This document shows, piece by piece, positions 1 through 64,000 of a stretch of 64,000 nt of DNA. The DNA comes from Bacteroidales bacterium (GTDB taxonomy: Bacteria > Bacteroidota > Bacteroidia > Bacteroidales > M50B96), in the NCBI GenBank assembly GCA_021740905.1, contig JAIOYV010000002.1, forward strand, positions 1 to 64,000, given 5' to 3'. The notes beneath the pieces are model-generated. The model had not been told where the DNA came from and ran no database searches. It worked only from the letters and a program-made list of their open reading frames with translations. The first letter of the stretch is position 1. Every line of letters begins with the position of its first letter. The translations under genes and the position numbers were made by a program.

Positions 1-135
1 ACGCAATTTGTATCAAAAAACCTGAGATGCCGCCTCAAATCCCTTAAAAATAGCGCGAAGATTGTTTTTTAGGGTGCTCACTATAAGGCTTTGCTGTCAG
101 GCTGTTAGGGCAAAAGTTAAATTCATAAGGAATAG

Positions 136-429
136 CTGGGAACCCGCGCCATTGCCCCCTACAAAGAAGGGAAAGTTTGCCTCACTCAAAAAGGGGATGC
201 CGTATATGTTATCTATCTTGCTGAGGAAAACGAAAAAGGGATGCCATCAAAAATATTCCTTTCGTCAATATCTCCTGCCGATGATGCAAAAATGACTTTA
301 TTAGGCACCAATCAGGAGCTTAGTTGGGAGAAAGTGGGTAATGGTTTTGTAGTAAATATACCTGAGAAAATTCAGAAGAAACCTCCATGTGAGTATGCGT
401 GGGTGGTGAAAATAGATAAGCACAAATAG
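136..429 (+). pseudogene. C-terminal remnant of GH29 alpha-L-fucosidase
   Basis: A stop-free frame of 97 codons follows an in-frame TAG at 133-135 and reads like the C-terminal beta-sandwich of bacterial GH29 alpha-L-fucosidases. It contains GTRAIAPYKEGK, then VYVIYLAEENEKG, then SSISPADDAKMTLLGTN, and ends PPCEYAWVVKI followed by TAG. Intact GH29 enzymes are about 450-600 residues, and the catalytic domain that should precede this part is missing. Upstream sequence (1-135) has stops in this frame and shows no continuation, and no convincing start codon or RBS is visible; the first ATG is at 241. The most likely reading is a deletion remnant of a fucose-releasing hydrolase. The family assignment comes from remembered family sequence and was not searched. 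Confidence 0.6.
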
Positions 430-1005
430 GAAACCTACTCAGGAAAGTTAATAGGAAAAGACTATAGATAGGGTGTATTGTTTAGCAATGAATTTACTTT
501 AGTGAAATCATGTCCATTTAAAGTCGTACACGATCAGTATACTGTATTTTGATTTTGCTTCCTTGAAGTTGAAATGAATCCTTCGATACTTGTATAATTT
601 TGCTTGTAAAAAAGGAGAGAATCAGTTTGATCTTTTTTGTTAACCTTTTAAAGGCCTTATGTCCCTTTCAACCAGATTATTTGTGAATTACATTTCGGTG
701 TTGAAACCAAATGTAGGTACAATCCCCAGCTTCCATTTTGCATCAATCGGGATTGTGTAAGGGGACTTTATTTCTCCAATCCTCCTGTACCGATCTGCCA
801 TTTTAACAATTCTTACCACTACGCTTTGATGTATTTAACAATTATTAACAGCGTATATTGTAGTGCAATAGCCATTATCAATAAATTTGTCAATCGAATT
901 TATAAAGATGTAAACAGGGCTAAAATCAAACATTTTTATAAATCATAAAATGAAAATTAGAGAAAAAACAATAATTTATTTTAACTAAAAAACACAATTA
1001 TTATT
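430..1005. other. Intergenic, partly decayed region
   Basis: No intact gene is supported over these 576 bases. A minus-strand open stretch from ATG at 801 to TAA at 688 encodes 37 residues ending WKLGIVPTFGFNTEM. It resembles the tail of a longer protein rather than a complete gene and may be a second decayed fragment. A TAATTTTG string at 595-602 matches the Bacteroidota -7 consensus, but no -33 partner or downstream gene was found. The AT-rich stretch from about 900 to 1005 probably carries the promoter of the DUF1573 gene. Confidence 0.35.
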
Positions 1006-2106
1006 ATGAAAAAAGTAGTTTTCAGTATTTTTGTATTAGCTGCATTTGTTTACTCAAATGTTAGCCATGCACAAGGAAAAGCTTTCATTAAGTTTGACAA
1101 AACAGAACATGATTATGGGCAAATTAAAGAAGCAGATGGGAAAGCCAATGCTACCTTTAGTTTTACCAATACAGGGACCGAGCCATTGATTATCACCGAA
1201 GTGAAACCTAATTGTGGATGCACTACCCCAAGTTATACCAAAGCACCTATCCCTCCAAAAGGTACTGGATTTGTTACTGCTGCATTCGATCCAGCGAATA
1301 GGCCTGGTGTTTTTAACAAAACCATACGTGTTACCACAAATGCCGAGAATTCAAATGTCATCCTCCGTATTAAGGGTGATGTTGTTCAACGTGAAAGGGG
1401 AGTAGAAGACGATTATCCACACGAAATGGGACCTATCCGTCTTTCCACAAACCATCTTGCCATGCAAAATATTGGCAACAATCAATCAAAGACTGATACC
1501 ATTAAAATAATCAATAATTCGGATGAGGTTCAAAACATAAGTTTTCAACAGGTACCGGCACATATTACCATAAATGCCATTCCAAAAACATTGAAGGCTA
1601 AGGCTAAAGGTATTATCGTAGTAAATTACAATGCTGCCACTAAAAACGACTGGGGCTTTGTTATTGACCGTATCCCTATAGTATTCAACGAGGTATTTGA
1701 TCCAAAAGACAGGAATAACCGCATTACCGTTAGCGCTAATATTGAAGAAGACTTTTCGAAGCTGTCGGAAGCTGATAAAGCAAAAGCACCAAAAATTGAA
1801 TTCGAAAGCAAGACCTTCGATTTTGGTACCATCAAGCAAGGAGAAACATCTGCGCACCTTTACAAATTTAAAAACACCGGTAAAAGTGACCTCGTAATTC
1901 GTAAGACTAAAGCCAGTTGCGGCTGTACCGTGGTTGATCCAGAAGATAAAATTATTGCTCCTGGAGCTTCTAGCCAATTTAATGTGAAGTTTAATTCGCG
2001 AGGCAAAAAAGGAAAACAAAATAAAACCATCACGGTAATTACAAACGATCCCAATAATCCATCCATCATCCTGAAGATTACAGGAGATGTTACGGTAACT
2101 GAATAA
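1006..2106 (+). CDS. Secreted protein with two DUF1573 domains
   Basis: The 366-residue product starts with a Sec signal peptide (MKKVVFSIFVLAAFVYSNVSHAQ). Two DUF1573 (immunoglobulin-like) domains follow. The first, about residues 28-130, has HDYGQIKEADG and the cysteine pair CGCTTP. The second, about 265-366, has FDFGTIKQGET and CGCTVV. The region between them, about 140-260, is also beta-rich and looks like a degenerate third module. DUF1573 proteins are common periplasmic or surface proteins of Bacteroidota with no established biochemical role. The gene stands alone and is followed directly by a strong terminator, so it is probably monocistronic. The ATG at 1006 is well placed for the signal peptide. 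Function remains unknown. Confidence 0.9.
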   Translation: MKKVVFSIFVLAAFVYSNVSHAQGKAFIKFDKTEHDYGQIKEADGKANATFSFTNTGTEPLIITEVKPNCGCTTPSYTKAPIPPKGTGFVTAAFDPANRPGVFNKTIRVTTNAENSNVILRIKGDVVQRERGVEDDYPHEMGPIRLSTNHLAMQNIGNNQSKTDTIKIINNSDEVQNISFQQVPAHITINAIPKTLKAKAKGIIVVNYNAATKNDWGFVIDRIPIVFNEVFDPKDRNNRITVSANIEEDFSKLSEADKAKAPKIEFESKTFDFGTIKQGETSAHLYKFKNTGKSDLVIRKTKASCGCTVVDPEDKIIAPGASSQFNVKFNSRGKKGKQNKTITVITNDPNNPSIILKITGDVTVTE

Positions 2107-2139
2107 TACATTTTCATAGTCAGATTAGTAGTGTTGAGA

Positions 2140-2180
2140 GGATGTTCTGAATTTATTCAGAACATCCTTTTTTTTTTTTT
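2140..2180 (+). terminator. Rho-independent terminator of the DUF1573 gene
   Basis: Arms at 2140-2152 and 2155-2167 are perfectly complementary over 13 bases (GGATGTTCTGAAT and its complement); the innermost pairs must open to form a loop. A run of 13 T follows at 2168-2180. It lies 34 bases after the DUF1573 stop codon. Confidence 0.9.
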
Positions 2181-2357
2181 CAATAGTCATTCAATTGTCA
2201 ATAGGTTGTATTCTGTAGTCATTAATTTTAATTGCAACCTAAAATTCTGGAGCGAATGACAATTAATGACGGCGCAGCCAAATGACCACGAATAACGCGA
2301 AGTGCAAATGCCAGCATAGCAAAAATTGGTATATTGCCACTTGAAATTTTAGGTATC

Positions 2358-3470
2358 ATGCAAAAAGAAAGCAACCGTCCACATATTGAGAATTCGGAGG
2401 AGTTTAAAGCCTTAAAAGTAAATGAGGGTATCGAACGTCCCCCAGCTTTGCACCCCGACTCTGTGAAACGGTTTAAAAGTATCAAAAGAAGAAAATTAAG
2501 TGTTGATGATTTTGTCGAAGGTATCCGAAACAACAATCGGAGCATTTTCAGCCAGGCAATTACTTTGGTAGAAAGCAATTTGCCCGATCACCAAATTATC
2601 GCCCAGGAAATTATCGAGCGTTGCTTGCCTTTGTCTGGAAACTCTATAAGGGTTGGTATTACTGGCGTTCCCGGGGTGGGGAAGAGTAGTTTTATCGAAA
2701 CCCTTGGGCTTCACCTTATGGGCAAGGGCAGAAAACTGGCCGTGTTGGCCATCGATCCGAGTTCTGAAAAAACAAAGGGTAGTATTTTAGGTGACAAAAC
2801 CCGCATGGAGCAATTGTCAAACGAGCCGAATGCATATATCCGCCCTTCACCATCATCTGGTTCGTTGGGAGGGGTGGCACAGAAAACCCGCGAAACTATT
2901 ATCCTTTGTGAGGCGGCCGGATACGATACCATTTTTATTGAAACGGTAGGAGTGGGGCAGTCGGAAACGGTTGTCCATTCGATGGTCGATTTTTTTCTTT
3001 TGCTGATGCTTGGCGGGGCCGGCGACGAACTTCAGGGGATAAAAAGGGGCATCATGGAAATGGCGGATGCCATCAGCATAAACAAAGCCGATGGCGACAA
3101 TATAAAACGTGCCGAGCGTGCCAAAACTGAATATCAGGCAGCTTTGCATCTTTTCCCGCTTGGCGAATCGAAGTGGACGCCCACCGTATTGACTTGTTCG
3201 GCTTACAAGAATACAGGGATTGTAGAGGTTTGGGACACCATATTAAAGTACTCAGAGTTTGTTAAGTCGAATCAATATTTCAGCAAAAGAAGAAACGAGC
3301 AGGCGAAATACTGGATGCACCAAAGCATCGAGCAGACGCTAAAATCGCATTTTTACAAAAATGAGCATCTGAAAAAAATTATTATCGACACCGAGAAAAA
3401 AGTAATAGATAAAGAATTAAGCCCTTTTGTGGGAGCAAAGAAATTGCTGGACGAATATTTTAATGGCTAG
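2358..3470 (+). CDS. meaB: Methylmalonyl-CoA mutase-associated GTPase MeaB
   Basis: This 370-residue protein is a MeaB/ArgK-type G3E GTPase, the chaperone that protects adenosylcobalamin-dependent methylmalonyl-CoA mutase and gates cofactor loading. The P-loop is GVPGVGKSSF. IDPSSEKTKGSILGDKTRM, SPSSGSLGGVAQKTRE and ETVGVGQSE are the family's switch and Walker B regions, and NKADGDN is the base-recognition motif. The C-terminal helices (about 290-370) match the family's dimerisation arm. The frame can be extended upstream to a TTG at 2334, but the ATG at 2358 is preferred. No mutase subunit genes lie in the window, so the partner enzyme must be encoded elsewhere. The gene stands alone between a terminator and a convergent gene. 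Confidence 0.93.
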   Translation: MQKESNRPHIENSEEFKALKVNEGIERPPALHPDSVKRFKSIKRRKLSVDDFVEGIRNNNRSIFSQAITLVESNLPDHQIIAQEIIERCLPLSGNSIRVGITGVPGVGKSSFIETLGLHLMGKGRKLAVLAIDPSSEKTKGSILGDKTRMEQLSNEPNAYIRPSPSSGSLGGVAQKTRETIILCEAAGYDTIFIETVGVGQSETVVHSMVDFFLLLMLGGAGDELQGIKRGIMEMADAISINKADGDNIKRAERAKTEYQAALHLFPLGESKWTPTVLTCSAYKNTGIVEVWDTILKYSEFVKSNQYFSKRRNEQAKYWMHQSIEQTLKSHFYKNEHLKKIIIDTEKKVIDKELSPFVGAKKLLDEYFNG

Positions 3471-3572
3471 GGGGAGAAGCAAAATTCGTTTTTAGGATTT
3501 GCGTATATTTAAAGATGGATCCTTTTATTTCAACCAGATTCCTCACTTCGTTCGGAAAAATCCTGTATTTGA

Positions 3573-4373
3573 TCAAATGTTGGGTGGAAATGCAGGGAAC
3601 AGCTCCATGTCTTTGTGAAAGCTTGCCCACTGAACAATATCTTTTGTTTCTTCAAAGCAATTCACGTTTCCATATAAAAAATCTTTATCGCGGGGCTGGC
3701 ATCTGCTTGGGTGGTAAGCGAAAATTTGATTTTGAATAGGTAAATCCTGTGTCATTTCGAGGGCATTGTTCCCCCACAGAAACCAGATTGCTTTCGGTGA
3801 TTGAACAGCGATATAGATAAGCAATGCAGTTGTGAACTCCCGCCAGAAAAGGTTGTGGCTATTGGAAGCATCGATGGCACAGGTGAAGGCTGTATTTAAA
3901 AACAGGACACCTTGCTTTTCCCAATGATCAAAAATCTGGTTTGGTGGCAGCAAGTGAAAACTTTGACCAATTTCCGTTTTTATTTCGCTGTATTTTCTGA
4001 TTTTCCCACTATAAGCTTTGTATATCGCCCTGATAATATTTTTCAGTGATGGGTTCCTGTACGTATCCTGCCATGAAATTAGGTTCCCGACTTCGAACGC
4101 ACGGCCTGTTGCAACTCCCTTTTGAGGATATGGATCTTGACCAAGAACAACAACCTTTAATTGGTTTGCAGGCATGGACAAAAATCGAAGCACATATTGC
4201 CAAGGTGGTGTTATCAACGATAAGGGTAGCCCCCAATTTTCAACAATTTCATCTTCAACTTTCATCAGGGTGTTAATTGTATTTGGGCTCAAAAATAAAT
4301 CCCACGATGGATCGGGTTTAAGCTGCGATAAAAACAAAGACTTGTTTTTTTTACTCTCAATGTTAATATTCAT
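3573..4373 (-). CDS. Uracil-DNA glycosylase family protein
   Basis: This 266-residue protein has the family 1 UDG layout: the water-activating motif VVVLGQDPYP with the catalytic Asp, then GVATGRAFEV; the uracil-binding Asn in GVLFLNTAFTC; and the HPS minor-groove motif in YHPSRCQP followed by a basic, aromatic segment. It would remove uracil from DNA and start base excision repair. It is longer than E. coli Ung (229 residues). The segment after the first motif is divergent, with TYRNPSLKNIIRAIYKAY replacing the usual leucine-rich linker. It lies convergent with meaB and divergent from the dehydrogenase gene. A divergent UDG-like paralogue is possible, so no gene symbol is given. Confidence 0.82.
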   Translation of the reverse strand: MNINIESKKNKSLFLSQLKPDPSWDLFLSPNTINTLMKVEDEIVENWGLPLSLITPPWQYVLRFLSMPANQLKVVVLGQDPYPQKGVATGRAFEVGNLISWQDTYRNPSLKNIIRAIYKAYSGKIRKYSEIKTEIGQSFHLLPPNQIFDHWEKQGVLFLNTAFTCAIDASNSHNLFWREFTTALLIYIAVQSPKAIWFLWGNNALEMTQDLPIQNQIFAYHPSRCQPRDKDFLYGNVNCFEETKDIVQWASFHKDMELFPAFPPNI

Positions 4374-4510
4374 ACAATTTCAATAAAGATTAAACGAAAA
4401 AATGTGCCATTCCAAATATAGGACAAAATTAACATGATAGATGGCACATCGGAGCGTTGAAATAAATTATAGTTTTGGACAAAATTACATAAATAGAAAA
4501 TAGCTAAATA

Positions 4511-5851
4511 ATGAAAAACATCCTACTTCTCGGGGCAGGTCTTTCTTCAACCAGCTTGATCGGTTACCTGCTAAAAAACTCAACAGAATACAATTGGAAA
4601 ATCACAATCGGGGATGTATACCTTGATACAGTTCAGAAAAAAATCAATGGTCATCCGAATGCCACTGCGCTGAAATTTGATGTCACAAATCCCAGGCAAT
4701 TAGAGGTGGAAGTTGGAAAAACGGATTTGGTTATTAGTATGTTACCTGCACGAATGCACCATCTTGTTGCCACTCAATGTTTGAAGTTTGGAAAAAATCT
4801 TATAACTGCCTCTTATGTATCAAAAGAGGTGAAACAGTTGGAGGGTGATGTGAAAAACAAAGGTTTACTTTTCTTGAATGAAATTGGTGTTGATCCGGGT
4901 ATCGACCACATGTCGGCCATGAAAGTGATCCACAAAATTGAAGAAGAAGGCGGAAAACTTCTTTCTTTTAAATCATCGACAGGAGGGTTGGTAGCACCCG
5001 AATACGATAACAATCCATGGCAATATAAACTGACCTGGAACCCTCGCAATGTGGTGCTTGCCGGTCAAGGTATTTCGATGTACATTAAGAATGGCCGGTA
5101 CAAATACATCCCTTATCACAAATTATTTCAAAGGCTCGAAACTACCGAGGTTCTTAATGTAGGAACCTTTGAAGTGTACCCTAACCGCGACTCGTTGAAA
5201 TACCGCAGTACGTACGGACTTGAGAACATCCCAACCATTTTCAGGGGAACCATGCGCAGGCCGGGTTATTGCAAAGCCTGGGATATATTTGTTCAGTTGG
5301 GCATGACCAATGATGATTTTATAGTTGAAAACTCGGAGGAGCTCACCTACCGCGAATTCATCAATTCCTTCGTGGCATACGATCGTGACAGTCCGGTTGA
5401 AGAAAAAATTGCCAAATACGTAGGCCTTGAAACGGATTCGCCTGAAATGAAAAAGCTAATTTGGCTAGGTTTATTTGAGAATGAACCAATTGGGTTGAAA
5501 AATGTCACCCCGGCTCAGATCCTTCAGCACAAATTGGAGGAAAAGTGGCAGCTTGGTCCCAACGACAAAGATATGATTGTGATGCAGCACCAGTTCGAAT
5601 ACGAAAAGGACGGACTGAAAAAAGGGATTAAATCATCCTTGGTTGTAATGGGGATAGACAAGTTGCAAACGGCTATGTCTATTACTGTGGGCACTCCGGT
5701 TGCCATTGCAGCAAAACTCATCCTTACAGGGAAACTGAAAAAAACAGGTGTCGTTATTCCCGTTGAAAAAGATGTGTACACGCCTATCCTCACCGAGTTG
5801 GAAGATTATGGGATCAGGTTTGTTGAAGAGGAGTTTGAGGTGAGAAGTTGA
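4511..5851 (+). CDS. Saccharopine dehydrogenase family oxidoreductase
   Basis: The 446-residue protein begins with a Rossmann nucleotide-binding motif, ILLLGAGLSSTSLIGYLL. It continues with family features: DVTNPRQLEVEVGKTDLVIS, MLPARMHHLVATQC, then the substrate-domain signature NEIGVDPGIDHMSAMKVI. Length and order fit the saccharopine reductase (Lys9-like) branch, which uses NAD(P) to act on lysine/alpha-aminoadipate semialdehyde conjugates. The bacterial role may be lysine degradation or an undefined amino-acid oxidoreduction. No other lysine-pathway gene is nearby. The ATG at 4511 follows an AT-rich leader. The gene is convergent with the hybrid kinase downstream, and a repeat element separates them. 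Confidence 0.85.
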   Translation: MKNILLLGAGLSSTSLIGYLLKNSTEYNWKITIGDVYLDTVQKKINGHPNATALKFDVTNPRQLEVEVGKTDLVISMLPARMHHLVATQCLKFGKNLITASYVSKEVKQLEGDVKNKGLLFLNEIGVDPGIDHMSAMKVIHKIEEEGGKLLSFKSSTGGLVAPEYDNNPWQYKLTWNPRNVVLAGQGISMYIKNGRYKYIPYHKLFQRLETTEVLNVGTFEVYPNRDSLKYRSTYGLENIPTIFRGTMRRPGYCKAWDIFVQLGMTNDDFIVENSEELTYREFINSFVAYDRDSPVEEKIAKYVGLETDSPEMKKLIWLGLFENEPIGLKNVTPAQILQHKLEEKWQLGPNDKDMIVMQHQFEYEKDGLKKGIKSSLVVMGIDKLQTAMSITVGTPVAIAAKLILTGKLKKTGVVIPVEKDVYTPILTELEDYGIRFVEEEFEVRS

Positions 5852-5972
5852 GAGTTGAAAGAGTTCTGAGTTCAAAGTTGTGCTGCTGGGCTTACGATTA
5901 GACGCACACCGTGCGTCACTACATGTGGAATGCCCATCTTCTAACTCAGAACTCAGAACTCAGAACTCAGAA
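5852..5972. repeat. GTTCTGAGTT-type repeats between convergent genes
   Basis: The interval has GAGTTCTGAGTTCAAAGTTG right after the upstream stop. Near 5939-5972 there are four near-exact tandem copies of a 9-base AACTCAGAA unit in the opposite orientation. A 7-bp hairpin (GACGCAC/GTGCGTC, 5901-5917) lies between them. The opposed arms could form a large cruciform or hairpin. The same motif occurs after other genes at 21.4, 29.4 and 56.2 kb. Confidence 0.7.
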
Positions 5973-7955
5973 CTATTTCAGGAAACTCTCAAGCTTTGCA
6001 AAAAGGTCTTTTGCGTTGAAAGGTTTTGTGATGAAATCGTTCATGCCTGCTTCCATTACCCTTGTACGGGTTTCGGGGAAAGCATCGGCAGTAAGTGCTA
6101 TGATGGGAATTTCAGCTTTTAGACCTTGCATCTCACTCCTTATTTTCTTAGTAGTTTCGAAACCATCAAGCACTGGCATTTGAAGGTCCATCAAAATAAG
6201 ATCGAAATCATCTTCAACAAAACAATTTAAAGCGAGTTGCCCATTACCACAAATTTTGTATTTGCACTTCCACTTGTCGAGCACCTGACGAATAACCAGT
6301 TGGTTCATGGGATTGTCCTCAACAACAAGTATGCGTGCATTGATCAGATATCCCTCTTCACGTTCGATAATTTCTGCTTCAGGCACTGGTGATTTGTTAC
6401 TGATTTGGTATTCCAATATAACTTTAAAGACCGAACCTTGTCCAACTTTACTTTCGACAGAAATACTCCCATTTTGCAGTTTTACCAATCTTTGGGTAAT
6501 GGCAAGCCCGAGGCCTGTACCACCATAAGAATTTGAGTTATTCGAATGGGCTTGTGTGAAACTATCAAAAATCCCTTCCAATTTTTCGTTTGGAATACCA
6601 ATACCTGTATCGCTGACAACAAAAAGAAGTTTAACAGTTTGTTTATTAGTATTGTATTTCTGCACGTGTATTTTTACTTCACCCGTAGAAGTAAACTTCA
6701 CGGCATTGCCAGTAATATTTAAAAGTATTTGATTTAACCTGTAAGGGTCGCCTATCAGCATATCAGGGATTTCATCGTCGATGTGCGTGACAAGTTTTAT
6801 TTTTTTTCTTTCTGCCTGAAAATTTAAAGTTTTCACTACTTGAGCAATCAATTGTTGAAGGCTAAAGTCGATGGCCTCGATAGTTATTTTCCCGGCCTCA
6901 ATTTTGGAAAAATCAAGAATGTCGTTGATTATTACCAACAGATTGTTGGCCGATTGTTTTATTGACTTAACGTTTTCGAGCGTTTGCCCTGTAAGTTTGT
7001 CTTGCAATAAAAGATCGGTCAGCCCTATAATGGCATTCATTGGGGTGCGTATCTCGTGGCTCATACTCGACAGGAACTCTGATTTTGCCTGGGCGGCTAC
7101 CTCTGCCAGTTGCTTGGCCTTCAACAACTCCTCCTCGTCTTTCTTGCGTGCAGTAATGTCGATGGCAATACCCAGTATCTGGATTGCCTTGCCTTGCTCG
7201 TTACGGAGAAACACAGTATCGCGGCTATGCAACCAAATATATGTTCCATCCTTTCGTCGAATTTGGTACTCGATAATGCGAATTTCTTCGTCTTTGGCTG
7301 AAACCATATTTAAATGGTAAGCGTGGACTTTTTCAAGGTCATTGGGGTGGATTATGCTCGAAAAGAAATGATTCCCAAAATTTTCGATTTCTTGTTTAGA
7401 ATATTTTAAAAGGGAATAAATTTCTCTGTTGAAATAAACATTCTTTTCGGTTTCGATATCGAAAACGTAGATCAGGTTTGGGGAAGAATCGGTTATTTTC
7501 TGGATAAGGAAATCCTTTTCCTTTAATTCGCGCTGGGCCTTGTGTTTTTCCTTGGTCAGTTGATGGAGGCTCACCATCGAATAGATGGTACGAGCTATTT
7601 TCTCGGTGCTTATTTCCGATTTCGGATAATAATCGAAAGCACCAAGCTTCATCATTTGAACGGCTATTTTTTCGTCGCCTTGCGAAGTCAACACCGTAAC
7701 AGGGACAATCAGGTTCAGTGATTTAATTTTTTTTAGGATAGTAAGGCCATCGCTGCCAGGTAATTGATAATCGAGGAAGATGCAATCGAACGTTGCCCCT
7801 TTTTGAGTAAGGATATCCATTGCCAGATGAGCGTCCTGCGCCACATCGAGCTGATGCGATATTCGAGCTTTCTTAAGCGCGCGCTCAAAAGCCATTACAT
7901 CGATATCATCATCTTCAATGAGAAATATTTTAATATTTTCCTTATCAACTCCCAT
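5973..7955 (-). CDS. Hybrid sensor kinase: REC-PAS-HisKA-HATPase-REC
   Basis: The 660-residue protein has no membrane segment. An N-terminal receiver (residues 1-130) has the acidic cluster IEDDD, phospho-acceptor Asp in FLDYQLPGSDG and Lys in YYPKS. A PAS/PAC module follows (about 150-275, ending GIAIDITARKKDEEE). HisKA is at about 290-355 with FLSSMSHEIRTPMNAI. HATPase_c at about 400-515 has NAVKFTSTGE, DTGIGIP and GGTGLGLAI. A C-terminal receiver (about 535-655) has VVEDNPMN, LMDLQMPVLDG and TKPF. It is a cytosolic phosphorelay protein and the last gene of the FIST operon, 9 bases after the single-domain receiver. Receivers at both ends suggest that it takes phosphoryl groups or inputs from partner kinases. 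Confidence 0.93.
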   Translation of the reverse strand: MGVDKENIKIFLIEDDDIDVMAFERALKKARISHQLDVAQDAHLAMDILTQKGATFDCIFLDYQLPGSDGLTILKKIKSLNLIVPVTVLTSQGDEKIAVQMMKLGAFDYYPKSEISTEKIARTIYSMVSLHQLTKEKHKAQRELKEKDFLIQKITDSSPNLIYVFDIETEKNVYFNREIYSLLKYSKQEIENFGNHFFSSIIHPNDLEKVHAYHLNMVSAKDEEIRIIEYQIRRKDGTYIWLHSRDTVFLRNEQGKAIQILGIAIDITARKKDEEELLKAKQLAEVAAQAKSEFLSSMSHEIRTPMNAIIGLTDLLLQDKLTGQTLENVKSIKQSANNLLVIINDILDFSKIEAGKITIEAIDFSLQQLIAQVVKTLNFQAERKKIKLVTHIDDEIPDMLIGDPYRLNQILLNITGNAVKFTSTGEVKIHVQKYNTNKQTVKLLFVVSDTGIGIPNEKLEGIFDSFTQAHSNNSNSYGGTGLGLAITQRLVKLQNGSISVESKVGQGSVFKVILEYQISNKSPVPEAEIIEREEGYLINARILVVEDNPMNQLVIRQVLDKWKCKYKICGNGQLALNCFVEDDFDLILMDLQMPVLDGFETTKKIRSEMQGLKAEIPIIALTADAFPETRTRVMEAGMNDFITKPFNAKDLFAKLESFLK

Positions 7956-7964
7956 ACTTTCTTT

Positions 7965-8390
7965 CTATTCTGGAAACTCACATAGGGTCCAGTACGATTT
8001 TAAGGTTGACACAGCCAGGATAAAACGCTCCATCGACAATGGTTTTACGATATAGCCTGCCACATTCAGGTTGTACGCATCGATCTTGTCGTTTTCTTCG
8101 TTCGATGTTGTCATTACAAACACTGAAATATTTTTAAGTGTCGGCTCCTGGCGGATAATTCGCAAAAATTCGATGCCACCCATTTTCGGCATGTTCAAAT
8201 CTAATAGGATGATTCGGGGAATTGGTATTGCATTTTCAGAGGTGTCTTTCAACATTTGTAATGCGTCAAATCCATTGCTCGCAACATAAAGAGGATTTGA
8301 TATGTTGTTTTTGAGAAAGGCACGCTTCACATTCATTACATCTACCTCGTCGTCTTCAACCAGCATTATGCTTATAACCTTGTCCAACAT
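7965..8390 (-). CDS. Single-domain response regulator (CheY/Rcp1-like)
   Basis: A stand-alone receiver of 141 residues. The acidic pocket is IMLVEDDEVDVMN, the phospho-acceptor Asp lies in ILLDLNMPKMGG, the conserved Thr/Ser is in VFVMTTSNEE, and the Lys is in GYIVKPLSM. There is no output domain, so it works by protein contact or as a shuttle in a phosphorelay. The spacing inside LLDLNMPKMGGIEFLRIIR matches the Rcp1-type receivers that partner PAS/phytochrome-like kinases. It sits 11 bases after the PAS kinase and 9 bases before the hybrid kinase, so it is very likely the carrier between them. Confidence 0.93.
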   Translation of the reverse strand: MLDKVISIMLVEDDEVDVMNVKRAFLKNNISNPLYVASNGFDALQMLKDTSENAIPIPRIILLDLNMPKMGGIEFLRIIRQEPTLKNISVFVMTTSNEENDKIDAYNLNVAGYIVKPLSMERFILAVSTLKSYWTLCEFPE

Positions 8391-8401
8391 AATTCAATCA
8401 T

Positions 8402-9646
8402 TTAGTTATTTGTACAGTATTTCGGCCATGTAAAACAAAACTTTGCCCCTTTCCCGTTATTCGATTCGATCCAAACTTTCCCACCTTTTTCCTGAATTAT
8501 TTTCTTCACTATTGCCAAGCCTACCCCTGTACTTTCAATCTTGTCGCGCGATTGTAAAGTCTGAAAAATAATAAATACCTGGTCGTGGTACTCAGGCTCG
8601 ATACCAGGTCCATTATCAGCTACGAAAAATTCGTAGAAATTGCCGATTTCGCTGAAACCAATTTCAAGGACAGGTACCATGTCTGTGTTATACTTAATGG
8701 CGTTGCTCACAAAATTAGAAAATACTTGTTCTATTGCAACCCGTTCGGTCTTAAAAACAGGAAAATTATCGGGAAGGATCAATTTAAAGTTTGAGGGTAA
8801 CAATTCAGGGCTCACAAGCTCTCTTAATAATTCGTTTAAATCGACAAGTTGAATCGTGGCTTGTTTGCGTCCAATCCTGGAGTAGTCAAGTATTCCATTG
8901 ATAAGGTTTTCCATCCGGTGGACCCTGCCACGCAATAACTCCATGTTTGTCAGGGTGTCACCATCGAGTTTGCCCTCCAAATCTTCTTCTATCCATTCCG
9001 AAAGGTTATTGATGGCCCTCAAGGGTGCTTTAAGGTCGTGCGAAACTACATACGCAAACTGATCGAGTTCTTTGTTTATCAGTTCTAGGTTTCTCGCATA
9101 TTCGAGAATCTCCTCCTCTGCACGCTTTTCCTTGGTCACATCTTTACGGATTACAATAAACTGGTTGGGTTTTCCGGCCTCGTTTAATAAAGGGACTATG
9201 GTTGAATCGACCCAAAATATCTTGCCGTTTTTGGCCCGGTTACATATTTCTCCTTTCCATATTTTTCCTGCCAAGATTGTATCCCAAAGTTCGGTAAAAA
9301 ACTTTTTAGGGTGATATCCGGAATTAAATATTGAATGGGTTTTTCCAATCAATTCTTCTTTGGTATAGCCTGTCAGGTTTAAAAAATTCTCATTGGCAAA
9401 CTTGATTATCCCTTTATGGTCGGTAATTCCAACTTGTGTCGCAGCATTAATAGCATTTTTGAAATTGGTCAATTCGCCAAACGATTCCTTGGCACTCAAT
9501 TCGAGTATCCGCTCAAGGTGTTCGAAACTGGATTGATAATTCAGGTATGCCTCGTCGACTGCCGCCAAAAAGGGGTATAGCTCATGACTGTTCGCTTGTT
9601 CTTCTGATAAGTATTTGCGTATTTGACGTCGTAATAAACGGTGCAT
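8402..9646 (-). CDS. PAS-domain sensor histidine kinase
   Basis: This 414-residue kinase has no transmembrane segment. The N-terminal helical region (MHRLLRRQIRKYL, then LAAVDEAYLNYQ and LERILELSAKES) resembles a conserved segment found in kinases encoded beside FIST sensors. PAS/PAC covers about 65-185 (ITDHKGIIKFANENFLNLTG, ending VIRKDVTKEKRAEEE). HisKA has the phospho-acceptor His in YVVSHDLKAPLRAI. HATPase_c has NFVSNAIKYN, VADNGPGI and STGVGLAIVKKI. It would autophosphorylate and pass phosphate to the adjacent receiver. The N-terminal segment is probably the contact site for the FIST protein encoded 93 bases upstream. Confidence 0.92.
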   Translation of the reverse strand: MHRLLRRQIRKYLSEEQANSHELYPFLAAVDEAYLNYQSSFEHLERILELSAKESFGELTNFKNAINAATQVGITDHKGIIKFANENFLNLTGYTKEELIGKTHSIFNSGYHPKKFFTELWDTILAGKIWKGEICNRAKNGKIFWVDSTIVPLLNEAGKPNQFIVIRKDVTKEKRAEEEILEYARNLELINKELDQFAYVVSHDLKAPLRAINNLSEWIEEDLEGKLDGDTLTNMELLRGRVHRMENLINGILDYSRIGRKQATIQLVDLNELLRELVSPELLPSNFKLILPDNFPVFKTERVAIEQVFSNFVSNAIKYNTDMVPVLEIGFSEIGNFYEFFVADNGPGIEPEYHDQVFIIFQTLQSRDKIESTGVGLAIVKKIIQEKGGKVWIESNNGKGAKFCFTWPKYCTNN

Positions 9647-9739
9647 AATTTACTAACTTTATACTAAGCATTGATCTGAGATAGATCAAACGTAGAATAA
9701 CCAATATGGTTTACCAGAACAAGTTATTTTTTGAAAGAA

Positions 9740-10879
9740 TTAAAATTCTGTAAAAGTAGTTATCGTCATAGTTTGGTTATGCAGTTCGCAACGCTCGCCC
9801 TGTTGAAAAGGGGCTAGCTCACCATACGAATAAAAACCGGTGATCAGGGCCTGCTCCCCCAATACTTCCTTAACGGCCTCAACTTCTTCTTCAACAAGTT
9901 GTTTCATAACTAATTTTCGGCCTACACAGCTTATTAAGATAGCAAACTCAGGTTTTTTTCCACTACCTTTATTATAACTCACATCGGCTGCACCTTCGGC
10001 TCCAATTATAAGGTCATCAACGTTGGCCTTCATCAGTTTTACATAAGCCCCTTCAGGGATGTCGCCGGCAAATGTAAGGCTTTGGGTTTTCTCATCAACC
10101 GCAAGAATAGTCCGTACTACAGGTTCCTTGTCGGGCGAGGTGCGCAGGCTTAAAGGGAACAATAAACCGGACGAGGGCAATTGGCTTGCCTGGTCGCCCA
10201 AATATGATTTGTAAATTTCGAGTGCTGGGAGATTGTCGAGTTCGTATAGCACATTGTTTTTCGAACTGGTAACCGACCGTTCGATGCCAAAGCTGGTCCA
10301 ACCGCCCAAACTGCCATAGCCAATCTCGATGGAATCGCCATAAAAAGCAAGAGCCGATATAATACCGCTTTTGACTTCACCATTATCAATCACATAAGTT
10401 TTGTTGAAATTGGAACCATCGCCCGCAAGACCACCGGTAACATTTACATGTTCGGGCAGCTTTTCGCGGATGCCTTCGACTAAATCGGTGCCATTTACTG
10501 CAAGGCCATCGGACAAAACGAAAATGTGTCGCATCCCGTCTGTGCTAAAATTCGATAGTAATTGTATACCAGCTTCATGTACATTTTCAACATCCGACAA
10601 ATTAACCGAACAATATTCCATCTTGGCTTTGTCGAAACTTATGGCGTTGGCTACAATAGTATCATCTATCACTGTCGAACTACAAATTTCGCCCGCAGTT
10701 GAGCAACCTGTAACAATACTATGAGGGTAATTCTCTTTAAATGCCTGCACTATACCACTGTTAACAAGTAAGTCGGGTTGACCAAAAATAAGAATTAATT
10801 GAGGATCGAAAGAAAATTCAAACTGACTATTATCTTCTAAAGAGAAATCGCCAGAAAAAGCTTTTTGTTCTGATTTCAT
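9740..10879 (-). CDS. FIST N/C domain sensory protein
   Basis: The 379-residue cytosolic protein has a FIST N domain (about 25-215; PQLILIFGQPDLL, VTGCSTAGEI, VLSDGLAVNGTDLVEGI, VTGGLAGDG) and a FIST C domain (about 225-365; LEIYKSYLGD, FAGDIPEGAYVKLMKAN, AILISCVGRKLV, GFYSYGELAPF). FIST proteins are predicted small-ligand sensors, probably for amino acids or their derivatives, and are typically encoded next to kinases or chemotaxis receptors. It is first in a four-gene minus-strand operon and has its own promoter-like element just upstream. FIST is expected to hand a ligand signal to the soluble PAS kinase. The ligand cannot be read from the sequence. Confidence 0.93.
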   Translation of the reverse strand: MKSEQKAFSGDFSLEDNSQFEFSFDPQLILIFGQPDLLVNSGIVQAFKENYPHSIVTGCSTAGEICSSTVIDDTIVANAISFDKAKMEYCSVNLSDVENVHEAGIQLLSNFSTDGMRHIFVLSDGLAVNGTDLVEGIREKLPEHVNVTGGLAGDGSNFNKTYVIDNGEVKSGIISALAFYGDSIEIGYGSLGGWTSFGIERSVTSSKNNVLYELDNLPALEIYKSYLGDQASQLPSSGLLFPLSLRTSPDKEPVVRTILAVDEKTQSLTFAGDIPEGAYVKLMKANVDDLIIGAEGAADVSYNKGSGKKPEFAILISCVGRKLVMKQLVEEEVEAVKEVLGEQALITGFYSYGELAPFQQGERCELHNQTMTITTFTEF

Positions 10880-10895
10880 CGTCTAAAATTTCGCA

Positions 10896-10927
10896 GAAAG
10901 ATAGACATAAAATAATTTAATTTCAAA
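10896..10927 (-). promoter_or_regulatory. Predicted promoter of the FIST signalling operon
   Basis: On the minus strand, TTTG (complement of 10924-10927) is followed after exactly 20 bases by TATCTTTC (complement of 10896-10903). This matches the Bacteroidota primary-sigma consensus TTTG-N19-21-TAnnTTTG with one mismatch in the -7 box. The start codon at 10879 lies about 12 bases past the expected transcription start. Confidence 0.5.
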
Positions 10928-11073
10928 AATGTTTTTTTTCGACTGGGGAATTGCGGAATCAAGAAAATAAGGGAGCAAGGAATTAATGTGTTAATAATAT
11001 GGTAATTAATGAATTATGGAAAGATAATAATTTTCGCGATGGTGTGGCTTGATCCAATTTCGGTCTGGGGTAC

Positions 11074-11101
11074 AAAAAAAGGGGCATCATACTGATGCCC
11101 C
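11074..11101 (-). terminator. Rho-independent terminator of the 1819-residue T9SS gene
   Basis: A perfect 9-bp stem (GGGGCATCA, 11081-11089, with 11093-11101) encloses a 3-base loop. Read on the minus strand it is followed by seven T (complement of 11074-11080). It lies 25 bases beyond the stop codon of the large secreted protein. Confidence 0.92.
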
Positions 11102-11126
11102 TTTCCTTTCAACTATGAAAATTCAT

Positions 11127-14100
11127 TTATTCAACAATCATATTTTTGGTAGCCACAAAATTATCGCTAATAATTTTATAGAAATAAGTTCCCGAGGCTA
11201 ATCCTGTTGCATCGAAATCAACAGTATGTTTACCAGCTGGATAGCTACCAGAAACCACATCTTGTAATTTTTCGCCAAGAAGGTTATATACCGAGATTAC
11301 AATGTGAGCGTCTTCAGGAACTTCAAATCCAATTTTGGTCACGTTCCTGAATGGGTTAGGGATATTCTGGTTTAAGGCATAACTTAAAGGTGCGAAGCTA
11401 TGGGTCACTTTTCCAGCTACTGCAATGTCGTTGGTATTGTACACATTCGATCCCGACTCCCAGCTAATGTTTAGATTCGAAACCTCATTTGTAACTCTAT
11501 TCCAAAGTTTTGCGGTAAAAATTTGTCCTGTAACCATTCCATCAACCTGTGTCGAATATTCGTCATCGCCCCATACAGAAATGGCCATGTTGCCACTATT
11601 AAATACACCAGCACCGATCAAGGTTCCATTGCTTGAGAAAATACCAACTTCATCGCCAATGGCAGGTGTGTTCTCCCATACATACAGAGGAATACCAATG
11701 GTCATGTTTTCACCGGTATTGTTAACTTGTGTGAAGTTCTGCAGTGTCCCATTAAAAACCGATTTGCTTGGTGCAATGGGGCCGTTTGCAGGGTAAGTAA
11801 GTGTAGCTGGATTGTTAAGCTTCACTTGATAACCTTGTCCGGGTACCATATTCCCAATCATGTTGATGTTATATAGTGGCCAGTAAACATTACCGGCACC
11901 ATTCTTAAGAATTTCAATATTCGCATTTATTGAAGCAAGCATGATTTCGATAGGAGCCATTGAATTCCGCATGTAAGCAAATGTATTCCATCCTTGTCCC
12001 AAACTAATTGGGGTTAACTCGGGAGCTATGGCAGCACCTGATATTTCAAGTATAGATGCGGTATTCATTTTAATATGGTATCCTTTACCTATTACTATAG
12101 TATCCATAGTATTCACACTAAAGCTTGGCCAATAAACAAGACCAGCATCATCTTTCACAATTTGAATGAAGTTTACAATACCGCCAAATACGGTTTCGCA
12201 AGTTTCATCAACAGGATCAATATAGGTAGAAATAATGCTCCATCCCATAGGGATCGGAATCTGCTGGTAATCCATCACAAATCCTCCAAGTGATATTAAA
12301 CCGCTCATACCATTAGCTGTATACTGGCCCAGGTTTGGCATAAAAGTATTATAGGTTGGGACAGCATCAAATAATTGTCCAGTAGAGGCTTGCCATACTT
12401 TCCAAACAAAGTCTTCTCCATCAACAAAACCATCTTTAAACGTGGTTTGGTTGTCGTCGCCCCAAGCTGCAACAGAGGTTGTTATACCAGTCCATTCGAC
12501 ATACCCACCACATTCATAAGCACCATTGTTCACGTAGAATACTCCAATATAATCACCAGGTTGTATCGGTGAACCATCTAAATCGACTGTTACGGTCTGC
12601 GGTATCAGGATTGTATGGTTTGTTCCGGAAAGTAAGTAACTCCATGGCATTTGGGGCAATGTTTGAGAATATGGAGTCCCTGTAATTTCAAGGGTGTAAT
12701 CACCATAAATACCTGTGCCTGCATAAATTTTGGCATAGTACGTACCGGCTGCAAGAGTAGCAAAGTCAACTTGAGATGAAAGACCACAATAATCATCGTT
12801 CAAGCCCAATTGTGTTCCATTGCACATATCCATAACTTCAAGAATAGTATTGAAGTTTGAACCGCACAATGAGACTTCAACATTCACAAAGTCTTCCATC
12901 AACGTGAATGTGTACCACATAGCTTTGTCCATGTTAATACTTCCCATTTCAGCTGGATCGTTGATGAGGCCATAGTCTAAAGCAGTGGCACAGCTTTCGC
13001 CTATGTACTCGCACGAGCCATCGTTCACATTTGCATTCATATCATAATTCAAAGCAGTTGGGTCGGTACATCCATAAATTACAGCCGAACAGGAAGCGGT
13101 CGTAGTGTGTACTGTTGGTGTTGGTATACCCACAGCGCCATCAACATATATTTGATTCCCGAAGCCATCTAATAAAGCAAATGAGTTTTCACTTGGAAAC
13201 TGACCTTGATAATAAGTAACCGAAATAACATCGTCCGTGTATACCGGAATATCATAAGTTTCAGAAAGACCGTTGGCTAATGTAAGATTTGCATAATAAT
13301 CCACATTATTGATTTTGACATTTACCCAGCCGCCATTCCAACCATCGCCATAGCTATCCATTAATTCGAGTGAGTAGAAACAACCTACAAAATTATCAAT
13401 GGTAACAGTCAGTTGATCATTCAATGGATCATAATCATCGACCAATGCTGTGTAAGCAGTAATGGTGTGTAATCCGCCAGCAGATACATCAGCAGCAGCT
13501 GTGAATGTGTATGTATAAACGCCAAGAGGTGCTATGGAAGCTGCTACGATATCTTCGACAGGTGTACCACCATCAACAATAAATCCAACAGTGAAATTGG
13601 TAACGGTATTTATTCCGGAGTTTTCAATTTCGATGGAAACTGTTTGCGGAGCATAAAGGAATGAACCTGAAACAGGTGAGACTATTGCGTTGACACCTAC
13701 ATTCCAAAGTGGGTAAGTACAAGAGCCATCATCCATGTTTGCCAATGGATTGTAGTTGAGTGCGTTTACATCCATACAACCATAAACAACTAAAGTACCC
13801 GTAATATTTAAGTCGAAGTTGCCATAAGCTGCTCCATTACCAAATACTTTTAAGAAGTAAGTCCCGGCTGGAGCAAAAGGAATATCAATTTGTGATTGAG
13901 TACCACAGAAATCATCGTTACTAGCAAGAAGGTTGCCTCCACAAACATCGTATACTTCGAGTTTTGTGTTGAATGACGAACCGCAAAGCGAAGCCATTAC
14001 ATTCATATAATCATCATTCAAAGTCACGGAATACCATTCAACATCGTTTTCACCAATAAGAGAACTACTTATAGTAGGATCATTGATTAGGCCATAGTTA

Positions 14101-16586
14101 ATAGCTAAACCACATGAGTCGCCTACAAAATAGCAAGTTCCATCATCGAATGTAGCTAATGGATCATAGTTTATTGCAGTTTGATCCATACAACCAGGTA
14201 TGTAAATAGTCCCAGTGATATTTAGAGTGAAGTTGCCATAGTTCGAACTATAACCATATACTTTGGCGAAATAAGTTCCAGCTACAAGCAACCCTAAATC
14301 AATTTGCGACTGAGTACTACAATAATCGTCGTTGTAACCAAGTTGGTTGCCACCGCAGGCATCATATATTTCTAATTTAGTATCGAAGCTTGAACCACAA
14401 AGTGAAGCCACTACATCAAAATAATCATTGTCGAGTGTAAAGGAATACCACTCTACGTCATAAGCATAGGTCGTGGCACCGATAACAGTTGGATCATTGA
14501 TATAACCATAATCAAAAGCTAAAGAACAAGAATCGCCCATGTAATAACATGAACCATCATCGTGGGTTGCAGTATCCATATAATTGACTGCGAGGGGATC
14601 CATACAACCTTCAATATAAAGACACGAACCATCATCATGAGTTGCGGTATCCATATAATTGAGTGCAATCGGGTCCATACAACCTTCGATATAAGTACAT
14701 GAACCATCATCAAAAGTAGCCAGTGGATCGTAATTTTCTGCTATTGGATCCATGCAGCCAAATATAGGTTGTTCCATCACTGTAACATTATCCACATATA
14801 AGTCTGGTCCATACCCTGAATAAGCATAAAACTTAATTAACAAGGATGTCCCATAAGTTGATAGATCAACAAATCCGGCTGAAACAAATGAACCTGGATA
14901 TGTTGATCCAGCTCCATCTGCAGAATTCAGATCAGTCCCCGATTTGCTCCATACATTTGTCCAGGTTGCACCATTATCATCAGAAACTAAAACATCTAAA
15001 GCATCATTTGGATAGGATGAGCTGTATTGATGCGACCAATCAAAAGTTAATACGGGTGTTGTTAAAATTGAAACATCTAAAGTGGGTGAGGTCATAATAT
15101 CAGTATTTCCACTGCTTTGACTCCAGAAATTCGCCTTTGCACATTGAGGGCTTGAATATTGAACCCAAGAATATGAACCACCAGTGAGATCCCAACATGA
15201 TGGTGGCCATGTAGTAAATTCTTCGACCCATGGAAATGTGCTAACGGCATCACAAGGAGTTGAAACAGTTAAGGGGCCAACCCACGCGCTAAATGATCCA
15301 CCTCCACAATCGGCACGTAAGTAAAAATCATACGATGTATTTGCCGTTAATCCTGATATTAGAACAGGATTGGTGGTTGTGGCAGTGCCTGCTGCAGTTG
15401 GTTCGCCATATCCTGACATTCCATAATCATATTCCCAACTGGTTGCGGAACCATTCTCAATCCAACCAAAATCCAAAGTTGTGGTTGATACATTAGTGGC
15501 AGATAAATTAGATGGCAAGGGACAAGCAGGTGGTGGAGTATGGGTAACAACAAGAAAGGGTACACTATCCTGTGCCCAACCATCAAATTGAACATGATAA
15601 CCAGAATATGTTTCATATTCATATTTCCCAACAGCAAACCAATTGCTGCCAAGTAGATTTTGAAGATCTGTTGCCGCGGTTGTTCCTAAATCAACAACAT
15701 ACCAACCTGGGTCAGGGAAGTTGCTTGTATAAGAAGCATATTGCGTGCCGTCTCCGCAATCAGCGAATACTGTGGCAGGTGTTCCTGAAAGCGGATCACT
15801 TTCCATGGACATTGTTCTCCAATATGCGTAATCGTCATAATTTATATAAATATGCAATTCTACCGATGTAATTAGGTCTACATCAGGTATAGCACTTGTA
15901 TTGAATCGTGCCCAACCTCTGGCGCCACCATTACTCTCAATGTTGATTGCACTAGTATCAAGAAAACTAGTACCATCTGTATAACCAGTGCTATAATTTA
16001 CCATATCAGGATAGCATATAGCAGGTGGCGGGGGGTTATGGTCAACAACAATATAGGGAACACTGTCCTGTGCCCAACCATCAAATTGAACATGATAACC
16101 AGAATAAGTTTCATATTCATACATTGCCACACCAAACCAATTGTTGGCAAGGTAATTTTGAAGATTTGTAGCTCCTGTTGTGCCTAAATTTATAACATAC
16201 CAACCTGGATCAGGGAAGTTGCTTGTATAAGAAGCATATTCAGTACCATCCCCGCAATCGGCAAATATCGCCGCAGGTGTCCCTATTAGTGGATCACTTT
16301 CCAATGACATAGTCTTCCAGTAGGCGTAATCATCATAGTTTACATAAATATGCAACTCCACAGAATTAATTAAGTCTCCATCGGGTATTGCACTTGTATT
16401 GAAGCGCGCCCAGCCTCTAGCACCGCCATTACTCTCGATGTTGATTTGACTCGTATCGAGCAAACTAGTTCCATCTGTGTAACCAGTGTGATAATTAGCT
16501 GCATCTGGATAGCACATTGTCTGCCCATAAACAAACACGTATGCAACAAGTGCAACAATAAGAAAGAGTAATTTTTTCATTCCCAT
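11127..16586 (-). CDS. Giant modular T9SS-secreted surface protein
   Basis: The 1819-residue protein has a signal peptide (residues 1-22). Two near-identical 166-residue repeats (about 25-355) resemble DNRLRE-type beta domains. An FN3 domain follows (about 357-445), then a MAM-like jelly roll (about 446-605). Six copies of a Cys/Asp-rich unit of the form GCMDpxAxNYxxxAxxDDGSC have spacing reminiscent of Ca-binding repeats; three are in tandem near residues 610-690. Three of the six precede about 100-residue pre-peptidase C-terminal-like modules starting GDSC or GESC. Further beta domains lead to a T9SS type A sorting domain (last ~85 residues; NIPNPFRNVTKIGFEVPE, YNLLGEKL, LASGTYFYKI). No catalytic domain was recognised, so an adhesive or structural surface role is inferred. 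It is transcribed alone and has its own terminator. Confidence 0.92.
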   Translation of the reverse strand: MGMKKLLFLIVALVAYVFVYGQTMCYPDAANYHTGYTDGTSLLDTSQINIESNGGARGWARFNTSAIPDGDLINSVELHIYVNYDDYAYWKTMSLESDPLIGTPAAIFADCGDGTEYASYTSNFPDPGWYVINLGTTGATNLQNYLANNWFGVAMYEYETYSGYHVQFDGWAQDSVPYIVVDHNPPPPAICYPDMVNYSTGYTDGTSFLDTSAINIESNGGARGWARFNTSAIPDVDLITSVELHIYINYDDYAYWRTMSMESDPLSGTPATVFADCGDGTQYASYTSNFPDPGWYVVDLGTTAATDLQNLLGSNWFAVGKYEYETYSGYHVQFDGWAQDSVPFLVVTHTPPPACPLPSNLSATNVSTTTLDFGWIENGSATSWEYDYGMSGYGEPTAAGTATTTNPVLISGLTANTSYDFYLRADCGGGSFSAWVGPLTVSTPCDAVSTFPWVEEFTTWPPSCWDLTGGSYSWVQYSSPQCAKANFWSQSSGNTDIMTSPTLDVSILTTPVLTFDWSHQYSSSYPNDALDVLVSDDNGATWTNVWSKSGTDLNSADGAGSTYPGSFVSAGFVDLSTYGTSLLIKFYAYSGYGPDLYVDNVTVMEQPIFGCMDPIAENYDPLATFDDGSCTYIEGCMDPIALNYMDTATHDDGSCLYIEGCMDPLAVNYMDTATHDDGSCYYMGDSCSLAFDYGYINDPTVIGATTYAYDVEWYSFTLDNDYFDVVASLCGSSFDTKLEIYDACGGNQLGYNDDYCSTQSQIDLGLLVAGTYFAKVYGYSSNYGNFTLNITGTIYIPGCMDQTAINYDPLATFDDGTCYFVGDSCGLAINYGLINDPTISSSLIGENDVEWYSVTLNDDYMNVMASLCGSSFNTKLEVYDVCGGNLLASNDDFCGTQSQIDIPFAPAGTYFLKVFGNGAAYGNFDLNITGTLVVYGCMDVNALNYNPLANMDDGSCTYPLWNVGVNAIVSPVSGSFLYAPQTVSIEIENSGINTVTNFTVGFIVDGGTPVEDIVAASIAPLGVYTYTFTAAADVSAGGLHTITAYTALVDDYDPLNDQLTVTIDNFVGCFYSLELMDSYGDGWNGGWVNVKINNVDYYANLTLANGLSETYDIPVYTDDVISVTYYQGQFPSENSFALLDGFGNQIYVDGAVGIPTPTVHTTTASCSAVIYGCTDPTALNYDMNANVNDGSCEYIGESCATALDYGLINDPAEMGSINMDKAMWYTFTLMEDFVNVEVSLCGSNFNTILEVMDMCNGTQLGLNDDYCGLSSQVDFATLAAGTYYAKIYAGTGIYGDYTLEITGTPYSQTLPQMPWSYLLSGTNHTILIPQTVTVDLDGSPIQPGDYIGVFYVNNGAYECGGYVEWTGITTSVAAWGDDNQTTFKDGFVDGEDFVWKVWQASTGQLFDAVPTYNTFMPNLGQYTANGMSGLISLGGFVMDYQQIPIPMGWSIISTYIDPVDETCETVFGGIVNFIQIVKDDAGLVYWPSFSVNTMDTIVIGKGYHIKMNTASILEISGAAIAPELTPISLGQGWNTFAYMRNSMAPIEIMLASINANIEILKNGAGNVYWPLYNINMIGNMVPGQGYQVKLNNPATLTYPANGPIAPSKSVFNGTLQNFTQVNNTGENMTIGIPLYVWENTPAIGDEVGIFSSNGTLIGAGVFNSGNMAISVWGDDEYSTQVDGMVTGQIFTAKLWNRVTNEVSNLNISWESGSNVYNTNDIAVAGKVTHSFAPLSYALNQNIPNPFRNVTKIGFEVPEDAHIVISVYNLLGEKLQDVVSGSYPAGKHTVDFDATGLASGTYFYKIISDNFVATKNMIVE
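15525..16514 (-). repeat. Tandem 498-bp duplication in the 5' part of the T9SS gene
   Basis: Residues 25-190 and 191-355 of the encoded protein align over their whole length, sharing NIESNGGARGWARFNTSAIP and TYSGYHVQFDGWAQDSVP, with a repeat period of 166 codons. The DNA also stays very similar, for example the two copies around 15585-15610 and 16078-16103. This points to a fairly recent in-frame duplication. Confidence 0.85.
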
Positions 16587-16998
16587 AATAATTTAATTTT
16601 AGTTAATCATATTTTTAAAATTCAATATTGCTTCGTAGATAAATCGACGACTAAATTAAACATTTCTTATAGAATAAACAACCAGCTCTCACTAATTTTC
16701 AGGTAGTCGCCATCAAAAGGCTTTGGCGAAAAACTAAATTGAACAATATTTTGTTTGCTCCTTTCATTTGATTGTTGATTCTCAGCTATTTTCACAATTG
16801 CTTTTTCTATTGCCACTCCCATAATATTTACACCTTTCCTTGGATAATCTTATTCACAATGCTTGTTAATATCTCGAATTCGAGATAAGAAATCAGCCAC
16901 GGAATGTTAATTTTAATCATGCTTACATGAAATTTTAGAACATAAAGGCAGCACTTGAAAAATGCAGGTATCTTTGCAAGGCTAAAAAACAGGCAGGA
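16587..16998. other. Intergenic region upstream of uvrB
   Basis: This is 412 bases between two divergent genes with no supported coding sequence; the minus-strand open frame at 16828-17061 overlaps the uvrB start and resembles nothing. A TATCTTTG string at 16969-16976 is a perfect match to the -7 consensus and lies 22 bases before the uvrB ATG, but no TTTG is found 19-21 bases upstream of it. It is the best promoter candidate for uvrB. Confidence 0.4.
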
Positions 16999-19005
16999 AT
17001 GAATTTTAAATTGAACTCGCATTTTGTCCCAACAGGTGATCAACCCGAAGCCATAAAACAATTGGTGGAGGGTTTAAATTCAAATACAAAATATCAAACC
17101 TTACTTGGGGTCACCGGGTCGGGAAAAACATTCACCGTTGCCAATGTGATTGCTGAAGTAAACAGGCCAACCCTGGTGCTTAGCCATAACAAAACCCTGG
17201 CTGCACAGCTGTTTGGCGAGTTCAAGCAGTTTTTTCCTGACAACAAGGTGGAATATTTTGTTTCGTATTACGACTATTATCAGCCCGAAGCCTATCTTCC
17301 AACTTCCGATACTTATATCGAAAAGGACCTGTCGATTAACGATGAGATCGAGAAACTCCGTCTCAGTGCAACTTCCTCCTTGCTATCTGGGAGAAGGGAT
17401 GTTATAGTGGTGTCGTCGGTATCCTGTTTATATGGTATAGGCAACCCCGAAGATTTTCATGCCAATGTGATCCAGGTGAAGAAGGGGCAATTGATAAGCC
17501 GCAACAAATTCCTACACAGGTTGGTCGAATCGCTCTATTCGCGAAACGAGGCAGTTTTCAACCGTGGCAACTTTAGGGTGAAGGGCGACACGGTCGAGAT
17601 TTTTATTGCGTATGGAGATATAGGTTACCGGGTGGTTTTTTGGGGCGATGAAATTGAAGACCTGGCCTCCTTCGATCCCCTTAATGGACATACTATTGAA
17701 AAGCATGATGAGCTGATCATCTATCCTGCCAATATTTTTGTTACCACGAAGGAAAGGATGCAGTTGGCCATTCATCAAATCCAGGATGATATGGTGAAAC
17801 AGTTCGATTTTTTCAAAAGCATAGGGAAACACCTCGAAGCAAAACGTATTGAGGACAAGGTGAATTACGACCTCGAAATGATCCGTGAGTTGGGCTATTG
17901 TTCGGGCATCGAGAATTACTCGCGCTATTTCGATGGCAGGACTTCGGGTACACGGCCATTCTGTTTGATCGATTATTTTCCAAAAGATTTTCTGACAGTG
18001 GTAGATGAAAGCCATGTTTCGCTTCCCCAAATCAGGGCCATGTACGGGGGCGATCATTCCCGCAAACAAAACCTGGTTGAGTATGGTTTCCGCCTGCCTT
18101 CAGCCCTTGATAACCGGCCTTTGAAATTCGATGAATTCGAAGGCATAATGAACCAGATGATATATGTGAGTGCAACACCTGCCGATTATGAACTTGAAAA
18201 ATCGGATGGGGTAATTGTCGAACAGCTCATCCGACCAACCGGTTTGCTTGACCCGCTTATTGAAGTAAAACCGACTTTAAATCAAATCGATGACCTTTTG
18301 CACCAGATCAATATTCGGGTTGAAAAGGATGAAAGAATTCTTGTGACCACCCTTACAAAGCGGATGGCCGAAGAATTGGCTGCCTATTTTACAAAAATTA
18401 ATGTGCTTTGCCGATACATCCATTCCGATATTGATACGCTTGAACGGATCGAAATCCTCGATGGCTTGCGAAATGGGAAGTTCTCCGTTTTGATTGGGGT
18501 GAACCTTTTGCGCGAAGGCCTCGATTTACCTGAAGTTTCACTGGTTGCCATCCTCGATGCTGATAAGGAAGGTTTTCTCCGCTCGGCACGTGCATTGACC
18601 CAGACAGCTGGCCGGGCAGCCCGTCACCTGGAAGGGAAAGTGATTATGTATGCCGATAAAATTACGGACTCGATGCGGAAGACCATCGACGAAACTACCC
18701 GCCGAAGGGTAAAGCAATTGGCCTACAACGAGAAATTTGGGGTTACGCCAACGTCTATAATTAAATCGAAAAAGCCAATTATGTCTGGCTCTGTCCTCCA
18801 ACCTGGTGCTTATGCAGAACCTGATACAATTAGTATTGCTGCCGACCCGGTGGTACAGTATATGAGCAAAGGGGCATTAGCCAAAACAATTGAAAATGTA
18901 AAATCGAAAATGAAGAAAGCTGCAAAGGAACTAGACTTTATTGAAGCGGCGCGTTTAAGGGACGAAATGTATGAACTTGAGAAACTGTATAGGGAGAAAC
19001 ATTAA
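16999..19005 (+). CDS. uvrB: UvrABC excinuclease subunit B
   Basis: The 668-residue length is typical for UvrB, the damage-verifying helicase-like subunit of nucleotide excision repair. Visible features are the Walker A motif GVTGSGKTFT; SYYDYYQPEAYLP and TYIEKDLSINDEIEKLR, which form the beta-hairpin region; the helicase motif DESHV; VSATPADYE; the C-terminal helicase motifs LLREGLDLPEVSLVAILDAD and QTAGRAAR; and a UVR motif at the end (MKKAAKELDFIEAARLRDEM) that binds UvrC/UvrA. The ATG at 16999 gives the standard N-terminus. uvrA is 16 kb away on the same strand and the genes are not in one operon. No LexA box was recognised. Confidence 0.97.
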   Translation: MNFKLNSHFVPTGDQPEAIKQLVEGLNSNTKYQTLLGVTGSGKTFTVANVIAEVNRPTLVLSHNKTLAAQLFGEFKQFFPDNKVEYFVSYYDYYQPEAYLPTSDTYIEKDLSINDEIEKLRLSATSSLLSGRRDVIVVSSVSCLYGIGNPEDFHANVIQVKKGQLISRNKFLHRLVESLYSRNEAVFNRGNFRVKGDTVEIFIAYGDIGYRVVFWGDEIEDLASFDPLNGHTIEKHDELIIYPANIFVTTKERMQLAIHQIQDDMVKQFDFFKSIGKHLEAKRIEDKVNYDLEMIRELGYCSGIENYSRYFDGRTSGTRPFCLIDYFPKDFLTVVDESHVSLPQIRAMYGGDHSRKQNLVEYGFRLPSALDNRPLKFDEFEGIMNQMIYVSATPADYELEKSDGVIVEQLIRPTGLLDPLIEVKPTLNQIDDLLHQINIRVEKDERILVTTLTKRMAEELAAYFTKINVLCRYIHSDIDTLERIEILDGLRNGKFSVLIGVNLLREGLDLPEVSLVAILDADKEGFLRSARALTQTAGRAARHLEGKVIMYADKITDSMRKTIDETTRRRVKQLAYNEKFGVTPTSIIKSKKPIMSGSVLQPGAYAEPDTISIAADPVVQYMSKGALAKTIENVKSKMKKAAKELDFIEAARLRDEMYELEKLYREKH

Positions 19006-19131
19006 ACCCGAAATGCTTGTTGTTAAATGATTTCCAGAAGAGGAACAATTTTTTTATTGGTTTCTTTTATCTATTTTCGGCCATCCAATTAGCATACTAA
19101 ATTGAATAAATCAGAAAAAAAATATTTACAG

Positions 19132-19605
19132 ATGAACATCAACAAACAAATTGCCCTAATTTCAATTTTCCTTTTCGCGTTGGCTTCATGTCAGGTTTTT
19201 AATTCTTCTAGGAAAAACAAAGAGGCAATAAATATGCAAAATCAATCAATTATTATGGAGCCGGAAGTAATACAAGGATTTAGGCATGATAAACAAAATT
19301 TAAGTTATTCGATTACAGATGCTACCCTGGCAGATACAATATTGACTATTGAATTAAATTATTCGGGTGGATGTGTTGACCATTCGTTCGACATTATATT
19401 TAATGGGATGTACAAAAAAAGTTTACCTCGACAAGCCGATTTATTTTTGCTTCATAATAATAAAGGGGATACATGCACCGAAAATAAAAGCATAATTTTA
19501 AGGTACAACTTGTCGTCGATAATTGGCCCCGGAAAGCAAGCCGTAAATTTTACACTGATTGGATATCCTGACAAAATGAAATTTGGGTCTGTCCCAAAAA
19601 ATTAG
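19132..19605 (+). CDS. Putative lipoprotein, unknown function
   Basis: The ATG at 19132 gives a 157-residue protein starting MNINKQIALIS with the lipobox LFALASC, so it is probably an outer-membrane or periplasmic lipoprotein anchored at Cys. An in-frame TTG at 19102 would add ten residues before the signal peptide and is less likely. The mature part has a single beta-rich domain (TILTIELNYSGGCVDHSFD, then LFLLHNNKGDTC and NLSSIIGPGKQ). This pattern occurs in uncharacterised Bacteroidota lipoproteins. Its stop overlaps the end of the convergent acylphosphatase gene by four bases. No function is proposed. Confidence 0.78.
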   Translation: MNINKQIALISIFLFALASCQVFNSSRKNKEAINMQNQSIIMEPEVIQGFRHDKQNLSYSITDATLADTILTIELNYSGGCVDHSFDIIFNGMYKKSLPRQADLFLLHNNKGDTCTENKSIILRYNLSSIIGPGKQAVNFTLIGYPDKMKFGSVPKN

Positions 19606-19886
19606 TGCATGTCGAAGGATTCATAATAGATTAATTCCCCTTCATCAACTTTTACATCTTCGATTTTAGATCCGGGAGGTCCTTGTTTGCACCAATCCAC
19701 AAATCGGTTAAGGTCGGTCTCTGTCCCTTCGGCTTCGATGTACAATGAACCATCTTGCTCGTTCCTGACAATTCCAGAAATATGCTGTTCGTAGGCTTTT
19801 GTCATAGCAAGAAAGCGAAAGCCAACCTTATAAACCTGTCCCCGGATGTGTATTTTTAAATGCTTCTTTATCGGTAATTTCTGCAT
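19602..19886 (-). CDS. acyP: Acylphosphatase
   Basis: The 94-residue alpha/beta protein has the acylphosphatase signature. The phosphate loop is RGQVYKVGFRF with the catalytic Arg, and the catalytic Asn is in GIVRNEQDGSLYIEAEG. The C-terminal part is FVDWCKQGPPGSKIEDVKV. It hydrolyses carboxyl-phosphate bonds such as acetyl phosphate. It is convergent with the lipoprotein gene, overlapping by 4 bases at the stops. It lies 42 bases downstream of a second acylphosphatase-fold gene on the same strand, so the two probably form a bicistron. Confidence 0.92.
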   Translation of the reverse strand: MQKLPIKKHLKIHIRGQVYKVGFRFLAMTKAYEQHISGIVRNEQDGSLYIEAEGTETDLNRFVDWCKQGPPGSKIEDVKVDEGELIYYESFDMH

Positions 19887-19928
19887 GGAATTATAATGTT
19901 GGATAGTTTAGTTGATTGTTGAACCTAC

Positions 19929-20195
19929 CTATAAGATGCCGAAAGTAGAAAATATCTTTTTCCTGTTCGATTTTAATTTGTATTCTGTAACTACACCACC
20001 TTTAGGGCTGTTATTGCACCATTCAACGAAATCGTTGATCTGGTTTTCTTTTCCTTCGGCCTCGACTAGATAAATACCATCGCCCATAAACCGAACAATA
20101 CCATCAATATTAAACTCGGTGGCTGCTTGCATGGCAAAAAAACTAAATCCCGAGTTGCTTTCTTTCACATGGATAAGTAATGAGATTTTATACAT
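19929..20195 (-). CDS. Acylphosphatase-like protein lacking both catalytic residues
   Basis: The 88-residue protein aligns over its whole length with the adjacent acylphosphatase. FDWC-type landmarks are kept (GIVRFMGDGIYLVEAEGK and FVEWCNNSPKGGVV), so the fold is probably intact. However, the catalytic Arg of the GFRF loop is Ser (SGFSFFA), and the catalytic Asn of VRN is Phe (VRF). The phosphate-binding loop sequence is also lost (KESNSG in place of RGQVYKVG). This is therefore a probable pseudoenzyme from gene duplication, kept as a separate ORF with a normal start and the same order. It may bind an acidic ligand or the active paralogue. Its function is not known. Confidence 0.75.
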   Translation of the reverse strand: MYKISLLIHVKESNSGFSFFAMQAATEFNIDGIVRFMGDGIYLVEAEGKENQINDFVEWCNNSPKGGVVTEYKLKSNRKKIFSTFGIL

Positions 20196-20583
20196 ATTAT
20201 TAAGTTATTAGTTTAGTCTGTTTAATCATTTTACCTTTTCATACACAAGTAGTCAAATTTAAGAGCCAAATTTAACATGGCTCATTCTCCAAATGCTAAT
20301 GACAACTATATATGCTTATGTGTTACGAATAAAGTCTTGTGAAATAAATAATCACTTCTCCACAATGCTTTATTTTATTCCTTTCTGAAGCAAAAATAGT
20401 AATAACTTTTAATATAAGGAATATAATTAGAAGTTAATTTTTAATAAAATTTTAAATATTAGCTAATATGCAGATAATTAGTCTACTTATTATTAAGCAA
20501 CAGGGGATGGGAGTGTTTTCCTCTTTCTTTTTAAGGCAAATAATTTAAGTATACGGAAGCCTGAATTTCGAATGTTACCTCAG
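20196..20583. other. AT-rich intergenic region
   Basis: This stretch of 388 bases separates the acylphosphatase pair from the end of murI, all on the minus strand. It is very AT-rich (for example 20400-20460), with no supported ORF and no terminator with a clear stem. It presumably holds the promoter for the acylphosphatase pair, but no clear -33/-7 pair was found. Confidence 0.4.
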
Positions 20584-21393
20584 TTATTTCCAAAGATCGA
20601 CCATTTCAAGATGTACTTCTTCTTCGAAAAACATTTCGGAAATTTTTTCAAACAAATCGGTATAATCGGATACATAAAATTGATAATGGGGATCTACTAT
20701 ATCATTTAATAAGTTGTTTGCTTGTAGATATTGCTTAATTTGGTTGGCAACAATCTGTCCCGAATCAATTACTTTTACATTAAAGTTATAATATTTTCGG
20801 ATTTGATTTTTGATAATAGGGTAGTGGGTACAACCCAGGATGAGTGAGGTGATGCCAGCCAGTTGTTCGTTCGAAAGGTATGAACGGATAATGGCATTGC
20901 TGATATCGTCATAGATAAATCCTTCTTCAATCATTGGGGCAAGTAAGGGAGTGGCGAGTGATATTACCCTGGCTTCTGGTTTTCTCTCTAGTATTTTTCG
21001 TGCATACGTACCGCTGTTGATAGTACCCTTTGTGCCGATTACTCCAATTTTATGGTATTTTCTTGATGCTGTTATAAAATCGACCACAGGGTCGATGACA
21101 TTAAAAACTTTAACCTTATCGCCGGCTACTTGCTGCACTATCTCGAAGGCCTGGGCCGATGCTGTATTGCAGGCGATGAGGATTACTTTGCAGTTTTTTT
21201 CGAGTAGGAAAGCAGCAATCTTTTCAGAATAATATCTTATCGCCTCTGTTGATTTATCCCCATACGGAAGGTGTGCCGTATCGCCAAAATAAATCATGTT
21301 TTCCTGTGGAAGTAGATTTTTAACAGCACTGGCAACTGTAAGTCCGCCAACTCCTGAATCGAAAATGCCAATGGCTTGATTTGCTTTCAACAT
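20584..21393 (-). CDS. murI: Glutamate racemase
   Basis: The 269-residue protein supplies D-glutamate for peptidoglycan. It starts with AIGIFDSGVGGLTVASAV. It has both catalytic cysteines in their family contexts, VILIACNTASAQ and SLILGCTHYPII, plus the conserved IYFGDTAHLPYG segment. Length is standard. It is the last gene of the envelope cluster bamA-ompH-ompH-murI. A terminator and GTTCTGAGTT repeats lie between it and ompH, so it may have its own promoter. Confidence 0.96.
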   Translation of the reverse strand: MLKANQAIGIFDSGVGGLTVASAVKNLLPQENMIYFGDTAHLPYGDKSTEAIRYYSEKIAAFLLEKNCKVILIACNTASAQAFEIVQQVAGDKVKVFNVIDPVVDFITASRKYHKIGVIGTKGTINSGTYARKILERKPEARVISLATPLLAPMIEEGFIYDDISNAIIRSYLSNEQLAGITSLILGCTHYPIIKNQIRKYYNFNVKVIDSGQIVANQIKQYLQANNLLNDIVDPHYQFYVSDYTDLFEKISEMFFEEEVHLEMVDLWK

Positions 21394-21417
21394 ATCTGAA
21401 AATTAGGTTTCAAAGAT

Positions 21418-21480
21418 AAAAAGTTCTGAGTTCAAAGTTAAAATGTTCTACGTTGAAAAATAAAAAGTTCTGAGTTTAAT
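21418..21480. repeat. GTTCTGAGTT repeats between ompH and murI
   Basis: Two copies of AAAAAGTTCTGAGTT (starting near 21419 and 21464) flank a diverged copy (ATGTTCTACGTTGAAAA). This is the same family as the elements at 5.9, 29.4 and 56.2 kb. Confidence 0.65.
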
Positions 21481-21547
21481 AGAAGTTGGAAACAAGAAAT
21501 TAGGCATATCCTAACCTAAAACCCAAAACGAAGTACTTTATCAAAAG

Positions 21548-21575
21548 AAAAAACCATCCCCGAAGAGATGGTTTT
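21548..21575 (-). terminator. Terminator after the OmpH/Skp pair
   Basis: Read on the minus strand: AACCATC, a TC/GG extension, TTCG loop, then GATGGTT followed by six T (complement of 21548-21553). It lies about 25 bases past the stop of the second ompH gene and should separate it from murI. Confidence 0.82.
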
Positions 21576-21598
21576 CAATATATAATTCCTTTATCTTA

Positions 21599-22141
21599 TT
21601 ACTCTACTGGTTTTTTTGCCTCAGCTGTAATACCCAATTTGGCTTTTACCAGTGGCAAAATATCCTCGCTATCGGGTGAGAAATAGACTACTGCCCCAAC
21701 ACCCACATCAAAAATATAAGTAAAAGCATTTTCTTTTCCTACCACCTGAATGGCATCGTTTGCCCTGTCAATGATGGGTTGCAAAAGTTCGCCTTCTTTT
21801 TTCTGATATTTTTCCTGGGCATTCTGTTGAAATTTCTGAATTCGTGCCTGTAAATCCTGCAGCTCTGTTTGTTTGGCTTCTTTCACCACATCATTTAACG
21901 TTCCTTCTTGTTGAAGGTAAGTGCTGTATTTCGATTCCAACTCTTGCTGCATGGTTGTAAGTTGTTTCTCCAGTTCGTTGGCATAGGCCTGAAGTTGTTT
22001 CTGAGCTCCATCTCGTTCTGGCATACTGGCTATTAATTCATTAGAATCGATATGGCCAAACTTTAATTTCGCTTGTGCGAAGCTTACATTTGTTACAACT
22101 ACAAGCATTAGGGCAATAAGTACACTACTGATATTCTTCAT
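21599..22141 (-). CDS. OmpH/Skp family periplasmic chaperone (second copy)
   Basis: The 180-residue protein has a signal peptide (MKNISSVLIALMLVVVTNVSFAQ). A Skp-like core follows: a strand with LKFGHIDSNELIASMPE, then long charged coiled-coil arms (about 40-120, with KQTELQDLQARIQKFQQNAQ), then a return strand (AFTYIFDVGVGAVVYFSPDS). It would form a trimer that holds unfolded outer-membrane proteins for BamA. It is the second of two tandem ompH genes, 72 bases after the first and next to bamA, the usual Bacteroidota arrangement. The symbol is withheld because two paralogues share the name. Confidence 0.9.
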   Translation of the reverse strand: MKNISSVLIALMLVVVTNVSFAQAKLKFGHIDSNELIASMPERDGAQKQLQAYANELEKQLTTMQQELESKYSTYLQQEGTLNDVVKEAKQTELQDLQARIQKFQQNAQEKYQKKEGELLQPIIDRANDAIQVVGKENAFTYIFDVGVGAVVYFSPDSEDILPLVKAKLGITAEAKKPVE

Positions 22142-22213
22142 TCTATTTATTTTTCAAATTTTGTGCAAATATATAATCTTATGTCATTAATCAATAATCC
22201 TTAATCAACTGGT

Positions 22214-22732
22214 TTAGTTTTTATAACCCAGCTTTTCAAGTACGTCATCGCTTTTGTCATACTTGGGGTCGGTGTATAACATACTTAAACCACCTGCGGC
22301 AGTATCAAAAATCAAGGCGTAGTTTCCTTCCTGTGCTATTTCTTTCACGGCATTAAAAATATCATCCTGGATGGGTTTGATCAACTCCTGGCGTTTCTTG
22401 TACAAATCGCCATCCTTCCCAAAATACTTTTTCTGAAGGTCTTTGGCATCTTTTTCTTTCTTAATGATGTCGTTCTCACGCTTGATTTTCATCTCTTCTG
22501 TGAGCAACACTTTTTCGGCCTGGAAATCTTTGTACATCTTGTCGATTTCAGTATAAATCGCCTCAATCTCTTTTTGCCAACTTACAGATAGCTGATCGAG
22601 CTGATCCTGCGCTGACTCGTATGTAGGTATATTTGTCAGTATATACTCGGTATCTACAAAGGCATACTTTTGGGCTGAGGCTATTCCGAGCGTAAGGATT
22701 ACAGCACTCAATGTGAACATTATTTTTTTCAT
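22214..22732 (-). CDS. OmpH/Skp family periplasmic chaperone (first copy)
   Basis: The 172-residue protein has a signal peptide (MKKIMFTLSAVILTLGIASAQ). It has YAFVDTEYILTNIPTYESAQ, the long coiled-coil arms rich in Lys/Glu (about 45-120), and the return segment NYALIFDTAAGGLSMLYTDP. It encodes a Skp-type holdase for outer-membrane protein transit. It begins 36 bases after the bamA stop and is clearly part of the bamA operon. Its paralogue follows; the two arms differ in sequence enough that this is an old duplication. Confidence 0.9.
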   Translation of the reverse strand: MKKIMFTLSAVILTLGIASAQKYAFVDTEYILTNIPTYESAQDQLDQLSVSWQKEIEAIYTEIDKMYKDFQAEKVLLTEEMKIKRENDIIKKEKDAKDLQKKYFGKDGDLYKKRQELIKPIQDDIFNAVKEIAQEGNYALIFDTAAGGLSMLYTDPKYDKSDDVLEKLGYKN

Positions 22733-22768
22733 GATCGTAATTTTAAATTAATTAATTTATTTCAACTA

Positions 22769-25234
22769 TTAAAACTGTTGTCCTATTACGAAGTGGAACT
22801 GGCTTTTGTTGGCTGATGGTCTATCCGGAATATCATCAAATCCATATCCCCAGTCCACTCCAAGCATCCCAAACATGGGAAGGAAAATCCTCATCCCGAC
22901 CCCGGCTGCACGTTTGATATCAAAAGGCGTGAAATCTCGAAACTCGGTCCAGGCATTCCCTCCTTCAAGAAACACCAAACCATAAAGAGTAGCCTGGGGC
23001 TTGAGCGACAGTGGGTAGCGCAATTCAAGCGTGTATTTATTGTAAATATTCCCTCCATTATAGGGTGTAAGCGTTCCATTATCATATCCGCGCAATGCTA
23101 TGGTTTCCCGTCCATAAAGATTATAGCCCGAAAGGCCATCGCCTCCCACATAATACCCTTCGAAGGGTGAGCGTGCATCTTTATTGAAATATCCAAGGAA
23201 CCCAAAATTAACTTTGGCGTTCAATACCAAATTCCCTGCCAACTTCTCGAACCAGGATGCTTTAAAGGTCCATTTATGGTATTCGATCCAACGGTATTTC
23301 TCCTGGTCTTCAAGTTGGGAGTAGTCTTTTCCGTTGAACAAAGAGTAAGGAGGGGTCACTTGCAAACTAAGTGAGAAATTTGATCCCCTTCGAGGATAAA
23401 TGGGCTGATCTACTGAGTTACGGGAAAAAGTAGTGGTCAAGCTAAAATTGTTGGCTTTTCCGTTGGCAAATAAAAAGGACGACCAATTGCTCAGATCGTA
23501 AACCTGGAAACTTAATTCGTTATATAAGGTAAAGAAGTCATCAGGTACTTTTAACCTTTTCCCCAGGCCGAAAGATAATCCAGTAATTTGAATCGATTGC
23601 CTGGCGGGATCTCCCTTGTCGCGACCATCAGACTGCACGGTGTGGTAAACCGAAACTGTAAGCGAGGTTGGCTTTCGTCCTCCTAACCAAGGTTCGACAA
23701 AGGACATATTGTATGCCTGGTAATACACCCCATTCGATTGGGCACGCATACTCAATCGCTGTCCATCGCCCGATGGCAAAGGTCTCCAGGCGTCGCTTTT
23801 AAAAAAATTTTTAGCAGAGAAATTATTGAATGTGAGGCCCAGTGTACCGACAATCATTCCAGCGCCCCAACCACCTGACAATTCAATCTGGTCGGAAGGT
23901 TTTTCTTCCAGGGTATATTCAATGTCGACAGTACCCTCCACAGGGTTTGGGATCGGGTTTACGCCAATGTTTTCTGGGTTAAAATAACCCAAAGTTGCTA
24001 ATTCTCGATGGGTACGGATAATGTCGGACCGGTTGTACAACTGTCCTGGTCTGGTTCGAACCTCGCGCCTTATAACATGCTCGTTAGTTTTGGTATTCCC
24101 CTTAATAATTACATTGTTTATTGTAGCTTGCTTGCCTTCATATACCTGCATTTCAATGTCGATACTATCGTTTTCAACAAGAGCTTCAACGGGACTAATA
24201 TTTGAAAACAGGTAGCCATCGTCCTGATATAAGGAGAAGACCCCAGCTTGATCGACATAAATTTTTTCATCGAGCACATTCTGGTCATAGATATCACCTT
24301 TACGGATACCCAAAATTGCGCCCAATTGTTCGGAAGTGTATTTGGTGTTGCCGGTCCAGCTAATATTTCGGAAGAAAAACTGGTTGCCTTCTTCAATTTT
24401 CAGAAAAAGGCTAACAGTATTGTCCTCGTTGTAGGCAAGCGAATCTTTCAAAATTACTGCATCGCGGTATCCAAGTTCGTTATATTTTGTAATTACCTTT
24501 TTCTTGTCGTCTTTGTATTCGGCCTCGATATATTTTGATGCTTTGAAAATGTTGTACCAGGTTTTCCGCTTGGTTTCCTTCATTGCCCTGCGAAGCTTTT
24601 TATCCGGGATAATATTGTTGCCGACAAAGTAAATGTCTCGTATTTTTACCTTTTCATTTTTCGTGATATCGATTTCGAGCATTACATTGTTTACCATTGC
24701 TGTGTCGTCGATTTGCTTAATATCTACATCAACTTTAAGATAGCCCTTGTCGATAAAGAAATTTTCGATGGTATTCCGCGTATTGTTTATGATATTGTCG
24801 GTTACCTGGCTTCCTTTTACCAATTTTACCTGTTCGCGCAAATCGTCGGCCTCGTGTTTTTTTACTCCCGTGAATTTGAATTTGGACAAACGGGGACGTT
24901 CCATCAACTTAAAATTAAGAAAGATGGTGCTTCCTTCGATTTTAGAAGCATACAACTGAACATCGGAAAAAAGTCCCTGATCCCAGAGTTTCGTAATGGC
25001 CTTGGTCAGCTTTTCGCCAGGAACCATTATTTTATCTCCCACACTTAGCCCTGTTAAATGAACCAGGACTTCGTGGTCGAGATATCGGATACCACTCATG
25101 GTTATCCCACCTATTTCGTACTCGCGCGGTTTTTCGTACGATATGCCTTTGGATCCAGTGTTTATTGAATACTGGCTGAAAGATAGGTTTGATAAAATGC
25201 TTAACAGGATGAATAAAAGAAATTTATTGTGCAT
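22769..25234 (-). CDS. bamA: Outer membrane protein assembly factor BamA
   Basis: The 821-residue Omp85 protein has a signal peptide (about 1-20). Five POTRA domains follow (about 40-440), recognisable by units such as VLVHLTGLSVGDKIM, RDIYFVGNNIIPDKKLRRAM and NVIIKGNTKTNEHVIRREVR. A C-terminal 16-strand barrel with the surface-antigen signature ends FHFVIGQQF, with a terminal Phe. It inserts beta-barrel proteins in the outer membrane. The start overlaps the end of uppS by 11 bases, so the two are translationally coupled. The following ompH pair supplies client chaperones. Confidence 0.95.
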   Translation of the reverse strand: MHNKFLLFILLSILSNLSFSQYSINTGSKGISYEKPREYEIGGITMSGIRYLDHEVLVHLTGLSVGDKIMVPGEKLTKAITKLWDQGLFSDVQLYASKIEGSTIFLNFKLMERPRLSKFKFTGVKKHEADDLREQVKLVKGSQVTDNIINNTRNTIENFFIDKGYLKVDVDIKQIDDTAMVNNVMLEIDITKNEKVKIRDIYFVGNNIIPDKKLRRAMKETKRKTWYNIFKASKYIEAEYKDDKKKVITKYNELGYRDAVILKDSLAYNEDNTVSLFLKIEEGNQFFFRNISWTGNTKYTSEQLGAILGIRKGDIYDQNVLDEKIYVDQAGVFSLYQDDGYLFSNISPVEALVENDSIDIEMQVYEGKQATINNVIIKGNTKTNEHVIRREVRTRPGQLYNRSDIIRTHRELATLGYFNPENIGVNPIPNPVEGTVDIEYTLEEKPSDQIELSGGWGAGMIVGTLGLTFNNFSAKNFFKSDAWRPLPSGDGQRLSMRAQSNGVYYQAYNMSFVEPWLGGRKPTSLTVSVYHTVQSDGRDKGDPARQSIQITGLSFGLGKRLKVPDDFFTLYNELSFQVYDLSNWSSFLFANGKANNFSLTTTFSRNSVDQPIYPRRGSNFSLSLQVTPPYSLFNGKDYSQLEDQEKYRWIEYHKWTFKASWFEKLAGNLVLNAKVNFGFLGYFNKDARSPFEGYYVGGDGLSGYNLYGRETIALRGYDNGTLTPYNGGNIYNKYTLELRYPLSLKPQATLYGLVFLEGGNAWTEFRDFTPFDIKRAAGVGMRIFLPMFGMLGVDWGYGFDDIPDRPSANKSQFHFVIGQQF

Positions 25235-25988
25235 TATCTGATTGGCTGTTTAATTGTTCACTCGTTTTTCCGAATCGTCTTTCCCTATGTTGAAAATCGA
25301 CAATAGCTTGGTACAGGTCTTCTTTTTGATAATCGGGCCAAAATTTTGGTGAGAAGAATAGCTCGCTGTAGGCGATTTGCCAAAGTAAAAAGTTGCTTAT
25401 TCGGGTTTCTCCGCTCGTACGGATCAATAATTCGGGATCGGGAAATCCCGTAGTTAAAAGTTGGGAGCTGAAATAGTTGTCATCTATATCGTCGACACTA
25501 ATTTCCTTGTTGCTGACCTTCTCGCTTATTTTTTTTACGGTGTTGATAATCTCCCATCGTGAGCCGTAACTCAGGGCCAGGACCAGGTTCAAACCCGTGT
25601 TATCAGCGGTTATTCGGATTGCTTCCATCAATTTTTTGTACACATTTTTTGGTAAGTTTTCCAGATCACCAATAGCCAATAAACGGACATTGTTTTTAAT
25701 TAGTGTTTTAGTCTCGGTATTTATGGTCGATAAAAGCAAAGACATTAACGAACTCACCTCATTTTCGGAGCGGTTCCAGTTTTCTTTCGAGAAAGTATAT
25801 AAAGTAAGATACCCAATTCCAAGTTCTGCCGATGCTTCTACCACACGCCTTACAGAATCGGCTCCTTTCTTATGTCCATATACCCTGGGCCTTCCCCTTT
25901 CTTTTGCCCAACGCCCGTTGCCATCCATTATGATGGCCACATGACAGGGCAATTTATCTTTATTTATTTGATCTTTGTAGTTCTCCAT
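25224..25988 (-). CDS. uppS: Isoprenyl transferase (undecaprenyl diphosphate synthase)
   Basis: The 254-residue cis-prenyltransferase has the signature HVAIIMDGNGRWAKERG with the catalytic Asp, GHKKGADSVRRVVEA, LTLYTFSKENWNRS, and the C-terminal LLIRTSGETRISNFLLWQ. It makes the C55 lipid carrier for peptidoglycan and surface glycans from isopentenyl diphosphate. It starts 2 bases after the DUF6089 gene and overlaps bamA by 11 bases, so it lies inside a tight envelope operon. Confidence 0.96.
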   Translation of the reverse strand: MENYKDQINKDKLPCHVAIIMDGNGRWAKERGRPRVYGHKKGADSVRRVVEASAELGIGYLTLYTFSKENWNRSENEVSSLMSLLLSTINTETKTLIKNNVRLLAIGDLENLPKNVYKKLMEAIRITADNTGLNLVLALSYGSRWEIINTVKKISEKVSNKEISVDDIDDNYFSSQLLTTGFPDPELLIRTSGETRISNFLLWQIAYSELFFSPKFWPDYQKEDLYQAIVDFQHRERRFGKTSEQLNSQSDNAQ

Positions 25989-25990
25989 TG

Positions 25991-26707
25991 TTATTCCGCC
26001 ATATTTTTTTCATCATAAGCAGGGCATTTGTAGCGCTTGTAGAATAACTTATAGCTTATAAATATTCCAGTGTATGCGTATTTATCGTTTCGATAGATTA
26101 AAGATTTTTGTCGATATTTTTGGGCTGTTTGATCCGAAAGGAATTCTTCTTGTAGTGGATCAGAAGGATAATCGCCAAGTCCGTCCAGTTCGTCTGAGAA
26201 AGAAACTCTCCAAACCCATTCACAACCTGCGCTCAATCGCTCCGTCACATTTACTTTGAATCCAATACCAAAAGGCACGGCCATAGTTCCTGCAACATTT
26301 TCATCTAACGAAAGCATGTACGACAGGCCAGCCGTGATATAGGGTGCAAAATTATACTTTATACTGGTCGTAACATAAGGCAAGAAATTAAATTCTGCTG
26401 CCGCCGCAAAATCTACAATTTCGAGGGTGAATGAATGGTTGCGGCGTTGATTAAAATCGAAGGGTGAAAATCTATCGTGGCCGGTCAACTTTCCATAGTA
26501 AGCACTGCCACGGATCGACCATCGAAGATCGTAGGTATGCCGATAAAAGATCCCCGCAGCAGGCAGTGCTTCGAGAAACTGAATGGTAGGGTTTATTTCG
26601 CCAAGGTAATAGGAAGTGCCTCCAAAAACTCCAAGATCACCCTTTCTTTGACCCAAAATGGAAAGCGAAAATACCAGTGCCAGGATTATTATTATGGTTT
26701 TCTTCAT
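25991..26707 (-). CDS. DUF6089 family outer-membrane beta-barrel protein
   Basis: The 238-residue protein has a signal peptide (MKKTIIIILALVFSLSILGQ) and an OmpA-like small barrel: DLGVFGGTSYYLGEINPT, FYRHTYDLRWSIRGSAYYG, YNFAPYITAGLSYMLS and a Trp-rich strand GCEWVWRVSFSDEL. Members of this family are regularly encoded directly before uppS in Bacteroidota. The family has no settled function. A role in envelope assembly is inferred only from location. The 2-base gap to uppS implies cotranscription. Confidence 0.85.
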   Translation of the reverse strand: MKKTIIIILALVFSLSILGQRKGDLGVFGGTSYYLGEINPTIQFLEALPAAGIFYRHTYDLRWSIRGSAYYGKLTGHDRFSPFDFNQRRNHSFTLEIVDFAAAAEFNFLPYVTTSIKYNFAPYITAGLSYMLSLDENVAGTMAVPFGIGFKVNVTERLSAGCEWVWRVSFSDELDGLGDYPSDPLQEEFLSDQTAQKYRQKSLIYRNDKYAYTGIFISYKLFYKRYKCPAYDEKNMAE

Positions 26708-26812
26708 ACCTTCTTTAAAATTTTATTTTTAAAGCTTTAAAATATAATTATTTATACCTGCTCAAAAAGCCGCGTAAAAATAGCAAATTATCATTTAGGA
26801 TAAAATACAAGC

Positions 26813-27700
26813 CTAATTTCTTTTGTCCAAGCCCCACATTAGTTTATTTCGCAGGGTGCTGAAAAAACTTTGGTTTTCCAGTTTTATTATTTTAACCGTA
26901 AAATTGGCACGGCGAACAATCAATTTCAGCGACGAATCGAACGATTCACTTCGATGGTCGAGTGAGGCCAGAAAGGATTTACTTCTACCTTCTACTTCAA
27001 AACGGATTTCATGCTTGTCGGGAATTACGATTGGTCGTACTGTTAAATTATGTGGGGCAATGGGGGTAATTATAAAATTCTCGGAATGGGGCAACACAAT
27101 CGGGCCACCAACGCTTAACGAATAGGCAGTCGATCCGGTAGGGGTAGAAATAATTATGCCATCTGCCCAGTACGAATTGAGGTACTCATCGTTGATATAG
27201 GCGTGGATTGTTATCATCGAGGCCGAATCTTTTTTGTGGATGGTCAGTTCGTTCAGGGCGAAATTATTTTCGCCAAACATTTTGTTCGGGGTTTCGAGGC
27301 TTATGACTACCCGTTCTTCAATCTTAAATTTCTTTTGAATGATATTCTCCAAGGCCGATGATAATTCCTCTTTGGCTATGTCGGCCAGAAAACCCATCCT
27401 TCCGCTGTTGATCCCAACAATTGGGATTCCGAGGTTTTTTACAAAAGGAATAGTTTCGAGAAAAGTGCCATCGCCCCCGATACTGATAAAAAAATCGACA
27501 GGTCCAATAATTTCATGCGGTTGGTTAAATAATATAGTTCCTGGAAAGTCAATTTTTTTTGTCGATTTATTGATAAATTTCCAGAAGGGTTCATAAATCA
27601 TTATTTCGATTTCATGACTTCGTAGGATTTGAAACAAGCTTTCGATGTAGCTATGAAACGAAGGGCTATAATTACGACCATAAATGGCTATCTTCATCAA
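26813..27700 (-). CDS. nadK: NAD kinase
   Basis: The 295-residue protein has the NAD kinase signatures: FISIGGDGTFLETIPF (GGDG), GINSGRMGFLAD, NELTIHKKD, and the conserved SGT-type loop ISTPTGSTAYSLSVGGPI. It phosphorylates NAD to NADP with ATP or polyphosphate. Position between the CBS gene and the DUF6089 gene on one strand is the common Bacteroidota order. The gap to DUF6089 is about 105 bases, so transcription may be continuous or reinitiated. Confidence 0.95.
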   Translation of the reverse strand: MMKIAIYGRNYSPSFHSYIESLFQILRSHEIEIMIYEPFWKFINKSTKKIDFPGTILFNQPHEIIGPVDFFISIGGDGTFLETIPFVKNLGIPIVGINSGRMGFLADIAKEELSSALENIIQKKFKIEERVVISLETPNKMFGENNFALNELTIHKKDSASMITIHAYINDEYLNSYWADGIIISTPTGSTAYSLSVGGPIVLPHSENFIITPIAPHNLTVRPIVIPDKHEIRFEVEGRSKSFLASLDHRSESFDSSLKLIVRRANFTVKIIKLENQSFFSTLRNKLMWGLDKRN

Positions 27701-27812
27701 TCAAGGTATTAGTTCAAACTCCAAAAGTTCTATGGGCAAAAATAAGAAGATATTCAAGAAAAGACTGATTTTTTAGTTTATGGCTGCCCGGATTCTCGCA
27801 ACCCGCAACCTT

Positions 27813-28478
27813 TTACATCGACAGATATTTCATAAACTCCTCATAACGAAAATCGAACATGCTGTACATTTCGTCGTCTTCCATTATGGTATCTTTAATG
27901 GTGTAGTTGTATCGCTCGAAACTTTGCAGAATAGGTGCAATTTCCACCCTGTTTATTTTTAGAGTGACGTTCATCTTCATAGATTCCTCGGGTGTACTTA
28001 CATATAGGCTAAGTATTTTTGCATCGTTCGATTCGACAATCCGGGCAATCTCCGAAAGGGAATAATCATTCAGATTAAGTTCCAGTACAATTATTCCACC
28101 TGACTGTCCGACGGCCAAAAGCCTGTTGAACTGGTGCACTAATGTGGAAAGAGTAATTACCCCCAAATATTCTTTGTTGCGTTTTAAAACGGGTATTACA
28201 GTAAGCTTAAGTTTCGAGACCATTGCAATGATCTCATAAATATGCTGATCGCTGAAAATATAGGGGCTGAATAACGAAAGGCTGTGATTGCCAATAGCCT
28301 CTTCCGTCCGGTTAATGTCATAAATATCTGTATCGGAAATTAATCCAAGAAATTCGGTATGGTTGACAATGGGTAGATGCGAAACCCTGTATACATCCAT
28401 CAGGTTCAAGGCTTTCTGTCCCGAATCTGAAGTGTGCAATACGGGTATTTGCTCTGATATTAATTCTTTTGCTATCAT
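27813..28478 (-). CDS. CBS-pair protein with ACT-like C-terminus
   Basis: The 221-residue protein has two CBS motifs (about 1-60: [31 protein letters not shown]; and 70-130: [28 protein letters not shown]), which usually bind adenine nucleotides. A C-terminal ACT-like region (about 138-205) has [20 protein letters not shown] and a long strand pair. It is a cytosolic regulatory protein of unknown target. It lies upstream of nadK and divergent from pdxJ, a conserved neighbourhood in this phylum, which suggests but does not prove a link with NAD or pyridoxal metabolism. Confidence 0.85.
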
Positions 28479-28596
28479 TTTGTATTTTTGTATGGTTCCC
28501 TATCAAAGTTCATGCTAAAGAAAATATTCAGCCATATTGTTCATGTTAAAAGTTCCAAATACCTTACGACAAACGGTCAATACAGTTCAAAATTGT

Positions 28597-28604
28597 TAAC
28601 TTTG
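28597..28604 (+). promoter_or_regulatory. Candidate -7 box for pdxJ
   Basis: TAACTTTG matches the Bacteroidota -7 consensus TAnnTTTG exactly and lies 24 bases before the preferred pdxJ start at 28629. No TTTG -33 element was found at the usual 19-21 spacing. If used, it rules out the longer reading from TTG at 28488. Confidence 0.35.
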
Positions 28605-28628
28605 TCATCAAAGAAAATAGGAAATTCA

Positions 28629-29342
28629 ATGACAAGATTAAGTGTAAATATAAACAAAATTGCGACAATTCGAAATGCAAGGGGTGGAGATATCCCCGAT
28701 ATACTAAACGCTGCAACCAATATTGAATCGTATGGGGCACAGGGAATCACAGTTCATCCCCGGCCCGATGAGAGGCATATTCGATACGAGGATGTCCACC
28801 AACTTAAGCCTTTGGTGAAAACCGAATTCAATATTGAAGGCTATCCATCGAGAAATTTCATGGAATTGGTGCTCCTTGTAAAACCCGATCAGGTCACTTT
28901 GGTTCCTGATCCACCTAATGCCATTACATCCAACTCAGGATGGGATACAGTGACAAACAAGATATTTTTGACTGAAGTGATAAGCGAATTTAAGAAGAAG
29001 GGAATCAGGGTTTCCATTTTTGTTGATACGAACCTTGTGAATATCGAACATGCAGCACTCACAGGTACCGACCGCATAGAATTATATACCGAACCTTATG
29101 CTGAACAATACAGTCACGATCGCAAAAAAGCTATCCCCCCATTTATAGAAGCTGCTAAACTTGCAAATAGTCTTGGGCTGGGAATAAATGCCGGCCATGA
29201 TTTAAATCTTGAGAACCTTCGCTATTTTCACGAAAACATACCTTATTTAGATGAGGTTTCTATCGGTCATGCCCTCATCTCGGATGCTCTATATTTTGGG
29301 TTGGAGAAAACGGTGGGGATGTACCTGGATTTGTTGAAGTAG
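28629..29342 (+). CDS. pdxJ: Pyridoxine 5'-phosphate synthase
   Basis: With the ATG at 28629 the protein has 237 residues, the normal PdxJ size, and starts [20 protein letters not shown] as the family does. The open frame continues upstream to a TTG at 28488, but those 47 residues match nothing and precede the -7-like box. Family landmarks are [18 protein letters not shown], the active-site Glu in [34 protein letters not shown], and the C-terminal [15 protein letters not shown] and [10 protein letters not shown]. It condenses 1-deoxyxylulose 5-phosphate with 3-amino-2-oxopropyl phosphate in DXP-dependent vitamin B6 synthesis. It is divergent from the CBS/nadK genes. Confidence 0.95.
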
Positions 29343-29382
29343 TTAGCTAGTTCTGAGTTAGAAAGTTGAAAAGTTCTGTCCA
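29343..29382. repeat. GTTCTGAGTT element after pdxJ
   Basis: Immediately after the pdxJ stop, TAGTTCTGAGTTAGAAAGTT is followed by GAAAAGTTCTGTCC. It is the same short repeat family that follows other genes in the window. Beyond it, 29383-29550 holds nothing recognisable. Confidence 0.6.
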
Positions 29383-29553
29383 ATTACGCTAAAACTTCGT
29401 TGGATAAAAGTTGAGGAGAATAATGTTCCCAAGGCCCTCTTATTTTAATATCAATTTACAAATTCGTGGAATTTGTTTTATTTCCTTTTGAGAGCAAAGC
29501 ATCATGCTAAATTTTTAATTTCCAGTTTCCAATTTTCTGTAGCAAACAATCAC

Positions 29554-29580
29554 AAAAAAGGCCGGGTCTCCCCAGCCTTT
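29554..29580 (-). terminator. Terminator of the tryptophanase gene
   Basis: Read on the minus strand: AAAGGCTGGG, loop GAGA, CCCGGCCTTTTTT, a 7-bp GC-rich core (one T-G pair) extended by A-T pairs into a T-run. It lies 20 bases beyond the tnaA stop. Confidence 0.87.
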
Positions 29581-29599
29581 ATCATTCTATTTATTCTTT

Positions 29600-30976
29600 C
29601 TAAATCTTCTCCAACTCAACAGTAAAATGCCTCATGATTGAAGCTTCGTAAAGGATTTTATACCCACTCGTAATTTTTTCTCTACGATCCCAAACATTCT
29701 TTAAGGCCACTGCCACCACGTCCATGTGGTTGTTTGTATAAACCCTGCGTGGAATTGCAAGTCGAAGAAATTCCAGTTCGGGGTAGCGGTTCTCCCTTGT
29801 GTCTGGGTCGCGGTCGGCAAGCAAAGTGCCAATTTCGACACCTCGCACTCCCGATTCAATGAATAATTCTATAGCCAAGGTCTGCGCTACATAATGTTCT
29901 TTGGGCAAATTGGGAAGGAATCTTTTGGCATCCACAAAAATGGCATGACCGCCATAAGGCATTTGTATGGGAATTCCAAAATCGGTTAAACGTTTTCCCA
30001 AATAGGCAACTTGTTCAATCCTTGTTTCGAGGGTGCTAAACTCGGTACCTTCATCAAGTCCCTGAGCAAGAGCGTTCATGTCGCGCCCCGACATTCCACC
30101 GTAGGTAATGTATCCTTCGAACATAATATTGAACACCGTGGCTTGCTTAAACAATGCTTCATCGTTCATGGCAATAAAACCGCCCATGTTTACAATAGCA
30201 TCCTTTTTACTGCTCATGGTCATGGCATCGGCATAATGAAACATCTCTTTTACGATTTCCTTGATGCTTTTGTCCTGATACCCTTTTTCGCGGATTTTTA
30301 TGAAATAGGCATTTTCGGCAAAACGGGCTGCATCGTACACAACCGGTTTATTGTATTTTTTCGCGAGGGCATTCACCTCTCTCATGTTTTTTATGCTCAC
30401 AGGCTGCCCGCCCGATGAATTGCATGTAACTGTGACAATCACAAAAGGAACTTTCTCGTGTGGGTTATTTTTCAACACTGCTTCGAGTTTTGCCAGATCG
30501 ATATTTCCTTTAAATGGATGTTCGCTTGATGTGTCGAAAGCCTCGTCTATAGTGCAATCCAGGGCTTTGGCCTTACGAAACTCGATATGCCCCTTAGTGG
30601 TATCGAAATGCGAATTCCCGGGTACGATGTTTCCTTCTTTCACCATCACCGAGAAAAGCACATTCTCAGCTGCGCGACCCTGATGGGTTGGTAAAAAGTA
30701 GTCATATCCGAGAATGTTCTTAATGGCATTCTTCATTTTATAGTACGAAGTAGCCCCGGCGTAACTCTCGTCGCCAAGCATCATTTCCGACCACTGAAAA
30801 TGGCTCATCGCGCCGGTACCACTATCGGTCAATAAATCGATAAAAACCTGTTCGCTTTTTAGATTGAAGAGATTGTAATTGGCTTTCTTTATCCATTCCA
30901 GCCTTTCTGTGCGGGAGCTTCTCTTTATAGGTTCGACTACTTTTATTTTGAATGATTCTGCAAATGGCAAATTCAT
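29600..30976 (-). CDS. tnaA: Tryptophanase (beta-eliminating PLP lyase)
   Basis: The 458-residue PLP enzyme belongs to the tryptophanase/tyrosine phenol-lyase family: VFIDLLTDSGTGAMS, GDESYAG, PTHQGRAAEN, TCNSSGGQPVS, VVYDAARFAENAYFI, and the PLP lysine in MSSKKDAIVNMGG. Near the C-terminus the sequence is GVRGVEIGTLLADRDP. Tyrosine phenol-lyases carry Arg two positions before this Gly (MERG) to bind the phenol hydroxyl. Here it is Ile, as in tryptophanases, so cleavage of tryptophan to indole, pyruvate and ammonia is favoured. There is no tnaC-like leader and no adjacent aromatic amino-acid permease. It is transcribed alone, with its own terminator. Confidence 0.88.
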   Translation of the reverse strand: MNLPFAESFKIKVVEPIKRSSRTERLEWIKKANYNLFNLKSEQVFIDLLTDSGTGAMSHFQWSEMMLGDESYAGATSYYKMKNAIKNILGYDYFLPTHQGRAAENVLFSVMVKEGNIVPGNSHFDTTKGHIEFRKAKALDCTIDEAFDTSSEHPFKGNIDLAKLEAVLKNNPHEKVPFVIVTVTCNSSGGQPVSIKNMREVNALAKKYNKPVVYDAARFAENAYFIKIREKGYQDKSIKEIVKEMFHYADAMTMSSKKDAIVNMGGFIAMNDEALFKQATVFNIMFEGYITYGGMSGRDMNALAQGLDEGTEFSTLETRIEQVAYLGKRLTDFGIPIQMPYGGHAIFVDAKRFLPNLPKEHYVAQTLAIELFIESGVRGVEIGTLLADRDPDTRENRYPELEFLRLAIPRRVYTNNHMDVVAVALKNVWDRREKITSGYKILYEASIMRHFTVELEKI

Positions 30977-31319
30977 AATGTTGTATTTTTTGTTTCTGAA
31001 TTAAAAAATTGGGACTTGGTTAATTTTTAGCGAAGTTGCTATTAGCAAGGAAAGTAGTCGTAAGTGTCCCTGCTTTTGATATTCAGAAAAAGCAAGATCG
31101 ACTTTACTATATGTCTCATTTCAATTTCCATATTAGGTATCGAAGTGCAAAAATAATATTTTGATCCAAATAACAAAATAATTTGCAGTTTTATTGTGTC
31201 TAATTCAACATAGTACGAAACACTTGAAAAAAGGAATGTCAACACCATTTTGATAGTATCGCAGTGGAATTTGTTCTCAAACACAAAAAAATTGTGAAAT
31301 CCCGAAGGTTTTATTAATC
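30977..31319. other. Intergenic region between tnaA and the symporter
   Basis: This stretch of 343 bases is AT-rich. An 80-codon minus-strand frame (31042-31284) has a composition typical of chance ORFs and no recognisable domain. No leader peptide with a tryptophan codon pattern and no T-rich terminator were found upstream of tnaA. The tnaA promoter presumably lies here, but no convincing box was seen. Confidence 0.4.
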
Positions 31320-32783
31320 CTACTCTTTGTGTTTTTGAAACAAACTTATTAATGGATTGGCCACTAATGAAACGATCATTCCAACCGTGCCTGCTCCCGG
31401 CGAATTAAAATACCAAGGTTTGGGTGTTGTCTCGACATTCAATCCATAGAAATAAAGGATAAGGCAAACGGCAAGTCCAATAAGCCCCGATGATAAGCCA
31501 CCTAGTTTATTTACTTTTTTGCTGAACAAACCCCACACGAATGGCCCTAAGAAAAACGACCCGATCGCACCCCACGAAACACCTAATATTTCAACAATTA
31601 CATCGAACTCGGCAAATGCAAGTGCAACCGCCAGGAATACAAAAACCCCGCTCATAACCCGCATCATCATGGTAAGGCTTTTGTCGCTGATCCCCTTGTT
31701 GATGTATCCGGCATAAAAATCCTTCGAAAAGGATGAACTCGAAATCAAAACCAATGCCGCCAGGGTAGACATGGAGGCCGACAGGATCAACAATAAGATC
31801 AATACAGACAAAGAATCGGGGATTACGTTTGTGAGCAACTCAGGCATGAGGCGGTCGAAAATGGGTTTGCCGTTTTCAAACGCACCAGGTGTAGTTTCTG
31901 GCGATAAGAACAGCCTTGTAGTTGAACCAATAAAATAAGCTACACCTCCAATTAACAGTGCAAAAAAGGTAGAGGCAATGGCTCCAACTTTCACCGACCG
32001 TTTATCTTTAATGGCATAAAACTTCTGCACCAACTGTGGCATGGCAAAGGGTGCCACACTGGTTAGAAATACTAGCGAAAACAAAGACCAGAACCCGGGA
32101 GGGCCAATCCAGCTTGTCAGTTTTGGGCTTATGGCCGATAGCGATTCTGTAATATTGCCTAGCCCATTGCCTTTATCGACTGTACTTACGAAAAGCACGA
32201 TAACCCCGGCTGTCATGATGATACCGAAAATCATATCGATCATGGCCATCGACTTATAGCCACCGAGGATCACATAGCTGGCCGTGAAAACCCCCATTAA
32301 TATCAGTACTACCGAATAATCAATCCCGAAATTAGAGGTAAACAAATACGACAATCCCATAAATACAGCTGCTGAATAAGGGATCATAAATACGAAAATT
32401 ACGATTGAGGCGATTAATTTTATGGACGAGCTATTGTATCTTTTTTCAAGGAACTCACTCATAGTCGCCACGCCATATTCAACCGACATTTTTTTGATAC
32501 GCCAGCCAAACACTGACCATACCAGCATAACACCAAATAGGGCATTGAAAAAGGCAATCCATAGACCAGAGTAGCCAAAACCCCAGCCTATTTTTCCGGC
32601 AAAGCCAATAAACAAAACTGCCGAAAAGTAGGCCGTGCCATACGAAAATGCGGTCATCCAGGGACCCACGTTGCCACCACCAAGAAAAAAGTCGGAAAAT
32701 GATTTGGTCTTTCTCATGCCCACAATCCCTATGATGATGATCATCAGGGCATAAAGTGCTATTACTATAATTTTTACTACCAT
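31320..32783 (-). CDS. Sodium:solute symporter (SSS family)
   Basis: The 487-residue polytopic membrane protein has about 13 predicted membrane helices. SSS features are visible: the N-terminal LGGGNVGPWMTAFSYGTAYFSA, the TM3 region GVATMSEFLEKRYNS, SYVILGGYKSMAMIDMIFG, PQLVQKFYAIKD, and the Ser-rich sodium-site helix LILSASMSTLAALVLISSSSF. It uses the sodium gradient to import an organic solute. The substrate cannot be told from the sequence: the same family carries sugars, proline, pantothenate and others. It is transcribed toward tnaA on the same strand, 343 bases away, so a shared substrate is only a possibility. Confidence 0.92.
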   Translation of the reverse strand: MVVKIIVIALYALMIIIIGIVGMRKTKSFSDFFLGGGNVGPWMTAFSYGTAYFSAVLFIGFAGKIGWGFGYSGLWIAFFNALFGVMLVWSVFGWRIKKMSVEYGVATMSEFLEKRYNSSSIKLIASIVIFVFMIPYSAAVFMGLSYLFTSNFGIDYSVVLILMGVFTASYVILGGYKSMAMIDMIFGIIMTAGVIVLFVSTVDKGNGLGNITESLSAISPKLTSWIGPPGFWSLFSLVFLTSVAPFAMPQLVQKFYAIKDKRSVKVGAIASTFFALLIGGVAYFIGSTTRLFLSPETTPGAFENGKPIFDRLMPELLTNVIPDSLSVLILLLILSASMSTLAALVLISSSSFSKDFYAGYINKGISDKSLTMMMRVMSGVFVFLAVALAFAEFDVIVEILGVSWGAIGSFFLGPFVWGLFSKKVNKLGGLSSGLIGLAVCLILYFYGLNVETTPKPWYFNSPGAGTVGMIVSLVANPLISLFQKHKE

Positions 32784-32799
32784 GTTTTGAAAATTTCGG

Positions 32800-32807
32800 C
32801 AAAGCTA
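32800..32807 (-). promoter_or_regulatory. Candidate -7 box for the symporter gene
   Basis: The complement of 32800-32807 reads TAGCTTTG, an exact match to TAnnTTTG, 17 bases before the start codon. No TTTG is found at the right distance upstream. Confidence 0.3.
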
Positions 32808-32945
32808 ATCGGAAAATTTGAATGAGTTGTTGATGGATGTCATATCTTCAGGAAAAGTCAATTTTTCGAAATCGGGGTAAATGATAACCAACCCTCACAT
32901 GCCCACATAATGTACTTGTTCGGCATATATTCTGGGTATTGAAAC

Positions 32946-33548
32946 TCACTCTAAAGATAATATCCTCATCAGGTTATTTTGTGGATCAGGAAGGTTTAGC
33001 TCCTTACCATTTCTTGGAGAGATTAAAATCCATGAAATATATGGGTTGGCATCGCTAAGGAACCGGGATGAAGCAATTTTGAAAATATCATTTGATGAAA
33101 TATATCCTGATTCACACGAAAGCTCATCATCCGAAATAAAGGAATTGCCCTGTCTTTTAAATAGTGTATGAAACAACTTTTTTGAATTCAGATAATAATA
33201 GCTGATTCCGATCACTTCGTCCAATGAAATAGAATCGTGAACAACTATTGATTTATTGGCGTAAACGACAATTATGTAAGGGAATTGGGGAAATTGAGTT
33301 AGCTTATTAAATGATGAACATACATCCTTATATTTCTCATCATCAATAACTAATATAGCAAGATCGATGGAGTCACGCGACCAGATATCTGTACTGTCCT
33401 TGTATATCTTAATGCCAAAATCTAACATCAGGTTTTTGGTTGCTGTAACCGGACGCAATCCGCACGACGCTTTATGTTTATGCTTGTTTGGTAATTGGCA
33501 GGAAGCAAAGAGAAAAAAAAGAATGACAAGAAAAGGTATGTTTCTCAT
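32946..33548 (-). CDS. Putative lipoprotein, unknown function
   Basis: The ATG at 33548 gives a 200-residue protein, MRNIPFLVILFFLFASC, with a clear lipobox (LFASC). A further ATG seven codons upstream (33569) would spoil the signal peptide start. The mature part holds four more cysteines and no domain that I recognise. It seems alpha/beta (SIDLAILVIDDEKYKDV, FPYIIVVYANKSIVV). It is located between the symporter and the DUF4405-like/micro-gene pair on the same strand, 97 bases after the micro-gene. It may be cotranscribed with them. Function unknown. Confidence 0.65.
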   Translation of the reverse strand: MRNIPFLVILFFLFASCQLPNKHKHKASCGLRPVTATKNLMLDFGIKIYKDSTDIWSRDSIDLAILVIDDEKYKDVCSSFNKLTQFPQFPYIIVVYANKSIVVHDSISLDEVIGISYYYLNSKKLFHTLFKRQGNSFISDDELSCESGYISSNDIFKIASSRFLSDANPYISWILISPRNGKELNLPDPQNNLMRILSLE

Positions 33549-33645
33549 ATTAAAAATGGTGAATTGCAAGTCCTGTTTTCAATAGTGTTTATAAAATAAC
33601 GACTATATTGTTTCAGGTAACTAATCATTTTTCGAGATGATTGGA

Positions 33646-33780
33646 TCAATACTCTAACTCAGCGGCAATCATTTCGTCAAACGAATTTGGTTTCTTCTTT
33701 CCTTCGACAATAAGCTTTCCTTCATAAAAAACCTTTTTCCTTTTTAATCTTTTGTCTGATTTTATATCATTCTCTATCAT
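33646..33780 (-). CDS. Small 44-residue protein coupled to the DUF4405-like gene
   Basis: An ATG at 33780 overlaps the stop of the upstream membrane-protein gene in an ATGA junction. It opens a 44-codon frame ending in TGA at 33646. The product is MIENDIKSDKRLKRKKVFYE continuing with GKLIVEGKKKPNSFDEM and IAAELEY: basic first half, acidic end, no membrane segment and no Cys. The ATGA overlap is the classic sign of translational coupling, and codon choice looks normal. I recognise no family. It may be an accessory peptide of the membrane protein, or a chance frame. Confidence 0.5.
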   Translation of the reverse strand: MIENDIKSDKRLKRKKVFYEGKLIVEGKKKPNSFDEMIAAELEY

Positions 33781-34988
33781 TTATTCTCCGTTCCTTTAGC
33801 GTAGGGAGACTCCTTCGCTTCCTGTCTCAGACGTTCGTCCCGTAAAACCCGCAATATTGCTCCCGGGCGTTCATTGTGTGCTTTGGCAATTTCTTCTACG
33901 GTTTGATTTTTATCGGCTGTATAACCTTTCGCTTTGAGGGCCTTTAGCAAACCCTCTTCATTCAATTTATATTCCTTGGCAATTTTTGTAATCGAAGTAC
34001 CTATAAACTGCCTTGCTCTGTTTTGGTTTTTTTCGATGTGTGGGGGAGGGCCGTCCAGTTTTTTGGCACCTGCGACCGGAGGTCTGCTGGGCCGCCTCCC
34101 TGTATGGATTATTTGCATCAGATCATCGACCGATACCTTGTTCTCTGATGCAATATGGCTTAAAACCTGATCGTCGCCAGCCAGTTTGATCTGATTTCCG
34201 TTTAACCGCTCTAAAATAATTTCTTTGCTAACATTGGCTCCGGGTTGTTCCTTGTCAATAATGTCCACCAATTCATCGAGGGTTTTCGTGCCGATCATTT
34301 TTATGTATTCCGAATCGGGCCTTTTTTCTTCATTTTGGGCTTGATTCGATGCACGGGATGGCGGTTCTTTTCCACTTAAAATGGCGAAAATATCCCTAGG
34401 CATCATTTGATTCTCATCGGCTACATCTTTTAAGCTTAGATCGAAATTGCCTGTATGTTGTATTTTGTTACGGGCAAAAATCACAAGGGCTTCATCTCTC
34501 GAAATCCCGATTTCTGCGATGGCTTCATTCACTGTGCGTTCGCCAACAGGTTTTCCCGATTTCAGTTCTTCACCCTTAAAATAATCGTTTGGGTCCATCT
34601 GTGGAGTGCCAGTTGTTTGTACCCTTGCCAGATATTGAAGCGAAGGAATGTTTAGCCCGCTTATCGAAACAAGGATAAATACGAAGACCAGTGCGATCCA
34701 TAATTCTTTACTATTCGAAACTTTCTGCGGAAATTCCCGACGAAGAAAGTTTGTGGTCAAATTCCAATCAACTTGAAAAAGGAAGAGCGCAAGGAAAACA
34801 AGCATAAAAACAAAGGAAAAGAAAAACTGAGTTTTCCACGATATTTTGGGTATGCCAAAAAACGACCATCCGCTAGCATCCGCTAGATTATCGGGAGGGG
34901 CAAGGTAAAGGATAAAGCCCGAAATGAGCAAAAAAGCCAGGGAGGCCAACAGGCCAAAAGCAAAAAATTTTCTTCTGTCGAATCGCAT
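33777..34988 (-). CDS. DUF4405-like membrane protein with helical-repeat tail
   Basis: From the ATG at 34988 the protein has 403 residues; an in-frame TTG at 35015 is less likely. Three hydrophobic helices (about residues 8-30, 50-75, 95-115) resemble the DUF4405/cytochrome-b-like membrane fold, with WSFFGIPKISWKTQFFFSF between the first two. The rest (130-403) is soluble, highly charged and made of short helix-turn-helix units with recurring patterns: LKDVADENQMMPRDIFAIL, ASENKVSVDDLMQIIHTG, IAKEYKLNEEGLLKALKAKG and IAKAHNERPGAILRVL. Each looks like 'x-IA-x-x-x-x-V-x-x-x-x-L-x-x-x-L'. Linkers are rich in Pro and Lys. Its role may be sensing or scaffolding at the membrane. It is divergent from uvrA. 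Confidence 0.7.
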   Translation of the reverse strand: MRFDRRKFFAFGLLASLAFLLISGFILYLAPPDNLADASGWSFFGIPKISWKTQFFFSFVFMLVFLALFLFQVDWNLTTNFLRREFPQKVSNSKELWIALVFVFILVSISGLNIPSLQYLARVQTTGTPQMDPNDYFKGEELKSGKPVGERTVNEAIAEIGISRDEALVIFARNKIQHTGNFDLSLKDVADENQMMPRDIFAILSGKEPPSRASNQAQNEEKRPDSEYIKMIGTKTLDELVDIIDKEQPGANVSKEIILERLNGNQIKLAGDDQVLSHIASENKVSVDDLMQIIHTGRRPSRPPVAGAKKLDGPPPHIEKNQNRARQFIGTSITKIAKEYKLNEEGLLKALKAKGYTADKNQTVEEIAKAHNERPGAILRVLRDERLRQEAKESPYAKGTENK

Positions 34989-35097
34989 AATTCTAAAATT
35001 GTAGGTTTCGCACAAATGTAGAAAAATTCCCCTTTTTAGGAATTTTCCTCAACCAAAAATTAATGCAACTTTTGCAGCTTCAAAAAAAACAATAAGC

Positions 35098-37905
35098 ATG
35101 TCATTGGAAAAGACACAAAAATATATCGTAATCAAAGGGGCTAAAGTTCATAATCTAAAATCGGTAGACCTGAATATACCCCGAAACAAATTCATAGTCG
35201 TTACGGGTTTGTCTGGCTCGGGGAAGTCGTCGCTGGCTTTCGATACGCTTTATGCCGAAGGGCAGCGCAGGTATGTGGAAAGCCTTTCATCGTATGCCCG
35301 CCAGTTCCTGGGGCGAATAAACAAGCCCGAAGTGGAATATATTAAAGGTATCCCACCGGCCATTGCCATCGAGCAAAAGGTGAATACGCGAAATCCTAGG
35401 TCGACCGTGGGGACTTCGACTGAGATTTACGATTACATGAAATTATTGTATGCCAGGGTTGGTCAAACCATTTCACCCGTTTCAGGAAATTTGGTGATGC
35501 GGCATTATGTAAGCGATGTGGTGAACCATGCCCTCGAATATCCCGAAGAAACACGGTTTATTATTACGGCCCCAATTGTCCCGATGGATGGCCGGCCATT
35601 GCTCAAACAGTTGGAAGTTTTGCATCAACAGGGTTTTTCCCGGATCGAATCGAAAGGGGAAATCATTCAGATCGAAGATGTACTGTTTGATCCTGATTTT
35701 GAAAAAAGGGCAGAAAATCTTAGCCTTGTCATCGACAGGCTGGTGGTGAACCATGAGGATCATAATCAAAGCCGAATGGCCGATTCCATTCAAACAGCAT
35801 TTTATGAGGGGCATGGCGAATGTCACCTTAAATTTTATGTTGATGATAAACTCATCAGCCAACATTTTTCCAATAAATTTGAGGTCGATGGGATTTTGTT
35901 TGAAGAACCCTCGGTGCATACGTTCTCCTTTAATAACCCCCTGGGTGCCTGTCCTAAATGCGAAGGTTTTGGGTCGGTGATTGGCATTGATGAAGACCTT
36001 GTGATCCCCAACAAAAGCCTTTCGATTTATCAGGATGCCGTGGCTTGCTGGAAAGGTGAAAAAATGAGCGCCTGGAAAGACATGCTTATTAAACATGCCG
36101 ACAAGTTTGACTTCCCCATTCACAAGCCTTTTTACGAACTAAGCCCGGAACAAAAAAAACTACTTTGGACAGGCAACGCCTATTTCGGGGGATTGGATGA
36201 TTTTTTTGCCATGCTCGAAGCTGAAAGCTACAAAATCCAGTACAGGGTAATGTTATCGCGTTATCGCGGGAAAACAATTTGTCCTGAATGTAAGGGGGGA
36301 AGGCTTAAAAAGGAAGCTTACTATGTAAAAGTAAATGGTAAATCGGTAGACGAACTGGTGTTGATGCCCGTTCATAAATTACTCGACTTTTTCAAGTCGA
36401 TTGAATTGAGCGAGCATGACCAGAAAGTGGCCAAGCGAATCCTCATCGAAATTACAAATCGGCTCAGTTACTTGGTAAATGTAGGTTTAGGTTACCTTAA
36501 CCTAAACCGGATATCTTCAACCCTTTCGGGTGGGGAATCGCAACGGATTAACTTGGCCACTTCGCTCGGGAGCAGTTTGGTAGGGTCGCTCTATATTCTT
36601 GATGAGCCAAGCATTGGGCTACATTCGCGCGATACCCAGATGCTGATAAAGGTTCTTCGAAACCTCCAGAAAATTGGCAACACGGTGATTGTGGTAGAAC
36701 ACGACGAGGAAATCATGAGGGCCGCCGACGAAATAATCGACATTGGCCCACTGGCCGGGCGATTTGGTGGCGAGATCATTTTTCAGGGAATGTTTGACGA
36801 AATTGGAAAGGCCGAGCGAAGTTTAACTGCCAACTACCTTCTTGGCAAGGAAAAAATCGAAGTCCCTTCCTTCCGCCGAAAATGGAACAGTTATATCGAA
36901 GTGAATGGAGCACGAGAAAACAACCTGAAGGGCATTGATGTGAAGTTCCCGCTCCACACAATGACTGTGGTGACTGGTGTGAGTGGCTCGGGAAAATCAT
37001 CGCTGGTAAAGAAAGTTTTGTATGCCAGCCTGAAAAAACGATTCGATGGCTATTCCGAACGCACCGGTCTTTTCGATGGCATGGGGGGCGATGTTGACCG
37101 GATAAACGGGATCGAGTTTGTTGACCAGAACCCAATCGGGAGGTCGTCGCGCTCGAACCCGGTGACCTATCTCAAAGCTTATGACGAAATACGCAAACTG
37201 TTCGCCGACCAGAAATTGGCCAAGTATCATGGTTTCACGGCTTCTCATTTTTCGTTTAATATTGATGGAGGAAGATGCGAGGAATGTCAGGGCGAAGGCT
37301 CCATAAAAGTCGAAATGCAGTTTATGGCCGATGTGTCGCTCCTTTGCGAGAGCTGCCAGGGTATGCGTTTTAAGGAAGATGTACTGGAGGTTCAGTATAA
37401 AGAAAAAAACATACATGATATTCTGGAAATGAGTGTGAGCGATGCCCTCGAATTTTTTGCCCAGGAAGATAAAAGCCTTTTGCGAAAAATTGTGAGCAAG
37501 CTGAAGCCATTGGATGATGTGGGTTTAGGCTATGTAAAACTGGGGCAATCGTCCAGCACTTTGAGTGGCGGCGAAAGCCAACGTATCAAGCTAGCTTCAT
37601 TTTTAGTGAAGGAAAAGTCCGATTTACACATGCTGTTTATTTTCGATGAACCCACCACCGGTCTTCATTTCCACGATATCAAAAAATTGCTCGATGCCTT
37701 CAATGAACTCATCAAAAAGGGGCACAGCATAATTATTATTGAACACAACATGGAGATTATCAAATCGGCCGATTGGATTATCGACCTGGGCAAAGAGGGT
37801 GGCGAAAAAGGCGGGGAACTTGTTTTTGCCGGAACACCTGAAGAGCTTGTTAAATGTGAAGAATCATACACAGGGCTGTTCCTGAAAGAAAAATTGGAAA
37901 TTTGA
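35098..37905 (+). CDS. uvrA: UvrABC excinuclease subunit A
   Basis: The 935-residue protein has two ABC ATPase modules. The first P-loop is [20 protein letters not shown] with the following [15 protein letters not shown] segment, and the second is [20 protein letters not shown]. Signature motifs are [12 protein letters not shown] and [12 protein letters not shown], with Walker B in [10 protein letters not shown] and [11 protein letters not shown]. Zinc-binding cysteines lie in [38 protein letters not shown] and [10 protein letters not shown]. It recognises bulky lesions and loads UvrB. The ATG at 35098 gives the usual start. It is monocistronic as far as can be seen, with a divergent partner. 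Confidence 0.96.
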
Positions 37906-38007
37906 AAATATAAATTGAGGTATATTGCTTTAGCAACAATTTTACAGCTCCTGATTTTTGAACTTATTTAATGAATTATCGTTACTAACTGGATTTATGA
38001 AACAAAA

Positions 38008-38961
38008 ATGAAAGTAACAGAACATATACAACAAGGCGAAGGGACCTTGTTTTCGTTTGAATTGCTTCCACCGCTGAAAGGAAGCAGTATTCAATCAATT
38101 TATGATACCATCGACCCTTTGATGGAATTTAGACCTCGTTTCATCAACGTGACCTATCATCGCGAGGAACTCACCTATAAAAAGCGGACCGATGGATTGC
38201 TTGAGCCACGGATTATCCGTAAGCGGCCCGGTACAGTTGGCATAGCTGCCGCTATTCAGAATAAATATAAGATTGATGTGGTGCCCCATATTATTTGTGG
38301 TGGATTCTCGAAAGAGGAAACCGAGAATGCTCTCATCGACCTCGACTTTCTGGGTATCGAAAACCTGTTGATTATCCGTGGCGATGCCGATCGGACCATT
38401 GGCCGATTTATCCCGAATCCCGATGGGCACCCACATTCCATCGACCTGATCAACCAGGTGAAAAGGATGAACAAAGGGCAATATTTGGATGAAGACCTGG
38501 AAAATTCGATCCCCACCAATTTTTCGATTGGGGTGGCGGGCTATCCCGAAAAACACACAGAAGCTCCCAACATGGAATCGGATTTGTATTACCTGAAAAA
38601 GAAAATTGAAGCAGGAGCTGAATATGTTGTTACTCAAATGTTTTTCGACAATACAAAGTATTTTGATTTTGTAAAATTATGCCGACAGGAGGGAATCGAG
38701 GTGCCCATCATTCCTGGATTGAAACCTGTTTCAATTCTTGGGCATCTTTCTGTGTTGCCTCGCACATTCAATATAGATCTTCCGATCGCCTTGGCGAAAG
38801 AAATCAGGAAATGTAAAAGTAACGCTGACGTCAGGGAGCTGGGCGTGGAATGGAGTAGCCATCAGGCCAAAGAGTTGAAGGTAGCCGGTGCCCCGGTTAT
38901 TCATTTTTATACAATGGGCCGTTCGGACAATATTGCCAAAATCGCAAAGGCTGTTTTTTAA
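38008..38961 (+). CDS. metF: Methylenetetrahydrofolate reductase
   Basis: The 317-residue TIM-barrel flavoprotein reduces 5,10-methylene-THF to 5-methyl-THF for methionine synthesis. Landmarks are TLFSFELLPPLKG with the catalytic Glu, FINVTYHREE, VVPHIICGGFSKEETENALIDL, ENLLIIRGDAD, FSIGVAGYPEKHTEAP and YVVTQMFFDN with IIPGLKPV. The length is in the range for bacterial MetF. No methionine synthase gene is adjacent, and no SAM riboswitch fold was recognised in the 102-base leader. It lies downstream of uvrA on the same strand. Confidence 0.95.
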   Translation: MKVTEHIQQGEGTLFSFELLPPLKGSSIQSIYDTIDPLMEFRPRFINVTYHREELTYKKRTDGLLEPRIIRKRPGTVGIAAAIQNKYKIDVVPHIICGGFSKEETENALIDLDFLGIENLLIIRGDADRTIGRFIPNPDGHPHSIDLINQVKRMNKGQYLDEDLENSIPTNFSIGVAGYPEKHTEAPNMESDLYYLKKKIEAGAEYVVTQMFFDNTKYFDFVKLCRQEGIEVPIIPGLKPVSILGHLSVLPRTFNIDLPIALAKEIRKCKSNADVRELGVEWSSHQAKELKVAGAPVIHFYTMGRSDNIAKIAKAVF

Positions 38962-39048
38962 GAGCTAAGTAATCATGTAACTGAGAAATTTAGGAGCCTT
39001 TTATCTATAATTGTAAATAAATTAGACATTTTAACTTAAAAAAAGACA

Positions 39049-39513
39049 ATGACAATGACAACAATCAATCCTTATTTAACATTCAATGGAACGTGCGAAG
39101 AAGCGTTCAATTTTTACAAATCAATCTTTGGTGGCGAGTTCCCATATATTGGGAAATTTAAAGACATGCCGGAAAATCCAGAGTACCCGGTGGCAGAGGC
39201 AGACAAAGATAAAATCATGCATATTTCCTTGCCCATCAGCAAAGAAACAGTTTTGATGGGAAGCGATTCGTCCGCAGCTTTTGGGAAAGCGACAATTGTC
39301 GGGAATAATATGACCATTTCAGTGAACTGCGATTCAGTGGAAGAAGTTACGCGTATTTACAAAGGACTTTCAGAAGGAGGTAAAATTTTTATGCCGTTGA
39401 ATAAAACTTTCTGGGGTGCCTACTTTGGCCAGTTCACCGATAAATTTGGCATACAATGGATGGTAAATTGCGAATTGCAGGAGCATAAAGATTATGAAGC
39501 CAAAAACAAGTAA
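39049..39513 (+). CDS. VOC-superfamily protein (PhnB-like glyoxalase fold)
   Basis: The 154-residue protein begins TINPYLTFNGTCEEAFNFYK followed by SIFGGEFP, the PhnB/3-demethylubiquinone-methyltransferase-like pattern. The rest of the VOC fold follows: DKIMHISLPISKETVLMGSD, VEEVTRIYKGLSEGGKI and WGAYFGQFTDKFGIQWMVNC. These small dimeric metal-binding proteins include dioxygenases, isomerases and antibiotic-binding proteins. Most PhnB-like ones lack a known substrate. The start may be the first (39049) or second ATG of MTMTT. It is followed at once by a large palindrome. Confidence 0.88.
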   Translation: MTMTTINPYLTFNGTCEEAFNFYKSIFGGEFPYIGKFKDMPENPEYPVAEADKDKIMHISLPISKETVLMGSDSSAAFGKATIVGNNMTISVNCDSVEEVTRIYKGLSEGGKIFMPLNKTFWGAYFGQFTDKFGIQWMVNCELQEHKDYEAKNK

Positions 39514-39517
39514 AATA

Positions 39518-39596
39518 CCCCCGCTGCCGCACGAATCCTTTCGGGTTGCATTATATTTACCTAACCCACACGAAAGGATTCGTGCGGCAGCGGGGG
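39518..39596. repeat. Perfect 26-bp inverted repeat (long hairpin)
   Basis: The arms 39518-39543 and 39571-39596 are exact complements (CCCCCGCTGCCGCACGAATC plus CTTTCG). An inner GGGTT/AACCC pair (39543-39547 with 39563-39567) and a 15-base AT-rich loop lie between. The GC content is well above the flanks. It sits 4 bases after the VOC stop and about 38 bases from the end of the convergent CoA-binding gene. It may serve as a bidirectional terminator or be a mobile palindromic element. Confidence 0.88.
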
Positions 39597-39634
39597 GCAA
39601 CTCTGCTCCTTAGCTGTGATTCCTGTTTTCTTGG

Positions 39635-40087
39635 CTATTTCGGATACTTTCCAAACAACTTTTTAATACCCCTGTGGAATTTGTGGATTGAGCCAACAGG
39701 TTCGAGAAACATCAACAAACATTCTTTGCTGGTGAAGTTCAGGCCAAGCTTTTTGGCTTCATCAATACAAGCCTGGTTTTCGGAGCCCTGTTGCAGCCAT
39801 ACATTTACAATCCCTTTTGCTTTTATTTCAGGTAGAAGTTTTAGAGTATTCTCAGGCTTCGTGTTAATCACAATGGCCTTCAACTGATCGGGTAAGTCAG
39901 CTATAGTTGAATAACAACTCTGCCCTTCCAACTCCTTTATTGTTGGATGGACAGGATAAACAGTAAAGGATTTCTTTTTAAGCTCTTTGAAAAGAACATT
40001 CCCAAACTTCCTTTTAGTGGCAGAGACCCCAACGAGCGCAAGTTCCTTGTTTTCAAAAAAATCGGTAATAATATGTAAGCTTTGCAT
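39635..40087 (-). CDS. CoA-binding protein (CoA_binding_2 family)
   Basis: A 150-residue Rossmann-like domain starts NKELALVGVSATKRKFGNVL, continues YPVHPTIKELEGQSCY and contains VINTKPENTLKLLPEIKAKG, WLQQGSENQACIDEAKKLGL and LMFLEPVG. These fit the YccU/YneT-type stand-alone CoA-binding family, related to the N-terminal domain of succinyl-CoA synthetase and acyl-CoA synthetases. Its cellular role is not defined. It is convergent with the VOC gene, with a palindrome between. Confidence 0.88.
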   Translation of the reverse strand: MQSLHIITDFFENKELALVGVSATKRKFGNVLFKELKKKSFTVYPVHPTIKELEGQSCYSTIADLPDQLKAIVINTKPENTLKLLPEIKAKGIVNVWLQQGSENQACIDEAKKLGLNFTSKECLLMFLEPVGSIHKFHRGIKKLFGKYPK

Positions 40088-40421
40088 GGCAGATATTTTT
40101 TTAGTTCATGCAAAATTAAACTTCATACTAATAAATTGTACAACTATCTTCAAAAAAAAATCAGCATTGCAAACAACCTTTCTTATGGCTACAGTGTCTT
40201 AGTAGGCAGATTAGTTAATTTTTTATGACCTCAAAGGCATTTTTAGTTAGGTTTGAGTTTTAGGGATTTTCATAGTGGTGCCTGCCTTTGAGGTCTTTTT
40301 TGTGTGTATATGATTTGTGACTCACGAAATATCTCACAATGTTTTGTATTTTTGTTAAAAATTCATTCAAAAAAATAGGTGTACGACTATAATAACAATT
40401 TGATTTAAAAAAATATTAAAA
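40088..40421. other. Intergenic region with an orphan hairpin
   Basis: This stretch of 334 bases lies between divergent genes. No coding sequence is supported. It contains the terminator-like hairpin at 40227-40301 described separately. A TATTTTTG string at 40347-40354 fits the -7 consensus for the following hypothetical gene, but the only TTTG upstream is about 29 bases away, too far for a standard promoter. Confidence 0.4.
40227..40301 (+). terminator. Terminator-like hairpin with 43-base loop and no upstream gene
   Basis: GACCTCAAAGGCA (40227-40239) pairs perfectly with 40283-40295 and is followed by a T-run from 40296 to 40301. The 43-base loop is unusual for a terminator. No plus-strand gene ends upstream; the neighbour is transcribed the other way. 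It may end a short RNA started within 40090-40220 or act as a leader element for the operon that follows. Confidence 0.45.
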
Positions 40422-40883
40422 ATGAAAAAGACATTTTTCCTTTTTGTGATGGCGATTGCGCTTTCGGCCTTTCATACCGAAGCCTGGTCGCAAGAGCATA
40501 ATCCAGTTCAGAAAATAGACCCCGATTCGAGATTGGTCGAAGCTTTTGGCCAAAGTTTTGCCGACCGTTTAGTCCAGGAAAATTCTAACTTGCTGGTCTA
40601 CTACAATTTTTTTCTCGACAATTCCTATTATATCACCGAGTTGCCCGATGATAAAGCCGATTTCTTTGAGTCCCTGACCAAGCTTCCAATTGCGCCTGAT
40701 ACGGATCCAAAAAACATCAATGTGTTGAAATATGAGATTAAACTGAAATTCGACAAAGAAACTTATTTCAGGATGTCCGATTCAAACAAGGTAATGGTGT
40801 TTTATTCTGGCGAAAAGTTAAACGAAAAATACAACGAGCATCGCCGTGCTTTGGGTTTAGTAACTGAAACTCCAACCAACTAA
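40422..40883 (+). CDS. Exported protein of unknown function
   Basis: The 153-residue protein has a signal peptide (MKKTFFLFVMAIALSAFHTEAWSQ). The mature part is acidic and helical (ADRLVQENSNLLVYYNFFLD, LPDDKADFFESLTKLP), with no Cys and no domain that I recognise. It begins an apparent two-gene operon: the large T9SS protein starts 11 bases after its stop. It may be a periplasmic or surface partner of that protein. No function is proposed. Confidence 0.75.
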   Translation: MKKTFFLFVMAIALSAFHTEAWSQEHNPVQKIDPDSRLVEAFGQSFADRLVQENSNLLVYYNFFLDNSYYITELPDDKADFFESLTKLPIAPDTDPKNINVLKYEIKLKFDKETYFRMSDSNKVMVFYSGEKLNEKYNEHRRALGLVTETPTN

Positions 40884-40894
40884 AACTGACAGCT

Positions 40895-43800
40895 ATGAAA
40901 AAGATAATACTAATTGCATTGATTGTATCGACATACTTTGTTTCGTTTGGACAAAATTATGAGATTGATGCCTATAATGGACAAACAGTGACCACATGTT
41001 CCGGTTTTTTCTACGACAGTGGTGGCCTGCCAGGAAGTTATGTGACAAACGAAAGCTACACGGTAACTTTCTGCCCTTCCACAGCAGGAACCAAGATCGA
41101 TCTCGATTTTAGCAGTTTCAATGTGAGTGGAAGTGCTGCCATGCAGATTTACGATGGCCCTAATAATACATTCAACAGTTTCGGGACTTTTAGCACCCCC
41201 GGCTTTTCTCCCGTTGGTATGGGTGTTGCTGCCACGCCAACTAATACGTCAGGTTGTTTAACCGTTGAATGGACATCGGGCACTTCGAGCAACATGGGTT
41301 GGATAGCCGAAGTATCATGCATTGTTCCCTGCCAAACGGTGCTGGCTACTTTAATCAGCTCCACGCCACCCGTAAGCCCGGAAGGATTCATTGACATCTG
41401 TCCCGGCGATTCAGTAACATTTTATGGGGGTGGGATTTATCCTGAAAACAATTTGATATATACGCAAGGAAACAATACCTCTTCCTATATATGGAATTAT
41501 GGAAATGGCGATTCTTCCATTGTGTCTCCAACCAATTATGGATCTGCTGTGTATGATTCCATTGCTGGTTATTTTGTCAATCTTTCTGTTATTGATTCGA
41601 TGGGATGTGCCAGCACAAATGTTTTGGCTATCCGTATCCGGGTTTCAACCGAGCCAACATTTTCAGGCAGCCATATTGCCGATCCTGTGATTTGCGATGG
41701 CGAGGTAGCCCTGCTGGATGGAGAAGTGCAGACATACTTATTTGAGGTATCGGCTGAATTGAGCCTGGCAGGGACAACCTTCTTACCCGATGGCTCAGGC
41801 GCATCCTATACTACTTCACTGATTTTTGATGCCTTTGCCCCGGGGCAGTTGCTTACTAATGTAAATGATTTTCTGAGCATGTGTGCCGTAATGGAACATT
41901 CTTATCTGGGCGACTTGGATATTACCCTTGAATGTCCAAATGGAACAGTTGTAGTCCTTAAATCTTATCCTGGTTGTGGAAGCACCTATCTTGGTGTACC
42001 TATTGACGTGGATGCCAATTTGAATCCTGGGGTAGGCTGGGAATATTGTTGGTCGCCAAACCCAACGTATGGGACCATGAATGCCGAATGTGGCTCTTAT
42101 TCGACTATGCCTTCTGGTTCGTATGCCACAATAGGTAGCTTGGCAAGTTTTGTGGGTTGCCCTTTGAATGGGGCCTGGACTATTGAAGTTACCGACAACC
42201 TTTTATCCGATAATGGTTTTATATTCGAATGGGGAATCAATTTCAATCCACTCATATTACCTACCAATTTTGATTACCAGCCTCAGATTATTGCCCACGA
42301 CTGGAATGTCCCAATTTCTGTTGTTGTGGCTGATAGCGGACAAGATGTGACAGTATCGCCAGGTGTTGGTTTATATCCTTATACCTATTCGGTTACTGAT
42401 GATTTTGGGTGCACATACGATACAACTCTTAGCTTGCAAGTTTTGCCTAATTACATTGTTAATTTCCCTGACGATACAGTGATTTGTTCCGATGCAGTTA
42501 TGACCCTCGATGCTTCCAATAATGGAAATAATATAGGTGCACAATATGTCTGGCATTGGGATGGAACGGGAACAGATACTATTTCTACAGCTTCAAATTT
42601 TCTGGTCGACAAGCCTGGTTTTTATTGGGTTGTAATTCCCAACATAGCCCAGGGCTGTGGGCACAACGATTCTATATTGGTAGAGTACAATGAGATGGAA
42701 CTCGACTTAGGGGGAGATATTACAGGTGTTTGTTCCACCAACCCGGTTACGCTTGATGCCACAACCCCTCTATCGGGTTATCCTACTGTATCTTATTCCT
42801 GGTCGACCGGGGCAATTACCCCTACTATTACGGTTTATACCTCAGGTATATACACTGTGACCGTGGCCAGGGGGGCTTGTATCGAAATCGATTTTATTGA
42901 TGTCCAATTTGATAATCCCTTGAATGTAAATTTGGGAGCTGATAAATGGATTTGTCCGGGGGCTTTGATTACGCTGGATGCAGGTTTTGCAGGCCAGTCA
43001 TATATTTGGTCGACAGGTGCATTGAGTCAGTCCATCGAAGTTTCCAACCCCGGCACTTATTTCTTGACAGTTTCGAATGCCTGCGGAACATACACTGATA
43101 ATGTGGCTGTGGTGGCCATGACAGCCCCTTTGGTTGATTTGGGCAGTGATGCTTTTATTTGTAACGGACAGGTATTTTTTATGAATGCAGAATACACAGG
43201 CCCTGGCCCCGCTTCTACCTATTTATGGTCCACAGGTCAAACCTTACCTGGTGTAGCCGTATCTACACAAGGATATTATTCAGTCACAGTGACCAATCAG
43301 TGTGGAAGTACCGAAGATGAAATTTATTTGACCATCGAAAATCCTTTGACAGTAGATTTGGGTGCTAATCAGGTAATGTGCCCTGGCGACACAATTACCC
43401 TTGATGCCGGATTTGCCGAGCTTGATTATTTTTGGTCCACCGGCGAAGTTACTCAGACAATTTCAGTTACCACTCCAGATTCTTATGGCGTGGATGTAAC
43501 CAACTCGTGTGGTACTTTTTCTGATTATGTCACTATCTCTCTGGATGCTGTGAATGTGGACTTGGGCATCGATACTATTTTATGCCCTGGTGGGACCATT
43601 GAAATTAATGCAATGAACCCAGGTTCTACTTTTTCCTGGTCGAATGGGGATAATACCCAATCCATCATGGTCAATCAGGCAGGAACATATTCTGTTACCG
43701 TAACTACGCCAAACAATTGTATTGATATTGATGCAATTGGAGTAACCCTATTCGATGGACAAATCAACCTGGGTGATAATCTGGGGATTTGTGAAGGCTC

Positions 43801-44437
43801 AAGTACCATTCTCGATGCTGGTTACCCAGGCTCAACCTACGAATGGAGCACTGGCGATGTAAACCAAACGATTGAAGTTGCGGTGGCTGGAAGTTATGCT
43901 GTTACCGTTCATCACTTTTGTGGCGATATATACGATGATGTGAACATCAGCACGAACCCACTGCCTGTTGTCGATTTTGCTGCGGACACTATATATATTG
44001 CATCCTACCAAACAGCCACGCTAGATGCCGGAAATCCAGGCTCGACCTATCATTGGTCGACAGGAAAGTCAACCCAAACCATTACCAGCAACGAAGCCGG
44101 GTGGTATTCAGTAACTGTAACCGATGCGAATGGCTGTAAAGGAGAAGGAGAGGTTTACGTTTTTGTTTGGCCGGTTGGGATCAATAATCCCGAGTTCGAC
44201 CAAACCATAAGCATATTCCCCAACCCGGCAAATAGCTTCTTGTATGTTCAATCCGAAGATGAAATAATCGACGAACTTGAGCTTTACAATGCTCTGGGCG
44301 AATTGATCAAGCGATTTGATGATGATTCAAAAACCTTCCAGATCGACTTAAACAGTTTCTCCGAAGGGATTTATTTTGTCCGGATTACTTCGCGTAGTGG
44401 AGAAAGTTTGATTAGACCTGTGTCGATTGTTCGTTAA
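40895..44437 (+). CDS. Large T9SS-secreted adhesin-like protein with P-domain and Ig-like repeats
   Basis: The 1180-residue protein has a signal peptide (1-19, ending SFGQ). A CUB-like domain covers about 22-140 (SYTVTFCPSTAGTKIDLDF, IYDGPNN). A PKD-like region follows (about 165-250; SYIWNYGNGDSSIVSPTNYG). A proprotein-convertase P-like domain is at about 295-450 (DLDITLECPNGTVVVL, PLNGAWTIEVTDN). Then come about eight tandem Ig-like repeats (about 525-1090) of the form 'vdLGad-xiCpG-xxitLDAG-xxxxYxWSTG-xxtqxIxV-xxxGxYxVtVtnxCG'. A T9SS type A sorting domain ends it (last ~75 residues; ISIFPNPANSFLYVQ, YNALGELIK, FSEGIYFVRI). It has no recognised catalytic domain and is likely adhesive. The REP region starts right at its stop codon. 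Confidence 0.92.
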   Translation: MKKIILIALIVSTYFVSFGQNYEIDAYNGQTVTTCSGFFYDSGGLPGSYVTNESYTVTFCPSTAGTKIDLDFSSFNVSGSAAMQIYDGPNNTFNSFGTFSTPGFSPVGMGVAATPTNTSGCLTVEWTSGTSSNMGWIAEVSCIVPCQTVLATLISSTPPVSPEGFIDICPGDSVTFYGGGIYPENNLIYTQGNNTSSYIWNYGNGDSSIVSPTNYGSAVYDSIAGYFVNLSVIDSMGCASTNVLAIRIRVSTEPTFSGSHIADPVICDGEVALLDGEVQTYLFEVSAELSLAGTTFLPDGSGASYTTSLIFDAFAPGQLLTNVNDFLSMCAVMEHSYLGDLDITLECPNGTVVVLKSYPGCGSTYLGVPIDVDANLNPGVGWEYCWSPNPTYGTMNAECGSYSTMPSGSYATIGSLASFVGCPLNGAWTIEVTDNLLSDNGFIFEWGINFNPLILPTNFDYQPQIIAHDWNVPISVVVADSGQDVTVSPGVGLYPYTYSVTDDFGCTYDTTLSLQVLPNYIVNFPDDTVICSDAVMTLDASNNGNNIGAQYVWHWDGTGTDTISTASNFLVDKPGFYWVVIPNIAQGCGHNDSILVEYNEMELDLGGDITGVCSTNPVTLDATTPLSGYPTVSYSWSTGAITPTITVYTSGIYTVTVARGACIEIDFIDVQFDNPLNVNLGADKWICPGALITLDAGFAGQSYIWSTGALSQSIEVSNPGTYFLTVSNACGTYTDNVAVVAMTAPLVDLGSDAFICNGQVFFMNAEYTGPGPASTYLWSTGQTLPGVAVSTQGYYSVTVTNQCGSTEDEIYLTIENPLTVDLGANQVMCPGDTITLDAGFAELDYFWSTGEVTQTISVTTPDSYGVDVTNSCGTFSDYVTISLDAVNVDLGIDTILCPGGTIEINAMNPGSTFSWSNGDNTQSIMVNQAGTYSVTVTTPNNCIDIDAIGVTLFDGQINLGDNLGICEGSSTILDAGYPGSTYEWSTGDVNQTIEVAVAGSYAVTVHHFCGDIYDDVNISTNPLPVVDFAADTIYIASYQTATLDAGNPGSTYHWSTGKSTQTITSNEAGWYSVTVTDANGCKGEGEVYVFVWPVGINNPEFDQTISIFPNPANSFLYVQSEDEIIDELELYNALGELIKRFDDDSKTFQIDLNSFSEGIYFVRITSRSGESLIRPVSIVR

Positions 44438-44614
44438 CCGTGCAACCGATTTTTTTTCGGTGGCACGGCTACTTGTCACGGCCTTTGGTTCTTTTTCTGT
44501 GGCTGGGCTACAGAACTGGTGAATAGCCGTGCCACGGAAAAGAATCCGTGGTTCGGCTGTTGGACTGGTGAATAGCCGTGCCACGGAAAAGAATCCATTG
44601 CACGGGGCGGAGGG
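44438..44614. repeat. REP-like palindrome array, 3' side of the RAYT gene
   Basis: The array has a hairpin CCGTGCAACCGA with TCGGTGGCACGG around a T-tract (44439-44468). Then come GTCACGGC/CTGTGGCTG-like variants and two copies of GGTGAATAGCCGTGCCACGG (44518-44537 and 44567-44586), each followed by AAAAGAATCC. The first also carries the closing CCGTGG arm. The units recur across the transposase gene, at 45341-45531. GC content is high against AT-rich neighbours. Confidence 0.85.
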
Positions 44615-45292
44615 TTAAAAAATCCCACTCGAATCAACAATAATATAAGACTGACCAAAAAAGTCCTCCCTGTCGAAATTCACTATTTCGTAGGCTTTCT
44701 CTTTATTGATTAGCGTACCCTTACGAATTCCCATGTAATCTCGAAAAGAAGAAAACTCCCAATCTTCCATCTTAGCAACCAAACCCGCTTTCCATGGATT
44801 TTGATGGATATATTGAAAACATTTAAAGGCATAGTCAATTCGCATATTGATACCATAATTTGTCTTGCTAAAAATAGGTCCTGTATTGTTTAAATACTTC
44901 AACTTCGAGTTTTGACGAAAAAGGCTGCCACTTCTTCCTTGCTGCCGATTAATGGCCTGGGTATAACTACTGAGCATAATCCGTAGGTTATGGCTAAATG
45001 GCGATTTGTCTGGCCTCGGTGCACCCGCCGGTGCAACTGCCGGTGCATCCGATTCTTTTTCGGTGGCACCGCTACAGTTATCCGTTGCTCCGCTCTGGTT
45101 AGCAGTGCCACCGCTTTGAGCGGTTGCTCGGGTAAGCAGAAAGTGAAAATGGTTCGGCATCAAACACCAGGCAAGGATATCGCAATGTGGGTAAAGATGC
45201 TTCCTCACTTTTTCAAGAAAAAAAATGTAGTTTGCCTTTTTATAAAATATCGGTACTTTATTATTGCCCTGATTGTACAGATGAATTAGCAT
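44615..45292 (-). CDS. REP-associated tyrosine transposase (RAYT, Y1_Tnp) with in-frame REP insert
   Basis: From the ATG at 45292 the protein has 225 residues. The N-terminus MLIHLYNQGNNKVPIFYKKA and ILAWCLMPNHFHFLL carry the HxH metal motif (H48, H50) of single-strand Y1 transposases. The predicted catalytic Tyr is in the helix SSYTQAINRQQGRSGSLF (about Y110). YIHQNPWKAGLVAKMEDWEF is the usual RAYT C-terminal signature. Between the two active-site elements (about residues 54-93) lies a low-complexity Ala/Gly/Ser/Thr-rich insert not expected in the family. Its DNA is a run of the same REP units that flank the gene. The frame is open throughout. An in-frame TTG at 45310 is a less likely start. 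Such proteins mobilise or process REP palindromes as single-stranded DNA. Confidence 0.88.
   Translation of the reverse strand: MLIHLYNQGNNKVPIFYKKANYIFFLEKVRKHLYPHCDILAWCLMPNHFHFLLTRATAQSGGTANQSGATDNCSGATEKESDAPAVAPAGAPRPDKSPFSHNLRIMLSSYTQAINRQQGRSGSLFRQNSKLKYLNNTGPIFSKTNYGINMRIDYAFKCFQYIHQNPWKAGLVAKMEDWEFSSFRDYMGIRKGTLINKEKAYEIVNFDREDFFGQSYIIVDSSGIF
45015..45133. repeat. REP-like units embedded in the RAYT coding sequence
   Basis: The stretch contains TCCGATTCTTTTTCGGTGGC followed by ACCGCTAC (45048-45075). This matches the flanking units ACCGATTTTTTTTCGGTGGC followed by ACGGCTAC (from 44445) and ACGACTAC (from 45355), all in the same orientation. GTGCCACCGCTTTGAGCGGT (45105-45124) matches GTGCCACAGCTTTGAGCTGT (45437-45456). 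Further GGTGC/GCACC palindromes lie at 45018-45047. Confidence 0.8.
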
Positions 45293-45340
45293 GGCTATTT
45301 GGTTTAGCAACCAAAGCTAATAATTTTTTATGACAAACGC

Positions 45341-45540
45341 GCCGCAACCGTGCCACCGATTTTTTTTCGGTGGCACGACTACTTTGCATCCAGTCTGGAA
45401 TTCCTGTGTCTATCTGGACTAGGATTTTTTATACCCGTGCCACAGCTTTGAGCTGTTGCACGATCACTTGGGGAAGTAAATCTGTGTTTCGGGTGAATAG
45501 CCGTGCCACGGAATAAGAATCCGTGGCACGGGAAGTCCGT
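45341..45540. repeat. REP-like palindrome array, 5' side of the RAYT gene
   Basis: Three hairpins are visible. CGTGCCACCGA (45349-45359) pairs with 45367-45377 around a T-tract. GTGCCACAGC pairs with GCTGTTGCAC around TTTGA (45437-45461, imperfect). A perfect 11-bp stem is CCGTGCCACGG (45501-45511) with 45521-45531 and loop AATAAGAAT. The last is preceded by GGGTGAATAG, as in the copies on the other side. It lies directly beside the stop codon of the large glycoside hydrolase-like gene and may also terminate it. Confidence 0.87.
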
Positions 45541-48500
45541 TTACTGTTTCACATAAATCAATATCTCGCCAATATTTGCACCATATTCTTCTTTCGATAT
45601 TTGTATATATCGTGTATTCACTTCAACTGCATGGCCATTCCAGCCATTGTAGCGTTTGCAACCATCCACAAAAAGACTGGTCCAGTTGCCAGGTTGGCCT
45701 GTCAGGACTCGAAGATTACCAGATTCGTTTTTATCAAAAATATATATGTAAGCAATATCGTATTCCTGTCCCAGGTCGATGTAGCAATTATACGGATACC
45801 CTGCAGGGATTGTCGGTGTCGACCAACTGGTTTGGGCTGAAAGTTCATTGCCCATCAAAGGGTCTCCAACAATTCCCTGTTCATCTACATAAGCTTCGAA
45901 TCCAGCATATCCCGATTCGTTAACGATCATGCTTGTATCAAGGGTAAGCATGCTAATGGTATTGTTCAAAGCAGGAAAGCCTGTTCCATTATTCACAGCC
46001 ACAAATATGGGTGTTTCAGAGACATCAACACTTGTTGTTCCACTATTTACGGTTAGTAGGGTTTCTTCTCCGTTTATATTTCCTTCTTGCAATTCAACCA
46101 GCATTGCACTGGTTTCATTAGTTGTTAATTGCAGGTTATAGCCTTGTACGCTTGTTTGATTGCTGGTAGGGCAATAAAGCGCATAAACCGCTTCGGTGGC
46201 TGTTTCATTCACAAACTTATAGATTTTTACCAACAAATTTCCCGATGAAATTTCTGATTCGAAGTGCATGCCGGCGAGGCGGTTTTTCATAGTGTACACA
46301 TAATACCACGATGGCTTGGGTGCACACAATGAATCTTTGGGGCCAATCAGGCCGCATGTCATGTACCGGGTCGGTGAATTGGCATCCACATCCTTTAGCA
46401 TGTACATCATGGCTTTGTCGACTTTCGCGGCAGCTAATGCTAGATATGACCGCACTATCCACTGTCCTTGCACCTCTTCCTGGCTAAAAGTGCCGATGGC
46501 AGGAGCTCGTTGAGGTGAATTAGGGTGGGTATCGTAACCAAATTCCGAAATCCAGACTTCAACATTGGGCAAGTACCTGTTGCGGAAATCGACAAACTCT
46601 TCCAACCGTTCTTTCAAGCCATCATCTTCGGGCGAGATGCCCACATCACCAGCAAACTGTTCGCCACCATTATTACTGTAATGATGCACGTTGATGACAT
46701 CCCAGGGAAAATCCCCGTTCCGGTAATGGTCGCTCCACAATTTCATTGCCTTGATATAGTCCAACTTAGGTTCGGCAATACCACCCATTACGAATAGGGT
46801 AGAGGAGTCAGCATTTTTAACCCCGACTGTATTGCCCAGCGTTCCCAGGTGACCATCGCAATCGGCACTCGACATGGCAGCATATTCGTAAGGAAGGAAG
46901 AAACCTCCGCGCCCTTTCCACCATTTATCTTGTTCGTTCCAGTTTTCAAAATAGTACAGCTTATTCAATCCTGACAGTGGCTGGATGCCCGATGCTACCT
47001 TCAAAAGATTGCTTGCAACATTGTTATTGCCATAACGTGCCCCAAACTGAAACATGTGGTCAGCATGTTCGATATATGATCCGGGTTGTAGGGGATCATC
47101 ATTCGCAGAAATTGGCTTATGTTCTAATTTCGAGTAGTCTCCCTCGGCCATCCATACAGTATTTCCCTGTAAATCCGGGCTACAAATAATCCCAAGATTA
47201 TTCATATTCTCGTAGAAATTATCGAAATCGAAACCAGTGCTGGGCGAATACCAGGCATTTTCGTTGTTTGGATAACCCGGATATGTGGGTGTGTAGTTTC
47301 CTTCTATCCACATCCAGGTGTGATATTCACGGACCATCCCACATGCATTGAGTCTCCCGATTGGATCGGTGGAAAAGGCATTCACCCCAATAAACTCTTC
47401 CATTACAGGTGGGGCAACGACAATTGGTTCGGGTATTGTGGTTTGGATATCGCTCAGTGCAGATCCATAGACAACAATTTCAGAAAAACGGCTGTATCGG
47501 TTGTGCAAAGTAACTCTGATGTAGCGGCTTTGTTGATCTACCTCATGGGCATTCCAGGTGTCCGAATTTAATAAACTGTCTTCGAAAGCAAGAGTCCAAT
47601 CGAATGGCTCACCTATTGAAATACTTACCGGACCTGGAATAGTATCGCTATTTCCATCAAAATCATCAAAAAGATAAATATCCGAAATATCATACATTGC
47701 CCCCAGGTCGATCAAGGCGCTACCCGGATAAAACCAATCGGCAACTTGCATGTCCCATCGATTTTCGACAGGGTTTCCAGCATTGTTCATCGGTTCACAA
47801 GCCTGGGCTTGTTCATCAACCAAGAGTGTAGCATCGCCCTGCACCCATTCATTCAGTACCATATCGCCTGTGAGAAATATTTTTTGGACAGGGCCGCCAA
47901 TATCTATTTTTGTTTCACCATAAGCCAAATTTGAAAGTGGCGAACGGTTTTCGAAATCGTCGTAAGCATAAAAAGCAAAATAGTAGGGTGTACGGGAATT
48001 AAGATCCAAAATAGTGACCGTTTGTTGTTGACCACCTTGCACCGGGTAAATGATCATAGTAACAGGTTGTGCCTCCAGAAAATTTCCTTCATTAATTGGA
48101 TGGCTGCTGTAGCGCATGTCGTAAAGTAGTGCCTGATCAGTCCAATTATCATCGCCGGGTGCTGTCCATGACAGGGTCAGGGAAGTTGTATCTTCTTGCG
48201 TAACCTCAAAATCTGTTACACCTGCCGGAGGGATAGTGTCGAAATTTCCGATGTAATAATCGTATCCATATACCACTATTTCCGAAGTGTTCGATGTAGG
48301 TGTCGACCTACCACAGCGCAAATATCGGGTAGTAGCCGAAACATTATGCTGATTCCATGTAAGGTAGCCCGTCAGCCCATCATTTACAAGGGGGAGCCAA
48401 TTGGTGGAATTTCCAAAATCGACTGAAAAATTACCCGATGCGTTTACATCGCGGAGAAATATTTTGGTCACATCAATGGGACTTCCTAAATCAATAATGG

Positions 48501-49995
48501 AATAACATGGATAAGGGACCGAACTGCTAAACCCGGTATTCCATGTGGTGAGAGGATTTCCACCTGTACTATTGGCAGGATCGCCGGCAAGCAATTGCTC
48601 GTCCAATAACATCCCAGCATCGCCATAACCTGAAATATTCATGATCATCCCTGCCGACAAGGAAATCTTTTCCTCTACAGGTACGGTTCCATCATCGTAG
48701 GCATAAAGCACTATTTCCGAAAATTTTGCCTCACGCTCGGTTAAGGTGAAGCGAAGGAAACGTGAGAATTTGTCAAATTCGTGCAGCTTCCATTGCTTGT
48801 AGGTTTTTAAGTTATCGGCAAAAAGAAAATGCCAACTACCTGGCTGACCGTACTCGACCACCAAATCACCCGAACTGTTCACATCGAAAAGATACATCTT
48901 TGTAATATGCTTCACCGATCCCAGGTCGATGTATGCACTCAAGGGATAAAGGGCGTGGTTGCTCCCTGGATACCATTCGCCAACCGGTTGATATGCAGTG
49001 GTGGCAGGGTCGCCACATAGCAATTGTTCATTTACCATTGTGGTGGCATCGCCCAAACCAGATGGATTTGTTACCATAAAAGGTTCGAGGACAAGACGGT
49101 ATTCGCCAATGAAGGCCGAGGAAGTGGTTGTCCCATCCACCATATTTGAAATCGGGGTGCATGAAACAGGTGCCCCATCAAATAAATTTGGGTTGACATT
49201 AGGGATATCGCCAACCACTTTCATAGCAAAATAATATGTCTTATCATCTTCCAAATTAGGGATTGTTATGGATTGGCTCATTCCCGCGATCCCTGGCGAG
49301 AAGGAAATGGGAAATGACGCATTGGAATAAAAGTTTTGATTGGTGATTAGCTGCGAGCTATATCGTAAATCGTAAGCAGTAATGTTCCCTATTTGGGTTC
49401 CCATGTCTACATCGGTCCAGCTAAGGGAGATGGTGCTTTCAGAAACGGAATCGACAGCCAGGTTGGTAATTGTGGGGACCGGAGGGGCTATATCCGTGGC
49501 ATAAATCACCACTTCGTTGAAATTCGATTGTGAGCCAACTTTAGTAAAGCGCACATATCTGGTGCTGCAACTCACAAAATGTTCCTGCCAATTTTTGTAC
49601 CTGTCGCAGGGCTCGGTAAAAAGATAAACCCAGCTTCCCGGTTCTCCATATTCTACAATCAAATCGCCCATTCCATTATAATCGTATATATAGATGCGCG
49701 ACAGATCGGTCACACTTCCTAAATCGATGTAAGCAGAGGCTGGGTAATTGGACGAATTATAGGCCGTGTACCATTTAGTAATAGGATGGCTGACAATTCC
49801 ACTAGCTGGATCGCCTGCAAGGATTTGCTCATCGACCATCATGCCGGCATCGCCAACCCCGGATTCGTTGGTAACCATCGAAGGGGTCAATGTAAACTTT
49901 GATTCTTGCGTTTGGCTTTGGGCAAAAAAAGATAGGCTAAAAAAGCCTATCAGGAACGAGATTCTTATTGAGTTGGAGAGTATGTGTTTTTCCAT
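45541..49995 (-). CDS. Secreted multidomain glycoside hydrolase-like protein (clan GH-A fold)
   Basis: The 1484-residue protein has a signal peptide (about 1-29, ending FFAQSQ). Five discoidin-like modules (about 35-170, 300-430, 440-580, 690-830, 1360-1484) each carry versions of GYGDAGMLLDEQLLAGDP, a YIDLGS strand and a WLP-type core. FN3 domains lie between modules 1 and 2 and between 3 and 4. A TIM-barrel-like domain spans about 850-1260. In it YFENWNEQDKWWKG offers an acid/base Glu after Asn and VWISEFGYD the nucleophile Glu, the clan GH-A pattern. The substrate is unknown. There is no T9SS sorting domain: the C-terminus is the last discoidin module (GANIGEILIYVKQ). It follows the small CBM-like T9SS gene on the same strand, 48 bases apart. 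Confidence 0.87.
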   Translation of the reverse strand: MEKHILSNSIRISFLIGFFSLSFFAQSQTQESKFTLTPSMVTNESGVGDAGMMVDEQILAGDPASGIVSHPITKWYTAYNSSNYPASAYIDLGSVTDLSRIYIYDYNGMGDLIVEYGEPGSWVYLFTEPCDRYKNWQEHFVSCSTRYVRFTKVGSQSNFNEVVIYATDIAPPVPTITNLAVDSVSESTISLSWTDVDMGTQIGNITAYDLRYSSQLITNQNFYSNASFPISFSPGIAGMSQSITIPNLEDDKTYYFAMKVVGDIPNVNPNLFDGAPVSCTPISNMVDGTTTSSAFIGEYRLVLEPFMVTNPSGLGDATTMVNEQLLCGDPATTAYQPVGEWYPGSNHALYPLSAYIDLGSVKHITKMYLFDVNSSGDLVVEYGQPGSWHFLFADNLKTYKQWKLHEFDKFSRFLRFTLTEREAKFSEIVLYAYDDGTVPVEEKISLSAGMIMNISGYGDAGMLLDEQLLAGDPANSTGGNPLTTWNTGFSSSVPYPCYSIIDLGSPIDVTKIFLRDVNASGNFSVDFGNSTNWLPLVNDGLTGYLTWNQHNVSATTRYLRCGRSTPTSNTSEIVVYGYDYYIGNFDTIPPAGVTDFEVTQEDTTSLTLSWTAPGDDNWTDQALLYDMRYSSHPINEGNFLEAQPVTMIIYPVQGGQQQTVTILDLNSRTPYYFAFYAYDDFENRSPLSNLAYGETKIDIGGPVQKIFLTGDMVLNEWVQGDATLLVDEQAQACEPMNNAGNPVENRWDMQVADWFYPGSALIDLGAMYDISDIYLFDDFDGNSDTIPGPVSISIGEPFDWTLAFEDSLLNSDTWNAHEVDQQSRYIRVTLHNRYSRFSEIVVYGSALSDIQTTIPEPIVVAPPVMEEFIGVNAFSTDPIGRLNACGMVREYHTWMWIEGNYTPTYPGYPNNENAWYSPSTGFDFDNFYENMNNLGIICSPDLQGNTVWMAEGDYSKLEHKPISANDDPLQPGSYIEHADHMFQFGARYGNNNVASNLLKVASGIQPLSGLNKLYYFENWNEQDKWWKGRGGFFLPYEYAAMSSADCDGHLGTLGNTVGVKNADSSTLFVMGGIAEPKLDYIKAMKLWSDHYRNGDFPWDVINVHHYSNNGGEQFAGDVGISPEDDGLKERLEEFVDFRNRYLPNVEVWISEFGYDTHPNSPQRAPAIGTFSQEEVQGQWIVRSYLALAAAKVDKAMMYMLKDVDANSPTRYMTCGLIGPKDSLCAPKPSWYYVYTMKNRLAGMHFESEISSGNLLVKIYKFVNETATEAVYALYCPTSNQTSVQGYNLQLTTNETSAMLVELQEGNINGEETLLTVNSGTTSVDVSETPIFVAVNNGTGFPALNNTISMLTLDTSMIVNESGYAGFEAYVDEQGIVGDPLMGNELSAQTSWSTPTIPAGYPYNCYIDLGQEYDIAYIYIFDKNESGNLRVLTGQPGNWTSLFVDGCKRYNGWNGHAVEVNTRYIQISKEEYGANIGEILIYVKQ

Positions 49996-50043
49996 ATTAT
50001 GGGATATTTATATTTGTCTAATATGTGTTGACCGGAGATTGAA

Positions 50044-50796
50044 TTAATTTACATAGAAACGGTTTGATAAGGCGTTGCTTTGTCCAATCAGGTTTAGAAG
50101 GTATGTCCCAGCCCTTAGTTTGGAAATATCAACAATGGCAATTTTTCCGTATGAATCAAATACCTGGGTTTCGAATACCTCACGGCCAGTAATATCGAAG
50201 ATTATTACTTTTCCTTCGAAATTGTCGGGCAATTCGATGTTTATTTTGTCGGTGGCCGGATTAGGGTAAAGGAATATTTCAGGTAAAATTTCACTTGGAC
50301 TTGAAATATCTTCTTTTTCAGGTGCAGAAAACTGAATATTTTTGATCATCATTTCGCCGTTGTGGTTTTGACCTGGATTTACGTAGAATATAAGGTAAGG
50401 TTGGGATGTTACATTAAAATTTGATATAGCCCCTGAGAAATTGAAAACCAGTTCCTGGTATTCATCATTGCCTTCAATCGTAAAACTTATTGCTGAGCCT
50501 CCCTCAAAAATGGTTTCACCATCGCTCAATTCGACCCTTAATACCAGGTCTTCGTAAGATTTTACATGAATACGGCAGATTGGATTATTGAAAAAGTCTT
50601 CGTTGGCAAGGCTAAAAGTAAAGCCTTCCCATGGCAGCTTTTGCATGCTGACAACAATCTCTTGGTCGATTTGCTCGAAAGCAAAATGGGAATTCCCGAA
50701 TAGTTGGTCGATAACAGCGGAGTGTCCATCTTTCGAAGCAAAAGAATAGAAGCTGAAAAGAGAAAGCAAAAGGATTGAAGTCGTCAGTTTTTTCAT
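50044..50796 (-). CDS. Small T9SS protein with carbohydrate-binding-like domain
   Basis: From the ATG at 50796 the protein has 250 residues, starting MKKLTTSILLLSLFSFYSFA (signal peptide). An ATG at 50829 would add 11 polar residues and is less likely. A galactose-binding-like beta sandwich spans about 30-165 (LPWEGFTFSLANEDFFNN, HVKSYEDLVLRVELSDGE, YLIFYVNPGQNHNGEMMIKN), followed by a T9SS type A sorting domain (IFLYPNPATDKINIEL, IIFDITGREVFETQ, LRAGTYLLNLIG). It is encoded just before the 1484-residue hydrolase-like gene, with which it is probably cotranscribed. It may bind the same glycan. Confidence 0.85.
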   Translation of the reverse strand: MKKLTTSILLLSLFSFYSFASKDGHSAVIDQLFGNSHFAFEQIDQEIVVSMQKLPWEGFTFSLANEDFFNNPICRIHVKSYEDLVLRVELSDGETIFEGGSAISFTIEGNDEYQELVFNFSGAISNFNVTSQPYLIFYVNPGQNHNGEMMIKNIQFSAPEKEDISSPSEILPEIFLYPNPATDKINIELPDNFEGKVIIFDITGREVFETQVFDSYGKIAIVDISKLRAGTYLLNLIGQSNALSNRFYVN

Positions 50797-51420
50797 AAAT
50801 TTAAGATCTTTTCTTTGTTCGTTCTTCATTTAAAAAAGTTTGTCGAATAAGGAGTTTAAAAATAACGATATTTATTGAAACATGACTAAAATCACACATA
50901 AAAAATGAAACTTTTTTCAAACAGATAATTTTGCTTTTTGACCAATTTCTAATGATTTGATTGTATGAGTTATGCACATTGTTAATAATTTGTTGGTCAA
51001 TGTATTGTATTTTGAATGTGGAGCTATTTGTCACCCAAAAATGAAAAATAATCCATCTTTTTTGTCGATTCATGGAAATTTGAGGGAATATAAAAGTCAT
51101 TTTTTTGCTTTTGAAATATAAAAACAAAAATGAAAGAATAGAAAATCAGTTTATATCAATAATAGGGAGATTATACAAGTTTATAGCATAAGTAAGCCCA
51201 TCATTTATTCATCCAAACTTTTGCATATAGGATACCTTTGCTCCATTGTTTCATCTTTCCTTCACGCTATAATATATTGTGTAGGGCGCTTTACACAAGA
51301 AATTATTTGCGCCCAGCCTAATCCTTGATTTGCTTTCTTAAAAATTTGCTTGTTTCTTTGCAAACTTTATCAACCGAGTGTTGTTTTGTAAAACATATAT
51401 AATTGTAAAAAAATTGAATT
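50797..51420. other. Long AT-rich intergenic region
   Basis: This stretch of 624 bases lies between divergent genes. Open frames here (for example 50801-51127 minus) are Phe/Ile/Lys-rich and look like chance. The left part presumably controls the CBM/hydrolase operon; a possible slyD promoter is at 51329-51360. TACCTTTG at 51234-51241 matches the -7 box but has no partner at the right distance. Confidence 0.4.
51329..51360 (+). promoter_or_regulatory. Candidate promoter of the SlyD-type isomerase gene
   Basis: TTTG (51329-51332) and TTTCTTTG (51353-51360) are 20 bases apart, matching TTTG-N19-21-TAnnTTTG with one mismatch. The expected start of transcription gives a leader of about 55 bases. 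Confidence 0.35.
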
Positions 51421-51966
51421 ATGGTAATTGAAAAAAACAAAGTAGTATCCTTAACATACGAATTACGGGCAAACGAAAAATCGAGCGAAATTGTTGAGAA
51501 AGTCAATGCTGACCGTCCTTTGGTTTTTCTGTATGGTAGCCAAAATATGCTACCCGCTTTCGAAGAACAATTGGGTGGCTTGAAGTGCGGCGATACCTTC
51601 GACTTTATGTTGACAGCAGAGCAAGGCTATGGCCCAATTGACGAAAGGGCAATCGTAGACCTGGGTAAAGATATTTTTATGTCGGATGGGCAGGAAAGGG
51701 ACGATTTACTGTTTGTTGGTAATATGATCCCGATGCGCGATTCGAACGGAAACCGTATGGACGGTAAAGTAATTGAGATTGGCGAAAGCACCGTGAAATT
51801 AGATTTTAACCACCCGATGGCTGGAAGCAGTCTTTTCTTTACAGGCGAAATAGTTGATATGCGTGAAGCAACCGAAGAAGAAATGCAACACGGACATATC
51901 CATGCCGAAGAAAGTGATTGTTCTGGTGGATGTTCACATTGTGGTGATGGACACGGAACGTGCTAA
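51421..51966 (+). CDS. FKBP-type peptidyl-prolyl isomerase, SlyD-like
   Basis: The 181-residue protein has the SlyD layout: MVIEKNKVVSLTYELR, then PLVFLYGSQNMLPAFEEQLG, the insert-in-flap region (about 75-125; EQGYGPIDERAIVDL), and FNHPMAGSSLFFTGEIVDMR. The tail HGHIHAEESDCSGGCSHCGD is rich in His and Cys, as in SlyD proteins that bind Ni(II) and other metals. It is a cytosolic chaperone and prolyl isomerase that may also handle metals. No hydrogenase or urease genes are nearby. It is followed by a bidirectional terminator. Confidence 0.92.
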   Translation: MVIEKNKVVSLTYELRANEKSSEIVEKVNADRPLVFLYGSQNMLPAFEEQLGGLKCGDTFDFMLTAEQGYGPIDERAIVDLGKDIFMSDGQERDDLLFVGNMIPMRDSNGNRMDGKVIEIGESTVKLDFNHPMAGSSLFFTGEIVDMREATEEEMQHGHIHAEESDCSGGCSHCGDGHGTC

Positions 51967-51986
51967 TAGCAGAATCTGAATCGAAT

Positions 51987-52015
51987 AAAAAAAGCAGCCA
52001 TGGGCTGCTTTTTTT
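51987..52015. terminator. Bidirectional terminator
   Basis: AGCAGCC (51993-51999), loop ATG, GGCTGCT (52003-52009), with an A-run before (51987-51993) and a T-run after (52009-52015). It can end both the isomerase gene and the convergent MerR gene. Confidence 0.9.
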
Positions 52016-52051
52016 ATTCGATCTATTTTTTATTGTCGTTGAAAATCTAAA

Positions 52052-52933
52052 TCAAAGTTTTTCAATCAAACTTATAAATTCATTCAAATTGGAGAACTTG
52101 CGTACACGTGGATAGGCCGATAAATCCATATCTTTTATCTGTAAGCCTGAAACAATGAATTCTGTTGTGGGGAATGCAACAAGCAACTCGGAGAGGTATT
52201 CGCTTACATTGCTAAATTTGAAAGAGGAAGTGAACGTAGTAATATAGTAATCACTTGCCAGCATTTCTGCCGACTCCTTCAAACTGGAAATAGGGACAGA
52301 TTGGCCAAAATAGGACACCCTATGTCCCTGTTTCTTTAACAAATAAGCATAAAATAACAAACCAATTTCATGCAATTCGCCTTCGGGAAGGAATAATGTA
52401 AAGTGCTTTCCATTTTTCTTTGACTGATTGATCTGGCTGTCTATAGCCACAATTATTTTCTGTCGTATCAAGTTGCTCACAAAATGTTCCTGGGCAGGGT
52501 TAATAATATTGGTTTGCCACAGAATTCCTGTTTTCTCAAGGAAAGGATAAATAACATTGCTTATGGTCTCCTCGATGCCCAGACGCAGAATTAAACCCGA
52601 AAACAGTTTCTCAAATTTCTCTTCATCTAAGTCGATCATGGCAAGTACCATGTTGTCTACATGGGTGTTCGGGTTGTTGGTTTCATCAAAAACCTCCATT
52701 ACCCGTTTATGCAAAAGGGCATCGTTGAAAAATGCCACTTTTGATATTTTATATCCAAAATTGTTTAGGATGGCGATGTTCAAAAGTTTCTTTAAATCTT
52801 CGTCGGTATAGTATCGGATGTTTGTATCGGTCCGGTCGGGTACAATAAACTTATACCTTTTCTCCCATATCCGGATTGTATGTGCCTTAATTCCAGATAA
52901 GTTCTCCAAGTCTTTAATCGAGTATCTTGCCAT
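52052..52933 (-). CDS. MerR-family regulator with CarH-like B12-binding domains
   Basis: The 293-residue protein has an N-terminal MerR winged helix (YSIKDLENLSGIKAHTIRIW, EKRYKFIVPDRTDTNIRYY), a helical bundle (about 85-175) and a Rossmann B12-binding domain (about 180-290). The helical bundle has WQTNIINPAQEH, the W-x9-EH motif of photosensory CarH/LitR proteins in which Trp and His contact adenosylcobalamin. The Rossmann part has ELHEIG, the E/D-x-H-x-x-G lower-ligand motif. Such regulators repress carotenoid or stress genes in the dark and release DNA when light breaks the Co-C bond. No carotenoid genes are in the window. The gene stands alone and may repress itself. Confidence 0.88.
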   Translation of the reverse strand: MARYSIKDLENLSGIKAHTIRIWEKRYKFIVPDRTDTNIRYYTDEDLKKLLNIAILNNFGYKISKVAFFNDALLHKRVMEVFDETNNPNTHVDNMVLAMIDLDEEKFEKLFSGLILRLGIEETISNVIYPFLEKTGILWQTNIINPAQEHFVSNLIRQKIIVAIDSQINQSKKNGKHFTLFLPEGELHEIGLLFYAYLLKKQGHRVSYFGQSVPISSLKESAEMLASDYYITTFTSSFKFSNVSEYLSELLVAFPTTEFIVSGLQIKDMDLSAYPRVRKFSNLNEFISLIEKL

Positions 52934-53024
52934 AATATTAGTTGTAATTACATATTAAAATAGAAACAATTCAAGTGCGATAATGTTCTATTTCAATGGT
53001 AGAACAAATACAAAATTGAATTTT

Positions 53025-53444
53025 TTAATTCGCCAGCTTAATAAGCACCATGTTTTGGAGATCGGTAATAATGCCCTGCTCCTTTACATCGATGCGGATT
53101 CCCCTGCCTTCGGCATATACCCGCGCTTCGTTTAGGTCTTTTTTGATGGACTCAGAAATATTGCTTGCCATGATCTGGTCGGTGGCTTTTTGACCAAACA
53201 CAAATGCAATTTTGAAAAAACCATCCCGAGGAAGAAAATATAAGATTGCTCGCTTTTTATCTTTGATCCGGAAACTCCAGCCATATTTTTCACCAGGGTA
53301 GTTCCATTCTTCTCTCGCTGTGGGGTAGTGACCTAATACAAACTCTCGAAGGTTCTTCCACCAGTCATATTTTTCTCCTAATGCCTGCTTGAGATCATCA
53401 TCTGATGGGATTATTGTCTTATCTTCAAAAATGCTTTTGTCCAT
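53025..53444 (-). CDS. DUF3788 family protein
   Basis: The 139-residue cytosolic protein fits DUF3788: DDLKQALGEKYDWWKNLREF, EEWNYPGEKYGWSFRIKDK, then KRAILYFLPRDGFFKIAFVF, and a terminal segment with GRGIRIDVK. The fold is reminiscent of YdhG/DUF1801-type small proteins. Function is unknown. It is 91 bases upstream of the MerR gene on the same strand and might be cotranscribed with it. Confidence 0.85.
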   Translation of the reverse strand: MDKSIFEDKTIIPSDDDLKQALGEKYDWWKNLREFVLGHYPTAREEWNYPGEKYGWSFRIKDKKRAILYFLPRDGFFKIAFVFGQKATDQIMASNISESIKKDLNEARVYAEGRGIRIDVKEQGIITDLQNMVLIKLAN

Positions 53445-53812
53445 TTTTTTATTTAATATTAAGTTGTATAAAAGTAATTCAAAACGCTCTTAATTCTCCC
53501 TCCATCTCACCATAGTGTGTACAATAAAATCCACATTCGAAAAAAAATGTTTTCCATCTATAAATACTTTCTTTTACTAAGGTGGATTTTGTCAAAAACC
53601 CACACTCCATAGTACTTTGCAAATGGGAATAGTCCTTTTTTTTACATCTTAAACATTGTTCAAATAAAAACTTTCACTTGCTAATTTTTGCAGTTGATAA
53701 ATGAATTCCGGTTCTTGGTCAAAATTATAGGACATTCAATTGTCGTAATGATAACTTTGGAAGGATTTAAAAGATTTAGGAATTTTGTTTGATTAAATAT
53801 ACACCGTAAATT
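53445..53812. other. Intergenic region between DUF3788 and TPR kinase genes
   Basis: This stretch of 368 AT-rich bases lies between divergent genes. TAACTTTG at 53752-53759 matches the -7 consensus and lies 54 bases before the kinase start, but no TTTG sits 19-21 bases upstream of it. AAATCCAC (53530-53537) and GGTGGATTTT (53581-53590) form a loose inverted pair. Nothing else is recognised. Confidence 0.35.
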
Positions 53813-56227
53813 ATGAGGCAATCAACTGTAGTATTCTATTTGGCAATCTCCTTTTTGCCTTTCATTACATTGGCCAATAATGAAGACAAAAAAGCGAATG
53901 AGGACAGTTGGGCCCAGACCTCAGGTTTGCAGATTGAGACACTTTTACAGAAGGGTAGGAAATACCTTCACCTTGACTTGTTCGAACCTGCTTTTGTATA
54001 TGCCGATTCAGCTCTCAAATTGGCCACGGAACTGGAGCAAACCCAAAATATTTCAGAATCTTTATTACTTGAGAGTAAGATTTATGTTACCCAAAAGAAA
54101 TATACCGAGGCTTTAAATACTTACTTCCAATTGATATATTACCTGAACTCGACTCATAATATTATACAAAACAAAGACATATACCGACAGATTGCCGTGC
54201 TTTATACCAAGTTGCAGAACTACGACAAGGCTATTATTTATTATAACAAATCGATGGATTATGCTGGAAAATCAGAAGATAAAGTGGCAATAGCCAAACT
54301 TCTCCTTGAACTTGGCGATGTATTGATGAAAAACAGGGAATTTGAAAATGCCGAAGCAACTATTCGAAAAGCCATTGAGGCAAGTGATGATATCAACGAC
54401 CAAAACACACTTGTTCGATCTTATATAAAGTTGGCCATTTCCTTCGATTTGTCTGAAAGGTTTCAGGAATCCTTATCGATTATTGAAGAGACCAAAAAGT
54501 ATCTAGGTTCTTCAACAAATGATACTTTGATCGCTGATTATTATTTTTCTTATGCAAATATTCTATTCCATACGGGTAATTTTACCCTGGCATCCAACTT
54601 AAGTTTAAAATCACTTGAAATAAGTCGCAGAGTAAAGTATTCAAGCTTGATAAAAGAAAACCTGACCCTGCTTCAAGAAATGGCAATAAGCAAAGCGGAA
54701 TACCCGAAAGCCCTTCAATATGCAAATGAATTTAACCGGTTTTTAATTGAAGAATCCAATCAGGAATTGGGGGAAAGCTCGAAAGATCATCGTATTGTTT
54801 ACGAAATGGAACAGCAGGAGAGGGAATTGGAAAGATTGAGGCTTTTAGAAGTCAATAACGAAAATAAACTAAGAGGCCGTAAGCAGCTTATTGTCTCGCT
54901 GATAGCCATTGGTTTTCTTTCCATATTAATTGCCCTTATGCTTTATTACCGCGGAAAAGGCCGCAAAAAGGCAATGGAAATAGAAGCCAAACAAAACCAG
55001 CAAATAAACAAGCAAAACCAAAAACTGGAGCAAGTAAACAAAGACCTGAGCGAGGCTAAAGCAGCAGCTGAGTTTGCACGCGACACGGCAGTCCGGTCCG
55101 ATAAAGCCAAAACTGCTTTCCTCGACATAATGAGCCACGAAATACGTACACCTATTAGTGGGATCATAGGGATGATAAATGTGTTGAAAGACATCGACCT
55201 CGATGATGACAAGCGTGAAAAGCTATTGGTTATCGAGCAGAGCAGCAACGATTTGTTGGATATATTTAACGACATTCTTGAATTTATTAAGCTCGAAAGT
55301 GGCAACCTGGGAATGGAGCCATCAGATTTCAATTTGCGCAATGCCTTACAGGAGGTACAAAGCATACATTCTAACAGAGCTGCCAAAAGAGGGCTTGATT
55401 TTTCAGTCAATATTGATGAGGCCATCCCTGAAGTAGTCTATGCTGATGAAGCAAGACTAAAGCAGGTGCTTAAAAGCCTATTGAGCAATGCGGTTAAGTT
55501 TACTCAAAAGGGAAGTGTTCAATTGAATTTCAAATATGTATCATCGGACGAAAAGAGATGCCAGCTTAGAGTTGAGGTAATCGATAGCGGGATTGGGATG
55601 AATATAGCTGAAATTAAGAACATATTCACTGCTTTTTCCCCGGCACACACTTCCTTTTCGCGCGAATATCATGGGATAGGCCTTAGCCTGGCCATTGTCA
55701 AGAAGCTTGTTCACTTGATGAACAGTGCAATACAGGTGGAAAGCTCGAAAGGTATAGGCAGTCGTTTTTGGTTCGACTTGGATATTCCTTATTCGGAAAA
55801 AAGTAATTCGGAAGATGAAAGCCTGGTTTTATCCGAGGCTGTGAAATTTAAAATCTTATTAGCCGAAGATAATGAGCTAATGCAAAAAGTAGGAGCTGCC
55901 AACTTAGCGAAATACGGGGAAGTGGATATTGCCCCGGATGGTGCAAAAGCCTTCGAGATGTATAAAAATAAGCATTACGATATTATTGTGATGGATTTGC
56001 AAATGCCCAATGTAAATGGCTGGGAAGCAACCATATTGATAAGGGAATTTGAAAAGCAGAAGGGTATAGAAAAAGCAATCCCAATAATTGCACTCACCGC
56101 AAATGTTTCGCAAAAAGACAGGAAGAAATCGTTTGATTCAGGAATGGATTTCTTTGCCGAGAAACCTATCCGACCTGAAGTCCTCGACCAGATGTTTGCT
56201 AAACTTCAATATGGGGAGCAAAGTTGA
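53813..56227 (+). CDS. TPR-containing membrane hybrid histidine kinase
   Basis: The 804-residue protein has a signal peptide (1-21). A periplasmic TPR array follows (about 35-330; for example YRQIAVLYTKLQNYDKAIIY, LLELGDVLMKNREFENAEAT). One membrane helix lies at about 364-381 (LIVSLIAIGFLSILIALM). After a coiled coil, HisKA has FLDIMSHEIRTPISGIIGMI. HATPase_c has LLSNAVKFTQKGS, DSGIGMN and GIGLSLAIVKKL. A C-terminal receiver (about 680-800) has LAEDNELMQ, VMDLQMPNVNG and EKPI. No DNA-binding output is fused. TPR domains suggest binding of an envelope protein or peptide as the signal. The gene stands alone. Confidence 0.93.
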   Translation: MRQSTVVFYLAISFLPFITLANNEDKKANEDSWAQTSGLQIETLLQKGRKYLHLDLFEPAFVYADSALKLATELEQTQNISESLLLESKIYVTQKKYTEALNTYFQLIYYLNSTHNIIQNKDIYRQIAVLYTKLQNYDKAIIYYNKSMDYAGKSEDKVAIAKLLLELGDVLMKNREFENAEATIRKAIEASDDINDQNTLVRSYIKLAISFDLSERFQESLSIIEETKKYLGSSTNDTLIADYYFSYANILFHTGNFTLASNLSLKSLEISRRVKYSSLIKENLTLLQEMAISKAEYPKALQYANEFNRFLIEESNQELGESSKDHRIVYEMEQQERELERLRLLEVNNENKLRGRKQLIVSLIAIGFLSILIALMLYYRGKGRKKAMEIEAKQNQQINKQNQKLEQVNKDLSEAKAAAEFARDTAVRSDKAKTAFLDIMSHEIRTPISGIIGMINVLKDIDLDDDKREKLLVIEQSSNDLLDIFNDILEFIKLESGNLGMEPSDFNLRNALQEVQSIHSNRAAKRGLDFSVNIDEAIPEVVYADEARLKQVLKSLLSNAVKFTQKGSVQLNFKYVSSDEKRCQLRVEVIDSGIGMNIAEIKNIFTAFSPAHTSFSREYHGIGLSLAIVKKLVHLMNSAIQVESSKGIGSRFWFDLDIPYSEKSNSEDESLVLSEAVKFKILLAEDNELMQKVGAANLAKYGEVDIAPDGAKAFEMYKNKHYDIIVMDLQMPNVNGWEATILIREFEKQKGIEKAIPIIALTANVSQKDRKKSFDSGMDFFAEKPIRPEVLDQMFAKLQYGEQS

Positions 56228-56419
56228 GAAGTTCTGAGTTAAAGAAGTTATGGTTTTTTGCTACTTTTCAGGATATTGGAAATTTGAAATTTGGCTTTGA
56301 GGTGAGCATATTCAGTATACTCTGTACTGTCTTAACTAGGAACTCTGAACTCCTATACTTTTCAACTTTTAACTCCGAACTCTTTAACTTTTTGATACTT
56401 TCGCCAAAATTTCAATTCT
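56228..56419. repeat. GTTCTGAGTT-family repeats after the TPR kinase
   Basis: Right after the kinase stop comes GAAGTTCTGAGTTAAAGAAG. Near 56338-56390 the opposite orientation appears in degenerate copies (GGAACTCTGAACTC, TTTAACTCCGAACTC). The two orientations bracket a stretch of about 100 bases, as in the 5.9 kb element. TACTTTCG at 56397-56404 may be part of the promoter of the EamA gene. Confidence 0.6.
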
Positions 56420-57343
56420 ATGTTTCAATCGCACCTGGGTGAAATAATTGCGCTTGGCACGGCTATTTGCTGGACTGCCACAGCCCTGGCATTTCAAGAG
56501 GCTACACGGGGTGTCGGTTCCCTGAGTGTAAATATTTTCCGTTTGTTTATTGCCTTCCTTCTTTTTGGGAGTATTTCTGTTTTTATCATGGGTGAGTTTA
56601 TCCCCACCGATGCCAGCTTGCACAATTGGACCTGGCTCACAATTTCCGGCTTTATCGGTTTTGTGCTGGGCGACTATTTCCTGTTCAAATCGTATGAAAC
56701 AATTTCTGCCCGTATCTCGATGCTGGTGATGGCCATCAATCCTTTGTTTGCTGCAATAATTTCTCTGTTTGCCCTGAGCGAAAGCATGAGCTTTATCGAA
56801 ATCCTGGCTATGTTTATTACGCTATCCGGCATTGGTATGGTCATCCTTCAACGGAGCAATCAAGAAGGCACCGAAAAATTATCCAAGCAACTGTTGAAAT
56901 TTTCATTCCCTCTAAAAGGACTGTTGTATGCACTTGCGGGGGCTGTTGGTCAGGCCACTGGACTTGTATTAAGCAAGTATGGCATGGCAGATTACGATGC
57001 CTTTGCTTCGACCCACATAAGGGTTATCGCCGGCCTTTTCGGATTTATGCTGATCATCCTTTTAGGTAATCGATGGAAGCACATCGGAAGGTCTTTTCAG
57101 AATAAAAGGGCCATGAAATATATCTTGATCGGGGCAATTTGTGGTCCTTTCATGGGGGTTTATCTTTCGCTTCTGTCGGTACAATACACCCAGGTTGGCG
57201 TAGCATCTACTATCATGTCAATAGTGCCGGTGTTGATTATTCCCCCTGCCATATTGATCTATAAAGAGAAAGTGCGCTGGCACGAAATAGTCGGGGCAGT
57301 GATCGCCGTAGTTGGGATTTCACTGTTTTTTATCAATGCTTAA
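56420..57343 (+). CDS. EamA-family drug/metabolite transporter
   Basis: The 307-residue protein has ten predicted membrane helices in two EamA repeats (about 5-140 and 160-305). The typical end-of-repeat segments are FALSESMSFIEILAMFITLS and IYKEKVRWHEIVGAVIAVVG, with Glu near the start of the closing helices. It exports or imports small metabolites; the substrate is not predictable. It is convergent with typA, with two palindromes between. Confidence 0.9.
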   Translation: MFQSHLGEIIALGTAICWTATALAFQEATRGVGSLSVNIFRLFIAFLLFGSISVFIMGEFIPTDASLHNWTWLTISGFIGFVLGDYFLFKSYETISARISMLVMAINPLFAAIISLFALSESMSFIEILAMFITLSGIGMVILQRSNQEGTEKLSKQLLKFSFPLKGLLYALAGAVGQATGLVLSKYGMADYDAFASTHIRVIAGLFGFMLIILLGNRWKHIGRSFQNKRAMKYILIGAICGPFMGVYLSLLSVQYTQVGVASTIMSIVPVLIIPPAILIYKEKVRWHEIVGAVIAVVGISLFFINA

Positions 57344-57358
57344 ACACTAGCTATCTGT

Positions 57359-57444
57359 AATAGTCATAAGATGACTATCTAACTTATAATGAGTCAGCCA
57401 TGCAGATCGGGGTTTTTTCAAAAATAGTCATCCGATGACTATTT
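57359..57444. repeat. Two related palindromes between convergent genes
   Basis: ATAGTCAT, AAG, ATGACTAT (57360-57378) and AAATAGTCATC, C, GATGACTATTT (57422-57444) share the same arms. The second has 11-bp perfect arms with a single central base. They lie between the EamA and typA stops. GATCGGATGATT (57446-57457) repeats part of the arm. They may form terminators, or be sites for a dimeric regulator. Confidence 0.7.
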
Positions 57445-57466
57445 AGATCGGATGATTACGAATCAC

Positions 57467-59233
57467 CTACACCGATATTTTTCGCATCCTTAAACTCAAC
57501 GGGGTAATCTCAAGGTATTCATCTTCCTTGATATATTCCATGGCTTCTTCCAGCGAAAATTTAACTTTTGGCGATACTTTTGAATTGTCGTCGGTACCTG
57601 AAGCACGCATGTTGGTCAGTTTTTTTCCTTTGTTCACATTTACTTCCAGATCCTTTTCGCGGGTATGCTCGCCAATTACCTGGCCCCTGTACACCTGCTC
57701 GCCCGGATCGATAAAAAACCGGCCACGGTCTTGCAACCTGTCAATGGCAAAGGCCAGTGCTTGTCCTGTTTCGAACGAAATAAGCGAACCCGCAAACCGA
57801 CCTCTTATTTCGCCTCTAAAAGGCTGATAGCCACAAAAACGATGATTCATTACGGCTTTACCCATAGTGGCGGTAAGAATGTTGCTTCGAAGTCCGATCA
57901 GACCACGTGAAGGGATGGTAAATTCGAGATGTTGCAAATCGGATTTAGGCTCCATTATCAACAATTCGCCTTTATTTTGTGTAACCAATTCAATGGCTTT
58001 GCCAGCTAACTCCTGGGGCACCTCGATCACAAGGGTCTCGTAAGGTTCGCAAAGTACATCATCAATGGTTTTCATGATCACTTTTGGCTTGCCCACCTGA
58101 AACTCATAACCCTCGCGGCGCATGGTTTCAATCAAAATGGATAAATGAAGAATACCCCTCCCAAATACATTAAATCGGTCTTCGCTGTTGGTGGGTTCCA
58201 CACGCATGGCCAGGTTCTTTTCAGTTTCTTTTGTCAACCTGTCGCGCAAGTGGCGGGAGGTGACAAATTTGCCTTCCTTGCCAAAAAATGGGGAGTTGTT
58301 TATCAGGAACAACATGCTCATGGTTGGCTCATCGATAGCAATGCGGGGCATTGGCTCAGGATGTTCCAAATCGGCAATGGTGTCGCCAATCTCAAAATCG
58401 TCGATACCTACAATGGCACAAATATCGCCACTGCGCACCGTCTTTACTTTTTCACGTCCAAGGCCTTCAAAGACATAAAGTTCTTTGATCCTGATCTTTG
58501 TTTGCTTGCCTGCTTTTTTACAGATGGTATAATCTTTTCCTTCTTCCAGATCGCCCCTAAAAACACGGCCAATAGCTATCCTGCCAACATAACTGGAGAA
58601 ATCGAGTGATGCGATTTGCATTTGAGGTGTCCCTTCGCAATAGGGCGACTCATCAATATTCTCAATTATCGTATCGAGTAGAGGGACAATATTAGTACTG
58701 TGCACACTAAGGTCTTTGGTCATCCAGCCTTGTTTAGAGGAACCGTATATGGTCTCAAAATCAAGCTGCTCTTCCGTGGCATCCAGGTTGTACATCAAAT
58801 CAAAAACGTCCTGTTGTACATCATCGGGTTTGCAGTTTTCTTTGTCGATTTTATTGATCACCACAATTATTTTCAGACCCAACTGAATGGCCTTGTTCAA
58901 CACAAAGCGGGTTTGTGGCATTGGTCCTTCAAAGGCATCGACAAGCAATAAAACACCATCGGCCATTTTCAAAACCCGCTCTACTTCACCACCAAAGTCG
59001 GCGTGACCAGGCGTATCAATAATATTGATCTTAACGTCTTTGTAGGTGACCGACACATTTTTCGACAGGATGGTTATCCCACGCTCACGCTCCAGGTCAT
59101 TGCTGTCGAGGATCAAATCACCTGCATCTTTCCGTGTGCCAAGGGTTTTACATTCCCCTATGATTCTATCAACCAAGGTGGTTTTCCCGTGATCGACGTG
59201 GGCTATAATTGCTATATTTCGTATTGACTGCAT
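57467..59233 (-). CDS. typA: Ribosome-associated GTPase TypA/BipA
   Basis: The 588-residue length is right for TypA/BipA. G1 is [12 protein letters not shown], the switch region [14 protein letters not shown]3 [15 protein letters not shown]4 [13 protein letters not shown]. Elongation-factor domains II ([20 protein letters not shown]) and III follow. The BipA-specific C-terminal domain has [20 protein letters not shown] and [17 protein letters not shown]. It is a translational GTPase that helps 50S assembly and growth under cold or stress. The gene is transcribed alone. Confidence 0.96.
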
Positions 59234-59639
59234 TTACTCAAAATTTTAGGGGCGCAAAAGTAGTTCTTTTAATGGATTGAAATACCAAAGGGTGTTATTA
59301 AATTGTTAAGGGCTTTAAGATGGCATTGGATCCAGGGATTTCCGGTTGTAGTGATGGAGTATTGGAGTGGAATTGTAGTGATGGAGTTGTGGAGTGGAGT
59401 TGTCGTATGATTAGCAAAATGGGGATTGGTTCATTGCCGTGTAGAGACGCGATTAATCGCATCTCTACGATCCACTGTTTCGATCCAAATCCCCATCCAA
59501 AACCCACAAAAGTTTTTGGGTTGGAGAACTCCATCACTCCAATACTCCATCACTCCATCACTCCATCACTCCAGGTACTCAAATCTTTATTCAACAATGT
59601 TTAGCGTATGTAGGCAGAATTATCCATCAGTCCATTCTT
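59234..59639. other. Repeat-dense intergenic region
   Basis: This stretch of 406 bases lies between typA and the end of the type B T9SS gene, with no coding sequence of its own; ORFs read here arise from the repeats. Its content is described under 59347-59573. Confidence 0.5.
59347..59573. repeat. Inverted GGAGTGAT repeats around a 28-bp palindrome
   Basis: The left part (59347-59402) has copies of GTAGTGATGGAGT and GGAGTGGA. The right part (59526-59573) has four tandem copies of CCATCACT in the opposite orientation plus CTCCAATACTCCATCAC, which is the complement of left-arm sequence. In the centre, GTAGAGACGCGATT and AATCGCATCTCTAC (59441-59468) form a 28-base palindrome with one mismatch. 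The same 8-base unit CTCCATCA is repeated like the AACTCAGAA unit at 5.9 kb. Confidence 0.75.
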
Positions 59640-62600
59640 CTATCGTAGCAAGGTAACATTTCCTTTCTTTTCAAAAGAGCTGCCATCCCAGCATGTGGCT
59701 TTCATGTAGTAGACAAAAACCCCTTCTGGTTCGGGCTTCCCTTTGTATGTGCCGTCCCAGCCCCTGCCTACTTCGGTGGTTTCGAATACTTTTTGCCCCC
59801 AGCGGTTGTACACGGCAAAATAGATGTCGTTGGTCATCCGGCTTTGCACCATGAATAAATCATTTTTTGAATCGTTGTTGGGCGAAAAGGCATTGGGCAC
59901 ATACACATGGTCCTCGTTGCAATACACATCTTCAACAAAAATAAAGATGCTGTCCTTTTTCCAGCACCCATATTCGTCGGTCACCGTGACATGATAATAG
60001 CCACTTGCCTCGGGTGTGGCAAGGATATCGGCTTTGGTCGAATCGTCCATGGCAAGGATAGAATGCCAGTTATAGTTCAACAGTGGGTTTGTTTCAGTAG
60101 GGATCAAAACCGACTGGGTTTCAAAAATAGAATCAAGGGTCTCGACGATGATTTCGTTGGTTGTCATTGAAAATGGAGAAACGTAAACCGAAATTACATC
60201 GCTGTCCTCGCAATCGGCCAATGCCGTATTTGTTGCATGTACTGTGAATACAGTAGTTTCATCGATGAAAATGGTGGGAGTTCCCGTATTCGCCCCTTCC
60301 AGTATTACTTCTGTTGGAGTCCAGGCATATTCGATGGATTGTCCGGAATAAGTACTGATAGCATTCAGTACAACGCTGTCGCCAAAGCAAATCGTGAAAT
60401 CATCGTCGGCATTTACCGATACATTATGAACCGTAAATTGCACCGAGTCTTCCAACATACAATAATCGTTGCTTGCCCTGCAATAGTAGGTCGTGCTATT
60501 TTGTGGGTTGGCATAGAAGCCGGGCTGTGAATTGCTCAGGTTATCGGAATATGCAGGATCCGATGACCACATAATGTCTGATTGCCATTGTGCATTTGCG
60601 AACAACAGCATCGAATCTGTATCGCAGATTGCCTGGTCGCCGGGCACTTCCAAAGTCAGAAAATGTTGATAAAAGCGTTGATAGTAGGTGGTGGTGCAAA
60701 ATTCCTTGGTCACTTCAACCGTAAATATGGTGGTGTCGGATTGGGTTTGAGGAACCGGGTGACCTGACCCTGGGGCGGAAACCAGGTTAGCCGGAGTCCA
60801 ACTATAACTGGATGCCGGGTCGGAAGTGAGGATAGAGCCCAGCTCCGCAAAATCGGTATTGCAGCGGTGGACATCGGGCAAATAATCGGGCGATTCGAAG
60901 GCAAACTTGAATACCGCATTGTTGCAGTTTGGCGAAGCGTTGGATGTTGACCAGGCTCCGGGGTCGGGCAGCACAGGAAATTTCTGGCATTTCCCACAAC
61001 TGGCACAGGCGGCCTGGTAGATAAAGCCATTTTTGTCGAAACGGCTGGTGCCGCCATCCACATGGTCGCGGCCACTATTGGAACAGCCAGGATAATATTG
61101 CTCGCCAAAAAAAGTGGCATATTCAAGACAGGCCGCATCATCGGTCATAACCATCACATAAAAATCCTGGCCATCGCTTACGGGTTGAAATGCAGATTGA
61201 GTGGTTTCCATATTTTTTATCCCGATAAATGCGGATGATGCTAAATTGCCCCATTCTCTTCCCCAGCCGGAAAGAAAAATTTTATCGTTCAAGCCCACAG
61301 CAAATGCAGTTATTGAAATATCGGGATCACCATCTCCAGTTCCAAACACGGTAGACCATTCAATGGAATCGAGGTTCTCGCTTAGTTTTGCGATAAACTG
61401 CCCGCTGTTTGGGGAGGAATATTTTGGATCATTCACAATCAAAGAAGAAGCCGGTGCCCGAGTTTGACCTGTTATATATATTTTTTCTTCCTCATCAATC
61501 CGAACAAAAAATACCTGGTCGTAAACATTGGTAGTTGTACCGATAGAATCATTGCACCCAAAATAAGTAGAAGCCAAAAGACTACTTCCATCAGGGTGAA
61601 TGATAGAAGCGAAACCATCTGCGCTACCTCCCTGAAATCCTGTATTTAAAGCATTTGAAGAAGTAGGGAAATTATCAGAATTTGTTCCTCCTCCAACATA
61701 TACTTTCCCATTATCAGAAACATCAATACTATAAATGGCATCGTCTTTACTTCCACCTATATAAGTACTCCAAATTAATGAGTCAAGATTTTGGGAAAGT
61801 TTAAAGGCAATTCCATCTTGCCTGCCTCCTAATGTATCCTGAAACGCATTTTTTACAGGAAAATCCGTTGAAAATGTACAACTTCCTATATAGACATAAT
61901 TACTTGTATCGCAGAAAATTTCACCACGTGCACCATCTCCATAATTGAAAAACAATGAATCGTTACTCTCATTATGGAAGATTGAATCTCCTAAATAATA
62001 GGTGAAAGTCTCATATCTAGGCCTAAAATTAATCCCATCATTCCCATTTCCTCCAAAAAATGTTGAAGCAATCAAACTATCACCATCCTCATCTATTTTT
62101 GTTATGAAAATATCAACTCCGTTACTGAAACCAATTGCAGAAGCATATCTCAACCAGCCCCCTCCGTTAAAGGTTGTGTCATAGGCATTTGTGTCAACAG
62201 GGAAATTGATAGAACCAGTTGTCCCCAATACAATCAGGTTATCGTCATTATCGACTACCAAGCTGTGGGGCATTTCATCTCCCATACCACCAAGATAACT
62301 CGCCCATAATCGTTGTGTTCCGGTTGAATCGTATTTGATGAGGGCCACATCCCACAAACTTTGTCCAAGTAAGTCACCCGATTGAAAATTAACTATAAAT
62401 GCACTATCGCTTACTGGGTATCCAGGACCTGCAACAATGCCACCCGAATACACATTCCCCTTGCTGTCGAAAGTAGCTGTAAAACCCCAGTTGTCCGAAG
62501 TAGAACCTGAGTAAGTCGAAAATACCAGGTGAGGGTCAATCACCAGTTCCAGGTCTTTATCGTAGCCTCTTGGGAATTTGAAAGTGACCTGGTTATCCCG

Positions 62601-63314
62601 TAACTTGAACTTGCAATCCACGGCAATCGAATCCCTGCCATTGAATTGGTAGGCCACAGGTTTCATTTCTACGATTTCATTCAGGCTGGTTTTTAAATAA
62701 AGGTCGCCCCTTTTCAGGTAGACAGATTTCAGTCCTTCATAATCAATAGTAATCTCATTGGGATTGCCACCAGGATGAACTAAAAAGTCGTATTTCAGGC
62801 CGTTTTCTTTTCCATGCACAATCAAATCAATTTCCTTATAAAGAGCCTGGTAAACAATGCTCTCATAATTTTGTACATGGCTTGCCCATTTCCTGCTATT
62901 TTTTCCGATGAAGTAGTTTTCATAGTCGCTCCCTGGGTTTGTTCCATAGCAATTTACTTTATCGGCAGCCCCTTCAAAGCGAACCCGAAAAGCATGGTGT
63001 TGAATATAGTCGGGAAGTTTAAAATCCATATTTCCCGAGTGGGCAGCTTTCAGGAATTCATCATCGCGAAAATGGAACAAGATTGAGTTGTCCTCGAAAA
63101 AAACAGCTCCCGAAGGTACGTCTGCACGGAACAATACCTGTTCTTCCCACTGGCCTTTGTTCTCGGCAAAGCGTATATCGTTCTGGCTATGAGCTATGTT
63201 TAAACCTGCGATCAGAATTTCCATCAGGCATAAAATACCAGAAAAACCATGACCGATGACGAATTTCTTTTTCACGATATAAAAGTAGCAAATTTTGATG
63301 GATGGCTTTGCCAA
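59640..63314 (-). CDS. T9SS type B (gliding motility C-terminal) beta-propeller protein
   Basis: The 1224-residue protein has an N-terminal DUF7948-like domain (RFAENKGQWEEQVLFRAD through about residue 270). SBBP beta-propeller repeats follow (about 270-700; units such as STYIGGSKDDAIYSIDVSDN and SGWGREWGN). Ig/PKD-like domains follow (about 840-1120), then the type B C-terminal domain: VYVPNAFSPNNDSKNDLF, YNRWGQKVFE, GWDGTYKGKPEPEGVFVYYM and CWDGSSFEKKGNVTLLR. It is exported by T9SS and probably cell-surface. The first ATG (63314) precedes 13 residues not typical of a signal peptide. A GTG at 63275 (VKKKFVIGHGFSG) would give a better N-terminus, and a TACTTTTA box lies between the two. Confidence 0.9.
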   Translation of the reverse strand: MAKPSIKICYFYIVKKKFVIGHGFSGILCLMEILIAGLNIAHSQNDIRFAENKGQWEEQVLFRADVPSGAVFFEDNSILFHFRDDEFLKAAHSGNMDFKLPDYIQHHAFRVRFEGAADKVNCYGTNPGSDYENYFIGKNSRKWASHVQNYESIVYQALYKEIDLIVHGKENGLKYDFLVHPGGNPNEITIDYEGLKSVYLKRGDLYLKTSLNEIVEMKPVAYQFNGRDSIAVDCKFKLRDNQVTFKFPRGYDKDLELVIDPHLVFSTYSGSTSDNWGFTATFDSKGNVYSGGIVAGPGYPVSDSAFIVNFQSGDLLGQSLWDVALIKYDSTGTQRLWASYLGGMGDEMPHSLVVDNDDNLIVLGTTGSINFPVDTNAYDTTFNGGGWLRYASAIGFSNGVDIFITKIDEDGDSLIASTFFGGNGNDGINFRPRYETFTYYLGDSIFHNESNDSLFFNYGDGARGEIFCDTSNYVYIGSCTFSTDFPVKNAFQDTLGGRQDGIAFKLSQNLDSLIWSTYIGGSKDDAIYSIDVSDNGKVYVGGGTNSDNFPTSSNALNTGFQGGSADGFASIIHPDGSSLLASTYFGCNDSIGTTTNVYDQVFFVRIDEEEKIYITGQTRAPASSLIVNDPKYSSPNSGQFIAKLSENLDSIEWSTVFGTGDGDPDISITAFAVGLNDKIFLSGWGREWGNLASSAFIGIKNMETTQSAFQPVSDGQDFYVMVMTDDAACLEYATFFGEQYYPGCSNSGRDHVDGGTSRFDKNGFIYQAACASCGKCQKFPVLPDPGAWSTSNASPNCNNAVFKFAFESPDYLPDVHRCNTDFAELGSILTSDPASSYSWTPANLVSAPGSGHPVPQTQSDTTIFTVEVTKEFCTTTYYQRFYQHFLTLEVPGDQAICDTDSMLLFANAQWQSDIMWSSDPAYSDNLSNSQPGFYANPQNSTTYYCRASNDYCMLEDSVQFTVHNVSVNADDDFTICFGDSVVLNAISTYSGQSIEYAWTPTEVILEGANTGTPTIFIDETTVFTVHATNTALADCEDSDVISVYVSPFSMTTNEIIVETLDSIFETQSVLIPTETNPLLNYNWHSILAMDDSTKADILATPEASGYYHVTVTDEYGCWKKDSIFIFVEDVYCNEDHVYVPNAFSPNNDSKNDLFMVQSRMTNDIYFAVYNRWGQKVFETTEVGRGWDGTYKGKPEPEGVFVYYMKATCWDGSSFEKKGNVTLLR

Positions 63315-63599
63315 ATTTTTAATTTGAAGTGTCGAGATTATTCAAAGGGGTGAAGCATCGATATGTAAAAGCTTAGTGCAGAACCTTGTTATCCACGTTT
63401 TAGTTTTTGTTTGGAGTTTTCACTTCAGTTGTAATTAATCTGCTTAAATTAGGAGTCGAAAAATAAAAATGACATAAACTTTAGGATTCTGCCAAAAATT
63501 CTGTATATTTGGGTTCAATACATCAGCGACAAAATAAGTATTTCAGATTCTTTACAAATAGAACTCAAAAATTGAGGTGTATTCAAAAAGGAGGTACTT
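63315..63599. other. Intergenic region with candidate promoter
   Basis: This divergent region of 285 bases has TATATTTG at 63504-63511, a perfect -7 match, about 90 bases before the zinc-ribbon gene. The only upstream candidate for -33 is TTTA near 63480. A Shine-Dalgarno AAAGGAGGT (63587-63595) lies 4 bases before the ATG. Nothing else is seen. Confidence 0.4.
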
Positions 63600-64000
63600 A
63601 TGCAAGAACAACAATGTTCCCATCATTGGGAAATGACCAATGTCCATCCCGGTTTTATCATTACCGAAAAATGCTTTAAATGCAACAAAACATCTACCTA
63701 TTTCTCCGCTGAAGACAGCCCACCCCTTGAAGAATACCGCGAAGGGGAACATTTCTGGAATGTGATGGGTAGTGCTCAGTCGGTACGTTTCGACCTGAAG
63801 TGTAAAAATTGCAACACTCTTGTTCCTCTCAAAGAATTAGCTGGCATGATGATGTGTACCGGTTGCGATGAAAAATGCAAAGTCGACAAATTAATGTGTG
63901 ATCTCGAAAAGGAACGTACATGGGTGTATGTGGCTTTTGGATTTCGTCCACCGGAAGAAACTGTCCCGCTCAGTCCTGAGAAGATCGCCATTATTGAGGA
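63600..64000 (+). CDS. Zinc-ribbon-like protein, cut by window end
   Basis: The ATG at 63600 follows a textbook Shine-Dalgarno sequence (AAAGGAGGT) and opens a frame with no stop to the window end (133 complete codons). The visible part has CSHHWEMTNVHPGFIITEKC with a following FKCNKTS (a C-x19-C-x2-C pattern) and a second cluster LKCKNCNTLVPLKEL, MMMCTGCDEKC. These paired CxxC knuckles probably bind zinc. The sequence then reads TWVYVAFGFRPPEE. I do not recognise the family; the C-terminus is outside the window. No signal peptide, so it is cytosolic. Strong SD use is unusual for this window. Confidence 0.7.
   Translation, partial: MQEQQCSHHWEMTNVHPGFIITEKCFKCNKTSTYFSAEDSPPLEEYREGEHFWNVMGSAQSVRFDLKCKNCNTLVPLKELAGMMMCTGCDEKCKVDKLMCDLEKERTWVYVAFGFRPPEETVPLSPEKIAIIE

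Follow-up and report, generated by a model that had tools for sequence, protein, structure and literature searches.

RAYT-type enzymes, which cut single-stranded DNA, act on REP palindromes, and groups of RAYTs are said to have been laid out by Bertels et al. in 2017. For REPs that lie inside a RAYT gene, the closest described case is TnpAREP subclass 2.4. Quentin et al. 2018 (PMC6006769), in the sections that deal with this subclass, give REPs in frame between the HUH motif and the tyrosine as a unique feature of it, read the region of the insert as peripheral with perhaps little impact, and survey complete genomes using PF01797 at E < 0.01. REPINs, as the portion of PMC3116915 on their structure presents them, consist of two inverted REPs and a spacer, are predicted to form a single hairpin, and are extragenic. 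Palindromic repeats in working genes, some of them dimers, are known from the intragenic REPs and the Rickettsia RPEs treated in the relevant part of PMC3733652. The REPs of E. coli, according to a passage of PMC8266576, require a bulge in the stem.

We consider here a RAYT gene in the window (the whole stretch of 64,000 nucleotides analysed, taken from contig C128 of an assembly of 6.54 Mb in 160 contigs, probably of one of the Bacteroidota to judge by the named relatives), which carries a REPIN-like doublet in its reading frame and stands outside the subclass described for internal REPs. This kind of arrangement, of which the initial annotation knew no description, has been known since 2018 from the sections of PMC6006769 on subclass 2.4.

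The gene and its predicted product

The gene (44615-45292, minus strand) is an open reading frame of 225 residues from an ATG, or 231 from an upstream TTG. It is a RAYT, an HUH/Y1 transposase related to E. coli TnpAREP: it has an HUH motif and a single tyrosine in the TnpAREP fold, flanking REPs with copies elsewhere in the genome, and a foot of the GTAG type. It is situated between two large frames, 40895-44437 (plus strand, 1180 aa) and 45541-49995 (minus strand, 1484 aa), whose products are probably secreted repeat proteins. The 1180-residue product appears to end in a segment similar to a type IX secretion sorting domain.

The profile NF047646 (REP_Tyr_transpos) of NCBIfam gives the query 50.7 bits, below the model cut-off of 80. 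Pfam PF01797 does not pick it up (E of 0.13 and 0.10, under the cut-off), and matches 43 of 46 relatives at E up to 10, the best at 2.4e-6. The AlphaFold2 model, built with 46 sequences, has a mean pLDDT of 83.6, a pTM of 0.79 and a confident core. In Foldseek it matches best, among PDB entries, the complex of E. coli TnpAREP with a REP hairpin (PDB accession code: 4er8; E 3.1e-6, TM by target 0.66, 18% identity over the structural alignment), and transposases of the IS200/IS608/ISDra2 type come next. Between strand beta3 (residues 48-55) and helix alphaC (residues 98-118), both confident, the model places a low-confidence loop (residues 56-97, 45002-45127, minus strand), rich in Ala, Gly, Thr and Ser and predicted to be disordered. 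The block means of pLDDT are 46-78 for residues 51-100, with values below 50 at residues 61-81; a second, milder dip occurs at residues 131-150 (block means 68 and 56).

The query motifs are NHFH, GSLFRQ (LFR), YIHQNP and WEFSS, and F125 is nearly invariant among the relatives. The frame with H48/H50 and a low-complexity stretch, as the initial annotation had described it, is open and lies where it was placed. The codons of H48-F49-H50 occupy 45143-45151 (minus strand), and H48, H50, Y110, S181 and S182 are invariant in the 46 sequences. The annotation had taken a residue near Y110 as the predicted catalytic tyrosine, but Y110 is placed in helix alphaC. By alignment the catalytic residue is most likely Y161 in YIHQNP (44810-44812, minus strand; Y167 in the 231-residue numbering), which is nearly invariant and corresponds to the tyrosine of YIYINP in 4er8 (residue 115, counted in the alignment).

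A decaying pseudogene that stays open by chance after a REP hit would also give an open frame. The closest homologue is at most 61% identical in the trimmed alignment, no close one having been found, and a 48% paralogue in the same genome has one in-frame TGA; the query frame, however, is intact, its HUH, Y110, Y161, W178, S181 and S182 are kept, and the core fold is confident. We regard decay as unlikely, and the query protein is presumably active.

With E. coli rayT/TnpAREP the query shares the fold, the positions of HUH and Y, the GTAG foot and an irregularity in the middle of the REP stem; it differs in that its loop carries a REP insert, whereas 4er8 has none. Three subclasses of TnpAREP were considered for it. 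Like subclass 2.4, the query has a REP in frame between HUH and Y and an NHFH that fits NH[IFV]H; unlike it, the query has LFR with F in place of W-Q, YIHQNP rather than YIxNNP, and a downstream SS motif (S181 S182) said to be missing in 2.4. With three of the five features tested absent and its relatives apart from the 2.4-like rows in the tree, we reject this subclass on motifs and tree. YIHQNP fits the YIH[QN]NP of subclass 2.6, and SS is present in WEFSS; this subclass is rejected because the query has NHFH, not NH[LIV]H, and LFR, not W-Q, and in the tree rows L124-L133, which are 2.6-like, make up a starred group of their own. The second signature of subclass 2.1, as far as the sections of PMC6006769 used here give it, comprises NH[YF]H, FQ, Y[IV]HLNP, SS and no REPs; the query has LFR, YIHQNP and REPs instead, and the rows with the 2.1 signature (L142, L144) fall in a 7-row group outside the 92-row group of the query. 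On its sequence, the query fits none of 2.4, 2.6 and 2.1 and is left unclassified.

An inverted REP pair in the reading frame

The locus contains eight REP units, three on each flank and two inside the frame. On the 5' side of the gene are a unit of type B (45348-45382, minus strand, GTAG foot), a unit of type A (45431-45463, plus strand) that forms a doublet with it, and a unit of type C (45497-45531, plus strand). On the 3' side are two units of type C (44572-44605 and 44523-44556, both plus strand) and one of type B (44438-44472, minus strand). The foot is GTAG in all units of type B (three) and ATAG in all units of type C (three); the two of type A have TAGC and TACC.

The loop holds a REPIN-like inverted REP pair, in frame, as an insert. 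Internal unit A (45099-45131, plus strand) encodes residues 54-65 and has the apex GCTCAAAGC on the gene strand; internal unit B (45041-45075, minus strand) encodes residues 73-84 and has a GTAG foot and a 7-nt loop, AAAAGAA. Their R1 matches score 40.1 and 49.7 bits respectively, both units being themselves in the model. Three 12-nt tandem repeats of family D5 (CGGTGCACCCGC and variants; 45017-45052, plus strand) overlap the end of unit B. Over 39 nt, the segment 45039-45077 has 79% identity with the flank copy 44436-44474; for 45100-45130 and the flank copy 45432-45462 the identity is 84%. The sharing of stretches between 45015-45133 and the flanking REPs, noted from the sequence at the outset, is borne out by these comparisons; the same orientation claimed for them is not, as one internal unit is oriented as the gene and the other is inverted.

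An ordinary low-complexity linker, resembling REPs through its composition, has in its favour the abundance of Ala, Gly, Thr and Ser in the loop. The top local score of the internal segment against its own flanks is 25.5, however, and 2000 codon shuffles reach at most 15.5; the 643 other 117-nt stretches of the window score at most 14.0 against the same flanks, and two other parts of the query gene only 10.5-12.0. Compared with the flanks of 40 further homologues, the internal segment reaches no more than 13.0. Units A and B are moreover an ordered doublet, mutually inverted, and in both order and orientation they agree with the doublet at 45348-45463, immediately 5' of the gene. The shuffle and stretch controls lead us to reject a coincidence of composition, which we find hardly credible.

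In the alignment, the spacer of the internal doublet is 25 columns shorter than that of the 5' doublet. Folded as RNA, units A and B form 14 base pairs with each other, and the spacer adds 3 (segment z of -4.63); folded as DNA, unit B forms its own hairpin in both the MFE and the centroid structure (segment z of -4.34), and no such pairing of A with B appears. Unit A alone is not a significant hairpin against codon shuffles (p 0.148), nor does it have a flank copy at the threshold of 24 of 30 identical positions. On the gene strand, the foot of unit B includes a TAG and that of unit A a TAA, and neither triplet falls in the reading frame. The doublet is like a REPIN in being inverted, with a spacer, near a RAYT and with 14 A-B pairs in the RNA fold; it is unlike one in that it lies inside the transposase frame and is not extragenic. 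It also differs from the cases in the relevant part of PMC3733652, where the host genes are unrelated to repeat mobility, while here the host gene is a transposase flanked by the same repeats.

The REP family extends beyond the locus. A search of the genome for the unit, as the initial annotation had proposed, finds a 21-nt unit ten times at up to 2 mismatches, three of them at the locus, and not at all when the unit is read backwards. A REP model built from the eight locus units, with 150 of 996 genome candidates scored, gives at least 23 matches in the 6.54 Mb, which are at least 20 places after merging three opposite-strand repeats: 8 at the locus, in the model by construction, and at least 12 elsewhere. 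Among the 12 non-locus places found there is one close pair (C38:18290 and 18341). Seven of the 12 touch no open frame of at least 100 codons. Two are near the start of such a frame, one at position 23 of 528 codons (a place that also touches an opposite-strand frame of 133 codons) and one at position 4 of 420 codons; the remaining three touch a frame of 130 codons at position 12, one of 132 codons at position 12 and one of 200 codons at position 32. Since none of these 12 places sits deep in a long frame, insertion and survival within the query gene are not simply the general behaviour of the family.

Relatives, paralogues and a sister clade with inner palindromes

Among 93 distinct homologues, the loop DNA is closer to the flanks of its own gene than to those of 40 others in 41: 36 of the 56 whose loops have at least 36 residues, and 5 of the 37 whose loops are shorter. 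In 28 of the 93, a control stretch from the same gene equalled or exceeded the score of the loop. Eleven proteins are grouped with the query, and the alignment of homologues supports the earlier proposal that REP units lengthened the loop in frame: these tree neighbours have loops of 28-29 residues, compared with 54 in the query, and lack such repeats. In none of the 11 is the loop closer to its own flanks than to those of 40 others; both sides of each of these genes nevertheless share repeats.

The query group has 12 rows (SH-aLRT 83, not starred), and the nearest rows are short-loop proteins. A sister clade of 69 rows (SH-aLRT 95, starred) is separate from it and has a palindrome in 48 genes, the other 21 being without one by the criterion used. 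With the query included, the palindrome label changes 17 times on the tree, against 37.6 in shuffles, and the starred branches force only two of these changes. The deeper forks are unsure, because the tree was made by a quick method with SH-aLRT only and eight long reference branches are flagged. In all 21 short-loop proteins, including the 11 of the query group, the two flanks are more alike to each other than to the flanks of 40 others. The same test is positive for 15 of 46 in the palindrome clade, where the flanks of other genes contain similar palindromes as well, and it is negative for L003. The short-loop proteins have a significant loop hairpin in 0 of the 21 tested and one own-flank match, which is marginal (L069, 13.5 against 13.0). 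Because the short-loop neighbours have no loop hairpin and no clear own-flank match, the query most likely gained its doublet separately from the other RAYTs; as the alternative, one old insert later lost in the short-loop rows is conceivable.

Several relatives have repeats of other kinds. Four short-loop RAYTs (L046, L048, L050, L065) have long repeats common to both gene sides (scores 75.5-121.5), which exceed single REPs and are perhaps the terminal repeats of a mobile unit. The loops of L019 and L067 contain direct repeats matching their own flanks (scores 106.5 and 116.0), and that of L109, of 92 residues, contains repeated TDGFTL and SEAVSK peptides; the internal repeats in these three loops seem to expand in tandem. 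A RAYT frame with an inner palindrome at L092:1501-3627 has no stop to the end of the available sequence (709 codons) and is a possible fusion.

Four RAYTs in the genome of the query each have an internal REP that fits, among the four, its own flanks only: the query (L001), the 48% paralogue with its in-frame TGA (L002), a 36% paralogue (L003) and a RAYT of the W-Q type (L202) with YIRDNP, which is like subclass 2.4. Their loops score 25.5, 30.0, 30.0 and 25.0 respectively against their own flanks, and 9.0-12.5 against one another's. The L202 loop reached 27.5 against a flank from another genome, and its REP type thus occurs beyond this one gene; among the W-Q type, subclass-2.4-like genes of the same order, an own-flank match is found in 8 of 27. 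Within 3 mismatches, the L002 palindrome occurs at 14 places in the genome and that of L003 at 5, and backward controls for both find no genome places. Twelve places of these two types lie outside both loci: two, both L003-type, in frames of 1011 and 624 codons, two in frames of 131 and 147 codons, and eight in no frame of at least 120 codons. The L003-type REPs in frame in other genes are at G000:C5:66051-66084 (L195) and G000:C141:30018-30051 (L196) and encode the peptides LNLSGFFPNLTGV and NLSGLKKNLTGLE, which resemble that in the L003 RAYT. Tolerance of in-frame REPs is therefore not confined to RAYTs, as two other long frames carry one. Just 3' of the L003 RAYT, a 148-nt direct repeat (L003:2116-2495, 92% identical) contains REP units.

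The sister-clade inner REP is phase-locked, resembles the outer REPs of its own gene, and is the part most worth the attention of specialists. In 55 of the 93 loops the hairpin is better than in codon shuffles (p < 0.05, 60 shuffles), which holds for 4 of 93 control stretches from the same genes. Such regularity bears on the reading that selection keeps the inner REP as a part of the enzyme-substrate system, either as a target or sink in cis or as an mRNA hairpin for autoregulation, in which case the inner hairpin must change whenever the REP family changes. Self-nicking and autoregulation had been raised by the initial annotation as possible effects. We hold this to be possible and rather doubtful, and the evidence divides as follows. 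Of the 55 significant hairpins, 48 have their centre at the second position of a codon, that is, in one reading phase; since more than one phase would be stop-free in 40 of these 48, the fixed phase points to common descent and not to stop avoidance alone. Pairs 2-16 from the centre of the 48 palindromes are 93% Watson-Crick, whereas 1000 shuffles of the arms average 57% and do not exceed 64% (row L077 being kept though apparently out of register), and 12 of 15 stem positions show two to four pair types; these counts are from related sequences selected as good hairpins and are not independent tests, which weakens them as support for selection.

The exception in the stem is pair 8, which is paired in 38%, with no Watson-Crick pair in 30 of the 48 inner palindromes. 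Flank copies, defined by at least 24 of 30 identical non-apex positions, number 75 from 33 of the 48 genes, 52 of them within 100 nt of the gene; the query, included as a 49th row, had none. In L118, from the environmental isolate Perlabentimonas gracilis M08_MB, the inner palindrome and its 5' copy are the same at 30 of 30 non-apex positions. Pair 8 is likewise weak in these copies (48% paired and 52% not, n=75), and in 30 of 33 cases the inner and outer copies have it in the same state, an agreement that the likeness threshold for picking flank copies itself favours. A mutational process, such as template switching or palindrome correction at the fork, could in principle make inner palindromes symmetric, and stems scoring up to 21 do occur inside coding sequence; but correction should erase the mismatch that is retained at pair 8 in inner and flank copies alike, and the likeness to the flanking copies is left unexplained. 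We judge such a process very improbable as the source of the symmetry.

Further points are in favour of selection. With pairs 8 and 10 left out, pairing is 97% in the 15 palindromes without a flank copy and 98% in the 33 with one. Among three genomes searched with up to 3 mismatches, the L029 palindrome occurs once, in its own genome (G264), and the L028 palindrome twice in its own (G099), the second copy with both arms changed; the genome of L104 (G393) has no match to either. For 7 selected pairs of close sequences the core dN/dS is 0.06-0.13, and dS goes as high as 2. Against selection, the palindrome is missing in the 21 clade members mentioned above, unit A of the query itself is degenerate, and stems can differ wholly between proteins 74-78% identical (6 double changes in one example at 78%), as would also be expected if another REP had taken their place. 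Either selection or repeated copying may maintain the inner REP of the sister clade. The fixed phase, the covariation of the stem and the inner-outer agreement are seen here, and none is reported in the sections of PMC6006769 on subclass 2.4.

Origin and meaning of the insert

For the query, the probable origin of the insert is the copying of a REP doublet of its own family from beside the gene into an exposed, length-tolerant loop, with the REPs homogenised locally. The inverted pair, a REPIN elsewhere, would have entered the beta3-alphaC loop from next to the gene, and the frame would have stayed open with the TAG of the unit B foot and the TAA of the unit A foot read out of frame. With the loop in a length-tolerant part of the fold, the enzyme could stay active, and local copying or conversion among REPs may keep the inner and outer units alike. 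The insert, its likeness to the flanks, the order of the doublet, its absence in the nearest relatives found and the predicted disorder of the loop are the observed parts of this explanation. The RAYT itself presumably made the insertion, and the insert is probably tolerated in the main rather than needed. The same reading, a tolerated insert, was given for subclass 2.4 in the corresponding sections of Quentin et al. 2018 (PMC6006769). Against it stand the 12 non-locus places, none of them deep in a long frame, the weakness of unit A as a hairpin and its missing flank copy, and the inner palindrome of the sister clade, which looks too regular for a passive insert. A tolerant loop together with the local spread of REPs explains the query, and selection for an inner hairpin is possible.

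The wider claim would be that a large Bacteroidota RAYT clade outside subclass 2.4 has a built-in REP, in one loop and one reading phase, that co-evolves with the flanking REPs under selection, its mismatch included, and that the query and others are convergent; we advance it tentatively, as a minority view of the data. If it is true, enzyme and substrate share nucleotides and the internal REP is a functional part, not a scar. The persistence of RAYTs and the joint change of REP families with their transposase are the questions touched here. A REP inside the transposase gene is a physical tie between the two, in that a change of the REP family must also be spelled in codons, and the genes with phase-locked, covarying inner REPs offer a natural test of whether RAYTs need a copy in cis. 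What was reported in 2018 for another RAYT branch is found here in further branches, with an inner copy similar to those that flank the same gene. Even if the inner copies are merely tolerated, the loop records the past REP families of each gene.
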